In this document: positions 1-64,000 of the stretch, in pieces
How the letters are laid out: each line of letters begins with the position of its first letter
Position numbering within the stretch: position 1 is the first letter of the stretch
DNA from: Polyangiaceae bacterium
GTDB lineage: Bacteria > Myxococcota_A > Polyangia > Polyangiales > Polyangiaceae
Direction: 5' to 3'
DNA: 64,000 bases
Assembly (NCBI GenBank): GCA_015075635.1
Contig: JABTUA010000003.1
Coordinates: 744,001-808,000, forward strand
The notes under the pieces: generated by a model
Told to the model about the DNA's origin: nothing
Databases searched by the model: none
What the model saw: the letters and a program-made list of their open reading frames with translations, nothing else
Translations under genes and position numbers: made by a program

Positions 1-847
1 CGCCGCCGTAGGCCATGCTGTCCTTCTTGGTGGTGCCTTCGAACAGTCCGACGCCTCCACCCGCCGCGGCCAGCCCACCCGTGAGCGTGCCGTTCTTCGT
101 GCCCGTGAACATGTCGCCGCCGAGCACGAAGTAGGCGCCCGCGGCGATTGAATCGGCCGCTCCCCCAACCCAGACGTTCGCGGGAGTGCTGCCCGAGGCG
201 GACGAATACTTGAGCGTCCAGCCGCTCAGCGCGGCGGCGCAAGTCCCCTTGTTGTGGAGCTCGACGAGCTCGTCGCTGCCCGTCGTTCCGTCCGGCGACA
301 CCTCGTTGATCACGACGCTCGCGCAAGTTGCGCCGCCGGTGCCGCCGGTTCCACCCGTGGCGCCGCCGGTTCCACCCGTGGCGCCGCCGGTTCCACCCGT
401 GGCGCCGCCGCTTCCACCCGTGGCGCCGCCGCTTCCACCCGTGGCGCCGCCGGCTCCCCCCGTGGCGCCGCCGGTTCCACCCGTGGCGCCGCCGGTTCCA
501 CCTGTGGCGCCGCCGGTTCCACCTGTGGCGCCGCCGGTTCCACCCGTGGCGCCGCCGGTGCCTCCCTGTGCGCCACCACTGCCACCGCTCGAGCCGCCGG
601 TCCCCCCAGTGCCGCCGCTCCCTCCGCCTCCGCCGCTGGCGCCTCCGCCGCCCGCGGTCCCGCCCATGGCCCCGGTCGCGCCCGTGCCGCCGAAGCCGCC
701 GAAGCCGCCGGCGCCCCCGCCGCCCTGCTGCCCGCCGTCCTTCAGCTTTTCGAATTCGTCCGCGGGGATGAAGTCGTGCTCGGGAAACGAGCACGCCGCC
801 ACCACGAGGCCGAGGCCAAACAGCAGTGAGAATCGGGAGCGGGGCAC
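1..847 (-). CDS. Lamin-tail-domain lipoprotein, 3' end outside window
   Basis: The reading frame runs off the left edge. It starts at GTG 847, the first start after an in-frame TAA, and 282 codons are visible. The N-terminus is a lipoprotein signal (LVVAAC lipobox, Cys at about residue 19). A long Gly-rich linker follows, made largely of a GGATGGT heptapeptide encoded by 21-bp tandem repeats. The visible C-terminal part begins VVINEVSPDGTTGSDELVEL and continues with LSGWTLKY, which matches the lamin-tail (LTD) fold found in secreted bacterial proteins. It is divergent from glyS. An envelope-surface role is inferred; the repeat linker could vary in length by slippage. Confidence 0.75.
   Translation of the reverse strand, partial: MPRSRFSLLFGLGLVVAACSFPEHDFIPADEFEKLKDGGQQGGGGAGGFGGFGGTGATGAMGGTAGGGGASGGGGGSGGTGGTGGSSGGSGGAQGGTGGATGGTGGATGGTGGATGGTGGATGGTGGATGGAGGATGGSGGATGGSGGATGGTGGATGGTGGATGGTGGTGGATCASVVINEVSPDGTTGSDELVELHNKGTCAAALSGWTLKYSSASGSTPANVWVGGAADSIAAGAYFVLGGDMFTGTKNGTLTGGLAAAGGGVGLFEGTTKKDSMAYGG
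349..558 (-). repeat. 21-bp tandem repeat, 10 copies, coding
   Basis: Ten 21-bp units, with one variant unit near 454, encode a Gly/Ala/Thr heptapeptide in the linker of the lipoprotein that reads leftwards from 847. The unit length is a multiple of three, so gain or loss of copies keeps the frame. Confidence 0.9.
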
Positions 848-929
848 GCGATTCGGAGCTTAGCGCGGCACTGCCGGGTCCGTCACGGCTACTCGATCCC
901 GGGGCGCTGAGGTAGCTTCCCGCCTCCCC

Positions 930-3008
930 ATGGCCGAAACGCTGCTCCTGGAAATCGGGACCGAAGAGCTCCCCGCGTCGTTCGTCGCCGCCGGAGTCGA
1001 GGCCCTGCCCGCGCTGATTCGTACCAAGCTCGCGGAGCTCCGCCTCGCTCACGGGGAGGTGAAATCGGCCGGTACGCCGCGCCGGCTGGCGGTGTGGGTC
1101 GAGCAGGTGGCACTGGAGCAACCGGACCTCGACGAAGAGGTGCTGGGCCCTCCCGCGCGCGTCGCGTTCGACGCCGAGGGGAAGCCGACCAAGGCCGCGC
1201 AGGCGTTCGCGCAGAAGCTCGGCATCGAGGTCGGAGCCCTCGCGCGCAAGGACACCGAGAAGGGCGAGTACCTGGTCGGTCGCCGGCGCGAGAAGGGTGC
1301 GCCCGCACGCGAGCTCCTGCCGGCGGCGCTCGGTGAGGTGTGCGGGAAGATCCCGTTCAAGAAGTCGATGCGCTGGTCGGACGGCGAGGTCGCCTTCGGT
1401 CGCCCGGTGCGCTGGCTCTGTGCGCTGCTGGGCGCCGACGAGCTGGGGCTCTCGTTCGCCGGCGTGCGCTCGGGGCGCACTACCGCCGGGCATCGCTTCC
1501 TCGCGCCCGGCGTCCATGCCCTGACCGACGCCAAGTCCTACGTCGCCGAGCTCCGCCAGCGTCACGTGTTCGTGGAGCTGGACGAGCGCCGACGCACCAT
1601 GGTCGAGCGCCTGCACGCCGCTGCGAAGGCGGCGGGCGGCTCGCTCATCGAGGACGAGTTCCTGGTGGAGGAGAACCTGTCGCTGGTCGAGGAGCCGCAC
1701 ATCGTCACCGGCAGCTTCGACCCGGAGTTCCTGAAGCTGCCGGAGCGCGTGATCCTCGACGTGGCGAAGGGTCACCAGCGCTACTTCGGTGTGCGCGACC
1801 CGAGCGGCAAGCTCCTGCCCAAGTACCTGGCAGTGGTCAACACGGCTGAGAAGCCCGACAATGTGCGGCGCGGCAACGACCGCGTGATGCGCGCGCGCCT
1901 GGCCGACGCGAAGTTCTTCTACGAGACGGATCTCGCGCACCCGCTCGCCGAGCGGCGCGCGAAGCTCGATGGCGTGGTGTTCCACAAGCGCCTGGGCAGC
2001 GTGGGCGACAAGGTGAAGCGCGTCGAGCGGCTGGTGCCGCTCCTGGGCGCAGAGCTCGGGCTACCGGCGGCCACGATCGAGATCGCCGTGGCCGGCGCCG
2101 GTCTGGCGAAGTGCGATCTGGTGACCCTGATGGTCGGCGAGCTGCCGGAGTTGCAGGGCGAGATGGGCATGGCCTACGCGCTGGCGCAGGGAGTGAAGCC
2201 CGAGGTCGCCCGCGTCATCGCCGAGCACTACCAGCCGCGCGGCGCCGACGATCCCACCGCGCCGAGCGACGCCGCCGCGCTGGTCGGGCTAGCCGATCGC
2301 CTGGACACCCTGGTGGGTTGCTTCGCCATCGGCCAGGTCCCGACGGGCGCCGCCGACCCGCTGGCGCTCCGGCGCGCTGCGCTGGGCGTGCTGCGCACCG
2401 TGCTCGACAAGAGCTGGGAGCTGTCGCTGTCGGCCTCCGTGGCCAGCGCGTACGCCGCTTACGCGGGGGTGAAGCTCGACGGCGACGTCGCCGAGACCAG
2501 CGACAAGCTGCTCGCGTTCTTCAAGCAGAGGCTGCGCGGCTTGCTGGAACAAGAGCTGCCGGCGGACGCGGTGGACGCCTGCCTCGCGGTCCATGCCGAC
2601 CGCCCTCACGACGTCGCGCTGCGCGCCCGCGCCTTGGCCCAACTCGACGCCCAGGTGCGCGCCTCCGCTGGCGAGGTGTTCAAGCGTGCGGCGAACATCG
2701 CCAAGGACGCTCCCGACGGCGAGCCCGTCGCTCCCAGCGAGGTCGTGGCGGAGGTCCACGCCTCGGAAGCGGCGCTCTTCGCCGCATTCGCCGAGCTTCG
2801 CAAGAGCACCGGCGCCGCCCAGCAGAGCCGGGACTACCCTGGCGCGCTCGGCGCGATCGCCACCTTCGCGCCGGTCTTGGGGCGCTACTTCGACGACATC
2901 CTGGTGATGGCCGAGGAGCCTCGCGTGCGCGAGAACCGCCTCAAGCTGATGCGCCAGATCCACCGCACCTGCTCCGCCATCGCTCACTTCAACCTGCTCG
3001 CCGGCTGA
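930..3008 (+). CDS. glyS: Glycyl-tRNA synthetase beta subunit
   Basis: This is the beta subunit of the bacterial alpha2/beta2 glycyl-tRNA synthetase, which charges tRNA-Gly in the cytoplasm. The 692 codons match the usual length (about 690). It opens with LLLEIGTEELPA, typical of GlyS. The conserved PTGAADPLALRRAA motif lies at about residues 470-485, and a C-terminal DALR-like helical region follows. The ATG at 930 gives the full family N-terminus. The alpha-subunit gene glyQ is not adjacent: the upstream gene is a divergent lipoprotein, so glyQ must lie elsewhere. The transporter gene follows after 18 bp and may share the transcript. Confidence 0.95.
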   Translation: MAETLLLEIGTEELPASFVAAGVEALPALIRTKLAELRLAHGEVKSAGTPRRLAVWVEQVALEQPDLDEEVLGPPARVAFDAEGKPTKAAQAFAQKLGIEVGALARKDTEKGEYLVGRRREKGAPARELLPAALGEVCGKIPFKKSMRWSDGEVAFGRPVRWLCALLGADELGLSFAGVRSGRTTAGHRFLAPGVHALTDAKSYVAELRQRHVFVELDERRRTMVERLHAAAKAAGGSLIEDEFLVEENLSLVEEPHIVTGSFDPEFLKLPERVILDVAKGHQRYFGVRDPSGKLLPKYLAVVNTAEKPDNVRRGNDRVMRARLADAKFFYETDLAHPLAERRAKLDGVVFHKRLGSVGDKVKRVERLVPLLGAELGLPAATIEIAVAGAGLAKCDLVTLMVGELPELQGEMGMAYALAQGVKPEVARVIAEHYQPRGADDPTAPSDAAALVGLADRLDTLVGCFAIGQVPTGAADPLALRRAALGVLRTVLDKSWELSLSASVASAYAAYAGVKLDGDVAETSDKLLAFFKQRLRGLLEQELPADAVDACLAVHADRPHDVALRARALAQLDAQVRASAGEVFKRAANIAKDAPDGEPVAPSEVVAEVHASEAALFAAFAELRKSTGAAQQSRDYPGALGAIATFAPVLGRYFDDILVMAEEPRVRENRLKLMRQIHRTCSAIAHFNLLAG

Positions 3009-3026
3009 CGGCCAGAAGAGGGGACC

Positions 3027-3920
3027 ATGCAATCCAACGTCATCACCGCCGTGTTCCTGCCGCTCGCGCTGGGCGTGATCATGCTCGGGCTCGGGCTGTC
3101 GCTCACCCTGGCGGACTTCCGTCGCGTGGTCGTCTACCCGCGCGCTGTCATCGTGGGGCTCGCGTGCCAGATGCTCATCCTGCCCGCGGTGTGCTTCGGC
3201 ATCGCGCGGGGCTTCGGGCTGGCGCCGGAGCTGGCTGTCGGCTTGATGCTGCTCGCGGCCTCGCCGGGAGGCGCGACCGCGAACCTGTTCAGCCACCTGG
3301 CCAAGGGTGACGTGGCCCTGAACATCACGCTCACCGCGGTCAACAGCCTGCTCTCGCTGCTCACGCTGCCGTTCATCGTGAACCTCTCGCTGACGGCGTT
3401 CATGGGGGAAGGCAAGGCCATTCCGCTGCAGTTCGACAAGGTGCTGCAGGTCTTCGCCATCGTGCTCATTCCGGTCTCGATCGGCATGGTGATTCGCGCC
3501 AAGAAGCGCCCGCTGGCCGACGGGCTGGAGAAGCCGGTGCGCATCATGTCGGCGGTGTTCTTGCTCCTGGTGATCGCGTCGGCGGTGCTGAAGGAGCGCG
3601 CGAACCTCGGCGACTTCTTCCGCCAGGTCGGGCTCGCGGCCCTGGCCTTCAACCTGGCCAGCATGACCGTCGGCTACTTCGTGCCGCTCCTGATCAAGGT
3701 CGAGCGGCGCCAGGCCATCGCCATCGGCATGGAGATCGGCATCCACAACGGCACGCTGGCCATCGCCATCGCGTCGAGCCCGCTCTTGCTCAACAACTCG
3801 ACCATGGCCATTCCGCCTGCCATCTACAGCCTGATCATGTTCTTCACGGCGGGCGCCTTCGGCTGGCTCGTGTCGCGGCGGGCCCAGGAGCCGGCGGTCG
3901 CGGCGGCGCCGGAGGAGTGA
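3027..3920 (+). CDS. Bile acid:sodium symporter family (BASS) transporter
   Basis: This 297-residue protein is almost entirely hydrophobic, with about nine or ten predicted membrane helices. Family features are the early LPLALGVIMLGLGLSL helix, the central ASPGGATANLFSHLAKGD segment, and the late helix EIGIHNGTLAIAIA, which contributes the Na+-site region in BASS proteins. It probably moves an organic anion or small acid with Na+ across the inner membrane; the substrate cannot be read from sequence. An AGAGG-like ribosome site precedes the ATG. It follows glyS by 18 bp, and no bile-acid or pantoate pathway genes are near. Confidence 0.85.
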   Translation: MQSNVITAVFLPLALGVIMLGLGLSLTLADFRRVVVYPRAVIVGLACQMLILPAVCFGIARGFGLAPELAVGLMLLAASPGGATANLFSHLAKGDVALNITLTAVNSLLSLLTLPFIVNLSLTAFMGEGKAIPLQFDKVLQVFAIVLIPVSIGMVIRAKKRPLADGLEKPVRIMSAVFLLLVIASAVLKERANLGDFFRQVGLAALAFNLASMTVGYFVPLLIKVERRQAIAIGMEIGIHNGTLAIAIASSPLLLNNSTMAIPPAIYSLIMFFTAGAFGWLVSRRAQEPAVAAAPEE

Positions 3921-3963
3921 GCCCCCGGTTGATCGCGCGGCGCAGCTCGGTGAGCCTCGGGCC

Positions 3964-5427
3964 TTGGACGTCGCGAGCGAGACCAAGGCCGGCCTGGCCT
4001 GGACCGGCGCCGGCAAGACCGTCGTCCAGCTGATCGGATTCGGTGTCGCGCTGGCGCTCGCCCGGCTGCTCACGCCGGCGGACTTCGGGCTCGTCGGCAT
4101 GGTGGTCGTCGTCAGCGGCTTCCTCGCCGTCTTCTCCGAGATCGGGTTGTCCGCCGCGCTGATCCAGCGCGAGCAGATCGAGGAGCGGCACCGCTCCAGC
4201 GTGTTCTGGGCGAACCTGGCGCTCGGCACCGCCCTCGGGCTCGCGCTGTTCGCGGCCGCGCCTGCGCTGGCCACGTTCTACCGGGAGAGCCGCGTGACCT
4301 GGATGACGCGGGCGCTCGCCCTGAACTTCGTGCTCGCCCCGCTCGGCATGGTGCAGAGCGCGGTGCTCACCCGAGCGATGCGCTTCGACAAGCTCGCTCT
4401 GGCCGAGATCGTCGCCAGCGTCGCGTCGAGCGCCGTGGGTCTCGCGCTGGCGCTCCAGGGGTTCGGGCCGTGGGCCCTGGTGGCGATGCCGCTGGCCTCG
4501 ACGCTGGGCTCGACCGCAGCGCTGCTCATGCTCTCCGGCTGGCGCCCCCGGCTCGTGCTCCAGCGCTCCGCGCTGGCGGAGCTCTGGGGGTTCAGCTCGC
4601 ACCTCTTCGGCTACAGCGTGCTCGAGTACTGGGCGCGACAGGTCGACGACCTGCTGATCGGCCGCGTGCTCGGCGCGCGCCCGCTCGGCCTCTACAGCCG
4701 CGCCTTCTCGACCATGATGATGCCGGTCACAGAAGTGGGCGCGGTGCTCTCGCGGGTGATGTTCCCGGCGTTCTCCAAGCTACAGCGCGATCCCGCGCGG
4801 ATTCGTGAGCAATACCTGCGCGTCGTGGCGGTGATCGCGTTCGTGACGTTCCCGGTGCTGTTCGCGCTGTCCGTGCTGTCGGAGCCGTTCATCCGCGTTC
4901 TGTACGGCCCGGCGTGGGTCCCGGCGAAGACCGTGCTCTCCATCTACTGCATCGCCGGCGCGTCCCACGCGGTGGGCTCGACGGTCGGCTGGCTCTACAT
5001 GGCCCTCGGCCGCACCGATCTCCTCTTGCGTTGGGGCCTGTTCGCCGGCTCGCTCACCATCGCGGGCATCGTGCTCGGGATCTGGCTCGGAAGCATCGAG
5101 TCGGTGGCCGCCTGCTACGCCGCCGTCTCGGTGCTCGTGCTGTCGGTGCCGCGATTCGCCTGGGTCGGGCGGCTGATCGGCATGAAGGTCTCGGACGTGT
5201 TCCGTGCGGTGCGCGGCGCGCTGGGCGCATCCCTCGCGGTCTCGCTCGCGCTCCTCGCGCTCGGACGCCTCACGGCGGGCCTCGCGCCCGCGCTCGACTT
5301 CGCCCTGCGCGGCACGCTCGCGCTCGTGATCTACCTGGTCTTGGCGCGCGCCTTCTCCGTCCGAGGCCTCGCCGAGCTGCGTGCAGCGGTTCGGGCGAAG
5401 TTCGACGGCGCGCCGGCGGGTAGTTAG
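3964..5427 (+). CDS. MOP-superfamily polysaccharide flippase (Wzx/WzxC-like)
   Basis: A 487-residue polytopic membrane protein. The N-terminus (GAGKTVVQLIGFGVALALAR, then LLTPADFGLVGMV) is the classic start of lipopolysaccharide/O-antigen flippases of the MOP superfamily. SEIGLSAALIQREQI is another family motif, and roughly 12-14 membrane helices follow. The expected role is to flip lipid-linked oligosaccharide across the inner membrane. The start is TTG at 3964: none of the upstream GTG/TTG codons I checked is in frame, and this one restores the family N-terminus. No glycosyltransferases are adjacent, so the cognate polysaccharide is unknown. It is convergent with the next gene, 13 bp away. 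Confidence 0.82.
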   Translation: MDVASETKAGLAWTGAGKTVVQLIGFGVALALARLLTPADFGLVGMVVVVSGFLAVFSEIGLSAALIQREQIEERHRSSVFWANLALGTALGLALFAAAPALATFYRESRVTWMTRALALNFVLAPLGMVQSAVLTRAMRFDKLALAEIVASVASSAVGLALALQGFGPWALVAMPLASTLGSTAALLMLSGWRPRLVLQRSALAELWGFSSHLFGYSVLEYWARQVDDLLIGRVLGARPLGLYSRAFSTMMMPVTEVGAVLSRVMFPAFSKLQRDPARIREQYLRVVAVIAFVTFPVLFALSVLSEPFIRVLYGPAWVPAKTVLSIYCIAGASHAVGSTVGWLYMALGRTDLLLRWGLFAGSLTIAGIVLGIWLGSIESVAACYAAVSVLVLSVPRFAWVGRLIGMKVSDVFRAVRGALGASLAVSLALLALGRLTAGLAPALDFALRGTLALVIYLVLARAFSVRGLAELRAAVRAKFDGAPAGS

Positions 5428-5440
5428 CGCCGACGCCCCG

Positions 5441-6418
5441 TCAACGGTGTCCGGACAGCAACGCGTCGGGCGACACCAAGGAGTCGTGCTCGAAGGCGCA
5501 GCGGCCGGGCTCGCAGTGGTTCAGGCCGACCGACAGGTACTTCGAGTAGCCGTCCGCGAAGACCGTGACCACGGTCGGGAAGCGCTCCGCCAGCCGCTTG
5601 GCCGCGACGAAGTTCGCGCCGGAGGAGACGCCCACGCAGAAGCCGTGCGCCTCTCCCAGGTGTCGCGCGGCGGCCCGCGCCTCCTCCGTGGACACGCACT
5701 CGACCTCGTTGATGGATGGGTGTAGGCCGCCGTTGCCGTCGCTGGCGATGTTGGGGATGAAGCCGTCGCCGATGCCGCCGATGCCGTGGCTACCCGGGGG
5801 ACCGCCGCTCATCACGGCGGACTCCGTGGGCTCGACGGCCACGAGGCGCAGGTGCGGGAAGCGCGCGCGCAGCCGGCGGCCGGCGCCGATCAAGGTGCCG
5901 CCGGTGCCCACGCCGGCCACGAACGCGTCCAGCTCGCCCAGGTGTCGCACCCGGAGCTGCTCGATGATCTCTTCCCCCGTGGTGCGCTCGTGACACTCGA
6001 CGTTGAGCGGATTGGAGAACTGATCGGGATTGAACCAGCCGTGCTCGGCCGCCAGTTGGTCGCGAATGCGCGCTGCCTCCGCGAAGCTGCCCTGGGCGGA
6101 GCACAAGATCACGTCGGCCCCGAGGGAGCGGAGCGCCTGCTTGCGCTCTTCCGTCATGTTTTCCGGCATCACGATCGTGACCGGATGACCCAGCTTGCGC
6201 GCGAAGAACGCGATGGCGATGCCGGTGTTGCCGCTGGTCGCCTCCACGATGCGCTGCCCCGGCTGGAGCAAACCCTGACGCCGGCTCTCCTCCAGGACGT
6301 ACTGGCCGATGCGGTCCTTGATGCTGCCGCAGGGGTTCGTGCACTCCAGCTTGGCGTAGACGCCCTCCACCTTGACCAGTGGCGTCTTGCCGACGGGGCG
6401 GTCCACGGCTTGGGTCAT
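5441..6418 (-). CDS. PLP-dependent cysteine synthase family protein
   Basis: A fold-type II PLP enzyme of 325 residues resembling O-acetylserine sulfhydrylase or cystathionine beta-synthase. The PLP-binding lysine is in CGSIKDRIG (Lys34). The substrate loop TSGNTG is at residues 61-66 and the phosphate-binding loop GTGGT at 171-175; SSGANFVA near the C-terminus is also conserved. It would make cysteine, or a related beta-substituted alanine, from an activated serine. The start at ATG 6418 places KTPLVKV at the usual position; a longer frame reaches 6505 without family similarity. The Cys-containing tail after residue 300 (NHCEPGRCAFEHD) is unusual. It overlaps the 5' leader of ppdK on the other strand. 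Confidence 0.88.
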   Translation of the reverse strand: MTQAVDRPVGKTPLVKVEGVYAKLECTNPCGSIKDRIGQYVLEESRRQGLLQPGQRIVEATSGNTGIAIAFFARKLGHPVTIVMPENMTEERKQALRSLGADVILCSAQGSFAEAARIRDQLAAEHGWFNPDQFSNPLNVECHERTTGEEIIEQLRVRHLGELDAFVAGVGTGGTLIGAGRRLRARFPHLRLVAVEPTESAVMSGGPPGSHGIGGIGDGFIPNIASDGNGGLHPSINEVECVSTEEARAAARHLGEAHGFCVGVSSGANFVAAKRLAERFPTVVTVFADGYSKYLSVGLNHCEPGRCAFEHDSLVSPDALLSGHR

Positions 6419-6567
6419 CGGTGAATCACGGTCTACCACGCACGGAACGCGTTGGCTTTCCGATGTCTTCGACGCTTCGCGTCGTGCAGGCGTTGCGCCG
6501 CGCAATCGACTTCGCGCCCGCGCACTCCTTGCACCCGCTCGCCCGCTCTGCGATGACGCCGCTCAGC

Positions 6568-9312
<2,745 letters not shown>

Positions 9313-9460
9313 GGACCGAACCACCCACTTGCGGGCACGTCGCCCCCGGGTGGTCGAGCGGGACGAAGAACTGCCCGTCTACCTCGCAGGCCGGCTGCAC
9401 CGTGTGCGAGTTCTGAGGCCTGGCTAGTGCGGCTCGGCGGGTTGCGCTAAGCTCCCGCTC

Positions 9461-9742
9461 GTGCCCCCCAAGGACGACGGGTCGGGGAAGCTTCCGACGT
9501 TCTCGCGCAGTGCTCGCGGCATGCTGAGCAAGGCCGAGGACGTGGTGATCGAGAAGGCGAAGGACAACTGCGCCGAGGTCCCGGAGCTCGGCGGTCCCGA
9601 CGGTGTGTTCCCGGCGCAGCACTGCTCGCACGGCAGCCACGGCTCGCACGGCAGCCACGGCTCGCACGGCAGCCACGGCTCGCACGGCAGCCACGGCTCG
9701 CACGGCAGCCACGGCTCGCACGGCAGCCACGGCTCCTGGTGA
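9461..9742 (+). CDS. Small protein with twelve C-terminal His-Gly-Ser repeats
   Basis: A 93-residue protein from GTG 9461. Residues 1-55 are an ordinary charged segment with a helix-like stretch (MLSKAEDVVIEKAKDN) and two cysteines (37 and 55). Residues 57-92 are twelve perfect HGS triplets, followed by a terminal Trp. I know no family with this exact layout. It could be a metal-binding protein (12 regularly spaced His), a cell-surface peptide, or a RiPP-type precursor whose core is the repeat: His-X-X triplets are known cyclophane substrates of some radical SAM enzymes. No maturase gene is adjacent. It ends 3 bp before the convergent hemL. The low-complexity reading is real in this frame, but expression is unproven. 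Confidence 0.6.
   Translation: MPPKDDGSGKLPTFSRSARGMLSKAEDVVIEKAKDNCAEVPELGGPDGVFPAQHCSHGSHGSHGSHGSHGSHGSHGSHGSHGSHGSHGSHGSW
9629..9736 (+). repeat. 9/18-bp tandem repeat encoding (HGS)12
   Basis: Six 18-bp units, each of two 9-bp half-units that alternate AGC and TCG serine codons, give twelve HGS triplets with no amino-acid change. The alternation of synonymous codons shows that expansion occurred in 18-bp steps. Confidence 0.9.
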
Positions 9743-9745
9743 CGC

Positions 9746-11020
9746 TCACGTCAGTGCTTCAGCCGCCGCCTCGAGCGTCGCGTCGATGTCCGCCTCGGTG
9801 TGCGCGACGCTGATGAACGCGGCCTCGAACTGTGAGGCAGGCCAGTACACGCCGCGCTCGAGCAGGCCGCGGTGCCAGCGCCCGAAGCGCTCGCGATCGC
9901 ACTTGTCGGCGTCGCCCCAGGAGCGCACCGGACCCGGGTGGAAGAACAGCGTGAGCATCGAGCCGACGCGCTGCACGGTCGCCGTCACCCCCGCCTGCTT
10001 CACCGCGCTCGCGAGCCCGGCTTCGAGGCGCGCCCCGAGCGTCTCGAGCTTGTCGTAGGCCGCGGGCCCGAGCTCGGCCAGCGTGGCGAGCCCGGCGCTC
10101 ACCGCCACCGGGTTCCCGCTCAGCGTGCCGGCCTGATACACCGGGCCAAGCGGCGCGATCTTCTGCATCACGTCGCGGCGCCCGCCGTACACGGCCAACG
10201 GCATGCCGCCGCCGACGACCTTCCCGAGGCAGGTCAGATCGGGGACGATACCGAAGCGCTCCTGCGCGCCGCCCCGCGCGAGGCGGCAGCCGGTCATCAC
10301 CTCGTCGAAGATCAGGAGGGCGCCGGCCTCCGTGCACACCGCGCGCAGGGTCTGGAGGAAGCCCGGATCCGGCGGCACGCAGCCCATGTTGCCGACCACC
10401 GGCTCCACGATCACCGCAGCGATGCGCGAGCCGGCCTCGTTGAACAGCGCCTTGAGCGCGCCCACGTCGTTGAAGGGCAAGGTCGCCGTGTGCTCGACCA
10501 CGCTGGCGGGCACGCCGCCGCTGTCCGGGTTGCCGAAGGTTGCCGCGCCGCTGCCGGCCTTGACCAGGAGCGCGTCCGAGTGCCCGTGGTAGCAGCCGTC
10601 GAACTTCACGATCGCGTCGCGACCGGTGAAGCCCCGCGCCACGCGCAGCGCGCTCATCGTAGCTTCGGTGCCGCTCGACACGCAGCGCAGCATCTCGATG
10701 CTCGGGTAGCGCTCGATCACCGCCTCCGCGAAGCGCACCTCGAGCTCCGTCGGTGCGCCGAACGAGAGCCCGCGCTCGGCGGCCTCTTTCACCGCCGCCA
10801 CGACCTTCGGGTGGGCGTGGCCCAGGATGGCCGGGCCCCAGGAGCCGACGTAGTCCACGTATTCGCGGCCGTCGGCGTCGGTGAGCCGCGCGCCCTTGGC
10901 GCTGGCGATGAAGGGCGGATTGCCGCCCACGGCGCGGTACGCCCGGACGGGGCTGTTGACCCCGCCCGGCAAGAGGCGCTCGGCACGCTTCAGGAGCTCG
11001 GTGGATCGCGGTCCGGTCAT
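9746..11020 (-). CDS. hemL: Glutamate-1-semialdehyde 2,1-aminomutase
   Basis: A class-III PLP aminotransferase-fold enzyme that makes 5-aminolevulinate from glutamate-1-semialdehyde in the C5 tetrapyrrole pathway. Its 424 residues match the family. Motifs: LLPGGVNSPVRAY near the N-terminus, GSWGPAILGHAHP, RCVSSGTEATMSALRVARG, and the PLP lysine in CLGKVVGGGMPLAVYGG (about residue 266). ATG 11020 gives the complete start. No other haem or B12 genes are linked in this window. Confidence 0.95.
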   Translation of the reverse strand: MTGPRSTELLKRAERLLPGGVNSPVRAYRAVGGNPPFIASAKGARLTDADGREYVDYVGSWGPAILGHAHPKVVAAVKEAAERGLSFGAPTELEVRFAEAVIERYPSIEMLRCVSSGTEATMSALRVARGFTGRDAIVKFDGCYHGHSDALLVKAGSGAATFGNPDSGGVPASVVEHTATLPFNDVGALKALFNEAGSRIAAVIVEPVVGNMGCVPPDPGFLQTLRAVCTEAGALLIFDEVMTGCRLARGGAQERFGIVPDLTCLGKVVGGGMPLAVYGGRRDVMQKIAPLGPVYQAGTLSGNPVAVSAGLATLAELGPAAYDKLETLGARLEAGLASAVKQAGVTATVQRVGSMLTLFFHPGPVRSWGDADKCDRERFGRWHRGLLERGVYWPASQFEAAFISVAHTEADIDATLEAAAEALT

Positions 11021-11079
11021 GCCGGCTGACTACCGCGATTTGCTCCGAGCGTCACGCGGGTGCTCGGGCGCTCGGGTGC

Positions 11080-11724
11080 TCAGCGAACCACCTTGATGTT
11101 GAAGTCTGCGGTGCCCAGGGCGCCCCAGAGCCGGATCCACAGCGGCAGGTAGCTCTCCGTGCCCCGCGAATTCGCGATGCCGCCCAGGTCGATCACGCTC
11201 TTCCAGCCGAACCAACCCTGGAGGATCTCCTTGACCCGGCCCTTGGCCTCCAAGTCGTCGCCGCACATGAACACGTCGTGGTCGCCCTTCACCCGGCCCG
11301 CGTCCACCATCAGCTCGCAGTTGATGGTGTTGAGGGTCTTCACCACCTTCGCCTTCGGGTGAGCGCGCTGGATCTGCTCGCCCAGCGAGTCGGTGTTGCC
11401 GCTGAACAGCGTGGGCGGCATGCCCTTGGAGAAGTCCAGGGGGTTCGAGGTGTCGATCAGGATCTTGCCGTCCAGCGCCGAGCCCGTGGAGCCCAGCGCC
11501 TCCAGCGCCCCGGCGCCCAGCGTGCAGTTGAACACCAGCTCTCCGAAGGCCGCCGCGTCCGCGAAGGTCCCGGCGCTTGCCTTGGCCCCCGCCTCCTTGA
11601 CCCACGCCACGGCCTTCTCGTTGTCGCGCGTGCGCGAGCCCAGCATCACCTCGTGGCCGAGCGCGACCAGCTTCGAGCCGATGGTGGCCCCGACCATTCC
11701 CGTACCGAGCACTCCGATCTTCAT
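11080..11724 (-). CDS. NADPH-dependent F420 reductase-like Rossmann protein
   Basis: A 214-residue dinucleotide-binding protein beginning [19 protein letters not shown], with the Rossmann GxGxxG at residues 7-12. SRTRDN after the second strand suggests a basic pocket for the NADP 2'-phosphate. The layout is that of the F420H2:NADP oxidoreductase family ([25 protein letters not shown]). In non-methanogens such proteins often have uncertain substrates, so 'NAD(P)-binding oxidoreductase' is the safe name. It is divergent from a LysR regulator across 104 bp, which suggests control by that regulator. Confidence 0.78.
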
Positions 11725-11816
11725 GCCTCACTTCCTTTCGAGGTCAGGAATAGGCCCCCGCGACCAGGTTCACAATCCCGGCGCTCGGCAACCTTTCGTT
11801 AACTCCTGTTCAACGC

Positions 11817-11822
11817 TAGGAT
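11817..11822 (+). promoter_or_regulatory. Candidate -10 element for a leaderless lysR transcript
   Basis: TAGGAT lies 6 bp before the GTG start at 11829, the spacing expected if transcription begins at or next to the start codon. Just upstream (about 11799-11812) is GTTAAC, four bases, then GTTCAAC, a loose dyad that could be a LysR operator shared with the divergent oxidoreductase gene. The -35 region is weak. Confidence 0.3.
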
Positions 11823-11828
11823 CGGCCG

Positions 11829-12728
11829 GTGGCCGCCGCGTTTTCCGCGCTCATCCCCTTCCTGGAGGTCGCCGAGCAGCGGAGCTTCCGCAAGGCCGCC
11901 GAGCGCCTCGGCGTCAGCACCGCCGCGGTGAGCAAGGCCGTCAGCCGGCTCGAAGCGGAGCTGGGCGTGCCGCTGCTCTCGCGCAGCTCGCGGCACGTGG
12001 CCCTCACCGCCGACGGCGCGCTCTACTTCGAGCGCTGCCGCACGGCGGTCACGGAGCTCCGCGCTGCCGCCGAGCTGGTGGGCAAGAGCCGCGACGTGGC
12101 GGAGGGCCTGCTCCGCGTCACGCTCTCGCCGGTGCTCGGTCGCGTAGTCGTGCCGCGGCTCGGCGAGCTCTTGTCCCGCCACCCGCGCTTGCGCATCGAC
12201 CTGTCGGTCACTGACCGCATGCTCTCCCTCGCGCGCGAGGAGGTGGACGTGGCCGTGCGCATCGGCGCTCTCGAAGACTCCACCCTGGTCTCGCGCTCGC
12301 TCGGCCGCCCGCTCTGGGCCACCGTCGCCTCTCCCGCCTACCTGGCGCGCCACGGCGTGCCCAAGAGCCAGCGGGATCTGCTCAAGCACAACGCCGTCAA
12401 GTTCACGCTGCCCCGCGGCGTGCCCCGCGAGTGGACCTTCAAGCGTTCGCGTAGCGGCCCGTCGCAGACCGTGAAGCTCCCGAGCACCCTGGCCCTCGAC
12501 AACGGCGAGCTCCTGCTCGCCGCCGCCAATGCGGGCCTCGGCCTGGTGCAGGTCTTCGACTTCATGGTGGCCGACGATCTGCGCGAAGGCCGCCTGGTCG
12601 AGGTGCTCTCCGAGCTCGCCACCGAAGGCCCGCCCATCCGCGCGCTGTGCGCGCCCGGCAAGCAGAAGACCGAGAAGGTGCGGGTGTTCCTCTCGCTGGT
12701 GGCGGAGGCGTTCGGGAGGGGAGGGTGA
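11829..12728 (+). CDS. LysR-family transcriptional regulator
   Basis: 299 residues. The N-terminal winged helix-turn-helix is typical of LysR (LEVAEQRSFRKAAERLGVSTAAVSKAVSRLE, written here in two overlapping parts: SFRKAAERLGVSTAAVSK and AVSRLEAELG). A periplasmic-binding-like effector domain follows from about residue 90. The GTG start at 11829 gives the standard N-terminus. It is divergent from the F420/NADP oxidoreductase-like gene, the classic LysR-target layout, so it probably controls that gene and itself; the inducer is unknown. No downstream gene is co-directional nearby. Confidence 0.9.
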   Translation: MAAAFSALIPFLEVAEQRSFRKAAERLGVSTAAVSKAVSRLEAELGVPLLSRSSRHVALTADGALYFERCRTAVTELRAAAELVGKSRDVAEGLLRVTLSPVLGRVVVPRLGELLSRHPRLRIDLSVTDRMLSLAREEVDVAVRIGALEDSTLVSRSLGRPLWATVASPAYLARHGVPKSQRDLLKHNAVKFTLPRGVPREWTFKRSRSGPSQTVKLPSTLALDNGELLLAAANAGLGLVQVFDFMVADDLREGRLVEVLSELATEGPPIRALCAPGKQKTEKVRVFLSLVAEAFGRGG

Positions 12729-12852
12729 GCCCGTCGGGTTTCCGCTCGGCCAGTTCGTCGAGCGACTGTACCCGGGGCGCGTGCTGGGGAAGCGAGCGTT
12801 CAAGCGAGTCGAGGGCCTGCGCCTCGAGGTCTTTCGGCGGGCGCCAGAGCGT

Positions 12853-13839
12853 TCATCGAACCTGCTCTTCGCTGCAGTGAGCCAACAGCTCCGCCCGCGA
12901 GCGAAGCCCGAGCCTGGCCAAACCTTCGCGCAGCGCACGGCTCACGCGCGCCGCCGACAGCCCGAGCTCGTAGGCGATGGCGCCGTTCGAGTGACCGGCG
13001 GCTGCCAGCGCGAGCACCTCGGCTTGGCTCTGGGTGAGCGCGCGGGAGTGAGCGACCCCGAGCTCGTTGCGTCGAGCCAAGAGGAAGCGCTTGCCGTCGC
13101 GTTCCACGGTCTCGACGATGGACCAGCGCCCCGATACCAGCGCACGCCACAACTCGACGGCGCGCTCCGGGGACTCGCGACGCAGCCGTCCGCGGGCGAC
13201 GCTGATGCGATTCGTCGCCTCCACCAGCTCGTGGAGCGAGCGACGGTCCTGGGCGCAGGGCTCGGCGTGATCGATGCGTCCGGTTGGGGACAGGATTGCC
13301 TCGGGCTGCTGGCTGCGCTGGCTGCGCAGCCGGTAGCCCGTGGCCAGGTGCCGGGCGACGCGACCGAGGGTCGCGCGGGTCGTGCGGGGTACGACACGAA
13401 GGGTTGGCAAGGTGGCACAAAGTGCCACCCCGCGCCGGTCGAGGCTGTACCCTCGAAGCGCAAGCACGTCTGCGGTCCCGACCTCATAGAGCAACCTCCG
13501 CATGCGCGCGCCAGGGGTCGGGCGGATGCTGGGGAGCACCTCGCTCAGCAACACGACCTGCGGCGACGTGGCGTAGATTCGCCGGACTACTGCAGGCCCG
13601 TGAGCGCGATTCAGTGCGAACGTCTCCTCGACCCGAGCCTCGGCCATGCCTCGAGTCACCACAGTGCCCGCGCGGAACGCGCTCGGATCGGAGGCATCCA
13701 CCACGTAGGCGATGATCGGCAGCCGAGAACCGAACACGGTGTCCATGTTCGAAACGATCCCCTCGAGCCACGACAGCTCGCAGGGTTCAGCGGCATACGC
13801 CGCTTCGATCACTGACACGAAGTCCCCTCCATCCACCAT
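12853..13839 (-). CDS. LuxR-type HTH regulator, third gene of a duplicated triad
   Basis: 328 residues, starting at ATG 13839 so that MVDGGDFVSVIEAAYAAEPC aligns with the first gene of the operon. The N-terminal ~150 residues resemble a sensory region with no recognised family. The C-terminus carries a GerE/LuxR helix-turn-helix (LTQSQAEVLALAAAGHSNGA, then SAARVSRALREGLARL). The last ~175 residues are about 90% identical to the paralogue at 14137-15117, while the N-terminal half is only about half identical. It follows the 94-residue HTH gene by 16 bp. An open frame extends to 13980, but that extension has no counterpart in the paralogue. It probably acts as a DNA-binding regulator; the signal is unknown. 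Confidence 0.75.
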   Translation of the reverse strand: MVDGGDFVSVIEAAYAAEPCELSWLEGIVSNMDTVFGSRLPIIAYVVDASDPSAFRAGTVVTRGMAEARVEETFALNRAHGPAVVRRIYATSPQVVLLSEVLPSIRPTPGARMRRLLYEVGTADVLALRGYSLDRRGVALCATLPTLRVVPRTTRATLGRVARHLATGYRLRSQRSQQPEAILSPTGRIDHAEPCAQDRRSLHELVEATNRISVARGRLRRESPERAVELWRALVSGRWSIVETVERDGKRFLLARRNELGVAHSRALTQSQAEVLALAAAGHSNGAIAYELGLSAARVSRALREGLARLGLRSRAELLAHCSEEQVR

Positions 13840-13855
13840 GGCCGCGATCTTCTCC

Positions 13856-14140
13856 TCAGCGGCGAGCACAACGCTCGGCGAGCCCCCGCAGGGAACGGAC
13901 ACCCGCCTTCCGATAGACGGCCTGCGTTTGGTTCGCCACGGTCCGCACGCTGGTGCCCCGCATTCGTGCGATCTCGACACCCCGCAACCCCGCCAGCATC
14001 AGGAGCGCGACCTCGCGCTCGGCACCGGTGAGATCGGACGGGAGTTGCCATTCGGGGAGCGGTAGCGCGAGCACCACGTGCTCGCGGTCACCCTCGATGC
14101 TCATCGCCTCGAGGCCCTTCGGTGTCGCCAGAGCCTTCAC
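13856..14140 (-). CDS. Short LuxR/GerE-type HTH protein
   Basis: 94 residues from GTG 14140, whose last two bases are shared with the TGA of the preceding gene (GTGA, 4-bp overlap), so translation is probably coupled. The C-terminal two thirds are a GerE-type helix-turn-helix: LTGAEREVALLMLAGLRGVE, then TSVRTVANQTQAVYRKAG. The N-terminal 30 residues form a short unclassified segment, so there is no sensor domain. It sits between two long LuxR-type paralogues. It may bind DNA alone or pair with its neighbours; its HTH differs clearly from theirs. Confidence 0.72.
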   Translation of the reverse strand: MKALATPKGLEAMSIEGDREHVVLALPLPEWQLPSDLTGAEREVALLMLAGLRGVEIARMRGTSVRTVANQTQAVYRKAGVRSLRGLAERCARR

Positions 14141-15117
14141 TCCGTCTGCTCCTCGCCGCAGTGAGCCAACAGCTCCGCGCGCGAGCGAAGCTCGAGCCTG
14201 GCCAGCCCTTCGCGCAGCGCACGGCTCACGCGCGCCGCCGACAGCCCGAGCTCGTAGGCGATGGCGCCGTTCGAGTGACCGGCGGCTGCCAGCGCGAGCA
14301 CCTCGGCTTGGCTCTGGGTGAGCGCGCGGGCGTGAGCGACCCCCAGCTCGTTGCGTCGAGCCAAGAGGAAGCGCTTGCCGTCGCGTTCCACGGTCTCGAC
14401 GATGGACCAGCGGCCCGACACGAGCGCGCGCCACAGCTCGACGGCGCGGTCCGGGGACTCGCGGCGCAGTCGCCCGCGGGCGACGCCGATGCGGTTCGTC
14501 GCCTCTACCAGCTCGCGGAGCGAGCGGCGGTCCCGGGCGCAGGGCTCGGCGTGCTCCACGCGTCCGGTCGGGGACAGGACGGCCTCGGGCTGCTGGCCGC
14601 GCTGGCTACGCAGCCGGTAGCCCGTCGCCAGGTGCCGGGCGACGCGGCCGAGGCTGGCGCGGGTCGTGCGGGGCAGCTCACGCGGGGCCAGCAGGAGGGG
14701 ACAGAGCATCACTCCGCGCCGGTCGAGGCCGAAGCCTCGAATCCCGACCACGTCCGTGATCCCAAAGCCTTGGACCTCGCCTCGAATGGCGCTGCCCTCG
14801 GACGACTCGATGCCGGCCAGCACCTCGCTCAAGAGCGCCACCTGCGGTGACGAGGCGAAGAGCCTCCGGACCACGCTGGCCGGGTACGAGGGCGTACTCG
14901 AGAGCATCTGCGCCGGCTGTTCCTCGGGGACGCCTCGCACCGCGACAGCACCTGCACGAAAGGCGCTCGGGTCGGACGCATCCATGACGAAGGCCGAGAC
15001 CGGTACGCCCATCGCAGCGACCGCGCTCGAGACGATCCCCTCGAGCCACGCCTGCTCGCAAGGCGCAGCGGCATACGCAGCTTCGATCACCGACACGAGG
15101 TCCGCCCCCTCCGTCAT
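14137..15117 (-). CDS. LuxR-type HTH regulator, first gene of the triad
   Basis: 326 residues from ATG 15117. The N-terminal ~150 residues (LVSVIEAAYAAAPCEQAWLE; MDASDPSAFRAG) belong to the same unnamed sensory region as the gene at 12853-13839. The C-terminal helix-turn-helix is GerE type (LTQSQAEVLALAAAGHSNGA). It is the first gene of a three-gene leftward operon and overlaps the short HTH gene by 4 bp. The near-identical C-terminal halves of the two long genes indicate a recent tandem duplication or gene conversion that kept the DNA-binding half and let the sensory half diverge. Confidence 0.75.
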   Translation of the reverse strand: MTEGADLVSVIEAAYAAAPCEQAWLEGIVSSAVAAMGVPVSAFVMDASDPSAFRAGAVAVRGVPEEQPAQMLSSTPSYPASVVRRLFASSPQVALLSEVLAGIESSEGSAIRGEVQGFGITDVVGIRGFGLDRRGVMLCPLLLAPRELPRTTRASLGRVARHLATGYRLRSQRGQQPEAVLSPTGRVEHAEPCARDRRSLRELVEATNRIGVARGRLRRESPDRAVELWRALVSGRWSIVETVERDGKRFLLARRNELGVAHARALTQSQAEVLALAAAGHSNGAIAYELGLSAARVSRALREGLARLELRSRAELLAHCGEEQTE

Positions 15118-15293
15118 GCCGCGATCTTCTCCTCCCGCGGCCGGGCGTGCAACGGGGTCCCGAGCGTGGAGCGCATGATCCGAACCCGCACAGTTGCAGT
15201 AAAAATTTGACTATGCGGCTTCTCCCGCTGCCCCTCGAGGGGTCGCGAGCACCACACGCGCCGGGGCGTGAGGTAGGATTGCAGGCGGGGACC

Positions 15294-15928
15294 ATGGGTG
15301 GTGAGGAACCGAGCGAGCTCGAGCGAGAGATCCGTCGTCGCTTCGACATCGGAGATCTGGCCGGCGCCACCACGGTGGCGCTGCGCGGCTACGGTCCCGA
15401 GTTGTTCGGTTTCCTGATGGCGTTCCACCGCGACGAGACGATGGCGTCCGAGGTCTTCTCCGAGGCCAGCGAGCGCATCTGGAAGGGCCTTCCGGGCTTC
15501 TCCTGGCAGTCCTCGTTCCGGACCTGGGCCTACGCGGTGACGCGGCGAGCAGCTCTCACCCATCAACGCGACGCGCGCCGGCGCGGGCGCAGGCAGCAGG
15601 CCCTGCCGGAGGGTTCGGCGCTGTCCGTCGTTGCCGACCAGGTCAGGAGCGCGACGCTCGAGCACCTGAAAACCGAGACGAAGACGCGCGCGGCGGCACT
15701 CCGCGAGTCGCTCCCGCGTGAGGACCAAGAGCTGCTCATCCTGCGCATCGACAAGGGCTTGGCGTGGAACGAGCTCGCTCAGGTGCTTCATGACGGGGAC
15801 GATCCGCTCGACGCCGAGACGCTGAAACGCGAGGCCGCGCGCTTGCGCAAGCGCTTCCAGCTCGCGAAGGAGAAGTTGCTCGAGCTCGCGCGCCGCGAAG
15901 GACTCGTCAGCGGAAAGGAGGCGGAGCC

Positions 15929-15932
<4 letters not shown>
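15294..15932 (+). CDS. RNA polymerase sigma-70 family (ECF-like) factor
   Basis: 212 residues from ATG 15294. Region 2 is recognisable (ELFGFLMAFHRDETMASEVF, with WAYAVTRRAALTHQR after it), and a region-4-like helix-turn-helix follows (LPREDQELLILRIDKGLAWN). The C-terminal tail is longer than in a minimal ECF factor and contains an acidic loop plus a basic helix (KREAARLRKRFQLAKEKLLE). It overlaps the following kinase gene by 4 bp (GTGA), so the kinase is probably made in proportion and may control this sigma factor by phosphorylation; that role is inferred. An AT-rich patch at about 15201-15215 lies in the leader and may hold the promoter. Confidence 0.85.
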
Positions 15933-17224
<1,292 letters not shown>

Positions 17225-17229
17225 CGCCA

Positions 17230-17793
17230 TCAGTCCGAGGTGCGCTCCCCGCAGGTCGGGTCCGCGTATACCTCGTAGGTTCCGCCGAAGGCGTCGCACG
17301 TCCCCCCACCGCTGACCGAGCCCAGAATCCAGGGCGGCCCCGCGCGCCACGTCCCGTCTTCCAGGGTGTCGCTCGGGCGATCGACGTGGATCAGGCAGTC
17401 ACCGCAGCGGATCCAGGGGCAGTCCCCCGGCGCGCACTCGTGCATGTCCAGAGCCACGCTGCACGAGACCTCGTCGATGGCGTCGATGTAGCCGTCGGCA
17501 CCCACGCTGACGCAGATGGACTCGCGCGCCGCGGGTTTGTCCTCGCACAGCTCCCACTGGTTGGCCGGGCACCCTTCGCTCGGAACGAGGGCTCCGCGCC
17601 CGAGCTGGTGGCGAGGAATGCTCGCGCGGCTCGGCGTCGGCGCAGGCGCCGCGTTCGGCTCGTGCGTGCTGTCCGGAGGCCCGCTCACGGTCCAGAGCTC
17701 GCGGTCGTCCCGCTCGTAGCTGCCGCCGCACGCGAAACACGCGGACGCTGCAGCGAGGACGGCAAGACTACGGACGAAGGTGACGTTGGTCAT
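17230..17793 (-). CDS. Cys-rich lipoprotein
   Basis: 187 residues from ATG 17793. There is a lipoprotein signal (LAAASACFACGG). A 60-residue Pro/Ser-rich linker precedes a compact C-terminal domain with about ten cysteines, including ECAPGDCPWIRCGDC and a SGGGTCDAFGGTYEVY ending. I do not recognise a named family. The pseudogene at 23095-23694 is a paralogue: it keeps the ICVSVGADGYIDAID and GPTCGAFAGSY-type segments. It is convergent with the kinase gene, 5 bp away, and divergent from a TPR-type gene. Confidence 0.7.
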   Translation of the reverse strand: MTNVTFVRSLAVLAAASACFACGGSYERDDRELWTVSGPPDSTHEPNAAPAPTPSRASIPRHQLGRGALVPSEGCPANQWELCEDKPAARESICVSVGADGYIDAIDEVSCSVALDMHECAPGDCPWIRCGDCLIHVDRPSDTLEDGTWRAGPPWILGSVSGGGTCDAFGGTYEVYADPTCGERTSD

Positions 17794-17960
17794 GGTGGCG
17801 CTCCTTGCGTTCACTGGGGAAGAAGCCGCCGGAACGAAGTGTGAAGGCGTGCCCGGAGCATTTCTCGCGTGCCGAGGCAAAACCTGACCAAGCCACCGAG
17901 GATTTCGCCTCGCGCTGCGGTCCGGCGGGGGGTATCTTCCTCTGGGAGCGGGACGCGGGG

Positions 17961-18956
17961 ATGCGGCGGGCGGTTGCTAGTGCGGTGCTGGTGCTCGCAA
18001 TGCTGTCTGCGCCGCGGGCAGGCGCTGCGCCTTCGACGGAGGATCGCGCGCTGGCGACCGAGCTGTTCAAGCAAGGGCGCGACCTGATGACCGCCGGCAA
18101 GGCAGAGGAGGCCTGCCCGAAGCTGGCGGAGAGCCATCGGCTCGACCCCGGCGGCGGCACGGTCCTGAACCTGGCCCTCTGCTACGAGGCCATCGGGAGG
18201 CTCGCGAGCGCGTACAGCGCGTTCAACGACGCGCTCGCCATGGCCCGCCGCGACGAGCGCGACGACCGCGTCACGATCGCGACCGAGCACCTGGCCTCGG
18301 TGGAGCCACGCCTCTCGCGGCTGATCATCGAGGTGCCTCCTGGCTCCGAGCTGCCCGAGCTCGAGGTGAGGCGCGATGGATCCGAGGTCGCCCGCGCCGC
18401 GTGGGGCTCCGCGATGCCGGTGGACGGCGGCTCGCACGAGATCTCGGTCCGCGCGCCGGGACGACGCCCGTGGTCCGCGACGGTCACCGTCCAGAACGAA
18501 TCGGACAAGCAGACCGTCGTGGTGCCGCTGCTCGAGGCTGAGCCAGCTCCCGCAACGGCGCCGCCTCCGCCGCTCGCCCCGACCCCGACGCCGGCGCCTG
18601 TCGAACGCCCGGTTCCGCAGCAGGGCTCCAACGGAACCACCCAGCGGACGTGGGGGTTCATCGCCGGCGGCGTGGGCGTGCTCGGCCTCGGCGCGGGCAC
18701 GTATTTCGGGCTCCAGGCGCTGTCGAAGCGCGACGAGAGCGAGGCGCTCTGCAGGCCCAGCTGTACGGTGCGCGGCTCGGAGCTCTCGAAGGAAGCGACC
18801 ACGAGCGCGGATTGGTCCACCGCGAGCTTCGGGGTGGGGATCGCCGCGCTGGGGCTCGGCGCGTATCTGGTGTTGAGCGCGGGTGACGGCGGCGAGCGAG
18901 AGAGGGTCGGCGTCGTGGTCGGGCCAGGGGGCGCGACGGTGCGGGGGAGGTTCTGA
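17961..18956 (+). CDS. Exported TPR-like/PEGA-type membrane protein
   Basis: 331 residues from ATG 17961. A Sec signal peptide (residues 1-23) is followed by a tetratricopeptide-like segment: ATELFKQGRDLMTAGKAEEA, then AESHRLDPGGGTVLNLALCYE. A PEGA-like beta region comes next (about residues 115-190, RLIIEVPPGSELPELEVRRDG). A Pro/Ala linker then leads to two membrane helices near the C-terminus (about 230-250 and 293-312). This architecture is common in myxobacterial envelope proteins associated with kinases. The gene at 37287-38258 has a similar plan. Function is unknown. It is convergent with the next gene, 6 bp away. Confidence 0.72.
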   Translation: MRRAVASAVLVLAMLSAPRAGAAPSTEDRALATELFKQGRDLMTAGKAEEACPKLAESHRLDPGGGTVLNLALCYEAIGRLASAYSAFNDALAMARRDERDDRVTIATEHLASVEPRLSRLIIEVPPGSELPELEVRRDGSEVARAAWGSAMPVDGGSHEISVRAPGRRPWSATVTVQNESDKQTVVVPLLEAEPAPATAPPPPLAPTPTPAPVERPVPQQGSNGTTQRTWGFIAGGVGVLGLGAGTYFGLQALSKRDESEALCRPSCTVRGSELSKEATTSADWSTASFGVGIAALGLGAYLVLSAGDGGERERVGVVVGPGGATVRGRF

Positions 18957-18962
18957 GGCCCC

Positions 18963-20732
18963 TCACGGAGGCGCACACAACCCGAGCGTCCCGAGCGAGT
19001 CGTCGAAGGCGACGCAGCCTCCGGCGGCGCAGTCCGAGTCCTGGCAGCAGAACTTCTGGCACATTCCGCTAGTGGCGTCGCAGGTGGAACCAGCGATGCA
19101 GTACTCAAGCTTGCTGGGCTCGCAGGCTGCTCCGGCCACACCGATGTTGCCCTCCGCGTAGCACTTGAAACCACCGCCTGCGAAGTCGCAGGCCTCGGCG
19201 GCTCCGCAGCCCTGATTGGTGACCGGATTGCAGAGCGCGACGAAGCTCGGATCGAGCAAGCAACCCGCGGGCAACTTGATGGGCTTGCAGAGAGCGTCGA
19301 AGTCCGCGCAGCAGTCCCCAAAGGCGGCGCAGGCGGCGTCGCACCGGCACGCGGCGTCGAGGGGGCCAACCGGGAAGGCGTCGAGGCACTTGTCCGTACA
19401 GCTCCCGGGTCGCGCGGACGGCGTAGCATCCTCGGGCAGGCAGCCCCCGGGTGTCAGCGCGAGCTGGGTCTCTGCGCCCGCGCGCACGACGATCTCGCGC
19501 CGGGTCACGCAGTCGCCTTTGTCTCGGCTCCGGGCTTCGAGCACGTGTTTGCCTGGTATCACGTTGAGGAAGCCGCCTTGTGGGGGGAAGGACGTGGCCG
19601 TCGAGCTCTGCTCGCCGGCCGAACCGTAGTAGGCAACCACTTCCGGATCGTGAGGCTTCAGCGAAACCGTCACGCCGGGGAGCCAGAGGTTGGAGCAGTC
19701 GTTCAGGTGGAACCAGATGTGGCCCTTCTGCTTGTTGATGGCGGTCTGGTGGGCCATCAAAAAGGCGAAGTCTTCGGGCTTGTAGCTGTTGATAGTCCAG
19801 ACGAAGGTCCGCGCGCTTCGTGGGTCGAACACGCGCCAGTTCACCCCAGGATAGAAGAGGACCGGTGCGCTGCCGTCGACCCAGATGTACCCCATGGCGC
19901 CGTGGTTCACCGAGAGCCGCACGTGGCCAGCCTCGTTCGTCGTGCCCTCGGTGAGGGGCGCGGAGCAGGTCTCGTCCGTGGGCTCGCAGAGCCGGACGAC
20001 CGCGCCTGGGTCGGGCAGCATTGGCGGCGCCAGCGGGATCCAGCTCGCGATGACGTCGACCTCGAGCTCGTTGACTGGTCCGGGCCACTCCGGGTCGTGG
20101 GAGCAGCTCAGGTCCGGCGGGGCATACCCGCAGTCTCTGGCGCAACTCTCGAGGAGACACCCGGTGAACTGGACGGCGGGCAGCACGCCGTTCGGGTGGC
20201 GATGCTCGCACTCGAGGTGGCACGCGGAGTCGATGAAGGCGCAGCTCTGCCTGCAGTACAGGAGCGCCAGGCACTCCGTGCTCTCGCCGCATGCGGTGGC
20301 CTCGGTGCAGCACTGGGCGTTGCTGCAGGTCGCGCAGAACTCCTTCTCGAAGGGGTATCCGCCGCACTCCACCCCGCAGGTCTCCTTGCATGCACGCGCA
20401 CGACAGCTCGCCAGCGCCGCGTGCTCGCCCCGAAACGAGCCCTCGTATTGTTGGTGGCACTTCGCGGTGCAGTCCTCGGTGGAGCAAGCCCCGAGGCAAG
20501 CGTCGATGGCGGCGCACTCCGGGTCCGCTTTGCAGACCGCGGCCGCGTCGCAGCACTCGGCCCTTAGGCACGCGTCGCACCCGAGCGCCGCGCTCAGCCC
20601 CTCGCAGGCCGCTCGTTCCTCCAGGCTCGCCAGCTGCCGGCAGCTCCAGAGCGGCAAGCTCGCCACGCCGGACAGGGCCACCGCGAGGATGCGGCGACGA
20701 GTCCGTCCGGCAGCGGCGCCGAGCACGGTCAT
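18963..20732 (-). CDS. Large Cys-rich lipoprotein with somatomedin-B-like segment
   Basis: 589 residues from ATG 20732, which overlaps the upstream gene's stop as ATGA. The lipobox is ASLPLWSC. The N-terminal 200 residues hold about 30 cysteines in CC/CxxC patterns (CDACLRAECCDAAAVCK and similar). A middle region (about 220-440) looks like beta-sandwich/carboxypeptidase-regulatory modules. About residues 444-490 match the somatomedin-B spacing, with CRCDAACAAFGDCCADFDALC ending in DFDALC (written in parts: CRCDAACAAFGDCC, DFDALC). More Cys-rich modules end the protein. It is the third gene of a leftward operon of exported proteins. A surface or adhesion role is inferred only from composition. 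Confidence 0.72.
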   Translation of the reverse strand: MTVLGAAAGRTRRRILAVALSGVASLPLWSCRQLASLEERAACEGLSAALGCDACLRAECCDAAAVCKADPECAAIDACLGACSTEDCTAKCHQQYEGSFRGEHAALASCRARACKETCGVECGGYPFEKEFCATCSNAQCCTEATACGESTECLALLYCRQSCAFIDSACHLECEHRHPNGVLPAVQFTGCLLESCARDCGYAPPDLSCSHDPEWPGPVNELEVDVIASWIPLAPPMLPDPGAVVRLCEPTDETCSAPLTEGTTNEAGHVRLSVNHGAMGYIWVDGSAPVLFYPGVNWRVFDPRSARTFVWTINSYKPEDFAFLMAHQTAINKQKGHIWFHLNDCSNLWLPGVTVSLKPHDPEVVAYYGSAGEQSSTATSFPPQGGFLNVIPGKHVLEARSRDKGDCVTRREIVVRAGAETQLALTPGGCLPEDATPSARPGSCTDKCLDAFPVGPLDAACRCDAACAAFGDCCADFDALCKPIKLPAGCLLDPSFVALCNPVTNQGCGAAEACDFAGGGFKCYAEGNIGVAGAACEPSKLEYCIAGSTCDATSGMCQKFCCQDSDCAAGGCVAFDDSLGTLGLCAPP

Positions 20733-21775
20733 GGGAGCTGCATCCAATCGCACATGGCGGCGTCCGCTATCCCGCAGCGCCCCAGCGAGCTACAAGTGGC
20801 GGGCGCCTGGCAGGGCCCGCCGAAGGGGTACCGCTTCGGCAGGGCTTGCGGCTGCTGGAGACACCCGTACCGGTCGGCGGTGGCGGGGACGCAGACACCC
20901 CTCCTCGTAGCCGTGGTCACCTCGCAGACGAGACCCCGGGTGCAGAGCGCCACTGGGCCATCGGTCAGTTCGCCGCACTCCTCGTCCTCGGAGGCGAAGG
21001 CGTAGCGCTCGCAGCGAGTCGTGGACGGGTTGCACGCGAGCTGCTCGGGCCAGAGCTCGCAGCCGTCCCGCGCGGCGTCGCAGAGCTCGCCCTCACCGGC
21101 GCGACTCTGGCACTGGAAGGTGCTCCCGCACGTGGCGTCCGGAAGGCACGGTGTGTCCGCTCCACACAGGGCCCCCAGGGAATTGTAGGCGACGCACTCG
21201 CCGCTGGCGCCGCACGCGCGGCCTCGCTCGCAGTCGGCGTCCTCGAAGCAGGGCTCGCCGAGCGCCGCGGCTTGCTTGCAGGTCCCGCAAGGAGCAGCCG
21301 ACGGAACGCAGTCCCCCGTCTGGCACTGGTTGCCGCGAAAGCAGAGCGAACCGTCGGGGAGCAGACCCTTCGTGAGGCACTCCCCGGGAGCGCTACGCGT
21401 GACCTCCCAGCGTAGCCAGGTCTCGCAGCGCCCGTTCACGTCCTTCGCGGAGAGGTTGGCCTCGACCCTTTCTGCGCAGCCATGGAGACCCTCGGCGGTG
21501 AGCGTGCTGCCAGGGCCGAAGCGGGTGCGCTCGCAGAGGAGGGCCTGGCGCAGCACGCACTCCTCTTCGTCGTTGCCGTACTCGCTGGCGAACGTCGCGC
21601 TCAGACAGAGCGCCTTGGACTCGCACCAGGTCCGCGCGAGCTTGAGGCAGCCGGCGCGCACAGGGTCCGCCGGGGGCTCGGGTGGGGCATCTCCGCAAGC
21701 GGCGGCGAAGAGCCCCGTCCACCCGGCGCAGGCAGCCAGCGCCGCGAGCGCTCTCCAAGAGCCAGTCGCGCTCAC
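20729..21775 (-). CDS. Cys-rich lipoprotein (Dickkopf/EGF-like cysteine pattern)
   Basis: 348 residues from GTG 21775, which overlaps the kelch gene's TGA by 4 bp. The signal ends in TGLFAAACGDAPP, a lipobox. The mature part has about 30 cysteines in repeated modules such as CQTGDCVPSAAPCGTCKQ and CFEDADCERGRACGASGEC, a spacing seen in many myxobacterial secreted 'C-x-x-D-x-D-C' proteins. There is no catalytic motif. An in-frame GTG 3 bp earlier is an alternative start. Operon order is kelch gene, this gene, then the somatomedin-B-like lipoprotein, all joined by 4-bp overlaps, so the three are likely made in fixed proportion at the cell surface. Confidence 0.75.
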   Translation of the reverse strand: MSATGSWRALAALAACAGWTGLFAAACGDAPPEPPADPVRAGCLKLARTWCESKALCLSATFASEYGNDEEECVLRQALLCERTRFGPGSTLTAEGLHGCAERVEANLSAKDVNGRCETWLRWEVTRSAPGECLTKGLLPDGSLCFRGNQCQTGDCVPSAAPCGTCKQAAALGEPCFEDADCERGRACGASGECVAYNSLGALCGADTPCLPDATCGSTFQCQSRAGEGELCDAARDGCELWPEQLACNPSTTRCERYAFASEDEECGELTDGPVALCTRGLVCEVTTATRRGVCVPATADRYGCLQQPQALPKRYPFGGPCQAPATCSSLGRCGIADAAMCDWMQLP

Positions 21776-22863
21776 CACGCCCACCGATCCGTCGCCGGGT
21801 CGTACACCAGCGTCGTTTCCAGCGAGTTGGGGTAAACCCATCCGCCTACCACGTAGATGCGCCCATCCCCTGCCGCTACGGCTCCCATGTACGCGCGAGG
21901 CTCTGGCATCGAGGCGGCTGACTGCCAGCCCTTCTCCTTCTCCGCCGGATCGTAGAGCTCGACCGCGGCGCTTTCCTGCCCCGAGGCGTCCCTTCCGCCG
22001 AAGCAGAAGACGCGGCCGTCGGGCGCGACCACGGCGGCCGCCGCGCAGCGCGGGAAGTTCAGTGCAGGCAAAGGCTCCCATGTCTTCGTGTCCGGATGGT
22101 ACGCATCGACAGCGGTCATCCCGAGGGCGGCGCCGGTCTTACAGCCGCCCAGAAAGAGGATGCTCCCGTCCTCGGCGCCCACCGCGACCGCGCCAAAGCG
22201 CGGGATGACCTCCGGCGGTGGCGCGGGCTCGGCCGTCCACTTCAGTCCGTCGAAGACGTCGAGGGTCGGAACGATGGTGGGCTCGCCGACGAGCTCGCTG
22301 TAACCCCAAGCGGCGTAGATCTTCTCGTCGCGACCGACCGCGACGGCCGGCGCACCGCGCGGGCTCGTGAGCTTCGCCGAGTTAGTCCAGGTCTCCGCGC
22401 TGACATCGAGTCGCTCGACCGTGTCGAGGGGGACGTTCAGTCGCTGGCCGCCAATGGCGTGAACCGCGCCACGAAGGTTGACGGCGACCAACACGTCACG
22501 GCGCTTCTCGAGGAGCGCGGGCAGGGGAGTCCAGTGGTTGGTGCTTGGATCGTACGCCTCCGAAGCGCCTGTCGGGCTGGGCATGCCGCTGTCCCCGAGC
22601 GCCCAGATCCGCTCGTCCGGTCCGACCACGACTCCGTGTCCGGACCGGGGAATGGACATCGGCTGAGGGCTCGTGCACACGCCGCCGAAACACCCGATCC
22701 CTTCCCCGCAGGCGCGCCCGCACGCGCCGCAGTGGCTCCAGTCGATCCGCGTGTCGACGCAGGTTCCGGCGCAGCTGTCCAGGCCGGGCGCGCAGTCGTC
22801 GAGCGCGCTGTCTTCGCAGGCGAGCAGCGACGCGGCGACGAACGCCATGGCCATGCGCTTCAC
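21772..22863 (-). CDS. Kelch-repeat lipoprotein
   Basis: About 363 residues. I chose GTG 22863 because it yields a compact signal (KRMAMAFVAASLLAC) and has a GGAGG 13 bp upstream; ATG 22893 and ATG 22935 are longer in-frame options. After a short Cys-rich module (GLDSCAGTCVDTRIDWSHCG, then ACGRACGEG) come at least five kelch units with the GG...Y....W pattern, for example DGRVFCFGGRD and DGRIYVVGGWVYPNS. These should form a beta-propeller on the outer face of the cell. It is the first gene of the three-gene operon running to 18963. Confidence 0.82.
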   Translation of the reverse strand: MKRMAMAFVAASLLACEDSALDDCAPGLDSCAGTCVDTRIDWSHCGACGRACGEGIGCFGGVCTSPQPMSIPRSGHGVVVGPDERIWALGDSGMPSPTGASEAYDPSTNHWTPLPALLEKRRDVLVAVNLRGAVHAIGGQRLNVPLDTVERLDVSAETWTNSAKLTSPRGAPAVAVGRDEKIYAAWGYSELVGEPTIVPTLDVFDGLKWTAEPAPPPEVIPRFGAVAVGAEDGSILFLGGCKTGAALGMTAVDAYHPDTKTWEPLPALNFPRCAAAAVVAPDGRVFCFGGRDASGQESAAVELYDPAEKEKGWQSAASMPEPRAYMGAVAAGDGRIYVVGGWVYPNSLETTLVYDPATDRWAW

Positions 22864-23094
22864 GAAGCCGTCCGAACCTCCCGAAGCGATCATAGGTGCG
22901 CACACGACCTCATGGGAAGACTCTGCGACCGTCACATCATTCGAAATGAGCTCGGCGCAGTTAAGAAATGACTATGCACTGTGCGATGGAGCGGCGCGCG
23001 CTTGGTGTCGGTCCACTGCCACCGCGACGTTCACAAAGTGAAGACTGGGCTTCTGCCCGGATGACGGTCGAGGCGACCCGCAAGAGCCCCCAAC

Positions 23095-23694
23095 GTGAAC
23101 GCCTACACACTCACTGCTCACGCAACCGCTGCTTTGCTCGTTTGTTTCGGGTGCGGTGGCACCCCCGATGCTCACGATCGCGCCGCTCCCGAAACGTCCG
23201 GGGTCACCGACATGGCCGTTCCGGCGCGCGACGACGTGCAGTCTTCCTCGTCGGCCTTCTTGGCGCCCCCGCCCTCGGAGGAACGCGGAGTCGTCGTCGC
23301 CCGGGGTCAGCTGGAGACCTCGTTCCTGCGGCCGGCGCGTGCCGACGTGTGCATCACGCTCGGCGAGGACGGCAGAGTGCTCGGGATGGACTAGTTCATC
23401 TGCGAGCCCCTGAACGACGACGCCAACGGGCCGGTCGCGTACTGCGAAGGCTGCGTGCTCGGGTAACGAATGCGGGCGGATGGCGCGTGGACGCTCGCTG
23501 CGCGTGGCGTCGGGCCCACCTGTGGTGCTTTTGCGGGCAGCTACCGGCTGAGTGACCTCACCCGCGACGAAGCCGCCGCGTGCCCTGCTCCGAGCGGCCG
23601 CCTCTGCGGTGACGAATTCTGTCCCGAGCAGGGTTACATCTGCGCGAGCAAGATCACGGGCGGTCCGCCGTGGTGCATGTCCCTCGCGGAGTAA
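23095..23694 (+). pseudogene. Lipoprotein pseudogene with two in-frame nonsense codons
   Basis: One continuous frame from GTG 23095 to TAA 23694 is interrupted by TAG at 23392-23394 and TAA at 23464-23466. Before the first stop is a lipoprotein signal (LLVCFGCGG). Across and after the stops the frame stays similar to the intact lipoprotein at 17230-17793: VCITLGEDGRVLGMD matches ICVSVGADGYIDAID, and GPTCGAFAGSYRLSD matches GGTCDAFGGTYEVYA. The TAG sits where the paralogue has Glu (GAG), so a single G-to-T change explains it. The C-terminal segment adds a Cys-rich extension absent from the paralogue. Sequencing error at two sites is the main alternative. Confidence 0.7.
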
Positions 23695-23710
23695 CGGCGG
23701 GCGCTAGGGC

Positions 23711-24529
23711 TCACCCTTTGCGCCCGAGCTTCGCCTCCAGCTCGCTCACCCGGCGCTCGAGCTCTTCTCTCTGGGCGCGCTCCTGCTCCTTGGCCGCGCG
23801 CTCCTGCTCCTTGGCCGCGCGTTCCTGCTCCTTGGCCGCGCGCTCCTGCTCCTTGGCCGCGCGCTCCTGCTCCTTGGCCGCGCGCTCGACCTCGAGCGGG
23901 GTCTGCCACCGCTGCGCGAAGCCGGGCTCGTCGGCGATCTCGACGCTCTCGCCGGCGACCCGGACCCAGGCGCCGAGCAGCGGGCTCTCGAAAGGCCCGC
24001 CGCCGCGGTACACGCAACGGAAGGGGCCTCCGCGCTCGGCGTGCCAGAGCTGCAAGGGAACGGGGCCTCCGTAGGCGCGCGGCCCCTGGAGCAGCGCGTC
24101 CACGACCCACAGCTCTCGGACGCCCGACACGGCGTACTTGTCCTGCACCACCGCGTAGTCCTTGTACGGGTGGCCGGGGCTCACGACCTCGATCGCGAGG
24201 CGCGGCACGCTGTGTCCAGGCTTCCACGTGCACAGGCTGGTCAGGCGCGCGTGGCCCGGCGGCGTGGGCTCGACCAGGCAGAGGTCGGGGTCCACGCCGA
24301 TGCTCGGGCGCTCCTCGATCCAGCGGAACGCGAGGTTGCGCGCGACGATCGCGTCGCGACCGGTGCGCTCCAGCCAGGCCACGAACAACCCCTTCAGGTG
24401 CTCGACCAACAGCTCATGGGGGCGTGACTCGGGCACGAGGATCTCCGGGAGCTCCCATGCGTCCGGCACGGACCGCACCTCGTAGCGAAGCTCGATCCGC
24501 GCGCTCGTTCCGATACCGCCGACCATCAT
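23711..24529 (-). CDS. Uma2-family (DUF820) nuclease-like protein with heptad tail
   Basis: About 272 residues; ATG 24529 has GAGG 10 bp upstream, and ATG 24526 is equally possible. The domain is Uma2/DUF820, a PD-(D/E)xK nuclease-fold family: GVDPDLCLVEP gives the Asp, RLAIEVVSPGHPYKDY the Glu, and VQDKYAVSGVRELWVVD the Lys and the family signature. Natural activity of the family is not established. The C-terminus carries five exact copies of AAKEQER followed by a charged helix, predicting a coiled coil. It is convergent with the pseudogene. Confidence 0.82.
   Translation of the reverse strand: MMVGGIGTSARIELRYEVRSVPDAWELPEILVPESRPHELLVEHLKGLFVAWLERTGRDAIVARNLAFRWIEERPSIGVDPDLCLVEPTPPGHARLTSLCTWKPGHSVPRLAIEVVSPGHPYKDYAVVQDKYAVSGVRELWVVDALLQGPRAYGGPVPLQLWHAERGGPFRCVYRGGGPFESPLLGAWVRVAGESVEIADEPGFAQRWQTPLEVERAAKEQERAAKEQERAAKEQERAAKEQERAAKEQERAQREELERRVSELEAKLGRKG
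23781..23885 (-). repeat. 21-bp tandem repeat, 5 copies, coding
   Basis: Five near-identical 21-bp units encode (AAKEQER)5 in the coiled-coil tail of the Uma2-like protein. One unit has a synonymous C-to-T change on the + strand. Copy-number change would lengthen or shorten the coil by one heptad. Confidence 0.9.
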
Positions 24530-24670
24530 CGGTAGCTTACCTCGCATGGGGAGCGACTTCACGGGCCGCTCTCGGCCGGCGGATTGCAGACGGCATGCCA
24601 CTACGTTTCCTCGGGCGATTCGCCTCGCCCGCGACTGGCCGCCGGTGGCGAGCGGTGGCGATCGCCACTT

Positions 24671-25702
24671 TCACTTCTTCCGAAACTGCCACGGCGCCAT
24701 GTCCGCCTGGTAGTGCTCGACGTACTCGCCGAGCACGCGGTTCTTGCAGTCGTAACGCACGTACTTGGTGTCGTGCCACGGCTCGCCGTGAGGCATGAAG
24801 CCGTGGGCCACCTCGAACTCGGCGTACTTCAAGCTGCCGTCCGGTCGGAGCTCGATCTTCGCGCGTTTCTCGAAGGCGTGGCCGCCGATGCTGCGGGGCT
24901 CCTCGAGCGAGAAGGCGCGCAGACGGCCGTTCGGGTGGAGCGCGAACTCCCAGCGCACGAGCACGCCGTCGAGCCGCGCGGCCTCGGCGAGCCAGCCGCC
25001 CGCGAGCTTGCCGTCTGGGAACCAGTGCAGGCGCGTGCCTGCGGGGAGCTCCGCGCCGGCGACCGTCACCGGCGTGTCCACCACCGCGCCGGCGAGCGCG
25101 CCGCTCGCGTGGAAGCCGACGCTCTCGCCCTTGCGGCAGGCGACGCCGCTGAACGTCGCCGGGCGCGCGAGCTTGCAGTGCTCGAGGTTGCCGCTCGTCG
25201 AGAGCACGACCAGATCAGCCGCGCAAGGCACGGTGTCGCCCTTGGCGGTGGTCAAGTCGTGCGGGCGCGCCAGGTGGGTCTGGTAGGGGCGCCCGTCTTC
25301 GTAGAAGTGTGTGTAGGCGTCGCGGGCGACGTCGATGCCGAAGAGCGTGGCCGGTTGCGCAACCGTGCAGACCCGGAGGCGGCCCTGCTCGTCGCGCCAC
25401 ACCTCGTGCTTGGCCTTGCAGGTGACCTTGCCGATGCGCTCGTCGCGCGCGGGCGTGGTGGGGGTGAGCGGCACGTCCTGGTGCGGCAGCACGTTGATGA
25501 ACGGTCGCGGCCCTTTCGGCCGGCGCCTGGCGGGGGGCGCCGGCTCGTCGGGGGGACAGTCCCCGCTCGGCGTGCCTTGGGCAGAGCGCGGCGCCGTCGG
25601 CGGGGGCTCACCGACCTCGACGCCGGGCTCCGTGGCGCCGTTCGGTCGTGGCGCGGCGCAGCCCAGGAGCGCGAGCCACGGTACGAGCAGGGAGCGACGC
25701 AT
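24671..25702 (-). CDS. Lipoprotein with MORN-variant (YwqK-like) repeats
   Basis: 343 residues from ATG 25702. The signal is VPWLALLGCAAP (lipobox LLGC). A Pro-rich linker precedes repeated units of the 'x-Y/F-x-x-D/N-G-x' type: THFYEDGRPYQTHLA, VGFHASGALAGAVVD, LHWFPDGKLAGGWLA, FALHPNGRLRAFSL and IELRPDGSLKYAEF. These resemble MORN_2 repeats found in YwqK-family antitoxin-like proteins. The repeat fold is a scaffold without catalytic residues. It is divergent from the small membrane-protein gene at 25774. Function is unknown; an envelope location is supported by the signal. Confidence 0.72.
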   Translation of the reverse strand: MRRSLLVPWLALLGCAAPRPNGATEPGVEVGEPPPTAPRSAQGTPSGDCPPDEPAPPARRRPKGPRPFINVLPHQDVPLTPTTPARDERIGKVTCKAKHEVWRDEQGRLRVCTVAQPATLFGIDVARDAYTHFYEDGRPYQTHLARPHDLTTAKGDTVPCAADLVVLSTSGNLEHCKLARPATFSGVACRKGESVGFHASGALAGAVVDTPVTVAGAELPAGTRLHWFPDGKLAGGWLAEAARLDGVLVRWEFALHPNGRLRAFSLEEPRSIGGHAFEKRAKIELRPDGSLKYAEFEVAHGFMPHGEPWHDTKYVRYDCKNRVLGEYVEHYQADMAPWQFRKK

Positions 25703-25773
25703 GGGCGGACTAGCGTACGCCCCGCCACTCGGAGCTGCACGCTCCACGGATCTGCGCGTACCCTGGACCGCGC

Positions 25774-26289
25774 ATGAGCGACCAGGGTGCGGCGCCGGAG
25801 CGGCCGGAGGCTCGACCTCGGCTGGATCTGACGACGGAACATCCGCCCGCGGAGGTCGTGGCACGGGTGCGAGCGGCCCTCGTTCGCAGCAGCTCGGTCG
25901 TGGGCAAGGCCTTCCCGGGTCGCATCGAGCTGACGGTGCCGCGCCGGGACACACACCTCTGGTCGCCGTGGCTCGCGCTCGACGTGACGCCGACCGAGAG
26001 CGGCTCGAGGCTCCACGGTCGGTTCGCGCCTCACCCCCACGTCTGGACCATGTACGTCGGCGCCTGCGCCATCGCGTGCATGGCGACGTTCGGCGCGCTG
26101 ATCTTCGCGACCGCGCAGTGGATGATGAGTGAGCGGCCTTGGGGGCTCTGGGTGGCTCCGGGGACGGCTCTGATCGCGGCGCTGACCTTCGGCGCGGCGT
26201 TCGTCGGTCAAGGACTCAGCACGCAGCAGATGTTCCTGCTCAAGGACTTCCTCAGCCAGGCGCTCGAAGCGGAGGCCGAGCCTGAATGA
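25774..26289 (+). CDS. Two-helix membrane protein of unknown function
   Basis: 171 residues. The N-terminal ~85 are soluble and contain no motif I recognise. Two hydrophobic helices follow (about 89-111, TMYVGACAIACMATFGALIF; and about 122-145, WVAPGTALIAALTFGAAFVG), then a short cytoplasmic tail. The stop overlaps the start of the SDR gene (ATGA), so the two are probably translated together. Homology is not recognisable by eye. Confidence 0.65.
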   Translation: MSDQGAAPERPEARPRLDLTTEHPPAEVVARVRAALVRSSSVVGKAFPGRIELTVPRRDTHLWSPWLALDVTPTESGSRLHGRFAPHPHVWTMYVGACAIACMATFGALIFATAQWMMSERPWGLWVAPGTALIAALTFGAAFVGQGLSTQQMFLLKDFLSQALEAEAEPE

Positions 26290-27224
26290 CGGCCGAGCTC
26301 GCGGTCACCGGCGCGCTAGGTGGGCTCGGCGCCAACGTGGTCGCCGAGGCCGCGCGGCGCGGCATCGCGGTGCGCGCGCTCACGCGCCGGGAGGCGGCGT
26401 TACCGGAGGGGGCGACGGCGATGCGTGGCGACGCGCTCGCGGTCGGAGATCTGGTCCGGCTCACCGATGGCGCCGCCGCGCTCGTGCACGCGGTGAACGT
26501 GAGCTTCAGCGCGGACTGGGAGCGCAGCGTGACCGGGCTTCTCGACACGGCCATCGAGGCGTGCCGCCGCACCGGAGCGCGCCTCGTCTACCCGGGCAAC
26601 GTCTGGGTGTTCGGCCGCGGCCTTCCGGGCAAGCGCTACGACGAACGCGAGCCTCACGCACCCAGCTCGAGCAAGGGCCGAACGCGCGCGGCCAACGAGG
26701 CGACGCTGCGCGGCTCGGGCGTGTCCTACAGCGTGGTGCGCTTGCCGGAGTTCTATGGCCCGCACGTGACCACGCTGACGGGACCTCCGCTCCGCAACAT
26801 CGCGCAGGGCAAGACCGCGCGCTGGTTCGGCGATCCGGAGCTCGAAATCGAGCTCGTGTACATGCCCGACGCCGCTCGCTTGCTAGTGGACGTCGCAACC
26901 GACGCGAGCGCCGCGAACGAGGTCTTTCACCTCCCCGGCGCCGGCGCGATAACGCCGCACGCCTTCTTCAGCGAAGCGATTCGCCAGTCAGGCGGGCGGG
27001 GGAAGCTCCAGGCACTCCCGACCTGGGTCGTGCGCGCGGCGGGTGTGCTGTCCCCGAGCGCCCGCGGTTTCGCCGACATCCTGCACCTGTGGGAAGACCC
27101 GATCCTGCTCGACGGGGGAAAGGCGAGAGCGCGCTTCGACCTCCGCCCGACCCCGTACTCCGAAGGCCTCGAACGCACCCTGGCCTGGCTCCGCGAGAAC
27201 CCCGACGTGAAGATGCACTACTGA
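26286..27224 (+). CDS. NAD-dependent epimerase/dehydratase-family (extended/atypical SDR) protein
   Basis: 312 residues starting TAELAVTGALGGLGANVVAE, a GxxGxxG Rossmann signature. RLVYPGNVWVFGRGLPGKRY and SVVRLPEFYGP are typical of extended/atypical SDRs. The strict YxxxK pair is not obvious, so a classical epimerase activity is uncertain; NmrA-like or redox activity is possible. The gene is coupled by ATGA to the upstream membrane-protein gene and is convergent with the beta-helix lipoprotein gene, 2 bp away. Confidence 0.82.
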   Translation: MTAELAVTGALGGLGANVVAEAARRGIAVRALTRREAALPEGATAMRGDALAVGDLVRLTDGAAALVHAVNVSFSADWERSVTGLLDTAIEACRRTGARLVYPGNVWVFGRGLPGKRYDEREPHAPSSSKGRTRAANEATLRGSGVSYSVVRLPEFYGPHVTTLTGPPLRNIAQGKTARWFGDPELEIELVYMPDAARLLVDVATDASAANEVFHLPGAGAITPHAFFSEAIRQSGGRGKLQALPTWVVRAAGVLSPSARGFADILHLWEDPILLDGGKARARFDLRPTPYSEGLERTLAWLRENPDVKMHY

Positions 27225-27226
27225 CC

Positions 27227-29110
27227 TCAGGGGTCCGCGCCCTTCAGGTAGCGGTAGCCAGCCGGGATCAGCGTGGGATCGTCGGTGACCGGATTCGCGG
27301 GGTCGATCGGCGGCCACGCCAGCGCGCCGAACCAGGCGGGCTTCTCCGTCAGGAACAAGCTCGGCGGAAGCGCCGCCGGCGTGATCGTCCAATCCTGGGC
27401 GCTCTTCACCGACGACCAGTTGCCTTCGATGAGCGTGGTGCCGTAGCTGGTGTCGTCGCGATCGACGTAGAGATCCCGAGGCCCGCCGTCGCTGTTCGGG
27501 ATCGCGTCCGGCGGGTGCGTGCCGGAGAAACCCTGGTTGCCGACGTCGGGGAAGCCCAGGCGGTAGAGCGTGGTCTCGTCCAGATCCGACGACACGCTCT
27601 TGTCCAAAAACTCGTGGGTCGCCGGCTTGCCGACCTCGCCCAGGACGTTGCCGACCAGCGAGTAGTACAGGTTGCGGCGGTCGATCTGCACGGCGATGCG
27701 ATCCTTGGCGTTGGTCCAGGCGTTCTTGCCCGTGAGCAGGTTGCGGAAGAGCACCGTGTGCGAGCTGCTGCCGTGGTAGGCATCGGAGCCGAATTTCCCC
27801 ACGACGTTCCCCTCCACCAGCGTGTACTGCTGGTGCGGGCTGTGGTTGGTGCCGATGTCGGCGGCCATGATGCCGTGGTTGGGCGAGGTCGGCGGATCCG
27901 TGTAGTAGGAGTCGACGCAGTAGTTGTACGCGACGACGTTTCCGAAGCCGCCCGAGTAGTTCGCGCCCGCGCCGCCGTCGCCGAGCACGATGGCCGGGAA
28001 GCCCGCGGCCACCGCCACGTTGTCCACGACCAGGCTCCAGCTCACGTCCGTGAGCAGATCCAGCGCCTCGGAGTTCGGCCCGCCGTTGCTCTGGTCGTGC
28101 AGGTAGTTCTTCCGGAGCTCCACGTGTCCCGACCAGGTGACGACGACCGTCTTTGCGGGCATGTCGCTGAACTCGCAGCCGGCCACCCACACGTTCCAGG
28201 CGTTCTCGATCTGGATGAACTGAGCGGGGTTGCTGCCGTTCCCCTTGAACTTGATGCGCTCGATGCCGGCGTTTTGGGTGACGCCCGGATAGAAGGCGAG
28301 CTCGGGCTTGCGGGTGAAATCCACGGGAACGGGCGGGCGTACCGTGACCGACGTCGCCGTCTTCGACTCGACGTAGTGCAGCGAGGCGCGGTGCCGCCCC
28401 ACGAACCCGCTCTTGGTCCACACCAAATCTGGATCGTCCTCCTCGCTCACCGTCACCATGTTGCCGACTTCCATCTTGCTGGTGTCCGCCACGCTGATGC
28501 TGGTGGAGCCTCGCGTCGCGCCGCCGCTGATCGACATCCGGTAGTCGGCGTTCGCTTTCGGGGGCGGCCACGGCCCGAGCGAGCCGATGCGCACGGCAGA
28601 GCTCCCGGACGTCAGGAGCTCGGTCGCTGCCCCGGCCCCCCGCAAGGTGATCGCCGACTTGATGACCAGCGTGCCGTCAATCAGGTACTTGCCCGCCGGC
28701 ACCGACACGACCTGTCCGTCCGGGCAGGCGTCGATGGCCGCCTGAATGGCGGCGACGGCGCTGGTGGCGCCGGTGGTGTCGGCGCCGTAGGGCGCCTTCG
28801 TCACGTCCGCGCAGATCGTCTCGCGCGCCGGGATGCCGCCTTCTACGCCCGCCATCTGCCACGTCCCCGGCAGGGGCAGGCGGTCGTCGGGGATGACGCC
28901 GCTGATGCTGCCGCCGCCCACTCCGCCCGCCCCGGCTGCGCCGCTGCCGCCGCTGCCGCCCGCGCCCCCAACGCCTCCGGACGCGCCAGTGCCGCCGCCG
29001 CCACCGTTCGCGCCGCTACCGCCGCCGCCGTCTTCTCCGCCGCACCCTGCCAGCGTCAGGGTCAAAGCTGCCACGAGCATCGTGCGTAACGACGACTTCG
29101 ACGTCGACAT
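27227..29110 (-). CDS. Right-handed beta-helix (pectate-lyase-3-like) lipoprotein
   Basis: 627 residues. The lipobox is LTLAGCGG, followed by a Gly/Ala/Ser-rich linker to about residue 70. The body begins with the pectate_lyase_3/GH28-type entry (APYGADTTGATSAVAAIQAAID; then GQVVSVPAGKYLIDGTLVIK) and continues with many short beta-helix turns of the NNV/NYxx type. Such proteins bind or cleave polysaccharides at the cell surface. I cannot identify a catalytic triad, so 'beta-helix protein' is the safer name. The ATG at 29110 gives an ideal signal peptide. Divergent from the esterase gene by 53 bp. Confidence 0.82.
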   Translation of the reverse strand: MSTSKSSLRTMLVAALTLTLAGCGGEDGGGGSGANGGGGGTGASGGVGGAGGSGGSGAAGAGGVGGGSISGVIPDDRLPLPGTWQMAGVEGGIPARETICADVTKAPYGADTTGATSAVAAIQAAIDACPDGQVVSVPAGKYLIDGTLVIKSAITLRGAGAATELLTSGSSAVRIGSLGPWPPPKANADYRMSISGGATRGSTSISVADTSKMEVGNMVTVSEEDDPDLVWTKSGFVGRHRASLHYVESKTATSVTVRPPVPVDFTRKPELAFYPGVTQNAGIERIKFKGNGSNPAQFIQIENAWNVWVAGCEFSDMPAKTVVVTWSGHVELRKNYLHDQSNGGPNSEALDLLTDVSWSLVVDNVAVAAGFPAIVLGDGGAGANYSGGFGNVVAYNYCVDSYYTDPPTSPNHGIMAADIGTNHSPHQQYTLVEGNVVGKFGSDAYHGSSSHTVLFRNLLTGKNAWTNAKDRIAVQIDRRNLYYSLVGNVLGEVGKPATHEFLDKSVSSDLDETTLYRLGFPDVGNQGFSGTHPPDAIPNSDGGPRDLYVDRDDTSYGTTLIEGNWSSVKSAQDWTITPAALPPSLFLTEKPAWFGALAWPPIDPANPVTDDPTLIPAGYRYLKGADP

Positions 29111-29163
29111 CCGGGACCTCCGCGGGAAAGGATAGCAGGGCGACCCACGTCGGGAGCCGATCG

Positions 29164-30195
29164 ATGCGCCAAAAGCTGGAACGCTTCGCCCTGATCCACG
29201 TCCTGTCCCGCTTGCCGGACAGAGCGCTCGTACGCATCGCCGGTGGCAAGCCGGTGGTCTTCGAGGGGCGGACGCTGAACCCGCTCTTTCAGGCGATGAT
29301 GTACTTCAACCGAACGCCGAAAATGGAGCGCCTGCCGCCCGCGGCCGCGCGCCGCGTGCTCGCGCGGTTGGTTCAGGTCACCCAAGCCGACGAGCTGCCG
29401 ATGGCGGCCGTGCACGAAGAGCGGGTGCCCGTGCAGGGCGGCAGCATCCGCGTGCGCTGCCTCACTCCGCCGGGGCTGGGCGCGCGCTCGCCCGGCATCG
29501 TCTGGCTCCACGGCGGCGGCCACGTGATCGGCGACATCGACGACTCCGACCGCACCGTGCGCTACGTCGCGACGCGCACCGGGTGTCGCCTGGTGAATGT
29601 CGAGTACCGCTGCGCCCCCGAGCACAAGTTCCCGACCCCCGCCGAGGACTGCATCGCCGCCTACCGCTGGGTGCTGGACAACGCCGAGCGGCTCGGCCTG
29701 GAGCCGAGTCGCCTCGCCGTGATGGGTGACTCCGCTGGCGGGAACCTGGCCGCCGTGGTGTCCCTGGCCGCGCGCGACCGTGGCTTCGCGCTGCCCGCGG
29801 TGCAGTGCCTCATCTATCCGGTGGTGGACCTGCGCCAGCTCTCGAAATCCCTCACGACCTTCGGCACTGGCTTCGGGCTGACGAAGCCGCTGATCGAGTG
29901 GTTCGCTCGGCACTACATCCGGACTGACGCCGATCGCAGCGATCCGCTGGCGTCCCCGCTCCTGGCCGAGAGCCACGCGGGGCTTCCGCCGGCCATCGTC
30001 ACCGTCGCGGGGTTCGATCCGCTGCACGACGAAGGGGTCGAATACGCGGAGAAGCTGAAGGAGGCCGGCGTGCCGGTGACCCTCGTGCGCCACGACGACC
30101 TCACCCACGCCTGGGTCACGATGACGGCGACGCCGCCGGGTCGCGCGGCCATGGACGAGACCTGCGCGCTCGTGCGACGAGCGTTGTCGTCATGA
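29164..30195 (+). CDS. Alpha/beta-hydrolase, hormone-sensitive-lipase (HSL) family esterase
   Basis: 343 residues. The oxyanion motif HGGG is in IVWLHGGGHVIGD (about residue 117). The nucleophile elbow is GDSAGGN with Ser190. DPLHDEG supplies the acid region, and HAWV near residue 320 the catalytic His. This set defines HSL-type carboxylesterases that act on short acyl esters in the cytoplasm. The gene overlaps the next SDR gene by ATGA, so a shared small-molecule pathway is likely. ATG 29164 is the only start that keeps the full N-terminus. Confidence 0.9.
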   Translation: MRQKLERFALIHVLSRLPDRALVRIAGGKPVVFEGRTLNPLFQAMMYFNRTPKMERLPPAAARRVLARLVQVTQADELPMAAVHEERVPVQGGSIRVRCLTPPGLGARSPGIVWLHGGGHVIGDIDDSDRTVRYVATRTGCRLVNVEYRCAPEHKFPTPAEDCIAAYRWVLDNAERLGLEPSRLAVMGDSAGGNLAAVVSLAARDRGFALPAVQCLIYPVVDLRQLSKSLTTFGTGFGLTKPLIEWFARHYIRTDADRSDPLASPLLAESHAGLPPAIVTVAGFDPLHDEGVEYAEKLKEAGVPVTLVRHDDLTHAWVTMTATPPGRAAMDETCALVRRALSS

Positions 30196-30926
30196 CCCCC
30201 AAGCACTCGGTGCTCCTCGTCGGCGGCACCGGCCGCACCGGAGGAAGCGTCCTCGCCCAGCTGCTCCAGCGCGGCGTCGCCGTGTGCGCCATCGTCCGAT
30301 CCGCGGCGAGGCTGCCCGAGGGGGTGGCAGGCAACCCGCTGCTGACGGTCGTCGAGGCCGACCTGCTCTCGCTCGGGACCGCCGAGCTTCGGCGCCATCT
30401 CGAGGGCTGCGACACCGTGATCTCCTGCCTCGGTCACACCCTCACCCTCCGGGGCATCTTCGGGCCGCCGTTCGACGTCGTCGTCGGCGCAGTCTCCCGC
30501 CTGGCGCGCGCTGTCGAGGAGTCGCAGCCGCCCGCGCCGGTGCGCTTCATCGTCATGACCAGCGTCTCGGTCAATCGGTCCGACAAGGCAGACACCCGTC
30601 GTGGTGCGTTCGAGCGGTTGCTCCTCTGGGTGCTGCGTGGCCTCGTGCCGCCGGCCAGAGACAACCAGCGCGCCGCCGACTATTGCGTCCGAGAGATCGG
30701 GCCGAGCAGCCGGGCCGTCGAGTGGGTCGTCGTTCGGCCGGACACGCTCCTCGAGGGCGACGTCACCGAGTACCGCACGAGCGAGGAGCTCGTGAGCAGT
30801 CTCTTCAGGCCTGCCCAGACGAACATGGCGAACGTCGCGCACTTCATCTGCGAGCTCACGACCGACGACGAGACGTGGAAGCGCTGGCGCGGTGGGATGC
30901 CGGTGATCGTCAACGCGGTGGGGTAG
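30192..30926 (+). CDS. NAD(P)-binding atypical SDR (NmrA/SDR_a5-like)
   Basis: 244 residues. The nucleotide site is VGGTGRTGGSVLAQLLQRG near the N-terminus, followed by a basic AIVRSAARLP segment that fits NADP. VISCLGHTLTLRG and FIVMTSVSVNRSDKAD match atypical SDRs that act as NAD(P)H-binding oxidoreductases. It is translationally coupled to the HSL esterase gene upstream. Substrate unknown. Confidence 0.82.
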   Translation: MTPKHSVLLVGGTGRTGGSVLAQLLQRGVAVCAIVRSAARLPEGVAGNPLLTVVEADLLSLGTAELRRHLEGCDTVISCLGHTLTLRGIFGPPFDVVVGAVSRLARAVEESQPPAPVRFIVMTSVSVNRSDKADTRRGAFERLLLWVLRGLVPPARDNQRAADYCVREIGPSSRAVEWVVVRPDTLLEGDVTEYRTSEELVSSLFRPAQTNMANVAHFICELTTDDETWKRWRGGMPVIVNAVG

Positions 30927-30936
30927 GGTTGACAGC

Positions 30937-32769
30937 TCACTTGACCTCGGGCGGCGGAGGCGCGACCGAGGTCACCGTGGTGAACGACCCGGTGTGCGCG
31001 CCAGCGTCGACGCGTTGGCCCGGCAGGAACGCCGCGGGGTAGGTCGTCAGCGTCCCGTCGTTGCTCACCGAGACCGCGCTCACGTAGAGGTGCGCGATGG
31101 GGCGCCCGTTGGTCGGCTGCGAGCCGGCATGCCGGGCTTCCCAGAGATCGGCGGGTCCACGGCGGCTGTTGAAGAGCAGGAAGTAGTACGTGCCTTCGGG
31201 CGTGACGATGGCGCTGTCGCCGAAGCGAGGCCACGAGTTGGTGAGCCCGAGGCCGTGGAACACCGGGGCGCTCTGGTCGGCGCTGCCCGGCGCCGCGTTG
31301 GCGCTGATGGCCACGGCCGGCTTGCTGCCGTCGGCGGGCATCACCCAGATGCTGGCCGTCTCCTCGTCGTAGCCGCCGCGACCAGGAGCGCTCTTCATGA
31401 ACGCGAGCAGCTTGCCGTCGCGAGACCAGTGCGGGAACGTTTCGTTCTCGGGAGTCGAGCTGGCCGACGGCACCGGCTCGGGCGTGCCGAACACGGCCTT
31501 CTGACCCTTCTCGAGCGTGACGGAGATCTGCCAGAGGTCCGCGTTCCCGCCGGCGTTCCAGCCGGTCGGCGCGTGGTAGCCGTCGATCATGCTGTCGCTG
31601 GCGACGTACGCGATGCGCTGACCGTCCGGCGACAGCGCGGGCGTCGCGACCAGCATTTCTTCGATGTCCTTGGGGGAGTTGCCGGTCGCCGGCGGCCCGA
31701 TGCCGAGCGTGGCCTCGGGCGCGTCGACCTGAAGCACTGCCAGCCTACCGGCGGTCGCGCTGCCCGGGCCGGTCACCGCCGCCACGAAGCGGCCGCTCTG
31801 GTCGCTCCACTTGTCGCGAGCCGTGGTGGGGACCATCAGGCTCTGGGAGCCGAGCAATGACAGCGCGCTCGGCGTCACGACCGGGGAGGGCGCTCCGGCG
31901 GGCGCCCCGGCCTTGGGCCGCACGACCTCGAGCTTCCAGCTCCCGATCGAGGTTTGCAGGATGAAGTCCTGACCGTCTGGGCTGGTGGCGTGACAGCCGA
32001 AGCACTCGCCTTGATTGCGCTTCACCAGGGTCTGAGGCTTCGCGCCCACGGCCAGTCGCTGAAGGGAGAACTCGGCGTCCGACGCCTCGTCCGTGATCTG
32101 CCAGTAGGTGACGTCCGGCGCCTGCGTGTTTCGGAGCAAGCGCAGCGTCCCGCTGGTGGCGCCGTTCGGAGCGCTCGCCCCGGCGGAAGCGTAGACGATG
32201 TTCCAATGAACCTCGAGCGTCGTCCCAGCCGGTCCGGCGCACTTTGCCGCATCCCAGAGCGCGGTAGGTGCGTGGATGGTCCACCACGAGCCACTCACCG
32301 CGCTGTCAGCATGGGCCTGCTCCGCCGGCTCGGGCTTCCGCGTGATCCGCGCGGTCTGGTTGCCGACGGTGAGCTCGAGCCGCGCGAGGGCGGGCAGCTC
32401 GTCGGTGTGGACCAGGAATGTGGGCGTCGGCCAACCCTCGGGCAGGAGCGCGCCGGAGGGTGGGTCGAACACGAACGGGGCGGCCGCGCCGTGAGGGTGG
32501 TCGAAGATCGCGGAGTCGCTCGAGGACAGGCCGCTCTCCAGGAAGCCGGCCGCGAAGGTCGCAGTGCAGGTCGCCGCTCCGCCGCCGACTCCGCCCGCAC
32601 CGCCGAGACCGCCGATGCTGCCGACCCCGCCGGTTCCGCCAGCGCCGGCTGCGCCGCCGCTCGGGCCTTCGCCCACGCTCAGCGTGTCGGCGCTTTCGGC
32701 GCAGGCCGCCAGGCCCGCTGCACCCATCGCGATCACCAGCGAAACCCACGAGCTTGTCATCGAGTTCAT
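30937..32769 (-). CDS. PD40 beta-propeller lipoprotein with a CxxCH haem motif
   Basis: 610 residues. A lipoprotein signal (AAGLAACAES) and Gly-rich linker precede a beta-rich body. GECFGCHATSPDG (about residues 254-266) contains one CxxCH c-type haem motif. The second half has WD40-like PD40 units, such as TPALSPDGQRIAYVASD and FPHWSRDGKLLAFMKS, as in TolB-type propellers. The pairing suggests a surface haem protein with a propeller scaffold, but one isolated CxxCH can be structural. No cytochrome-maturation genes are nearby. It is convergent with the SDR gene, 10 bp away. ATG 32769 gives an acceptable signal peptide; ATG 32760 is also possible. Confidence 0.78.
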   Translation of the reverse strand: MNSMTSSWVSLVIAMGAAGLAACAESADTLSVGEGPSGGAAGAGGTGGVGSIGGLGGAGGVGGGAATCTATFAAGFLESGLSSSDSAIFDHPHGAAAPFVFDPPSGALLPEGWPTPTFLVHTDELPALARLELTVGNQTARITRKPEPAEQAHADSAVSGSWWTIHAPTALWDAAKCAGPAGTTLEVHWNIVYASAGASAPNGATSGTLRLLRNTQAPDVTYWQITDEASDAEFSLQRLAVGAKPQTLVKRNQGECFGCHATSPDGQDFILQTSIGSWKLEVVRPKAGAPAGAPSPVVTPSALSLLGSQSLMVPTTARDKWSDQSGRFVAAVTGPGSATAGRLAVLQVDAPEATLGIGPPATGNSPKDIEEMLVATPALSPDGQRIAYVASDSMIDGYHAPTGWNAGGNADLWQISVTLEKGQKAVFGTPEPVPSASSTPENETFPHWSRDGKLLAFMKSAPGRGGYDEETASIWVMPADGSKPAVAISANAAPGSADQSAPVFHGLGLTNSWPRFGDSAIVTPEGTYYFLLFNSRRGPADLWEARHAGSQPTNGRPIAHLYVSAVSVSNDGTLTTYPAAFLPGQRVDAGAHTGSFTTVTSVAPPPPEVK

Positions 32770-32890
32770 GTTGCCTCCGTCTCACGACTGCTCAGAGCAG
32801 GCGGCGTGCCAGGCGGAAGGCACGAAGATCTGCGCGGGAGGCTGTGCGCGCTCGCGGCCTCGAGGCCGCTGCTTGCGAAGTCGAAGCCGC

Positions 32891-34243
32891 TCAGCGCAGG
32901 CCGAGCTTGCTCAGCAGGCGACCGAAGTAGGTGCGGTCGAGGCCCGCCAGACGAGCGGCCAGGGTCTGGTTGCCGCCAGTGTGCGCGAGCATGGCCTCCA
33001 CGTACTTGCGAGAGAAGCGATCGACGAGCTCGTCCTTCTGCTCGGCGTACGGCCGGTGCACGTCCACGGCTTCCTCCAGCGCGAGATCCACCAGCGCACC
33101 GCGCGGGCGCGTGGCCTCGGGCAGGACGCCCAGCGCCGCGTAGGCCTGGACCGCGTTGCGGAGCTCACGGGCGTTGCCTGGCCAGGGGCGAGCCTTCAGC
33201 TGCTCGAGGATCGCCGGCGGCAGCTCCTCGGCTCCCAGCTGGGCGGCGAATCCCTGCGCGAGCAGGGCGATGTCCTCGGGCCGCGCGCGCAGCGGCGGCA
33301 CCGTGATGCGGACCACGGCAAGCCGGTAGAAGAGATCCTCGCGGAAACGCCCGGTTCGCACCTCTTCGCCCAGGTCTCGGTTGGTGGCGGCGAGCACGCG
33401 CACCCGTACGGTCTCGACACGATCGGCGCCGACCGGGCGCACCTCGCCGGTCTCCAGGGCACGCAGCAACATCGGCTGGACCTCGACGGGCAGCTCGCCG
33501 ATCTCGTCCAAGAACAGCGTGCCGCCGTCCGCCGACTGGAAGGCGCCGCGGCGGCTCTCGGTGGCTCCGGTGAACGCGCCCTTCTTGTGGCCGAACAGCT
33601 CGCTGGCGACCAGGTCGCGGGGGATGGCGCCGCAGTTCAGCACCACCAGCGGGCCATGGTCGACTCGGGAGCCGGCATGAACCGCCCGCGCGATCACCTC
33701 CTTGCCCACCCCCGACTCGCCCTCGATGAGCACGGTCGTGAGCGAACCTTCGAGCCGGGTCAGGACTGCGAAGAGTCGGCGCATGCTGGCCGAGATGCCG
33801 TGGACGCCGCGGTACTCGCTGCCTTCGTAGTCTCCTCCGGCCAAGAGCGCGTCGGTGTCCGGCAAGAGCGCCACCGTCGCGCTCCCCAGCTTGATCTGCG
33901 CGCCCAGGCTCAGCGTGGCCCGCTCGATGCGCTGGCCCAGGTAGAACACGCCATTGCGACTGCCGAGGTCGCGGATCGCGACTCCCTCCGGGACCAGCTC
34001 CAGCTCCGCGTGGGCGCGGGAGACCGTCGGCGCGTTGATCAGCACGTCGGAGCCCGCGCCCGAGCCGATGCGGCAGTGACCCGCCGACAGCACGTAGCGC
34101 GCCGGCTTGGCCGGAGCGTCCAGCACCTGCACCACGACACCCACCGGCGCGCGCGGTCGCGGCGGACCGTCCGCGTGCAGCGTGACGGTGGACGTCTCTT
34201 GCGACACCGGCTCGACTATACCTGCGGCGAAGCGGGGCTGCAT
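32891..34243 (-). CDS. FHA-domain sigma-54-dependent transcriptional activator
   Basis: 450 residues in three parts. An FHA domain spans about residues 50-115 ([30 protein letters not shown]), which binds phospho-threonine. A sigma-54 AAA+ domain follows, with Walker A GESGVGKE near 173, the sigma-54 contact loop GAFTGA near 220, and Walker [13 protein letters not shown]. The C-terminus is a Fis-type helix-turn-helix ([21 protein letters not shown], shown in part as [14 protein letters not shown]). It should activate sigma-54 promoters in response to Ser/Thr kinase signalling, a hallmark of myxobacteria. GTG 34207 is a plausible alternative start, preceded by TATAGT. Divergent from a small lipoprotein gene, 17 bp away. 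Confidence 0.93.
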
Positions 34244-34260
34244 CGGCTATCCTCCCGAGC

Positions 34261-34776
34261 GTGCGTTGGGAGTGGATCGTCCTCTTGTGGATTCCGGGTT
34301 GCTCCCTGGACTGGTCGCGCTCGGAGCCGGGCGACGCGGGCAGCAGCGGAGCAGCGGGCGGCAGCGGTGGTAGCGTGGGTGGGGCGGGAGCGGGCGGCAG
34401 CGCCGCCAGCACCACCGGCGGGTCGGGCGGCGCTCCCGGGGGTGGCAGCGGTGGCGTTCCCGGTGGTGGCAGCGGTGGCGCTCCCGGTGGTGGCAGCGGC
34501 GGGGCGGGTGGCGTCGCCTGCGACACCGCGGCGTGCGTGGGGCTCGAGTGCGGTGCGGCTCATCCGTGCGGCGACATCACCCAGACGTGCTGCATGGAGC
34601 CGAAGAACTGCGCTGAGCCCGCCAGCGCGAGGGTCGTCAAGAAGTACTGCGTGCCGTCGGGCTGCTGGGACGGGACCTGGCTGCACTGCGGCGACGCGGT
34701 TTGTGGCGACCAGTGCGCGTCGTACGGCCTGACCTGCTGCAAGCCCGACGCCGTCTGCAAGCCGAGCTGCACGTGA
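34261..34776 (+). CDS. Small Gly-rich, Cys-rich lipoprotein
   Basis: 171 residues from GTG 34261. Signal IVLLWIPGCSLD (lipobox PGC is weak). A ~65-residue Gly/Ser/Ala linker with repeated GGGSGG(V/A)P units precedes a C-terminal domain with about 14 cysteines (CVGLECGAAHPCGDITQTCC; CGDQCASYGLTCC). I do not recognise a named fold. It starts 17 bp from the divergent FHA/sigma-54 regulator and has TATCCT about 10 bp before the start, consistent with a near-leaderless transcript. It may be a target of that regulator. Confidence 0.68.
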   Translation: MRWEWIVLLWIPGCSLDWSRSEPGDAGSSGAAGGSGGSVGGAGAGGSAASTTGGSGGAPGGGSGGVPGGGSGGAPGGGSGGAGGVACDTAACVGLECGAAHPCGDITQTCCMEPKNCAEPASARVVKKYCVPSGCWDGTWLHCGDAVCGDQCASYGLTCCKPDAVCKPSCT

Positions 34777-34820
34777 GCCGGCGCGGCGACCACTCGGTGT
34801 GATCGCCGCGCCGCAGTCCC

Positions 34821-35546
34821 TCACTTCGCCTCGCCGGTCGAAGGCGCCGGCACGTAGCTGCAGGCTCCCATCAGGCCGTCGATGTCGGCGCCCTGCACGC
34901 AGTCGATGCTCAGGCCCTTCGGGCTCGGGCACGCCGGCACGGGGAGCGGGCACTTCTGGGCGTACGCCTTGTAGAGGTCCAGGTAGGCGATGGTGGCCTT
35001 GGAAGAGCCCGAAGCGACCGGCACCGGGCAGCCCATGGTCGTGGGGACCACCGTGCCGTCGCAGACGATCGCGCCCGCGGAGGCGATGTTGCAGCTCCGC
35101 GCCTCGGCCAGGAGCGTGGCGAGCTCCTGCGCCGTCTCCCCGCACCAGTCCGGGACGACGCACCAGCCGAACGCCTCCTTGCACGCCTCGGCGCTCTTGA
35201 AGAGCGAGCCGCAGTCCGGACCGAAGCACTGGCAGCCGTGAAGCTCGGTGCAGGTCGAGCCGTTCCAGGTGTACCCGAGCAGGGTCTTGCAGCTCTCGTC
35301 CGACTTCACGGCCTGAGCGTCGCAGGGGTTCGACACGGGAGGCGGCGGCTTGCAGTTGGTGTCCGCGGGGTCACAGGGCGGAACCGTGGGGTCCTCGCCG
35401 GCGCAGTTGGTGTCCGCGGGATCGCACTTCGCTGCCGGGTCGACCTTGTACGCCTGGCGCAGGCTCGACCCGCCATCGTCGGCGGAGCAGGCGGTCAGGG
35501 ACACGAACGCGATACACACGGCGCTGAACGAGACGAGGCGGGTCAT
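34821..35546 (-). CDS. Cys-rich lipoprotein of unknown function
   Basis: 241 residues from ATG 35546, which has AAGGAGAAC as ribosome site. Lipobox FVSLTACSAD. Two short repeats of the CDPADTNC type (KCDPADTNCAGED, PCDPADTNCKPP) precede a Cys-rich domain with LLGYTWNGSTCTELHGCQCF and AFGWCVVPDWCG. The fold is not recognisable; the CDPADTNC repeats could bind a metal. It lies between the FHA/sigma-54 locus and the kinase operon, with its own promoter likely in the 133 bp upstream. Confidence 0.68.
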   Translation of the reverse strand: MTRLVSFSAVCIAFVSLTACSADDGGSSLRQAYKVDPAAKCDPADTNCAGEDPTVPPCDPADTNCKPPPPVSNPCDAQAVKSDESCKTLLGYTWNGSTCTELHGCQCFGPDCGSLFKSAEACKEAFGWCVVPDWCGETAQELATLLAEARSCNIASAGAIVCDGTVVPTTMGCPVPVASGSSKATIAYLDLYKAYAQKCPLPVPACPSPKGLSIDCVQGADIDGLMGACSYVPAPSTGEAK

Positions 35547-35679
35547 GGTGGTTCTCCTTTTCGGGTGGCGAACCGGACATGAGCAACGTCGGTGCCAACG
35601 CAAAACGCCGTTGTTTTCCTGCGTCGTCGTGCTGCCGAGCGGCCTTGGCGCCGACGGCAGCGGCCTCGAAGCCGCTACC

Positions 35680-37287
35680 TCACTTGCTGTAGGGGTTGTC
35701 CGGAGGCGACCAACCCGCGACCGGCGGCTTCGATGGCGTCGAGGGAGCGGGCTTCGGTTTCTCGTTCACCGGCGCAGGGGGCGCGGGCGGTCGTGGCCCG
35801 GGCGGCGGCGGTGCGCTGACGACGAGTGAGGGCGCGCTGCTCGCCGCGGGTGCGGGCGCGCTGCTCGCCGCGGGTGCGGGCGCACTGCTGGCGACTGCTT
35901 CGGGCGCGGTCTCGGCGACCGTTGCGGGCGCGCTGCTCGCCGCGGGTGCGGGCGCGCTGGCGCTCGGCGCGGCTGGCTCGCTGGCGGCCGTCGCTGCCGC
36001 CGGCTCGGGCGTGCTCGAGCTCGAGCCCAGCACCGCCAGCGCCGTAGCCAGCCCCGCGGCGCCGAGGCCACCCAGGACCCAAGGGAGACGAGAGCGCGCC
36101 GGGGCAGCGGCCGGGGAGTGCGCGAAGCTCGGCTGGGTCGCCTCTGCGGGCGAGCCGACGGGCAACGTGTCGGGGACCGCGGAGACCTGGCCCAGCGGCG
36201 TCGGTGGCGGCTCGACCTCGTCGAGCTCCGCGCGCAAGAGAGTCGTCGTCTCCTTGCTGAGCGTCGCGGTCTCCGCAGTCTGGGGCTCGGGCATGCTCGC
36301 GGTGACCTCGTCGTGCGCTTCGACGCGCTCGCCCTTGGTGCACGACCGGATGAGTGCCTGGCGCTCGGCGAGCTCCGGCCCCAGGCAGTCCTTGAGGAAC
36401 GCGGCGACGTCCGCGTGCGAGCACGAGAGCCCCGCGCGGCGCGCGGCCTGCTCCAGATCCGCCGCGAATTCTCCAGCCGAAGGATAGCGGCGGGTTCGAT
36501 CTCGCTCCAGCGAACGCGCGGTGGGGGCGTCGAACCAGACCCCGAGGCTGGGCCGAAGCTCCGACACCAGGGGCACCGCCTGGGTGCGGATCAGCGAGAG
36601 CGTCTCCACGTCCGTCTTGCCGCGGAAGAGCTTCTTCCCCGCGAGCTGCTCCCAGAGCACCACGCCCATCCCGAACACGTCGCTGCGCGCGTCGAGGATC
36701 TGGTCGGCGACGTATTCGGGCGCCATGTAGCTGAGCTTGCCCTTGAGGACCCCCGTCGCCGTCGCGTTGACGTTGTGATGCAGCACCTTCGCGATGCCGA
36801 AGTCTGCGATGCGCGCCACGCCATCGGTGCCGATCAAGATGTTGTGGGGCGATACGTCGCGATGGACGACGCCGAGGGGCTTGCCGTTCTCGTCGGTCAG
36901 CTCGTGGGCCGCGTGCAGGCCAGCGCAAGCGTCCAGGATCACGCGAACGGCGATGGCCGCGGGAACGGGCTGCCCGTTCTTGCGCGCCTCTTGCGTCAGG
37001 TGCGAGAGCGACGAGCCGTCCACGTAGTCCATGGCCAGGAGCAGCTCTCCGTCCCGCTCCTCGACGTCGAGCACGCTCACCACGTTGGTGTGGTGGATGC
37101 GGCTCGCGAGCAACGCCTCGGCGACCAGCATGGCCCTGAAGCCGGGTTGCTGGATCAGGTGCGGGTGCGCGCGCTTGATCGCCACCAGGCGCCAGAACCC
37201 AGCGGCGCCGCGCACGCGACCGACGTACACCGTCGCCATTCCGCCGGAGGCGATCTTGGCCAGGAGCTCGTAGCGTGACTCGACCAC
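35680..37287 (-). CDS. Membrane-anchored Ser/Thr kinase (HRDVSPxN type)
   Basis: 535 residues from GTG 37287, which shares one base with the TAG of the upstream gene. Kinase domain about residues 5-270: glycine loop IASGGMATVY (11-20), VAIKRAHP for the lysine, HRDVSPHNIL near 148, DFGIAK and APE. The HRDVSPxN loop lacks the usual Lys two residues after Asp; this is a common variant in myxobacterial kinases. A 130-residue linker, a membrane helix near 400-420 (PWVLGGLGAAGLATALAVLG) and a long Ala/Pro/Ser tail follow. Coupled to the TPR-like gene upstream, so the two probably act together at the envelope. Confidence 0.9.
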   Translation of the reverse strand: MVESRYELLAKIASGGMATVYVGRVRGAAGFWRLVAIKRAHPHLIQQPGFRAMLVAEALLASRIHHTNVVSVLDVEERDGELLLAMDYVDGSSLSHLTQEARKNGQPVPAAIAVRVILDACAGLHAAHELTDENGKPLGVVHRDVSPHNILIGTDGVARIADFGIAKVLHHNVNATATGVLKGKLSYMAPEYVADQILDARSDVFGMGVVLWEQLAGKKLFRGKTDVETLSLIRTQAVPLVSELRPSLGVWFDAPTARSLERDRTRRYPSAGEFAADLEQAARRAGLSCSHADVAAFLKDCLGPELAERQALIRSCTKGERVEAHDEVTASMPEPQTAETATLSKETTTLLRAELDEVEPPPTPLGQVSAVPDTLPVGSPAEATQPSFAHSPAAAPARSRLPWVLGGLGAAGLATALAVLGSSSSTPEPAAATAASEPAAPSASAPAPAASSAPATVAETAPEAVASSAPAPAASSAPAPAASSAPSLVVSAPPPPGPRPPAPPAPVNEKPKPAPSTPSKPPVAGWSPPDNPYSK

Positions 37288-38258
37288 TAGAAGCCCACAC
37301 CCACGCTGGCGGTGGCGCCGCTCGGAATTGGCGTGACGGCGACGTTCGCGCCTTCGGAGCGCCAGCGTACGGCGAACAGACCCACGCCGGCGGTGACCAA
37401 CGCCGCGATGCCGGTGGCGGCGAAGAGCACGTTGGTCCGCGTCTGGGCCGACTTGCCGTCCCTCTCGAGCTCGGCGTCGGTGCGCCCGCCGGACACGAAG
37501 TCGTCGTGCTTGGCGCGAGTGTCCAGCCCCGACCAGGTGCTCGCCGCCCCGAGCGCGACGCTCGCCCCGACGCCGACCCAGAACCACGTGGGCGAGAGCC
37601 CGCGCGACGCTTCGGCTGGCGGGGCCGGCGCGGCCGGCGGGGCCCCTGCCGGCTCGACGGGCGCAGCCGCGGGCGCCTCGGGCGGCGTGGTCGACGGTGC
37701 TGCGGGTGGCGAAGCAGGCTCGGCGCAGGTCGCGTCGACCTCGAGCTTCGCTCCGGCCGTCACCGTGACCGTGCGAGTCTCTCGTCCCGAAGGGCAATCC
37801 CACGAGACGTGATGCTCGCCCAGCGAGACCACGCCGGCCTCGGGCCAAGGGGCCGAGTCGAGCTCGGCGGCGCAGCTGCTCGTGCCGGAGCACTTCACCC
37901 TCACGCTGCCTACGCTGGCGCCGAACTTCGAGCGGGCCTTCGCGGCGAGGGTGGAGACTTCGCCGCTGGTCCCTGCGCGCTCCGCGCGGGCGGCGAGCAG
38001 CATGGAGAGCACGGGCAGCCCGGCGTCGGCCGCCGCGCGCAGCGCGGAGCCCAGGGCCAGGTCGCTGGCCTCGAGCTCGTCCGCGCGCGCGAACCAGAAC
38101 GCTGCCGCCTCTTTGTCGCCGGCCTTCCAGGCAGAAGTAGCTCGCTGATACGCTTCCCTGGGGCTCGAGATGCTCGCCAGGTCCGCCGGCGGCGCCGCCA
38201 TCGCAGCGGGCGCGCCGAAGAGGCATGCCGTCAGAGCGAGGAGTCGGAGTCGCTGCAC
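37287..38258 (-). CDS. Exported TPR/PEGA-like protein coupled to a kinase
   Basis: 323 residues from GTG 38258. A Sec signal peptide (LRLLALTACLFGAPAAMA) is followed by a helical repeat region (SPREAYQRATSAWKAGDKEA). A Cys-containing beta region follows (about 120-190; VKCSGTSSCAAELD, VSWDCPSGRE), then a Pro/Ala linker and two membrane helices (FWVGVGASVALGAASTW; NVLFAATGIAALVTAGVGLF). It resembles the protein at 17961-18956 in plan. Its stop overlaps the kinase start (TAGTG), indicating coupled translation; it may be the sensor or substrate of that kinase. Confidence 0.7.
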   Translation of the reverse strand: MQRLRLLALTACLFGAPAAMAAPPADLASISSPREAYQRATSAWKAGDKEAAAFWFARADELEASDLALGSALRAAADAGLPVLSMLLAARAERAGTSGEVSTLAAKARSKFGASVGSVRVKCSGTSSCAAELDSAPWPEAGVVSLGEHHVSWDCPSGRETRTVTVTAGAKLEVDATCAEPASPPAAPSTTPPEAPAAAPVEPAGAPPAAPAPPAEASRGLSPTWFWVGVGASVALGAASTWSGLDTRAKHDDFVSGGRTDAELERDGKSAQTRTNVLFAATGIAALVTAGVGLFAVRWRSEGANVAVTPIPSGATASVGVGF

Positions 38259-38317
38259 TGCCCGGCTAGGGTATCTTGCGGGCAAAGGCGCTGCAAACTC
38301 GGCAGCGATCGCTGTGC

Positions 38318-39016
38318 TCACCTGTACGGCCTGCTCTCGAACGCCGCGTCGGAGTACGAAATCGCGGCCCGCAACGCCTCGGCGATTGCACGCGCGTCCG
38401 AGACCAGGCCGTCGCGAGAGAGCTCGTGCGCGCCGTGGGAGGCACGAGCCTGGAAGCCCAGTGAGCGGAGGGTGCCGGGGAGGGGAGTCGGCCGCGGGGC
38501 ACCTTGGGCGTCGAACAGGATGCGGGTCTCGAGCCGTGTGCCCTCGATCACGATGCGCGCCTCCACTCGCGACCCACGTTCCGCGTGGGACAGCCTGAGC
38601 GCGCTCTCGTCGAAGCGCGCGCCGAGCGCCAGCGCCGCTTCGCGCCACGCGGCGATCAGCGTGCGGAGCCAGGCGCCCGAGCGCGCCGCCGAGAGCGCAG
38701 AGAGCTGCCGGCCCAGGCGTTCGAGGGCCGCTTCGATCCGAGCCGTTTCGCACTCCGAGTCGGGCGACGAGAGCTCGAAGCAAGCGTCCGAGAGGCGCGC
38801 GCACCAGCTGTCCGGGACGGTCGCGAGCGCGGTGTAGACGACGCGAAAGGTCATCCGCGCCAGGTGCTCGTTGGGCGTCGAGGGCGCGATGTGGCGACCG
38901 AACGCGATCATCGCCGCCGCCTCACGCGCGACCTCGAGCTCGGAGAAGCCGAGCCAGAGCGGTGGATCGATGCCGACTCGCAGCGACGTGCCCGCCCCAG
39001 AACGCGCGACATCCAT
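38318..39016 (-). CDS. Unknown protein downstream of the radical SAM gene
   Basis: 232 residues from ATG 39016; no family recognised. The sequence is mainly helical and Ala/Arg/Leu-rich, with three cysteines close together (WCARLSDACFELSSPDSECE). It has no signal peptide and no membrane helix. It lies 70 bp downstream of the radical SAM/SPASM gene on the same strand, so it may be part of that transcript. A perfect 7-bp-arm hairpin sits between them and could terminate or attenuate transcription. A role in peptide recognition or in protecting the modified product is possible but purely positional. Confidence 0.55.
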   Translation of the reverse strand: MDVARSGAGTSLRVGIDPPLWLGFSELEVAREAAAMIAFGRHIAPSTPNEHLARMTFRVVYTALATVPDSWCARLSDACFELSSPDSECETARIEAALERLGRQLSALSAARSGAWLRTLIAAWREAALALGARFDESALRLSHAERGSRVEARIVIEGTRLETRILFDAQGAPRPTPLPGTLRSLGFQARASHGAHELSRDGLVSDARAIAEALRAAISYSDAAFESRPYR

Positions 39017-39026
39017 GTGCCGACAT

Positions 39027-39047
39027 CCTGGCGTGATCGTCGCCAGG
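39027..39047 (-). promoter_or_regulatory. Hairpin between radical SAM gene and downstream gene
   Basis: CCTGGCG, seven bases, CGCCAGG: a perfect inverted repeat ending 10 bp before the start of the downstream gene. There is no T tract on the minus strand, so it is not a classical terminator. An operator or attenuator is possible. Confidence 0.35.
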
Positions 39048-39086
39048 GTGCCACGCGTCGGCCGTGCGCCTGCCCGCCACCCCAAT

Positions 39087-40193
39087 CTAGACCACCGGCA
39101 ACCGCACCGGCTTTGCGCCTTCCTTCTCGCGGAGCTGGCGCCAGTAACAGTGCTGGTTGTCCTTCGACAGCTTGTTCTGCGAGAAGCTGGTCCAGGTGCA
39201 TCCTCCGCGACACACCTCGGCGTAGTCGCAGGTCCGGCAGAAGCCGCCGAGCTGCTCCAGCGAGAACTCGCGGTTGTAGGCGAAGCCGCCCTCGCGAAGC
39301 CAGATGTCCCTGAGCGACGTGCTCCTGACGTTCCCCTCCACGAACACGTCTTCCCCGTTCGCCGCCGAGGGCAGCGAGAGGCAACCCTTGATGTTGCCGT
39401 TGCTCTCGATGCCGATGATCGAGCAGCCCGCAGGGCAGCCGGTCCAGAACGGGATGGAGTCCTTCGGGTCGCGCAGGCGCTCCTCGGGCTCGCCGTAGTA
39501 TCCGACGTCGTGCCCGGGGTAGACGCGCGGCTGCTTGCCGTCGCGGCACATCGCGGCGATGCGCGGCACCAGATCGAGCATGTCTTCCGGCAAGAGCGCC
39601 AGCTCGCGGTGGTCGCCCAGATTCCCGGTCGGCGTGCCGAGCTGGATCTGCCAGCGCTCGACGCCGTGCTCGGCGAGCAGCTCGCGGAGCGCCTCGAGCT
39701 CACCCTTGTTCTTGTCGTAGACGGTGGTCACCGCGCTGACGACGAGCCCGTGCTTCTTCGCGACGGCGAACGCCCCGAGCACCTTGCCGAACAGGCCCTT
39801 CGAGTGACGCAGGTAGTCATGGCTCGCTTCGAAGCCGTCCAGGCTGAAGGCGACGCTCTCGAGACCCACGACCTTCGCGGTGTGCGCGGTCTGGTCGGTC
39901 CACTCGAGCCCGTTCGAGATCATGCCCACCTTGATGCCGTGCTCCACCAGGCGCTGGGCGAGCAAGGGCCAGTCTCGGCGCAGGAGCGGCTCGCCACCAC
40001 CCAGCGTCACGAAGCGGCAGCCGAGCTCGGCGAGCTCGTCGGCGAGCTTCAGCAGCTCGGCGAGCGACAGCTCGTCGGGTCGCGGCTTGCCGGCGCGCGA
40101 GCCGCAGTGCAGGCAGCTCAGGTTGCAGCGGAGCGAGAGCTCCCAAACCGCGACCCTGGGAACGAATCCGTACTTCCTGAGCAGCTTGATCAT
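39087..40193 (-). CDS. Radical SAM/SPASM-domain protein, putative peptide or protein maturase
   Basis: 368 residues from ATG 40193, which has a strong GGAGG 5 bp upstream. The radical SAM cluster motif is CNLSCLHC (Cys23, 27, 30), followed by FVTLGGGEPLLRRDW, which contributes to S-adenosylmethionine binding. The C-terminal SPASM region has eight cysteines (253, 257, 271, 319, 322, 328, 332, 349; for example CPAGC, CRTCDYAEVCRGGC), enough for two auxiliary Fe-S clusters. SPASM enzymes modify peptides or proteins by radical C-C, C-S or C-H chemistry. The divergent neighbour, 170 bp away, has five YG(I/M)P motifs and is the likely substrate. An anaerobic-sulfatase or PQQ-type role lacks contextual support. 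Confidence 0.92.
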   Translation of the reverse strand: MIKLLRKYGFVPRVAVWELSLRCNLSCLHCGSRAGKPRPDELSLAELLKLADELAELGCRFVTLGGGEPLLRRDWPLLAQRLVEHGIKVGMISNGLEWTDQTAHTAKVVGLESVAFSLDGFEASHDYLRHSKGLFGKVLGAFAVAKKHGLVVSAVTTVYDKNKGELEALRELLAEHGVERWQIQLGTPTGNLGDHRELALLPEDMLDLVPRIAAMCRDGKQPRVYPGHDVGYYGEPEERLRDPKDSIPFWTGCPAGCSIIGIESNGNIKGCLSLPSAANGEDVFVEGNVRSTSLRDIWLREGGFAYNREFSLEQLGGFCRTCDYAEVCRGGCTWTSFSQNKLSKDNQHCYWRQLREKEGAKPVRLPVV

Positions 40194-40271
40194 GCTCGCC
40201 TCCGGAACACGACAGACCCGAGCGAACGATACGCCTCGACCCTGGTGTGTCCAGGCGGCGCAGTCCGCGTC

Positions 40272-40290
40272 GTGCGCAAACGCTGCGCAC
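40272..40290. promoter_or_regulatory. Inverted repeat in the divergent promoter region
   Basis: GTGCGCA, five bases (AACGC), TGCGCAC: perfect 7-bp arms, roughly midway between the radical SAM start (40193) and the YGIP-repeat start (40364). A second small dyad (CTCGA, CGAAA, TCGAG; 40343-40357) overlaps the ribosome site of the YGIP gene. Either may serve as an operator for coordinated expression. Confidence 0.35.
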
Positions 40291-40363
40291 TTGCGCGCGC
40301 GACCGGCGCGGCACGCGGCAGCGCGGGTGGTACGCTGAGCATCTCGACGAAATCGAGGTCGTC

Positions 40364-41215
40364 ATGGCGGACAACCCGCACGCGAGACTCGTTCGACAAT
40401 ATCTGGAAGACGCCTGCGCGAGGCTCGACCAGAAGAAGAGGCCGCGCCCTTGGCCGACGTTCGTGCGAGCGGCGCTGGCGGCGCCGTTTGCCGTCGGCGT
40501 GGGTCTCGCCTTCGTGAGCTGCGGAGGAAACAGCGAGAGCGATCCGCTCCAGGAAGTCTGCGACGACAACAAGGACAACGACGCGGACGGCAAGATCGAC
40601 TGCGCCGACTCGGACTGCGCCAGCGCCACGAACTGCATCGGAACCAAGTACGGCATTCCGATGGAGACCATCTGCAACGACAACAAGGACAACGACAGCG
40701 ACGGCAAGATCGACTGCGCCGACTCGGACTGCTCGACGTCGCCGAACTGCGGGGGAGCTCTGTACGGGATCCCCGGCCTCGAGACGAACTGCGAAGACGA
40801 CCAGGACAACGACTTCGACGGGCTGATCGATTGCGCCGACCCGGACTGTGCCATGGCGCCGAACTGCGGCGGCACGGACTACGGCATTCCGATGGAGACG
40901 AACTGCGCCGACACGCTCGACAACGACGGCGACACCCTCGTGGACTGCCTCGACCCCGACTGCGCGACGGCGCCCAATTGCGCCGGTGGCAAATACGGGA
41001 TCCCGACCGAGACCGCCTGCGACGACAAGGTCGACAACGACGGCGACAACCTCGTGGACTGCCTCGATCCCGACTGCAACGGCAGCCCGAACTGCGGCGG
41101 CGCGTTGTACGGCATGCCCTTCGAGGCGGCCTGCAGCGACGGCAAGGACAACGACTTCGACGGGCTGACGGACTGCAAGGATCCGGACTGTTCCCAGGAT
41201 CCGTACTGCAAGTAG
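40364..41215 (+). CDS. Multi-repeat YG(I/M)P protein with acidic Cys modules, putative radical SAM substrate
   Basis: 283 residues from ATG 40364 (GAGG 6 bp upstream). Residues 1-30 are a charged, leader-like helix. About 36-53 are hydrophobic, ending LAFVSCGG: a lipobox-like site or a membrane anchor. From residue 66 there are six units of a DNDxDGxxDCxDxDC module with four cysteines each, resembling the calcium/metal-binding DND repeats common in Myxococcota. They are separated by five YGIP or YGMP motifs, with Tyr at 96, 134, 173, 211 and 249 (spacing 38-39). Identical spacing and conservation of Y-G-I-P outside the metal-type module suggest a selected site. Divergent from the radical SAM/SPASM gene. 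Confidence 0.8.
   Translation: MADNPHARLVRQYLEDACARLDQKKRPRPWPTFVRAALAAPFAVGVGLAFVSCGGNSESDPLQEVCDDNKDNDADGKIDCADSDCASATNCIGTKYGIPMETICNDNKDNDSDGKIDCADSDCSTSPNCGGALYGIPGLETNCEDDQDNDFDGLIDCADPDCAMAPNCGGTDYGIPMETNCADTLDNDGDTLVDCLDPDCATAPNCAGGKYGIPTETACDDKVDNDGDNLVDCLDPDCNGSPNCGGALYGMPFEAACSDGKDNDFDGLTDCKDPDCSQDPYCK
40559..41213 (+). repeat. 114-117-bp degenerate tandem repeat, six units, coding
   Basis: Six units of 38-39 codons (the last truncated) encode the DND/Cys modules and YG(I/M)P linkers of the putative maturase substrate. Units 1 and 2 are most alike, as are 4 and 5. The Cys, Asp and Tyr-Gly-Pro positions are kept while other codons drift, so the repeat is old and under selection. 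Confidence 0.85.
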
Positions 41216-41335
41216 CTCGGCTGGACCTGCCTTCAGTAGCGCGAGCCGGCCGTCTCTCGAAGGGGACTGCCACGGGCTGTTCCGTCCTGACTACGACGGT
41301 CGTCCGCACGGCGTCGAGGGCGATCGCTCGAAGGC

Positions 41336-41352
41336 TGCGGCTGTGAGCCGCA
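41336..41352 (+). terminator. Possible intrinsic terminator after the YGIP-repeat gene
   Basis: TGCGGCT, GTG, AGCCGCA forms a 7-bp stem with a 3-base loop about 120 bp after the stop, followed by the T-rich stretch TTGATTTCTT after a short gap. This is the most terminator-like structure I see here. Confidence 0.35.
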
Positions 41353-41381
41353 TGGGTTGATTTCTTAAACCCATTGTTTAA
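41352..41381. promoter_or_regulatory. Overlapping AT-rich palindromes upstream of the ATPase gene
   Basis: Two inverted repeats overlap. ATGGGTT (41352-41358) pairs with AACCCAT (41368-41374). TTAAAC (41365-41370) pairs with GTTTAA (41376-41381). They end 11 bp before the ATG at 41393 and stand out in this GC-rich region. They may be an operator or promoter for the ATPase gene, or an attachment-type site. Confidence 0.4.
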
Positions 41382-41392
41382 AACTCCGACCC

Positions 41393-42580
41393 ATGCCACT
41401 GCGGGCGCGGCGAGCGGAGGTCGAGCTTCGGCGGCTCGCAAGAAGCTCGCCAGCGGTCCTGGTCCACGGTCCCCGACAGTGCGGCAAGACCACGTTGGTC
41501 CGGAGCGTCCTACCGGACTGGCACCACGTCGACCTGGAGCGACCGCGGGACATCGCGCTCTTGCGAGCCGATCTGGAAGGCTGGCTGGACAATCACTCGG
41601 AGCGGGTCTGCATCGACGAGGCCCAACGCCTGCCGGAGCTGTTCCCTGCCCTGCGGCACGCCATCGACGCCCGGGGCCGCAAGGCTCGTTTCGTGTTGCT
41701 CGGCTCGGCCAGTCCGAGCTTGATGCGCACCGCCGCCGAGTCCTTGGCAGGCCGGCTAGCGCTGCTGGAGCTGACGCCGTTCTTGGCTGCGGAGCTAGCG
41801 GGAAACCGCGCGGGGCGCGGCCGCTGGTTCTGGGGCGGCTTCCCTCCCGTGTGGGCACGCCGCTCGAGCCGCGAGCGCGTCGAGTGGCTCGACGACTACC
41901 TGACGGCGGTGCTCGAGCGAGATCTCCCGGCGCTCGGCATCGGGCTGCCGCCCGCGCGGCTCCGGAAGCTGGTGGAGATGCTCGTGCACGTTCACGGCAA
42001 CCTGCTGAACGTGTCGGATCTGGCCCGCTCGCTCGGCGTCTCCGTGCCCACCGTGAGCCGCGATCTCGACGTGCTCGAGGGGCTGTTCGTCACGCGGCGC
42101 CTGCAGCCCTTCCACGCCAACATCCAGAAGCGCTTGACCAAGTCCCCCAAGATCTACCTGCGCGACACCGGGCTGCTGCACGTCTTGGGGGGGCTCCGAA
42201 CGCCCCCGGAGCTCGAGACCTGGAGCCGACGCGGCGCTTCGTTCGAGGGGCTGGTGATCGAGGAGATCGCGGCCCTCGCCCGGGAGCGCTGCGTTCGGCC
42301 CGGCCTGTTCTTCTGGCGGACCGAGGCGGGCGGCGAGGTGGACCTCCTGATCACGGACGGACGACGCGTCGTCCCGATCGAGATCAAGCTGGGCTCGGCC
42401 ATCGATCACCACGCGCTGCGAGGGCTCCGCCAGTGCTTGGCCGACCTGGGAGTTGCGCGCGGGTACGTGGTAATGGGTAGCGGTGAGCGCACCCGGCTCG
42501 GTCGAGACATCGAGCTCGTCCCCTGGCAGGACGTCGTCGAAAGACGCTTCGACTTCGGGCTCGGGGGGCGCGCTCGATGA
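41393..42580 (+). CDS. AAA_14/DUF4143-family ATP-binding protein
   Basis: 395 residues. Walker A is HGPRQCGKTTLVRS (about residues 25-38), Walker B VCIDEAQRLPEL, and sensor region FVLLGSASPSLMR. The middle part holds a winged-helix-like segment (LLNVSDLARSLGVSVPTVSR). The C-terminus has the DUF4143 nuclease-like signature (FFWRTEAGGEVDLLI, then VPIEIKLG), a PD-(D/E)xK arrangement. Members are usually mobile or accessory genes of unclear function, sometimes linked to toxin-antitoxin-like loci. It is preceded by AT-rich palindromes and followed by an IS110 region, so recent arrival is plausible. Confidence 0.9.
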   Translation: MPLRARRAEVELRRLARSSPAVLVHGPRQCGKTTLVRSVLPDWHHVDLERPRDIALLRADLEGWLDNHSERVCIDEAQRLPELFPALRHAIDARGRKARFVLLGSASPSLMRTAAESLAGRLALLELTPFLAAELAGNRAGRGRWFWGGFPPVWARRSSRERVEWLDDYLTAVLERDLPALGIGLPPARLRKLVEMLVHVHGNLLNVSDLARSLGVSVPTVSRDLDVLEGLFVTRRLQPFHANIQKRLTKSPKIYLRDTGLLHVLGGLRTPPELETWSRRGASFEGLVIEEIAALARERCVRPGLFFWRTEAGGEVDLLITDGRRVVPIEIKLGSAIDHHALRGLRQCLADLGVARGYVVMGSGERTRLGRDIELVPWQDVVERRFDFGLGGRAR

Positions 42581-43171
42581 GGCGCGGCGCGCCGCTGCTC
42601 CTCGCGCTCGTCTGGAGGCCGAGCTGGTGCTGCGGGCCCTCCCGGCGGCGCTCGAGCGGGTCCGCGAGGCTCTCTGACCGCCGCACCGAGGCGCACCGCG
42701 CGCTGACCTCCGTCACTCCTGCACGCGCCGCGAGCGATCTCGCCCTGCCCCAACTCCTGGAGGGGGAGATGTCAAGAATGGTTCTTCGCGTGGCCAGGGC
42801 CCACGACGCAGTTCGCGCGTCGGGCGGTTGGCTAGCAGTCACGGAGTAGCGCTCGGGGCTGGCGCCTTTCCAGGTACGCGAGTCTGGCGGCGCTGATCGA
42901 GACGGCGTGTCGCGGTGCGGAGACGATGAGCTGCTGATGGCGTGCTGAGAGTAGATGTCCGTGCCTGTCCGATTAGGGCGGCACGATCCTCCTGGAAGGG
43001 CCTCTTGGGTCCATGGCTTCAGTAGATGCTCCGAGGACGCACAACCTCGCATGGGGACCTCCGCTGCGCGTACAGGGGGCCAGTTGGGGCATGGGTGCTT
43101 GTCCTCGAAGTTTTTGGGAGCCGCCGGCGAGCATTCGCTCCATCTGCACCGAGAGCGCGAGTGGCGAGCAG
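42581..43171. other. 590-bp region without a confident gene, IS110-proximal
   Basis: No frame here is convincing. An ATG overlapping the ATPase stop opens a 90-codon frame, but its signal switches frame within 40 bp (LLLALV in one frame, LEAELVLRALPAALERVREAL-like text in another), as in a decayed gene. The left copy of the 27-bp direct repeat (42713-42739) lies inside. The part next to the transposase (about 42850-43171) shows no coding signal and may be the element's other non-coding end. Confidence 0.5.
42713..42739 (+). repeat. 27-bp direct repeat, left copy
   Basis: Matches 47191-47217 at 26 of 27 positions in the same orientation. Read on the minus strand it encodes DRSRRVQE and a TGA, the same tail as the giant kinase gene at 47191. 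The two copies border a 4.5 kb block that contains the IS110 element. Confidence 0.75.
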
Positions 43172-44227
43172 CTACTTCGCGTCTGTCGTGCAGTGCTTGG
43201 CCGGGTCGTACTCCTCCTTTTTCTTCCAGATCGCCAGGGTGGCCGAAGCGATGCGACGTGCAATCGTCAGGCGGGCGAGCGGTGGCTTGGAGTTCTGCAG
43301 CAGCCGGTCGTAGTCGCGGCGCAGCGGGTGATCGGTCTGGGCGATGACGCTGAGCGCCGCGCCTTTGAATATGGCCTTCAGCAGGGGATTGCGGTTGCGG
43401 TTGAGGCCGCGGGTGTGGGCGACCTGACGGCGCACCCAGCGCTGGCTCCGCTCGTCGCGCTCGTAGTCCGACGAGCTGCGCGTGACGATGCCGAGGCCGC
43501 AGTACCCGAAGAAGTCGCGCTTCGTGGAAAAGCGGAACGGCGTGACGACGATCGCGACGATGTACGCTGCGCGCACCGGGCCGATACCTGGCAGCGTCGT
43601 CAGCCGGCGCACCTCCGCATGCTCCCGTGCTTGCTCGAGCAGCCATATCTCCGCCTGTTCGCGGACTTCGCACAGACCGTCGAGCTCGGTCGACAGCAGC
43701 TGAGCCATGCGCGCTCGGGCCGGCGGCAGCTTCGGCAGCCACTGATCTCGGGTATCCGGGTCGTAGATCTCGTTGCCCATGCCGTGGATGCCCCGAGAGC
43801 GATACAGCGCATTGAGCCTGAGCTTCGTGCGGACCACGTCGGCAGTAGTGACCCGATGAGCTCGCACCGCCTCGCGCAGCTGCGTGAAGCGGCCGCGCGC
43901 CTTGAAAACGACGTTCTCGAGGTCGCCCTTGCGGAGCTTCGAGGCGAGATTCCAGGCATCGATGGAGTCGTTCTTCGCTCCGGCATGCTTGTCGGGCTGG
44001 ACCACCACGAGCTCCGCCACGTGCGGCTCCAGGACCTCGCAGAGCCATTCGCTGAGGGTGCCCTCCTCCATGCACAGGCGACGCTGTCCGGGAATGGTGC
44101 GAACGAAGTCGATCAGCACTTTCGCGTTCGTCTCGAGCGTTTGCTCGCGTAACTGACGGCCTGCCGAGCCCATCACCGCGAACGTGCAAGTTTGCGAATG
44201 CGCGTCGAGTCCTATATAGCGATCCAT
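43172..44227 (-). CDS. IS110-family transposase (DEDD recombinase)
   Basis: 351 residues from ATG 44227 with GGAGGA about 8 bp upstream. The N-terminal RuvC-like DEDD domain begins MDRYIGLDAHSQTCTFAVMG (Asp8), with acidic residues in LCMEEGTLSEWL and AKNDSIDAWNLASKL. The C-terminal Tnp20-type domain has LTTLPGIGPVRAAYIVAIV and RFSTKRDFFGYCGLG, which contains the serine position typical of the family. The full length is intact, with no frameshift or stop, so the element may still be active. Confidence 0.95.
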   Translation of the reverse strand: MDRYIGLDAHSQTCTFAVMGSAGRQLREQTLETNAKVLIDFVRTIPGQRRLCMEEGTLSEWLCEVLEPHVAELVVVQPDKHAGAKNDSIDAWNLASKLRKGDLENVVFKARGRFTQLREAVRAHRVTTADVVRTKLRLNALYRSRGIHGMGNEIYDPDTRDQWLPKLPPARARMAQLLSTELDGLCEVREQAEIWLLEQAREHAEVRRLTTLPGIGPVRAAYIVAIVVTPFRFSTKRDFFGYCGLGIVTRSSSDYERDERSQRWVRRQVAHTRGLNRNRNPLLKAIFKGAALSVIAQTDHPLRRDYDRLLQNSKPPLARLTIARRIASATLAIWKKKEEYDPAKHCTTDAK

Positions 44228-44593
44228 CGGTGTCCTCCTTGGTGGCTGTTTCGGTTTGCACTTGAGGCAGTACCACCACCGGAGGACGCCGGTCGCAGAG
44301 CACGCGTTCCAGGCGATGGGCGCTCAGCCACACAGTCAGCGCGAGCACTCTGAGAACAGCTGAACCGAGCGTTCCAACCGCCACCCCCGTCTTATGCCTC
44401 GCCGGTGCTCCTCGCGCTTCGCGCTCGTGCGCGCCGGCGGTCTTCCCCAAATTCGGGCTTCGCCCGAATGGGGAAGACGGAACGTCCCGAGCTCGCCGCG
44501 TCTTCGCTCGCCGACACGCGCGGTGTTCCTGGTCTGGCATGTCGTTGCGCTAAAGGTTCAAGTCCCTGATGACCACAAGGCCCGGTCTGGGGC
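44228..44593. other. 366-bp non-coding stretch upstream of the IS110 transposase
   Basis: No reading frame here is convincing. It contains two successive GC-rich hairpins at about 44401-44440 (GCGC, TTC, GCGC core) and 44441-44476. The segment next to the transposase is where IS110 elements encode their guide RNA. The piece from about 44480 to the lipoprotein stop at 44594 shows nothing identifiable. Confidence 0.5.
44441..44476. repeat. Strong imperfect palindrome, REP-like
   Basis: TCTTCCCC, two extra bases, then ATTCGGGC, loop TTC, and the complementary arm back to GGGGAAGA: a 16-bp stem with a 2-base bulge. No T tract follows. It could be a REP-like target palindrome of the IS110 element, part of its RNA, or a bidirectional terminator. 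Confidence 0.55.
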
Positions 44594-45835
44594 TCAGTGC
44601 TTGCCGCCGCCGGCCGGCGCCCCCCTCCACTCGAGCACCGTCACGCGCAGCGCCGGATTTCGGGTGACGATCACGCCTTGCCCGGAGACGAAGAACGCCG
44701 CCACGGGCGCGTCGTACTCGAGCGCGGTGGTGCCGTCGGCCGACCACCGCCAGACGCCGCGGCGGAAGATCACGACCGGGTCCTCGCGCTGGGCATCCAA
44801 CCGTGCGGCGAGCTCGCCAGTCGGCAAGAGGACGCGGCCCGAGGTCGGATCGACGGCTGGGATCCCCTTGGGTCGACGGACGATGGGCAGGCCGCGCTCG
44901 AGGCGCGAGCCGTAGCTCTCGATGACGTCCTCGCGGAGAACCAGCACGCCTCCGGGGCGAGGCGCGAGCAGCCCGTCTCCGTAGTGTGGCCCCGGGTGCC
45001 CGCCGGGACCGCTCCGGGTGCTCGCGGCTCCGGGTAGCTTCGTCGACGCCACGACCTGCCTCGAGTCGCGACTGAACCCGCGGAGCACGTAGCTCTGCTC
45101 GCCTCGCGAGAGTGACCAGACGGTGTCGTCCTGAAGCAGGACCTGCGCGCTCGGGACCCACTCGTCCACGAGGGGCTCGCGGATCCGGTGCGAGCCCACC
45201 ACGGTGCCGGTCGGTAGCTCGAGCACCTGGATCTCACCCCCCTTGCGGTCCGGAAGCTGGGTGGCGACGGCAGCGAATCCGCCGTCCGCGGTCGCCGCCG
45301 TCCCCGAGCCTTCGACCCGGAGGGTGCGCTGCACGACCAACTCCGTGTCGAGGAAGTAGACGGGCTCGCCGGAGTCGCGATCGGAGTCGGGTTCGTTGAC
45401 CACGACGACCGCACCGCGGTCACTCGCGACGGCGCGCACGAAGCTGCCCGACGTGGGCACCTGGACGTCACGCACCACCTTCAACGTCGCCAGGTCGATC
45501 TCGTACAGTCGCGCTTGCCCGCTTGCCGCCCTCCCGGCGATCAGCACGCTCCCCCGAGGCCGCGTGGCCGATGGTGAGCGAAACGGTGCAGCGCTCCAGG
45601 TGTGCGTCACGTCCTCGAAGACTCTGCTGTTCAGTGTCGGGCGCTCGCTCCCCGGCGCGAGCACCGGTGCCGTCGGGTCCGTGGCCGACGGGACGACCGA
45701 ACGCGGCGCAGCGCTGGACTGCAGCGCAGACGGACACGCTCCATCGGCGTTCGTGATGCCGGGACCCGACGGACGGCAGGCCAGCGTGGTCGCTGCGGCG
45801 AGCGCGAGCCAGGTGAAGTGCCCTGCGCTGCGCAT
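44594..45835 (-). CDS. Beta-propeller-like lipoprotein of unknown function
   Basis: 413 residues from ATG 45835, with GGAGGGAG 5 bp upstream. Lipobox AAATTLACRP. After a Pro/Ser linker the body is beta-rich with blade-like units, such as GSVLIAGRAASGQARLYEID, DGGFAAVATQLPDRKGGEI and RRGVWRWSADGTTALEYD. It is probably a beta-propeller, but without a clear family repeat. Its start overlaps the stop of the upstream NlpC/P60-like gene (TGATG), so they form a two-gene unit. Both lie inside the block bordered by the 27-bp direct repeats. Confidence 0.68.
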   Translation of the reverse strand: MRSAGHFTWLALAAATTLACRPSGPGITNADGACPSALQSSAAPRSVVPSATDPTAPVLAPGSERPTLNSRVFEDVTHTWSAAPFRSPSATRPRGSVLIAGRAASGQARLYEIDLATLKVVRDVQVPTSGSFVRAVASDRGAVVVVNEPDSDRDSGEPVYFLDTELVVQRTLRVEGSGTAATADGGFAAVATQLPDRKGGEIQVLELPTGTVVGSHRIREPLVDEWVPSAQVLLQDDTVWSLSRGEQSYVLRGFSRDSRQVVASTKLPGAASTRSGPGGHPGPHYGDGLLAPRPGGVLVLREDVIESYGSRLERGLPIVRRPKGIPAVDPTSGRVLLPTGELAARLDAQREDPVVIFRRGVWRWSADGTTALEYDAPVAAFFVSGQGVIVTRNPALRVTVLEWRGAPAGGGKH

Positions 45836-46872
45836 CACTGCTCCCTCCGCGGGCGAAAGACGCCGTCGACGTCGTGATCGTAAGGGCGTGAGGACGTTCG
45901 AAACTGCCCGAAGCGATCCCAGTACCCCCATTCGCCGCTCTTCTCGTTGTGCAGCCACGCCGTGCGTTGCGACCCACCAAGCGTGGGGTCTCCACCTCCG
46001 CCCCAGGACGAATCGACGGTGAGCACCCTCACCGCGGGCTGGGCCCCACCCGAGCTGCCTCTCGTGACGAACCGATCGGGTACCTGCTTTCCGAGCACCG
46101 TCATCTCGCCAGTGGGCGGCAGGCGTCTGAGCTCGTTCGATCGGACGATGACGTTGTGGTCTCTTCCCTCCGCGTCCGGCTTCAAGCGAACGATGTCTCC
46201 GGTTCGCGCAACGGAGAGGTCCGTCGAAACGCGCCGCAACCGACTCTCGTTCTGGAACAGGACGTTCCCGGCGTCCTTCTCGAAGTATCGGTCCATGCGC
46301 GCTGCCTGGCTTCCGTTTCCGCGCGAGTGCAGGAATGCTCGGAGCGTGTAGCCTCGGCAATCGAGTCCGATACCGTACGCCCCCATCACCAAGCGGACGG
46401 CCTGCTCTGGTGGCAGGTCGGGGCGTTGTCTCAGGAGCTCCCGGGCGGCACCCGCGTCGAGTAGCGCCTGCGTGATGATGCGGATGTCCTCGGGGGTGCC
46501 TCGCGTCGAGGTAGCTGCCAGCGCATGCGGAGCAAGCTTGGCGAAGCGCTCGGGTCCCACGGCCTTCTTGATGGCGGCCAGGTATGCGCCCTTCTGCTGG
46601 TCCGAGACGCCGTGGAGTGATCGAAACGCGGGGGACACCCGGACGCTCTTGCCGTCGACCTGGTACTCAGCGAGCATCCGCCGCCTGAGCTCGTCGAGGC
46701 GGGTGCCCACCGACTCCGGGTTGCGCCGCTCGGCCAGCTGGACGACCGCGGGGCTCTCCGTCCTGGGAGTGGGCGTCCGCTTGGCCACGGTGTTCCGGGT
46801 CGCGCTCTCGGCGACCCAATCGCGAATCGCTGCAGAAGTCCCGGCGGTGACTCGTCGCAGGCTCTCGGACAT
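45835..46872 (-). CDS. Putative NlpC/P60- or CHAP-like cysteine hydrolase
   Basis: 345 residues from ATG 46872, preceded by AAAGGGG. An N-terminal helical region of about 160 residues (a repeat-like LDELRRRMLAEY segment and a QQKGAYLAAIKKAVG stretch) precedes a putative papain-like domain. GLDCRGYTLRAFL (Cys172) looks like the NlpC/P60 DCSGF nucleophile site, RTGDIVRLKPD the following strand, DHNVIV (His239) the catalytic His, and VDSSWG (Asp287) a third polar residue. There is no signal peptide. If correct it would cut peptide bonds in peptidoglycan or serve as an injected effector. The coupled lipoprotein could be its immunity or receptor partner. The fold assignment is tentative. Confidence 0.5.
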   Translation of the reverse strand: MSESLRRVTAGTSAAIRDWVAESATRNTVAKRTPTPRTESPAVVQLAERRNPESVGTRLDELRRRMLAEYQVDGKSVRVSPAFRSLHGVSDQQKGAYLAAIKKAVGPERFAKLAPHALAATSTRGTPEDIRIITQALLDAGAARELLRQRPDLPPEQAVRLVMGAYGIGLDCRGYTLRAFLHSRGNGSQAARMDRYFEKDAGNVLFQNESRLRRVSTDLSVARTGDIVRLKPDAEGRDHNVIVRSNELRRLPPTGEMTVLGKQVPDRFVTRGSSGGAQPAVRVLTVDSSWGGGGDPTLGGSQRTAWLHNEKSGEWGYWDRFGQFRTSSRPYDHDVDGVFRPRREQ

Positions 46873-46932
46873 GCGACCCCTTTCGGGCGCGACCTCACGG
46901 CAGTTGCGGGGAACTTTTGCTGGGATGTTCCG

Positions 46933-47073
46933 GTGAAGAACGCGGAACTGCGCCGTGCGCTCCGCGAGGGGAGCGAGCAAGAGCGTGCTTTTTGGATTGC
47001 CCGGACCATGACGGAGGCGCAGTACGCGGACGTCTGGCAGTACCTCTCGCTTCGCGACGCCGTCCTTCCGTGA
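46933..47073 (+). pseudogene. Short fragment of a small helical protein
   Basis: 46 codons from GTG 46933. AELRRALREGSEQERAFWIA, then RTMTEAQYADVWQYL, resembles the start of a family of short helical proteins in myxobacteria (REALREGxxxERAYWLGRxxREAxxxDVW). After this TGA another frame continues with FRELVRELKPTHPI, suggesting a frameshifted longer gene. It lies divergent from the NlpC/P60-like gene, just inside the right direct repeat. It could be a genuine mini-gene; a decayed remnant is more likely. Confidence 0.35.
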
Positions 47074-47190
47074 ACTGGTCCGCGAGCTCAAGCCCACCCA
47101 TCCCATCCCGGCGGCCACGGGGTGCGGCTTCTCGCCGGAACCTACGTTCCACTACCGTGTGCAGTCCCGCTGCCCCCTGCACGCGGTCTT

Positions 47191-47217
47191 TCACTCCTGC
47201 ACGCGACGCGAGCGATC
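47191..47217 (+). repeat. 27-bp direct repeat, right copy
   Basis: Contains the last eight codons and stop of the giant kinase gene (47191-50943, minus strand). 26 of 27 bases match the copy at 42713-42739, same orientation. Confidence 0.75.
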
Positions 47218-50200
47218 GTTGAGCAAGGCTCGCCACGCCTCGATGCGGTTCTTCGCGTGCTCGGGCCACTTCTTCCTGGAGAGCCGCCCGAGCAGGTGCG
47301 GCGTGTGATCGCCGGCGCGGCTGCGCTCGCCGAAGACCTCGGCCGCGGCCTCCAGTGACTCGTAGGCTTTGTCCGGGTCGCCCGACTCGATGTAGTACCA
47401 GGCCTGCGTGAGCAGGTAGTGCTGGCGGGGCTCGGCCTCTTGCACGCTGATGCCGGCGGCCTCCATCAGCTTGGCGTGCGCGGTCTCGAGATCGCGACGG
47501 GCGAGCGAGATCTGGCAGGAGAGCAGCTTCGACTCGATGATGCCCCAGGGGTCGCGCATCTGGTTGTAGACGTTCGAGGAGATCTCCGCGTGGATCTCGG
47601 CCATGTCGAGGTCGTCGGTGTCGATGCCGATCATGGCGAGCAGGCGCTCGCAGGCGGCGTGGCCGCGGGGGGTGCGCAGCGCCTCGAAGGAGGAGAGGGC
47701 CTCCAGCGCGCCGAGCTCGGCGCTGTAGAAGTTCATCAGCCGGTGCTCGACGTGGGAGAGCGAGGCGTTGGCCTGGGCGATGCCCAGGCGGTAGCCGGCC
47801 TTCTCGAACTCCGCGCGGGCCTCGAGCGTGAGCCGGCGCGCGCGCTCCGTGACGCCCTCGGAGTGATCGATCCAGGAGAGCAGGAGCAGGCACTGCCCGC
47901 GGCCCAGGGGCTGGCCGAGCTCGGCGAAGTGCTGCTCGCCGGCGCGGATGACCTGGCGTCCGCGGTCGTAGTTGCCGAGCAGGTACTCGATCTCGCCGAT
48001 CACCGCCTCGCACTGCGCCATGCCCAGCACGTTGCCGAGCTCGGTGAAGATCTCGTGGGCGCGGGAGGCGAGATCCGCGCCCTCCACGCTGTCGCCCTTC
48101 TCGCTGGCCAGGTGCCCGAGCAGGCGCAGGATGTGGGCCTGGTTCTCCTTGTCGCCCAGCTCCTCGAAGGCGTGACGGGCGATCTCGGCGTGGGTGGAGG
48201 CCTCCTCCGGCTTGCCCAGGTGGCGCAGGGCCTCTGCCGACCAGCGGTGCTTGAGCGCGAGGTTCCTGCCCTCGAGGTGCCCCTTGAGCAGCTCCAGATC
48301 GCCGAGGGTCGAGAGCGGCTCGCGGGCGGTGTTCCAGGCGTTCGCGAGCCAGTCGAAGATGAGCTTCGCGGCGAGCTCCGGCTCGTTCGCGTAGAGCATG
48401 TTGGCCGCGCGCTGGCGCACGATGCGCCGCTGGTTGGAGAGCGGGTGCTCGCCCAGCGCATCCGAGGCGGCCACGAAGATGTCGCGGGCGTCCTGCCGCT
48501 CCATCAGCTGCGCCAGGAGGTGCTCCTGCAACAGCGCGTGGGGCCAGTTGTAGCGACCGGCGCCGCGCGGCAGGATGATTTCCGCGTTCTGGAGGCTGAC
48601 GATGGCGTCGTCCGCGGGGAGCCCGAGCTTCAGCAGGAGCGAGTGCAGCACGTTGCGCCGAATGTCGCCGCCCAGGGTCGCCACGGCGTAGGCGGCGAGG
48701 CGGTGGCCTTCGGGCATCGCCTGCACCCGGCTGTCCCACAGCTCCGCCGTGGTCTGCGGGCGTACGGTCAGCACCTCTTCCGGGACGCGATAGACGCCGT
48801 CCTGGATCTGCATGTTGCCGGCCAGGGCCCAGGCGTGGAGCTGCTGAAGCGCGAACAGCGGGTTGCCGCGGCTGCGTCGCGCTGCCTCTTGCACGGAGGC
48901 GTCGTCCAGCGGCAACGAGGCGCGCAGGAGCGCGGCGGTGGTGTCCGGCTCCAGCGGCTGCACGTCGATGACGATGCCGTTCATTGCCTCGCGGAGCTGG
49001 CGCAGCTGCTCGGCCTGCGGGGTGCCGAGCTGCACGTCCTCGGAGCGCACGGTGGCGACCATGACGATGCGCTGGTCGGGCTCCTCCTGGTGGACGCGGA
49101 GCAGGCCCTCGAAGGTCGTCTGGCCGGAGTTGTGCAGGTCGTCCAAGAAGAACAGCAGCGGGCGGCCACGGGCGATGCGGCGGAGCGTGTAACGGATGAC
49201 GAGCCGGCGCGTCTCGAAGCTGTCGAGCGTGAAGCGGATGCCGCTGGGTCCCACCGGTTGATCGGGCCCGAGGGGGCGGATCCACTCCGCCGCGCCGGCG
49301 ACCCAGGCGCGGCCGTTCTTGTCGTCGGCGCTCACGCGCCAGCGCAAGAGCAGGGACTTTTCGATGGTGTTGCGATCCGTGCGCTCGAAGTTGAAGTACT
49401 GCGTGACGCCGCCGAGCATGCCGTCGAGGGGGCTGCGGATGCGCCGGTAGCGGGCGCGCACCGGGATCATCGTGCCTTCCTCTTGCACGACCTCGCACAG
49501 CCACTCGGCGATGCGGCTCTTCCCGACGCCGGCCGGGCCGACCAGGATGATCAAGCGATGCGGCTCGCCGATGCCCTCGATGACCTCGTCGCAGACCTCG
49601 CGCAGCACGTGCCGAACGTCGTCGCGGCCGACCAGCGGGCTTGGCCGGATGCTCAAGAGGCCCGGCGCGCGTTGCGGTGCGGCGGGCGCCAGGCCCTCGG
49701 TCTTGCCGCGCGGCGGTCCGGTCTGGCGCGTGGTCGGAGCCGGCGGGCTCGCTGCTTTGTGCGGCAGCGGCGGGAAGGTGAACACCTCCGGATCCACGTC
49801 CGGGTCGGGGCGCCAGGCGCTCCAGGCGGCGCGCGCCTCGGACGCGAACTCCCAGCGGTCCCAGGGCCGCTTGGCGAGCAAGCGCTTCACGAAGGCGGTG
49901 ACCTGCTCGGGGGCTGGAATGGCCAGGCGCAGCTCCGGCACCTTCTCGAAGGCGTGCAGGCGCAAGAGCTCCTTCGGATCTCCGCTGAACACGCTGCGGC
50001 CCGAGAGCAGCTTGAACAAGATGCAGCCGAGGGCGTAGAGGTCCGTCGCGCCGCAGACGTGGTGCATCTCGTGCTGGATCTGCTCGGGCGCCATGTAGCC
50101 CGGCGTGCCCGCGCCGGCGTGAGGCGCGAACTCCATGGGCTTGGCGCCGTCGAGGCGCTCGTCGTGCGGGTCCTGCCGGAGCCAGGCCAGGCCGAAGTCC

Positions 50201-50943
50201 AGGATGTGGATCTTCGGCGGGTGTCCCGGCACCTCTTCGACCAGGACGTTCGAGGGCTTCAGATCGCCGTGGATGATGCCGCGGGCGTGGGCGTGGGCCA
50301 GGGCGCCCAGGATCTGATCGAGCACGTGCCAGATCAGCTCGAAGCGGTTGGCCGTCTGGGACAGATCGTGGAGCGAGACCCCCGTCACCAGATCCATGGT
50401 CAAGAACGGCGTGCCGTCCTTGAGCTGGCCGAAATCCTGCGCGCGCACGATGCACGGGTGGTCCAAGGCGGCGAGCGCGCGCGCCTCCTTGTAGAACCAC
50501 ATGATGTACTCGGCGGCGAGCTTGCTCTCCGGCGGGATGACTCGCTTGAGGGCGACCTCTTGGCCCGTGGCGATGTCCTTGCAACGGTACACGATGCCCA
50601 TGCCGCCCTCGCCGAGGACGCCGATGACCTCGTAGCGATCGGCGAGCACGTGCCCGGGCAGCACCGGGCTCGGAGTGCCGAGCGGCGTGATCTCGTGCAT
50701 CGACACGCTGAGGATGGAGCCCTCCTTCAACGAAGCTGCGCTCGGGATGCTGGGCGGGGCGCTGTCGTGATCGCTCTCGGGCTCCGGCTCGGCCGGAGGT
50801 GGGCTCCCCGAGAGATGCGAAGCGGCGTTCGGCACACCGTTGCTGGCCGGTGGACGTGACGTCTCGGAGGGGTCGGAGCCTTTGGGAATGGACGCGCCAG
50901 CCGCTGATGCGGGCTTGCCTCGCGCGTCGCCGCCGTTGGACAT
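47191..50943 (-). CDS. Giant Ser/Thr kinase - AAA ATPase - TPR signalling protein
   Basis: 1250 residues from ATG 50943. A Pro/Ser-rich N-terminus is followed by a Hanks-type kinase domain (about 100-370; glycine loop GEGGMGIVY, lysine in EVALKRV, DFGLAW, GTPGYMAPEQ). The catalytic loop is HGDLKPSN, with Gly in place of the usual Arg, a non-RD kinase that may not need activation-loop phosphorylation. A STAND/AAA-type ATPase region (about 440-790) has Walker A VGPAGVGKSRIAEW near 467 and LFFLDDLHNSGQ as Walker B. The C-terminal ~450 residues are TPR-like helical repeats. This is the PknK/LuxR-linked architecture without a C-terminal HTH. A scaffold for protein-protein sensing is inferred. Confidence 0.9.
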   Translation of the reverse strand: MSNGGDARGKPASAAGASIPKGSDPSETSRPPASNGVPNAASHLSGSPPPAEPEPESDHDSAPPSIPSAASLKEGSILSVSMHEITPLGTPSPVLPGHVLADRYEVIGVLGEGGMGIVYRCKDIATGQEVALKRVIPPESKLAAEYIMWFYKEARALAALDHPCIVRAQDFGQLKDGTPFLTMDLVTGVSLHDLSQTANRFELIWHVLDQILGALAHAHARGIIHGDLKPSNVLVEEVPGHPPKIHILDFGLAWLRQDPHDERLDGAKPMEFAPHAGAGTPGYMAPEQIQHEMHHVCGATDLYALGCILFKLLSGRSVFSGDPKELLRLHAFEKVPELRLAIPAPEQVTAFVKRLLAKRPWDRWEFASEARAAWSAWRPDPDVDPEVFTFPPLPHKAASPPAPTTRQTGPPRGKTEGLAPAAPQRAPGLLSIRPSPLVGRDDVRHVLREVCDEVIEGIGEPHRLIILVGPAGVGKSRIAEWLCEVVQEEGTMIPVRARYRRIRSPLDGMLGGVTQYFNFERTDRNTIEKSLLLRWRVSADDKNGRAWVAGAAEWIRPLGPDQPVGPSGIRFTLDSFETRRLVIRYTLRRIARGRPLLFFLDDLHNSGQTTFEGLLRVHQEEPDQRIVMVATVRSEDVQLGTPQAEQLRQLREAMNGIVIDVQPLEPDTTAALLRASLPLDDASVQEAARRSRGNPLFALQQLHAWALAGNMQIQDGVYRVPEEVLTVRPQTTAELWDSRVQAMPEGHRLAAYAVATLGGDIRRNVLHSLLLKLGLPADDAIVSLQNAEIILPRGAGRYNWPHALLQEHLLAQLMERQDARDIFVAASDALGEHPLSNQRRIVRQRAANMLYANEPELAAKLIFDWLANAWNTAREPLSTLGDLELLKGHLEGRNLALKHRWSAEALRHLGKPEEASTHAEIARHAFEELGDKENQAHILRLLGHLASEKGDSVEGADLASRAHEIFTELGNVLGMAQCEAVIGEIEYLLGNYDRGRQVIRAGEQHFAELGQPLGRGQCLLLLSWIDHSEGVTERARRLTLEARAEFEKAGYRLGIAQANASLSHVEHRLMNFYSAELGALEALSSFEALRTPRGHAACERLLAMIGIDTDDLDMAEIHAEISSNVYNQMRDPWGIIESKLLSCQISLARRDLETAHAKLMEAAGISVQEAEPRQHYLLTQAWYYIESGDPDKAYESLEAAAEVFGERSRAGDHTPHLLGRLSRKKWPEHAKNRIEAWRALLNDRSRRVQE

Positions 50944-51106
50944 CGCTTTTGCTCTCTACTCCGACTCGACCCGGACCCGCAGACGCTCTCGAGCTCCCCC
51001 GGGAACCCGCGAGCGCGCGAGTGTATTCACCGAAATCCCCGCGTCGAGGGCCCGGGGCAAGGCTCCAAGCCTAGCTGATTTCCCGTGTGCTTGCAGCAGC
51101 TTACGC

Positions 51107-51125
51107 GCCCGGTAGAAAGCCGGGC
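51107..51125 (+). promoter_or_regulatory. Hairpin in the glyA leader
   Basis: GCCCGG, seven bases (TAGAAAG), CCGGGC forms a perfect stem about 40 bp before the ATG of glyA, followed by AAAGGCGG. It is a plausible attenuator or part of a longer leader. It does not match THF, ZTP or glycine riboswitch consensus that I can recognise. Confidence 0.3.
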
Positions 51126-51165
51126 AAAGGCGGCAGGCGGCTTTCCGCGCAGCGGGATCGGGCTT

Positions 51166-52449
51166 ATGGCCTCCGCCACCATGACCGCGGCCCGCACCCA
51201 CCATCAACCGCCCCTCGCCGAGACCGACCCCGAGATCGCGCAGCTCATCGCCGCGGAGGAGGTCCGCGAGACCGACAAGCTGCGGCTGATCCCCAGCGAG
51301 AACTACGTCTCTCGCGCGGTGCTCGAGGCGACCGGCTCGGTGCTGACCAACAAGTACTCCGAGGGCTACGCCGGCAAGCGCTACTACGAGGGTCAGCAGA
51401 TCGTCGACCAGGTCGAGGAGCTGGCCATCGCGCGGGTGAAGCAGCTCTTCGGGGCCGAGCACGTGAACGTGCAACCCTACAGCGGCAGCCCCGCGAACCT
51501 GGCCGTGTACCTGGCGTTCTGCCAGCCCCACGACACCATCATGGGGCTCGGTCTGCCGGCGGGCGGGCACCTGACCCACGGCCACACCGTCAGCATCACG
51601 GGCAAGTACTTCAAGAGCGTGCCCTACGGGGTGCGGCAGAGCGACCACCGCATCGATCTCGATCAGGTGCGCGCCTTGGCCCGGGAGCACAAGCCGAAGA
51701 TCATCTGGTGCGGGACCACCGCGTATCCGCGCACCCTGCCGTTCGCGGAGTTCCGCGAGATCGCCGACGAGGTCGGGGCCAAGCTCTGCGCGGACATCGC
51801 GCACATCGCGGGCCTGGTCGCCGGCGGAGCGCATCCTTCGCCCATGGGCATCGCGGACGTGGTGACGACCACCACGCACAAGACGCTGCGAGGCCCTCGC
51901 GGCGGCATGATCCTGTGCAAGGCGGAACACGCGAAGGACATCGACCGCGCGGTGTTCCCGGGCTTGCAGGGCGGCCCGCACAACCACACCACCGCGGGCA
52001 TCGCCGTGGCCGCGAAAGAGGCGATGGCGCCGGCGTTCAAGGCCTACGCGGGTCGCGTGGTCGAAAACGCCAAGGTGCTGGCCGAAGCGCTCGCGAGCCG
52101 CGGCTTCCGCCTGGTCACCGGCGGGACCGACAACCACCTGGTGCTGGTGGACCTCACGCCCAAGAACATCACCGGCAAGGTCGCGGCAAAGGCGCTCGAT
52201 CGCGCGGGGATCGTCGGCAACTACAACTCGATCCCCTTCGACCCGCGAAAACCCTTCGACCCGTCGGGCTTCCGCATCGGGACTCCCGCCGTCACCTCGC
52301 GGGGTATGGGCAAGGACGAGATGCTGAAGCTGGCCGCCTGGATGGACCAGGTGGTCGCCGCGCCGGACGACGAGAAGCTGCTCGAGCGCGTCGCAGCCGA
52401 GGTCAAGGAGCTCTGCAAGGGCTTCCCGCCGCCGGGCATCGCGGTGTGA
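51166..52449 (+). CDS. glyA: Serine hydroxymethyltransferase
   Basis: 427 residues from ATG 51166. It converts serine and tetrahydrofolate to glycine and methylene-THF, the main source of one-carbon units. Family motifs: [53 protein letters not shown], and the PLP lysine in [16 protein letters not shown]. The length is typical. A frame extends upstream to 51085 but has no family similarity. The endonuclease/exonuclease/phosphatase gene starts 2 bp after its stop and probably shares its transcript. Confidence 0.96.
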
Positions 52450-52451
52450 GC

Positions 52452-53441
52452 ATGACGAGTCGCGCGGGGGTCGTCGCGCTGGGGCTCGCGCTCGCCGGTT
52501 GCGCCGGCGAAGACGACGCCGAGCCCGGGTTCTCGTTCGTCGCGGCGACCTTCAACACCGGAACGAGCGAGGGGATGGGGCACGACGCGCCGCCGGACGA
52601 CGGCTACGGCTCGGCGCAGGCGAAGCTCTCCGACACCCACTACGGCGACGGCCTCGCGTGGCAAGCGGTGGTGGACGACACGCGGGCCTGGTTCGGCGAG
52701 ACCACCATCGACGTGGTCGGCTTCCAGGAGATCTTCCACTCCGACGAGTGCGCCACCATTCCGGCGGAGGCGAAGTCGGGCTTCGTGTGCGAGAGCTGGA
52801 AGGCCGGCGATCCCACGGTGGCGCAGCTGATCCTGGGTCCTGATTGGCAGATCGCTTGTCACCAGGGTCACGCCGACAAGTGCCTGGCGGTCAAGAAGAG
52901 CTTCGGCAGCATCCAGGGTTGCAGCGCGGATCTGTGCCTGGACGGCCTCCCGGGCGGCGAGATCAGCGGCTGCGGCAAGGGCTCGCGGATCGGACGCGCG
53001 GTCATCGAGCTCGCGAAGGGCGGCACGCTCACCGTGGTGAACGTGCACGGCTCGTCGGGCATCGCCCAGGACGACCAGGACTGCCGCGTGAAGCAGTTCG
53101 AGCAAGTGTTCGTCGACCTGGGCGACGGCGCGCCCGCGGCGAACGGCGCGCGCAACGTGATCCTCGGCGACTTCAACACCGACCCGGGGCGCATGGCCGA
53201 CTTCGACGAGAGCGCGGCCCTGGCGAACCAGCACGCCGGGCAGGGGAAGGCCTTCCACTTCGTGACGGAGGTCGGTGCAGAGGCGACACCCACCTACTCG
53301 CTATTCAACATCGACCACGTCCTGAGCGACGCCTTCGGCGGGAGCTGCTGGGTCGCGGGACTCAGCGACGGGCACGCGCCGGTGAGCGGAATCGTCTACT
53401 TCGACCACAAGCCGCACGTCTGCAAGCTGGCCGAGCGCTGA
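52452..53441 (+). CDS. Exported endonuclease/exonuclease/phosphatase-fold lipoprotein
   Basis: 329 residues from ATG 52452. The signal GLALAGCAGE makes it a lipoprotein. The EEP fold is shown by FVAATFNTGTSEGM (metal/substrate Asn), VVGFQEIFHSDEC (catalytic Glu), VVNVHGSSG (His), ILGDFNTDPGRM (Asp and Asn) and FNIDHVLSD / DGHAPVSG at the C-terminus (Asp and His). This set fits Mg-dependent phosphodiesterases, including extracellular DNases, sphingomyelinases and inositol phosphatases. Seven cysteines suggest disulfides. Substrate unknown. It follows glyA by 2 bp, an unusual partner for a housekeeping gene. Confidence 0.85.
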   Translation: MTSRAGVVALGLALAGCAGEDDAEPGFSFVAATFNTGTSEGMGHDAPPDDGYGSAQAKLSDTHYGDGLAWQAVVDDTRAWFGETTIDVVGFQEIFHSDECATIPAEAKSGFVCESWKAGDPTVAQLILGPDWQIACHQGHADKCLAVKKSFGSIQGCSADLCLDGLPGGEISGCGKGSRIGRAVIELAKGGTLTVVNVHGSSGIAQDDQDCRVKQFEQVFVDLGDGAPAANGARNVILGDFNTDPGRMADFDESAALANQHAGQGKAFHFVTEVGAEATPTYSLFNIDHVLSDAFGGSCWVAGLSDGHAPVSGIVYFDHKPHVCKLAER

Positions 53442-53580
53442 AGGTGCGCTTCCCACCTGCGCGCATCCGCGCACACATCCTGCTTCTCATCTGCTCGCGC
53501 CGAGGCAGGCGACCGCTCGGCTCTGCGTAAGACGGGACGCCCATTCGAGGCGATTCCCAGGTAGGCTGAAGCTGGCACCG

Positions 53581-55683
53581 ATGCGTCCGGGATCCGCGCC
53601 CACGCGTCCTCAGAAGGTTGGGGACTACCTGCTCGAGCGTCTGCTCGGAGTCGGTGGCATGGCGGAAGTGTTCGTGGCGCACCGTCACGGAGCGCACGGC
53701 TTCCAGAAGCGCGTGGCGATCAAGCGCATCTTGCCCCAGCTCGCGCACGACCCGCGGCTGGTCGCGATGTTCTGCGACGAGGCGAGGATCCAGGCCGCGC
53801 TCAGTCATCCCTGCCTGGTCGAGATCTTCGACTTCGGCGAGCACGACGGCCAGCCCTTCATCGCGCTGGAGTACGTCGATGGACTGTCTGGTGCCGAGCT
53901 CATCGCGCGGGTCGCGGCGCGCCGGCGGACGGTGGATCTGGCGCCTGCCTTGTACATCGTGCGCGAGGTGCTCCAGGCACTCTCCTACGTGCACGAAGCG
54001 CGGGACGAAGACGGTCGTGCCCTCGGCATCGTGCACCGCGACGTCGCGCCCTCGAACATCCTGATCGGTCGCATGGGGCAGGTGAAGCTCGGCGACTTCG
54101 GCATCGTCCGCTCGACCAGCATCGACGCGCGCACCGTTCCGGGCGAGCTGAAGGGCAAGATCGGCTACGTCTCGCCCGAGCAGGCGCTGGGCATGCCCCT
54201 CGACGGCCGGAGCGATCTGTTCTCGCTCACCATCGTGCTGGCCGAGCTCTTGATGTGCCGGCCGCTCTTCGTCGGCGAGAACGAGCTCGACGTGCTCGAG
54301 AGCCTGCACGGCGGCAACCTCCAGCGGCTGCGCAGCGAAGGCGCGCACATCCCGGCGGAGATCCGCGAAATCTTGTGGAAGGGCCTCTCGCGCTGGCCGG
54401 AGCAGCGCTACCAGACCGCCCGGGAGCTCTGCGACGCGGTCGAGGCGGCGGCGCGGAAGCTCGGCCTCACGCTGGGCGCGCACGTGCTGTCGGAGTGGCT
54501 CGAGGATCTCGGCCTGGTCGCCCTGTCCAGCAGCGTGCGGCAGAAGCCGTCGTCGTTGCCGGGCCGAGCCCGGGTGCCGAGCGAGGAGGCGTTCCTGGAG
54601 TCGGTCACGCTGACGCCGGGCGAGAGCGAGCCACCCCCGGCGTCGATCCTGGACGCGATCCGCGAGCTCTGCCCTCAGAACGACCACGGCGTGCCGGCCG
54701 AGCTGGCGCACGCGGTGAGCGCCTCGCCGGTGGTGAGCGCCGCGCCGGCGGTGAGCTACCGCATCCAGCGCCCGGGCGGGGCGGTGATGGGTCCGTTCCG
54801 CTTGGCCGGGGTGCTCGAGATGCTGGCGACGGGACGGCTGTCCATCGACGGTGGCGTGTCGCGCAACGGCGGCGCGTTCTTGCCCGTGCCTTCCATGATC
54901 GAGCTCGGGCGCATGCTGGCGCGTCCGGCCTATCGCTTCCACGAGCCCATCGCGCTCTACACCAAGGAGCGCTGGGCGGTGCGCCTCGAGCACACGCCGG
55001 AGCTGGTGTTCGACGTCGCGCGCCGCGGGCGCACCGGCATGCTGTGTGCGCGCCGCGGTAGCGAACAGGTGCGCCTCTGGTTCGTGGACGGCGCCCCGGT
55101 GTTCTCCTCGTCCACCGATCCGCGCGAGCTGCTCGGCGAGCGCCTGGTCGAAGCGGACGGGCTGCCCCGGAGCCACGTCGAGGACGCGGTCGAGGCCGCC
55201 TGGCGCAGCGGCGAGCCCCTCGGCAAGCTGCTGATCGAGCGCGGCTTCTGCAGCGCGCAGCGCGTCGAGGCCGCCCTGCGTGAACAGACCTGGCGGCGGC
55301 TGGTCTCCCTGTTCCGCTTCCGCGTGGGCGAGCTGTCGTTCGTCGGGGGCGCGCGGCACGGCGAAGGGGCGCTCTCGTTCCCCTCGCCGATGGCATTCGT
55401 CACCAGCGCGCTGCTCTCGGCCTACGCCGCGGACGAGATCGCGTCCGTGCTCGAGACCGTCGAGCGCATGGGCAGCTTGGGACCCGCCCCGGGCGCGAGC
55501 GCCGCGCAGCACACCCTGGGTCTGCCGCCGGCGGAGTCGGCGGCGCTCGACGTGGCGCGCTTCGGCGGATCGCTGCGCGCTCTGATGCAAGAAGGCGTGA
55601 AGAGCGGCGCGTTCGACGCGCGCGCCGCCCGGCGTGCGGTGCTGGTCGGTTTGGCGTCCGGCGTGCTGCTCTGGCAGCCCTGA
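53581..55683 (+). CDS. Ser/Thr kinase fused to GYF_2-like and DUF4388-like domains
   Basis: 700 residues from ATG 53581. Kinase domain about 10-290: LLGVGGMAEVF glycine loop, VAIKRILPQL lysine, HRDVAPSNIL near 152 (Ala in place of Lys), DFGIVRSTS, GYVSPEQALG. A linker leads to a short domain (about 390-445; YRIQRPGGAVMGPFRLAGVL, then EMLATGRLS) resembling a GYF_2/'GPFxxxxL' module. About 455-600 resembles the DUF4388/PATAN-type N-terminal fold (ELVFDVARRGRTGMLCARRG; LLGERLVEADGLPRSHVEDA) seen in myxobacterial signalling proteins. No membrane helix, so it is cytoplasmic. Convergent with astB, 1 bp away. Confidence 0.87.
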   Translation: MRPGSAPTRPQKVGDYLLERLLGVGGMAEVFVAHRHGAHGFQKRVAIKRILPQLAHDPRLVAMFCDEARIQAALSHPCLVEIFDFGEHDGQPFIALEYVDGLSGAELIARVAARRRTVDLAPALYIVREVLQALSYVHEARDEDGRALGIVHRDVAPSNILIGRMGQVKLGDFGIVRSTSIDARTVPGELKGKIGYVSPEQALGMPLDGRSDLFSLTIVLAELLMCRPLFVGENELDVLESLHGGNLQRLRSEGAHIPAEIREILWKGLSRWPEQRYQTARELCDAVEAAARKLGLTLGAHVLSEWLEDLGLVALSSSVRQKPSSLPGRARVPSEEAFLESVTLTPGESEPPPASILDAIRELCPQNDHGVPAELAHAVSASPVVSAAPAVSYRIQRPGGAVMGPFRLAGVLEMLATGRLSIDGGVSRNGGAFLPVPSMIELGRMLARPAYRFHEPIALYTKERWAVRLEHTPELVFDVARRGRTGMLCARRGSEQVRLWFVDGAPVFSSSTDPRELLGERLVEADGLPRSHVEDAVEAAWRSGEPLGKLLIERGFCSAQRVEAALREQTWRRLVSLFRFRVGELSFVGGARHGEGALSFPSPMAFVTSALLSAYAADEIASVLETVERMGSLGPAPGASAAQHTLGLPPAESAALDVARFGGSLRALMQEGVKSGAFDARAARRAVLVGLASGVLLWQP

Positions 55684-55684
55684 C

Positions 55685-57016
55685 TCAGCGCTGAAACTCG
55701 TACACCGAGCCCAGGCCGAGCAGGCTCGTGAGCTCGTCCAGCGCGGTCAGCCCCTCGGCGTGGAGGCTCGGATCCGCCAGGTCCGAGAGCGCGAGGCGAT
55801 CCCGATAGTGCTTCTCGACCCACTCGAAGAGCCCCCGCTCGAGCGCTTCGTCCAGGAACACCCGCGGCCGGATCGCTCCGCGTTCCTCTTCGGTCAGCGG
55901 CACGCCCAGGCGCAGGCAGGCCGGGCCGCCGCCGTTCTTCATGGAAGCGTTCACGTCCACGAAGACCACGCGATCGACGGGGGTGGGCTCGGCGACCAGC
56001 CGGTCCAGGAAGCGCCGCGCGGGCGCCGAGCTCTCGGCTTCTTTGGGGGCGACCAGCGCCAGCCTGCCGCCCGCGAGCGCGCACAGCTCGCTGTTGAACA
56101 AATACGTCGAGACGGCGTCGGCGAGGGGGACGTCGGACTCCCGCGCCAGGGCGACGACCAGCTCCGCGCCGAGCCTCTCGCGCAAGGTGTCGATCACCGC
56201 TTCGGGGTCCACGAAGGCCCGCTCGTGCAGCATCAAGAAACCGTTCAGTCCGACCGCCAGCACGTCGGTGTGGAAGGCGCCGGCGTCGATCCCGCGCGGA
56301 TCTTGCTGTGGGAACAGGGTCTGCGCGTCCGACAGACAGTGGAGCCGGGCCAGCGCCTGGCTCGCCTCGAGCGTCTGGCGCGCCGGGTGCCGGCGGGGGA
56401 GCGGCGCCTCGCGGAGCGCGCTCCGTCCCCAGGCGAACAGGTGCGCCGCGCCTCGAGAGGTCTCGAGCCGGAGGTGGTTCGCGGCGCCCTCGTCGGCGAA
56501 CAGGTCGCCAGACGGGAGCGGCTCGTGCACCACGAAGCTTCGCTCGTCCGCGAAGATGCTCCGGAGCACCCGCAGCGTGGTCGGCGCCTCGAGGCTCCGG
56601 TGGAACAGGCTCGAGAGGTTCGCCACCGTGAGGTGTACGCGGCCGTCGGCGCAATCCGCGGAAGGTGCCACCGTCGCCGCATTGGCCGTCCACATGGCCG
56701 AGGCACTGCTGACCAGACGCAGGAGTCGGGCGTCGTCCGTGTTGGCCGCTCGCGCGATCACCTCCGCGTCCGTGCCGGAGAAGCCCAGTCGGCGCAGCGC
56801 ACGGACATCCGGGCGCGGCTGCGGGGGCAGCACGGCTTGCGGTACGCCCAGGTCGCGGACCAGGCGCATCTTCGCCAGACCCTCCAGAGCCGCGGCCTTC
56901 GGGTTGCCGACCCGTCCCGCGTGCTCGGTCGCAGCGAGGTTTCCCGGCGAGAGCCCGGCGTAGCTGTGGGTCGGTCCCGGTAGCCCGTCGAAGCAGCACA
57001 CGCCGAGCGCGCTCAT
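55685..57016 (-). CDS. astB: N-succinylarginine dihydrolase
   Basis: 443 residues from ATG 57016, which overlaps the upstream gene's stop as TGATG. AstB hydrolyses N-succinylarginine to N-succinylornithine, CO2 and ammonia in the arginine succinyltransferase route. It opens FDGLPGPTHSYAGLSPGN as in AstB. MWTANAATVAPSADCADGRVHLTVANL is split here as MWTANAATVAPSAD and VHLTVANL. FHTDVLAVG gives a catalytic His, and the nucleophile is in KNGGGPACLRLGVPL (Cys367). Active-site residues look intact. No astA, astC, astD or astE is near, so the pathway must be completed elsewhere or the enzyme used differently. Confidence 0.93.
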   Translation of the reverse strand: MSALGVCCFDGLPGPTHSYAGLSPGNLAATEHAGRVGNPKAAALEGLAKMRLVRDLGVPQAVLPPQPRPDVRALRRLGFSGTDAEVIARAANTDDARLLRLVSSASAMWTANAATVAPSADCADGRVHLTVANLSSLFHRSLEAPTTLRVLRSIFADERSFVVHEPLPSGDLFADEGAANHLRLETSRGAAHLFAWGRSALREAPLPRRHPARQTLEASQALARLHCLSDAQTLFPQQDPRGIDAGAFHTDVLAVGLNGFLMLHERAFVDPEAVIDTLRERLGAELVVALARESDVPLADAVSTYLFNSELCALAGGRLALVAPKEAESSAPARRFLDRLVAEPTPVDRVVFVDVNASMKNGGGPACLRLGVPLTEEERGAIRPRVFLDEALERGLFEWVEKHYRDRLALSDLADPSLHAEGLTALDELTSLLGLGSVYEFQR

Positions 57017-57933
57017 CAACACCCGCTCGGCGCGATCACGAACGCCGGGTCACCGAGATCGTCGGTCACGTTGCCGGCGCTGCCGAACTCCTTGTTCGAC
57101 CAGGGATCGAAGCCCATCAGGCTCTGCTCGGTCCAGCCGTTGGTCGAGTTGATGAAGCCGTTCTGCGTCAGATCGTTGGTCAGCGGTTTGCCCGGCTCCC
57201 CTGCGTTGGCGAACGGCGGCGCCGCCGGCGTGGGGTTCAGCGTGCAACCGCCGAAGTCGCAGATGAAGTTGAGATCGCAGGTGCCTTCGTCCACGTAACC
57301 GCCGTGCTTGTTGACGCTGGCGAACACCACCGGGAAAGCCTGCCCGTTCTTCGTAGCCGTCTTGCACGGGCTGCACCCTGGCAGCGAGCCGCAGGTGGTG
57401 CTCTTCTCGCACAGCGTGCCCTGGTGCGAGATGGCACGCAGCGCCAGGATCCCCGCCGGCGGCGGCGTCTTCGGATCGATGACGGCGCCGAACACCTCGT
57501 CGTCGCCGACGTGGCCGTTCGCGCCGCAGTCCTTCTCGAACAGCACCACGTACCAGAGCGCCAGCTTGGTCGCGTCCGCCGGGTGCGGGGTCGCGCGGAA
57601 GAGCACGCCGTGCCGCGGGCACTTGTCGTCCGGCGCGATGGAGTAATACGGGTAGTAGGCCTGCGCGAGCGCCAGTTCCGTGGCGTCGTCGAGCCCGTCT
57701 CCGTCCAGATCCGAGAAGGCGGCGTCGCTGCCAGCGTCGGTCGGGATGGTCCCGCCGCTGCCCGCGCTGCCGCCGCTCGAGGCTCCGCCGGTCGCGCCCG
57801 CGCTGCCGCCGCTCGAAGCTCCGCCGGTCGCGCCCGCGCTGCCGGCCGCACCGCCGCTCCCCGATGCGGGGCTCTCCTCGCTCTCGCCGCAAGCGACGGC
57901 CAAGCAGAGCAGGAGGAGCGGAGCGCGGGTCAT
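57016..57933 (-). CDS. Gly/Ser-linker lipoprotein upstream of astB
   Basis: 305 residues. Lipobox LLCLAVACGES, then a linker with two copies of SAGATGGASSGG. The body starts with a calcium-type segment (DLDGDGLDDATELALAQ), followed by a globular domain with about nine cysteines (CGSLPGCSPCKTATKNGQ; DLNFICDFGGCTLNP). No named family. It is the first gene of a two-gene unit with astB (1-bp overlap), a functionally unexplained pairing. Confidence 0.7.
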   Translation of the reverse strand: MTRAPLLLLCLAVACGESEESPASGSGGAAGSAGATGGASSGGSAGATGGASSGGSAGSGGTIPTDAGSDAAFSDLDGDGLDDATELALAQAYYPYYSIAPDDKCPRHGVLFRATPHPADATKLALWYVVLFEKDCGANGHVGDDEVFGAVIDPKTPPPAGILALRAISHQGTLCEKSTTCGSLPGCSPCKTATKNGQAFPVVFASVNKHGGYVDEGTCDLNFICDFGGCTLNPTPAAPPFANAGEPGKPLTNDLTQNGFINSTNGWTEQSLMGFDPWSNKEFGSAGNVTDDLGDPAFVIAPSGC

Positions 57934-58019
57934 GGTGAAGCAGGATACCGCGAGGACAGGGCGGCGGCACTCGTTTCGCTAGAGGCGATGACGCGGCAGC
58001 CGGCCTATAGTCTCCGGGC

Positions 58020-59210
58020 TTGTCCACCGTTCGGCTCTACTTCGAAGATCCCCTGCGCTTCGACTTCGAGGCCGTCGTCGTCGCGCACGCCGAGCACTCG
58101 GGCCGCCCGTCGCTCCTGCTCGACCAGAGCGCGTTCTACCCCGAGGGCGGCGGTCAGCTGCCGGACTCGGGCGAGCTCGCTGGGCTCGCGGTGATCGACG
58201 TGCAGGTGGACGACTCGGGCCAGGTTCACCACGTGCTCGCGGGAGAGCTGCCGCCGCTGGGCGCCCGGGTCGCGGGGCAGGTGCTACGGCCGCGACGGCG
58301 CCTGCACATGGCGGAGCACAGCGCGCAGCACATCCTCTCTCGCGCGCTGGTCGAGGTCGCCGGTGCGGAGACCGTGTCCGCTCGGCTCGGCGAGAGCGCG
58401 TGCACCATCGACGTCGATCGCGCCGATCTGGACGAGCGCCGCCTCGCGGAGGCCGAGAGCCTGGCCACCTCCATCGTCGAAGCCGACGTGCCGATCCGGG
58501 CGTTCTTCCCCGAGCCCGAGGAGCTTCGCGCGCTGCCGCTCCGGCGCGCGCCGAAGGTGGACGAGTCGATCCGCGTGGTGGCGATCGGAGACTTCGACGT
58601 CACTCCGTGCGGGGGCACTCACTGCACGCACGCCGCGCAGATTGGCGTCGTGCGCGTCGTCGGCTCGGAGCGCTACAAGGGAGGGACGCGCGTGACGTTC
58701 AGCGCCGGGGCGCGCGCCCGCGAGCTGCTCGCCGGGGAGTCCGCGGCGCTGCGCGGGTTGGGCCGGAGCTTCAGCTGCGGTCCCGCCGAGGTCGGCACGG
58801 CAGTGGAGCGGCTGCGGCGCGAGCTGGAGGCCGCTCGCGGAGAGCTCGGCAGGACCCGCGCCGAGCTGGCGGAGAAGAGCGCCCGGGAGCTGGTCGAGGG
58901 TGCGCTCGGCCGCGGCGAGAGCTGCGTCGTCGGCTCGCTCCCCGGCGCCAGCGTCGAGCTCCTGCGCACGGTCGGCGCTCGCGTCACCGAGCGGCCGGAG
59001 GCCGTGGCCATCCTGGCAGGAGGCGGCGAGGACGGAGTGCCCGTTTTCGTCGCGCGCGGCGCCGCGAGCTCCTTCGATTGCGGGGCCTTCGTCAAGGAGC
59101 TGGCGCGGCGCACCGGCGGGCGTGGCGGCGGGCGCCCGGAGCGGGCCGAAGGGCGGCTGCCGGCCGGCGCTGATTTCGAAGCCACGGCCCGCGCGATCGT
59201 CGCCGCTTGA
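58020..59210 (+). CDS. Alanyl-tRNA editing protein (AlaX-type) with DHHA1-like C-terminus
   Basis: 396 residues from TTG 58020, which restores the family start (TVRLYFEDPLRFDFEA). It is a trans-editing enzyme that removes serine or glycine from mischarged tRNA-Ala. Zinc ligands are HMAEHSAQH (near 96-104) and CGGTHC (near 197), as in AlaRS editing domains. FYPEGGGQLPDSGEL is the conserved entry. The C-terminal 150 residues (coiled-coil RLRRELEAARGELGRTRAEL, then AGGGEDGVPVFVARG) correspond to the DHHA1/C-Ala region, so this is the long AlaX form. Convergent with the CarH-like gene, 2 bp away. Confidence 0.9.
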   Translation: MSTVRLYFEDPLRFDFEAVVVAHAEHSGRPSLLLDQSAFYPEGGGQLPDSGELAGLAVIDVQVDDSGQVHHVLAGELPPLGARVAGQVLRPRRRLHMAEHSAQHILSRALVEVAGAETVSARLGESACTIDVDRADLDERRLAEAESLATSIVEADVPIRAFFPEPEELRALPLRRAPKVDESIRVVAIGDFDVTPCGGTHCTHAAQIGVVRVVGSERYKGGTRVTFSAGARARELLAGESAALRGLGRSFSCGPAEVGTAVERLRRELEAARGELGRTRAELAEKSARELVEGALGRGESCVVGSLPGASVELLRTVGARVTERPEAVAILAGGGEDGVPVFVARGAASSFDCGAFVKELARRTGGRGGGRPERAEGRLPAGADFEATARAIVAA

Positions 59211-59212
59211 GC

Positions 59213-60130
59213 TCAGGCCACGCGAGCGAGCGCGCGCTCCAGCTCTTCCCAGCTGGTGATCCGGTCGAGCCGCGGGTGGGTCAGGCCCAGGCTCTTGGCG
59301 CGCTTTCCTCCGACCCACACTCGGGCTTCGCTCGGAAGCTCGCGCAGGATCCAGCCGATGTCTTCCTGCACGCCTTCGACCTCGGCGCTGGCGGAGACGC
59401 TGACGCCCACGATGCGCGCGCCGGCCGCCTTGGCCGCCGCGACGATCTGATCCGGCGGCGAGTCCACGCCCAGCACCCGCGGCGTGGCGCCCGAGAGGGC
59501 CAAGTAGAGCGCCGCCATCTCCATGCCGAGCGCGTGCTGCTCACCCGGCAGCGTGGCGAGCAACACGACCGGGTCGCGCACCACGCCTTCGTAGGCCGCC
59601 AGCATCAGGCGGAGCTGAGTCGAGAGCACCGAGCTCAACATGTGCTCGTGCCGGATCTCGAGCTTGTGGGTCGCCCAGGCTTCGCCCACGCGCTCCACCA
59701 ACGGCGCGCACACCTCGACGACGAAGCGCTTGGGTCCCAAGGTCGCCATGCTCTGCCGGAGCTCGACCAGAAGACCCGGTAGGTCGTCCTGCTCGAGCCG
59801 CGCCATCAGCGACTCGACCGACGAAGGCGCCGAAGAGGCGCTGAGCCCCGTGCTCGCCGCCGACGCGAGCAGGTCCGAGAGCTCGTCGCGGGTCCGCGTC
59901 ACGACCTCTCCGGCGCGGTAGCCGGCCTTCAGCGTGCGAGCCACCAGCATCAAGCGCTCGACGTGCTCCTGCGAGTACACGCGCACGCCCGCCGGGTTGC
60001 GTTCGGGTTTCGGGAACCCGTAGCGGCGCTCCCACATTCGGAGCGTGTCCGACGACAGTCCGGTCAGGCGAGACGCGACGCGAATCGAGTAGCCCGACCG
60101 GGCGCCATTGCCTGCGACCCGCATGACCAT
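59213..60130 (-). CDS. CarH/LitR-like MerR-family B12-binding photoreceptor regulator
   Basis: 305 residues. The N-terminal MerR helix-turn-helix is RVASRLTGLSSDTLRMWERR with YGFP following. The middle is the helical four-helix-bundle cap, and the C-terminal half a cobalamin-binding Rossmann domain. The CarH light-sensing signature Wx9EH is intact (Trp152, Glu162, His163), and the lower-axial histidine lies in GEQHALG (His199). Spacing matches Thermus CarH closely. With adenosylcobalamin bound it should repress in the dark and release in light. Starts ATG 60130 or ATG 60124. No carotenoid genes are in the window; the divergent lipase gene at 60211 is a possible target. Confidence 0.9.
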   Translation of the reverse strand: MVMRVAGNGARSGYSIRVASRLTGLSSDTLRMWERRYGFPKPERNPAGVRVYSQEHVERLMLVARTLKAGYRAGEVVTRTRDELSDLLASAASTGLSASSAPSSVESLMARLEQDDLPGLLVELRQSMATLGPKRFVVEVCAPLVERVGEAWATHKLEIRHEHMLSSVLSTQLRLMLAAYEGVVRDPVVLLATLPGEQHALGMEMAALYLALSGATPRVLGVDSPPDQIVAAAKAAGARIVGVSVSASAEVEGVQEDIGWILRELPSEARVWVGGKRAKSLGLTHPRLDRITSWEELERALARVA

Positions 60131-60210
60131 GGATTTTCGCTTAGTTCCCGCGCCCCCCCCGTCAAGCCGGGTTTGACCGCGGAAGAGGCCTCGGGGATGC
60201 TTTGCGGAGC

Positions 60211-61323
60211 ATGCGGGCGTGGCGGCTCTCGGCAGCGCTGGTTTTCGGGCTTTCGCTGGCGAGCGCCTGCGGCGGCAGCGATTCCGCGGACGAGGGCCAT
60301 TCCGGTGCCGGCGGAAGCCCGAGCGGCGGCGGGGCCGGGGCGGTGGGCGGCAGCGGAGGCAAGCCCTCCGGTGGCGGGGGCTTCTCCGCGACCGGTGGCC
60401 AGCTCGAGGCTGGGACGGACGCCGACTCGGGCGCGAAGCTCGGGCCGCCGTATCCCATCGTGCTCTGCCACGGGTTCTTCGGCTTCGAGAAGTTCGCGGG
60501 CCTCGATGCCATCACCTATTTCTACCAGGTGAAGCAGGAGCTGGGCGCGAAGGGCGAGCCGCTGGTGTTCACGCCCGCCGTGGATCCGTTCAACGACTCG
60601 ACCTACCGCGGCGCGCAGCTCTTGGCGGAGATCGAGAGCATCCTCTCGCAGACCGGTCACGCCAAGGTCAACCTGATCGGGCACTCACAGGGCGGGCTCG
60701 ACGCGCGCGTGGTCGCGCACGACAGGCCCGATCTGATCGCGAGCGTGACCACCATCGCCACGCCACACCAGGGCACGCCGATGGCCGACGTCTTGCTCGG
60801 TCTGGTGTCGGACCCGGGCGCGCAGGAGCTGGTGGACTGGCTCGTGAAGCAGCTGGGCTACGCGCTCTGGGACGCCGCGGGCAAGAAGACCTCCATCTGG
60901 AAGCCCCTCGAGCTGTTCTCGAAACCGGGTATCACCGCGTTCAATCAGCAGTACACCGACCGCGCGGCGGTGCGTTATTGGTCGCTCACCGGTCGCAGCG
61001 ACTTCAAGCTGGCCGAGATGGACTGCAAGCCGGACGAGAAGGTGCCCTTCGTCGAGAAGTGGAACTTCGAGACCGACCCCATCGATCCGCTGTTCCTGAT
61101 CAGCGAGGCCTACCTGGACGGCGGCCTCGGGCAGCCCGACGCCAACGACGGGCTGGTGCGGGTGAAGGACGCGCGCTGGGGCACGTTCCTGGGCTGCGTT
61201 CCCGCCGACCACCTGGACGAGGTCGGCCAGCTCTTCGGCGACTCGGCCGGTATCGGCAACCAGTTCGCCCACAAAGAGCTGTACGTCGAGCTGGCGAAGT
61301 ACCTGCGCGCGCAGGGGCTGTGA
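60211..61323 (+). CDS. Triacylglycerol-lipase-like lipoprotein
   Basis: 370 residues from ATG 60211. Lipobox LSLASACGG, then a Gly/Ser linker to about residue 65. The alpha/beta-hydrolase body starts YPIVLCHGFFGFEKF and has the nucleophile elbow GHSQGGLD (Ser159) and TIATPHQGTPMADV, as in Pseudomonas/Burkholderia-type family I lipases. Catalytic Asp and His are probably in DANDGLV and ADHLDEVGQ. A secreted, surface-tethered lipase is expected, fitting a predatory or saprophytic life style. No lipase-specific foldase gene is linked. Divergent from the CarH-like gene. Confidence 0.88.
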   Translation: MRAWRLSAALVFGLSLASACGGSDSADEGHSGAGGSPSGGGAGAVGGSGGKPSGGGGFSATGGQLEAGTDADSGAKLGPPYPIVLCHGFFGFEKFAGLDAITYFYQVKQELGAKGEPLVFTPAVDPFNDSTYRGAQLLAEIESILSQTGHAKVNLIGHSQGGLDARVVAHDRPDLIASVTTIATPHQGTPMADVLLGLVSDPGAQELVDWLVKQLGYALWDAAGKKTSIWKPLELFSKPGITAFNQQYTDRAAVRYWSLTGRSDFKLAEMDCKPDEKVPFVEKWNFETDPIDPLFLISEAYLDGGLGQPDANDGLVRVKDARWGTFLGCVPADHLDEVGQLFGDSAGIGNQFAHKELYVELAKYLRAQGL

Positions 61324-62073
61324 TCAGGCCAGCACCACGTCGAAGGTGACGCTGTACTCCTTGGCGCCGCTCGGCCCGATGCTCTCGACCAGCGGCATGA
61401 TCAGCGAGTCTTTCACGAAGGCGTCCGACGCGATCCACGGGTCGCCCTGGAAGTAGAGCTGGGTGGTCAGCGACGTCCCCTCCGGGTGGCTCACCTTGTA
61501 GTGGATGTGGCGTGGCCGGTAGGTGCTGCCGTTCAGGTAGAGCCCGGGCAAGATGGTGGTGAGCTCGTAGCGCCCCTGCGCGTCGGTCTTCATCCGACCG
61601 CGGAGCACGTAGCCCGTGTTGTCGTAGGCGCCGGCGTCGTCCGCCTGCCAGATGTCGACCTCGGCGTCGGCCAGCGGGGTGACGCAGTCGCAGCCGTAGA
61701 CCGTGCCGCTGACCCGGAGCAGGGTGCCGGGCTTGCCGTCGGTGATGTCGGCGCGGAAGGGCGCGTCGGCTTTGTAATAGGGGCCCAGGATGTTGTCGTC
61801 CGTGATCTTGCAGCCGGGCGTGGGCGTGAGCTTGCACGAAGCCACGTTGCCGCCGGTGCCCCCGCTCGCGGCGCCCCCGCTCGCGGCGCCTCCGCTCGAA
61901 GTGCCTCCGCTCGACGCGCCCCCACTCGACGCGCCGCCGCTGCCGCCGCCCGCTGCGCCGCCGCTGCCGTTCTTCGCCTCGCTCTGACTGCTCCCCCCGC
62001 AGCCGATGGCGACCACGCTCCCGGCGAGCGCGCCGAGGGCGCCGCGACGACTGACCGTTCTCTCGCTCTGCAT
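61324..62073 (-). CDS. Secreted intradiol ring-cleavage dioxygenase-like protein
   Basis: 249 residues from ATG 62073. A Tat-type signal (TVSRRGALGALAGSVVAIGC) ends at a lipobox Cys. A Gly/Ala/Ser linker follows, then the intradiol dioxygenase fold: DNILGPYYKADAPFRADI (Tyr ligand), LRVSGTVYGCDCVTPLADAE, TTILPGLYLNGSTYRPRHIH (Tyr and the HxH iron ligands near 186-192). All four Fe(III) ligands appear present. Exported members of this family act on unknown aromatic or phenolic substrates. It lies just upstream of, and on the same strand as, a LysR regulator, suggesting aromatic-compound control. Confidence 0.9.
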   Translation of the reverse strand: MQSERTVSRRGALGALAGSVVAIGCGGSSQSEAKNGSGGAAGGGSGGASSGGASSGGTSSGGAASGGAASGGTGGNVASCKLTPTPGCKITDDNILGPYYKADAPFRADITDGKPGTLLRVSGTVYGCDCVTPLADAEVDIWQADDAGAYDNTGYVLRGRMKTDAQGRYELTTILPGLYLNGSTYRPRHIHYKVSHPEGTSLTTQLYFQGDPWIASDAFVKDSLIMPLVESIGPSGAKEYSVTFDVVLA

Positions 62074-62132
62074 GTCCGGAGCATGACGCGCGGCGGGTCC
62101 CGCGGCCATTAGAATGATGAGAACCCGTCGTT

Positions 62133-63092
62133 CTACAATCTCGAACGAAGCTTGCGGGGCGACCGGGCCGCCTTCGGCGCGGGAGCGCGAGGCGCTGCGC
62201 CGAGCGCGGCCTCGACGCGCTCGATGACCTCGGCGGTGAAGCTCGCCTGCGCGTCTTCGGCGCGGCAGGCCGCGTACACGGCCGTCTCGGGCACCGGCGC
62301 CGGAGGCAGGCGCCTGAGCCGGCCAGCCGCGAGCTCGGCGTGGGCCACCACGTCCGGCAGCACACACACGAATCGACCCGAGAGCGCGACGCGGAGGTTC
62401 GTCGAGAGCATCGTGATCTGGAAGCCCACCTTGCGCGGCACCTCGACGGGCCAGCCGTCCATGGGTGTGCCGCGGTCACCGATGGCGGCGACGCTGAAGT
62501 CGTGCTCGACCACGGCCGGCAGGTTCACGCCCTTGGCGCCGAACAGCGGGTGCCCTTTGCCGCAGTAGAGCGAGTTCGTCAGCGAGCCGATGCGCCGGCA
62601 CTCGATGCCGGGCATCGCGGTCGCGTCGTAGTAGAAGGCAACCTCGATCTGTCCGCTCACCAGCTGCCGGTTGGCGTCCTTGGACGAGAGAGTCGTCATG
62701 CACGGCACCACGGCCGGCCTCTCCTTCTGCAGCGAGAGCAGCGCGGGCAGCACGAAGTAGTCGGTGAGCACGCCGAGGGAGGCCACGCGGTAGTCACCCG
62801 TGAAGTCGTGGGAGAGCACGCCGTGCATCGCGTGCTCCAGCGAAGTCACGCTGCGGCGGATGGCCTCGAGCAGGCGCTGGCCGGCCCGGTTCAGCGTGAT
62901 GCGTCGGGAGCCGCGCACGAAGAGCTCCTCACCGAGCGTCTCCTCGACCAGCTTCACGCTGCGAGAGAGCGCTGAGGGGCTCACGTGCAGGCGCCCCGCG
63001 GCGGTCGGCAGGTGCTCGGTCTCTGCGACGGCGCGGAACGCCGGGATCCACGGCCAGATCAGCTGGAGCTTCTTGGCGGGGTCGGCGCTCAC
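62133..63092 (-). CDS. LysR-family transcriptional regulator
   Basis: 319 residues from GTG 63092, which overlaps the thioredoxin-like gene's TGA by 4 bp. N-terminal HTH: FRAVAETEHLPTAAGRLHVS then PSALSRSVKLVEETLGEEL. The effector domain follows (VASLGVLTDYFVLPALLSLQ; SGQIEVAFYYDATA). It lies 60 bp upstream of the exported dioxygenase gene on the same strand, so it probably regulates it. The C-terminal ~20 residues are basic and Pro/Ala-rich, beyond the usual family end. Confidence 0.88.
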   Translation of the reverse strand: MSADPAKKLQLIWPWIPAFRAVAETEHLPTAAGRLHVSPSALSRSVKLVEETLGEELFVRGSRRITLNRAGQRLLEAIRRSVTSLEHAMHGVLSHDFTGDYRVASLGVLTDYFVLPALLSLQKERPAVVPCMTTLSSKDANRQLVSGQIEVAFYYDATAMPGIECRRIGSLTNSLYCGKGHPLFGAKGVNLPAVVEHDFSVAAIGDRGTPMDGWPVEVPRKVGFQITMLSTNLRVALSGRFVCVLPDVVAHAELAAGRLRRLPPAPVPETAVYAACRAEDAQASFTAEVIERVEAALGAAPRAPAPKAARSPRKLRSRL

Positions 63093-63871
63093 AGCGTCTT
63101 CGCGTTCTTGGCGGTCTCCACCGCTTTCTCCAGCGCGCGCGGGCTGAACCCCACCAGGATCTGCCCCATCACGTCGATCACCGGGATGGAGGCGCCGGCC
63201 ATCTTCACGCGCTCGAGCTTCTTCTGCATCTCGGCCTGCGCGGCCTCGTCGGCGTCCACGTCTTTCTCGATCACCGTCACGCCGCGCTGCTTCAGGTAGG
63301 CGGCCGCGTCGTGACACGGCTTGCACCAGTCGGCGCCGTAGACGATGGCGACCACCTTGTTGGCGGCGACCTTCGGCGTGGGCGCGGGCCCCGGCCCCGC
63401 CGAGCCCGACGCGACGGCGGAGGCGGGCGCCGAGGCGCTCGGCGGCGGCGCCAGCGCTTCGAGGCGGGCCTTGCGCCGGCTCGCGCCCTTCTCGTCCCAC
63501 TCACTGCGCGAGATCACCTTCACCGGGTAGGTGCCGTCCGGGCCCTTCTTCGAGAGGTCGGCCACGTAAACCAGCTTGCCGGTGCCTTCTTCACGCGTGG
63601 TGTCGACCACGCGCACCTCGGCGCGCCCCGGCTCGGGCACGTCGGGGACCTTCTGCACCACGTGGAAGTCGCCCTTGTCGTCGATCCAGGTCAAGAGCAG
63701 GCTCGGAGTGTCGTCCTTGACCTCCAGCGGAGGCAGCTCGCTCTTGGTCGGCTTCGCGCCGGTCGTGTCCTCGCCGCTCGGAGCGTCGGGCTTCCCCTTG
63801 CACGCGCCCGCCAGGACCAGCGGCAGCGCGCACAGGCAGAAGAGGAGAAGGGCCCGCCAACGACGCATCAT
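63089..63871 (-). CDS. Thioredoxin/glutaredoxin-fold lipoprotein
   Basis: 260 residues from ATG 63871; ATG 63868 and GTG 63883 are alternatives, and GGAG lies 11 bp before 63871. Lipobox LPLVLAGACKGK. A ~130-residue N-terminal region of unknown fold (LLLTWIDDKGDFHVVQ) and an Ala/Pro/Ser linker precede a thioredoxin-fold domain: VAIVYGADWCKPCHDAAAYL (redox motif CKPC near 183) and ASIPVIDVMGQILVGF with the cis-proline. A periplasmic redox role (disulfide exchange or reduction) is expected. Translationally coupled to the LysR gene downstream. Confidence 0.85.
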   Translation of the reverse strand: MMRRWRALLLFCLCALPLVLAGACKGKPDAPSGEDTTGAKPTKSELPPLEVKDDTPSLLLTWIDDKGDFHVVQKVPDVPEPGRAEVRVVDTTREEGTGKLVYVADLSKKGPDGTYPVKVISRSEWDEKGASRRKARLEALAPPPSASAPASAVASGSAGPGPAPTPKVAANKVVAIVYGADWCKPCHDAAAYLKQRGVTVIEKDVDADEAAQAEMQKKLERVKMAGASIPVIDVMGQILVGFSPRALEKAVETAKNAKTL

Positions 63872-63950
63872 CTTCAAACGCACTCCGGATCCGACCGCTC
63901 ATTTCTAGCACGTGATCCGGAGGGGCCGACAAATGCCGAGATTTCCCGCG

Positions 63951-64000
63951 TCATCCCTCGGTCGTGCTGCTGCGGAGCTCGTCGGCGAGCTTCACCCACT
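63951..64000 (-). CDS. Possible 3' end of a gene outside the window
   Basis: A frame on the minus strand enters from the right edge and ends at TGA 63953-63951, giving WVKLADELRSSTTEG as the last residues. The visible piece is too short to identify. It reads toward the thioredoxin-like gene with about 80 bp between. Confidence 0.35.
   Translation of the reverse strand, partial: WVKLADELRSSTTEG

Follow-up and report, generated by a model that had tools for sequence, protein, structure and literature searches.

Does the radical SAM/SPASM enzyme P0002 modify P0001, the protein with five evenly spaced YG[IM]P motifs that is encoded divergently from it, and if so, by which chemistry? The two genes lie in a stretch of 64,000 nucleotides of Polyangiaceae bacterium DNA (assembly GCA_015075635.1, contig JABTUA010000003.1, positions 744,001 to 808,000), which was analysed as a whole and is here called the window. 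Judging from sequence comparison, we favour with a probability of roughly 0.6 the reading that P0002 is a splicease-like maturase and P0001 its dedicated substrate, from which tyramine would be excised and which upon export would display ketoamides. The first-pass annotation of this DNA had the coordinates, the strands, the 170-bp divergent gap, the intact radical SAM core and the eight SPASM cysteines right, and the features of the locus are as follows (positions in the window):

39087 to 40193, minus strand: radical SAM/SPASM enzyme P0002, 368 aa, splicease-like by homology (family scores, tree)
40104 to 40127, minus strand: radical SAM core motif CNLSCLHC of P0002, Cys23/27/30
39147 to 39437, minus strand: SPASM region of P0002 with eight cysteines (253-349)
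40194 to 40363, no strand: divergent intergenic region of 170 bp, the gene order being kept at loci L031, L032 and L062
40364 to 41215, plus strand: P0001, 283 aa, with six acidic double-disulfide modules and five YG[IM]P sites in between
40364 to 40438, plus strand: leader-like N-terminal helix of P0001, MADNPHARLVRQYLEDACARLDQKK (alignment; weak AlphaFold2 helix, residues 5-23)
40460 to 40522, plus strand: hydrophobic segment of P0001 ending in the lipobox-like FVSC (Cys53; from sequence)
40559 to 41209, plus strand: six NF033662 acidic double-disulfide modules, Cys66 to Cys282
40649 to 40660, plus strand: YGIP site 1, Tyr96
40763 to 40774, plus strand: YGIP site 2, Tyr134
40880 to 40891, plus strand: YGIP site 3, Tyr173
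40994 to 41005, plus strand: YGIP site 4, Tyr211
41108 to 41119, plus strand: YGMP site 5, Tyr249

With its CxxxCxxC core and its SPASM cysteine set (residues 253, 257, 271, 319, 322, 328, 332 and 349), P0002 qualifies as a radical SAM/SPASM enzyme, and it matches the Pfam families Radical_SAM (PF04055; 82.7 bits, 4.5e-23) and SPASM (PF13186; 25.2 bits, 2e-5). The top NCBIfam model is TIGR03913 with 283.6 bits, below the cut-off of 591.75; TIGR04103, the PlpX-type splicease equivalog, which we take to be the same model as IPR026482, gives 280.9 bits, far under its curated cut-off of 725, and TIGR04133 gives 158.8 bits and does not reach its cut-off of 425. Among plasmid records, enzymes of the GDL, Nif11 and related types share 36-42% identity with P0002 (E<=2e-57), and TIGR04133-type members 28-30% (1e-22 to 1e-26). 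Ten columns common to the myxobacterial, TIGR04103 and TIGR03913 enzymes (G31, L71, Q184, G231, Y232, G234, G261, E263, K269 and G270) are absent in NirJ, MftC and TIGR04053, and Q184, G261, E263 and K269 are also absent from TIGR04133 members. The pair had initially been regarded as a version of the TIGR04133/TIGR04134 system; a relationship of P0002 to TIGR04133 is not supported by the family scores (159 bits versus 425, with 284 and 281 bits on TIGR03913 and TIGR04103), the tree or the four missing columns. A PDB sequence search with P0002 retrieved distant enzymes only (SkfB, cytosylglucuronate decarboxylase), and the AlphaFold2 models of P0002 (mean pLDDT 52, SPASM half below 40) and P0001 (mean pLDDT 40, with a weak N-terminal helix) were too poor for fold searches.

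In P0001, the motifs begin at residues 96, 134, 173, 211 and 249, hence recur every 38, 39, 38 and 38 residues in the linkers between the modules, and take up five of the seven tyrosines of the protein. Upon 50,000 shuffles of the sequence, at least two YGxP occurred in 36, with a maximum of three. The only NCBIfam model above cut-off is NF033662 (185.9 bits over six stretches, cut-off 41), with neither a Nif11/NHLP leader nor a TIGR04134 match, and no DUF1843 match was found in P0001 or in the neighbouring window genes scanned. The membrane anchor assigned to P0001 earlier is plausible in view of the hydrophobic stretch of about residues 33-53 that ends in FVSC. The other neighbours in the window are a 232-aa protein without Pfam match and, 3' of the P0001 gene, a DUF4143 AAA ATPase (41393-42580) and an IS110-type transposase (43172-44227); none of the three was seen beside the orthologous pairs whose neighbours were read, and they were set aside.

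The acidic modules offer an internal control. A search with P0001 in 379 Myxococcota genomes returned 30 loci, two of which adjoin an enzyme and carry four to five YGxP, while the remaining 28, which hold as many as 19 acidic modules apiece and no enzyme at the locus, lack Y[GAM]xP in the acidic-module frame throughout (0/28). Six further acidic-module proteins encoded in the window's genome are equally devoid of YGxP (0/6), and six weaker radical SAM loci of this genome have no YGxP neighbour. The motif therefore appears in the scaffold where the enzyme is, its presence depends on that of the enzyme, and YGxP as a component of the acidic module is ruled out by these 34 loci and proteins, in agreement with the original observation that the motifs lie outside the module.

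Does this association hold across the phylum? Homologous enzymes (E<=1e-60) were found in 139 of the 379 genomes by whole-genome searches, which were used instead of a single-protein scan of genome contigs that gave two relatives only. The 83 enzymes analysed comprise 80 fetched loci, with genes called by a purpose-built codon-usage model, two enzymes from genome contigs and the window. At least two YGxP are present in 33 of 262 neighbours (no more than two positions and 1.5 kb from the enzyme) versus 1 of 446 distant genes (at least five positions and at least 3 kb away), with p=3.4e-14, a value that is not that of independent trials because the loci are mutually related. When the residue in front of G-x-P is varied, tyrosine alone is strongly enriched near the enzyme, about 10-fold (Phe 0.8, Trp 1.1, Leu 0.5). 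By a strict rule, Y[GAM]xP-type sites are found next door or in the enzyme's own C-terminal extension for 67 of the 83 enzymes (50 with a trans partner, 15 with the extension only, two with both); the same rule applied to other residues gives 14 for Phe, 9 for His, 6 for Trp, 6 for the reversed motif and 41 for Leu, an abundant residue. No motif by the strict rule is present for the remaining 16 enzymes, although at five of these loci (L063, L067, L133, L136 and L137) a less strict YG or YA site can be read. No YGxP partner was seen in the open reading frames around L065 and L066, whose enzymes, from two lower-GC genomes, are 53-54% identical. In the window's genome, all four enzymes of the family possess a Y[GAM]xP-type substrate, namely P0002, L122 and L123 with zinc-ribbon-type partners, and the fused L076. 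The genomic tests by which the first-pass annotation could have been refuted have mostly gone in its favour: homologues consistently adjoin or are fused to YGxP-type proteins. P0002 and P0001 are very probably an enzyme and its substrate, with five sites available in a single protein of envelope type.

In the 15 fused enzymes (L069, L076, L077, L079, L081, L085, L086, L087, L089, L091, L092, L096, L104, L114 and L117), which span six Myxococcota families, at least two Y[GAM] sites are located in a C-terminal tail behind the SPASM domain in the same open reading frame; there are six in L104, seven in L117 and eight in L085. In those tails that were printed, the sites come after a hydrophobic, lipobox-like stretch and the N-terminal leader of the trans partners is missing, as if covalent tethering had replaced docking. 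That YGxP is a mere structural linker, with the enzyme acting on an unrelated molecule, is hardly credible: it could appeal to the fact that the activity of P0002 is predicted from sequence, but would leave unexplained the enrichment among neighbours, these natural fusions and the fact that acidic-module proteins without the enzyme lack the motif.

In the phylogenetic tree, P0002 falls into one group with L062, L031 and L032 (SH-aLRT 99); all four have a divergent acidic-module partner, with YG[IV]P sites some of which have become YAAP or YGVF. Nearby branches (L063, L064 and L067) have acidic-module partners as well, with YAAx or YGAP sites, and in the alignment the leader-like N-terminus of P0001 is common to partners of related enzymes, reading xLLRxYLDxVCAxLD in most partners of the window's subclade and the nearby branches. 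Two other genomes of the window's genus hold no comparably close copy of P0002, the distribution of which is therefore patchy. At L070-L074, where the enzyme shares about 49% identity with P0002, the partners have a repeated PxYMAPD in place of xYGxP. A second large branch holds the TIGR04103 and TIGR03913 references, and its partners mostly consist of a CxxCxRHVRxxExxCPFC leader, a hydrophobic stretch, a cysteine and then one to four xYGxP (for example MALYGLPPADA and PLYGMPADAG). This zinc-ribbon-like leader, called from its cysteine pattern with sub-threshold Pfam support, begins the partners at L101, L105-L109, L113, L120, L122, L123, L127, L128, L130 and L135; elsewhere the enzyme itself carries a comparable ribbon as a fusion, at its C-terminus in Azospirillum and Aureibacter and at its N-terminus in Tropicibacter, as if it were a docking module moving between enzyme and substrate. 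In the partners at L126 (10651-11289), L132 and L140, a lipobox-like cysteine immediately precedes the site (ACYGxP).

As P0001 is rich in cysteine, and the fused tails of L096 and L117 show CCxCxYGxxP contexts, the enzyme might instead modify a cysteine or another residue of the acidic module, for example by a thioether, with YGxP serving merely as recognition tag or linker. We regard this as distinctly improbable, given that many partners (e.g. L101, L106 and L107) have no cysteine near the sites, that acidic modules without enzyme are common, and that no residue of the site varies less than tyrosine.

With respect to the chemistry, PlpX (subclass IPR026482) together with PlpY excises tyramine from Xaa-Tyr-Gly (PMC11002830), and tags derived from PlpA2 read GPIRPLYGLPI, splicing costing about 135 Da (PMC10533398). 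In the case of Nostoc, the C057 enzyme, a true TIGR04103 member (853 bits versus a cut-off of 725), adjoins a Nif11-leader precursor ending in GGRGSIALYGLPPELF, the site of which, ALYGLPPELF, matches both the myxobacterial ALYGLPPADA and RPLYGLPI of the PlpA2 splicease tag; the sites of the myxobacterial and the TIGR04103-type systems are in this respect identical. No PlpY-like gene was recognised beside the window enzyme or orthologous enzymes, and a 71-aa candidate in Nostoc is likewise without Pfam or NCBIfam match, so that a gene of this kind may escape recognition. On the basis of the family scores, the Nostoc/PlpA2 site match and the shared columns, tyramine excision is taken as the likeliest reaction. 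Caution is called for mainly by the YAAP and YMAP variants. XYG is the motif described in the literature, yet YAAP/YMAP sites accompany the sister enzymes L031, L032 and L070-L074, and YA/YM sites occur in TIGR03913 partners, so that the chemistry may be broader or different. Moreover, as stated in the first-pass annotation, TIGR04133-associated lipoproteins carry xYGxP after the lipobox cysteine (CEYGSPHANF, SCYGMPENYY, CEYGTPSADY), so that the reaction cannot be read from the motif alone; the TIGR04133 system may share it. At L148, L149 and L150, lipoproteins of this type have xYGxP either directly at the lipobox cysteine or shortly behind it.

SPASM enzymes catalyse many kinds of radical crosslinking reaction. 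P0002 could accordingly introduce another radical modification of tyrosine at YGxP, for instance a crosslink of the cyclophane or ether kind, or a bond between the tyrosine backbone or beta-carbon and a neighbouring residue, with a loss of 2 Da per site, an option to which the several reactions spanned by the NCBIfam match list of P0002 and the departure of YAAP and YMAP from XYG lend some weight. We nevertheless deem it unlikely, as splicease-type enzymes make up the nearest families for which a relative has been tested, the site coincides with the splicease tag, and the linkers at many myxobacterial sites are rich in Ala, Pro and Asp with no obvious crosslink partner. The cyclophane at -2 Da proposed at first is probably wrong, X-Tyr-Gly-x-Pro matching the splicease tag and not an aromatic-x-x crosslink site; the families on which P0002 scores highest are maturases other than the cyclophane-forming (triceptide) ones.

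For tyramine excision, the sequence of events might be pictured as follows. With the substrate still in the cytoplasm, P0002 would dock on the N-terminal helix of P0001 or on the nascent chain and act at each X-Tyr-Gly-[I/M]-Pro linker before export, excising tyramine at each X-Tyr-Gly and rejoining the chain, at a predicted cost of about 135 Da per site, to leave an alpha-keto-beta-amino residue. Export of P0001 by way of the hydrophobic, lipobox-like segment would follow, and the cell envelope would then display as many as five electrophilic ketoamides between disulfide-locked acidic modules. Since beta-residue products have been reported to possess protease-inhibitory activity (PMC10373908), one may speculate about protease trapping or covalent adhesion as a role at the surface.

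If true, one cell-envelope protein would contain up to five reactive ketone-bearing residues, and each fused form would unite an enzyme and several sites in a single gene. In the literature examined, splicing has so far been demonstrated for co-expressed precursors and engineered tags, and a 2022 review states that spliceotides had yet to be isolated from a natural source and that their role was unknown (PMC8868522). The sites predicted here are found in dedicated, probably exported and sometimes disulfide-rich proteins, with up to eight per protein. The probable export of the substrates and the occurrence of the enzyme in 139 of 379 genomes point to a role at the cell envelope and make Myxococcota a phylum to look in. 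That myxobacteria harbour a large splicease-type family with envelope lipoprotein-like substrates, including disulfide-module proteins with five splice sites, with backbone-spliced ketoamides a general feature of the cell surface and part of the family self-splicing via its own tail, we would put at even odds.

The class of YG-modifying radical SAM maturases, the spliceases, is already known. A paper by Scott et al. of 2022 (Chem 8:2659) reportedly has 'peptides and proteins' in its title. As far as the literature was searched, the acidic disulfide-module, lipoprotein-like substrates, the helix and zinc-ribbon leaders and the 15 natural enzyme-substrate fusions are new, although part of this may be published already; nothing on a P0002-type system was found in the literature on these TIGR models or on such enzyme-precursor fusions.

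Compared with known systems, the PlpX/PlpY splicease (TIGR04103-type; Pleurocapsa, Nostoc) shares with the window locus a radical SAM/SPASM enzyme located by its precursor and X-Y-G-x-P sites, the Nostoc TIGR04103 enzyme being 38% identical to P0002. It differs in that P0002 stays under the TIGR04103 cut-off, that no Nif11/NHLP leader or PlpY-like gene is recognised, and that the substrate, P0001, has 283 aa, disulfide modules, a lipoprotein-like build and five sites and is encoded divergently from the enzyme. The TIGR03913 GDL-motif/DUF1843 maturase (Azospirillum, with a similar Aureibacter locus) is up to 42% identical and its partner peptides carry Y[GAM] sites (RPYGPAM, MYMATV, LYAAGI), but these are DUF1843 peptides of about 55-70 aa, and the enzyme has a C-terminal zinc-ribbon-like segment. 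The TIGR04133/TIGR04134 system (Bacteroidota, Treponema) likewise pairs its enzyme with an adjacent lipoprotein in which xYGxP stands at the lipobox cysteine or a short way behind it, whereas its enzymes are 29-31% identical and lack Q184, G261, E263 and K269. The arrangement of the fused myxobacterial forms has a precedent in borosins, the OphMA-type self-modifying methyltransferases, where a core peptide likewise follows the enzyme that modifies it in one chain; that enzyme is unrelated, and its chemistry, backbone N-methylation, is a different one.
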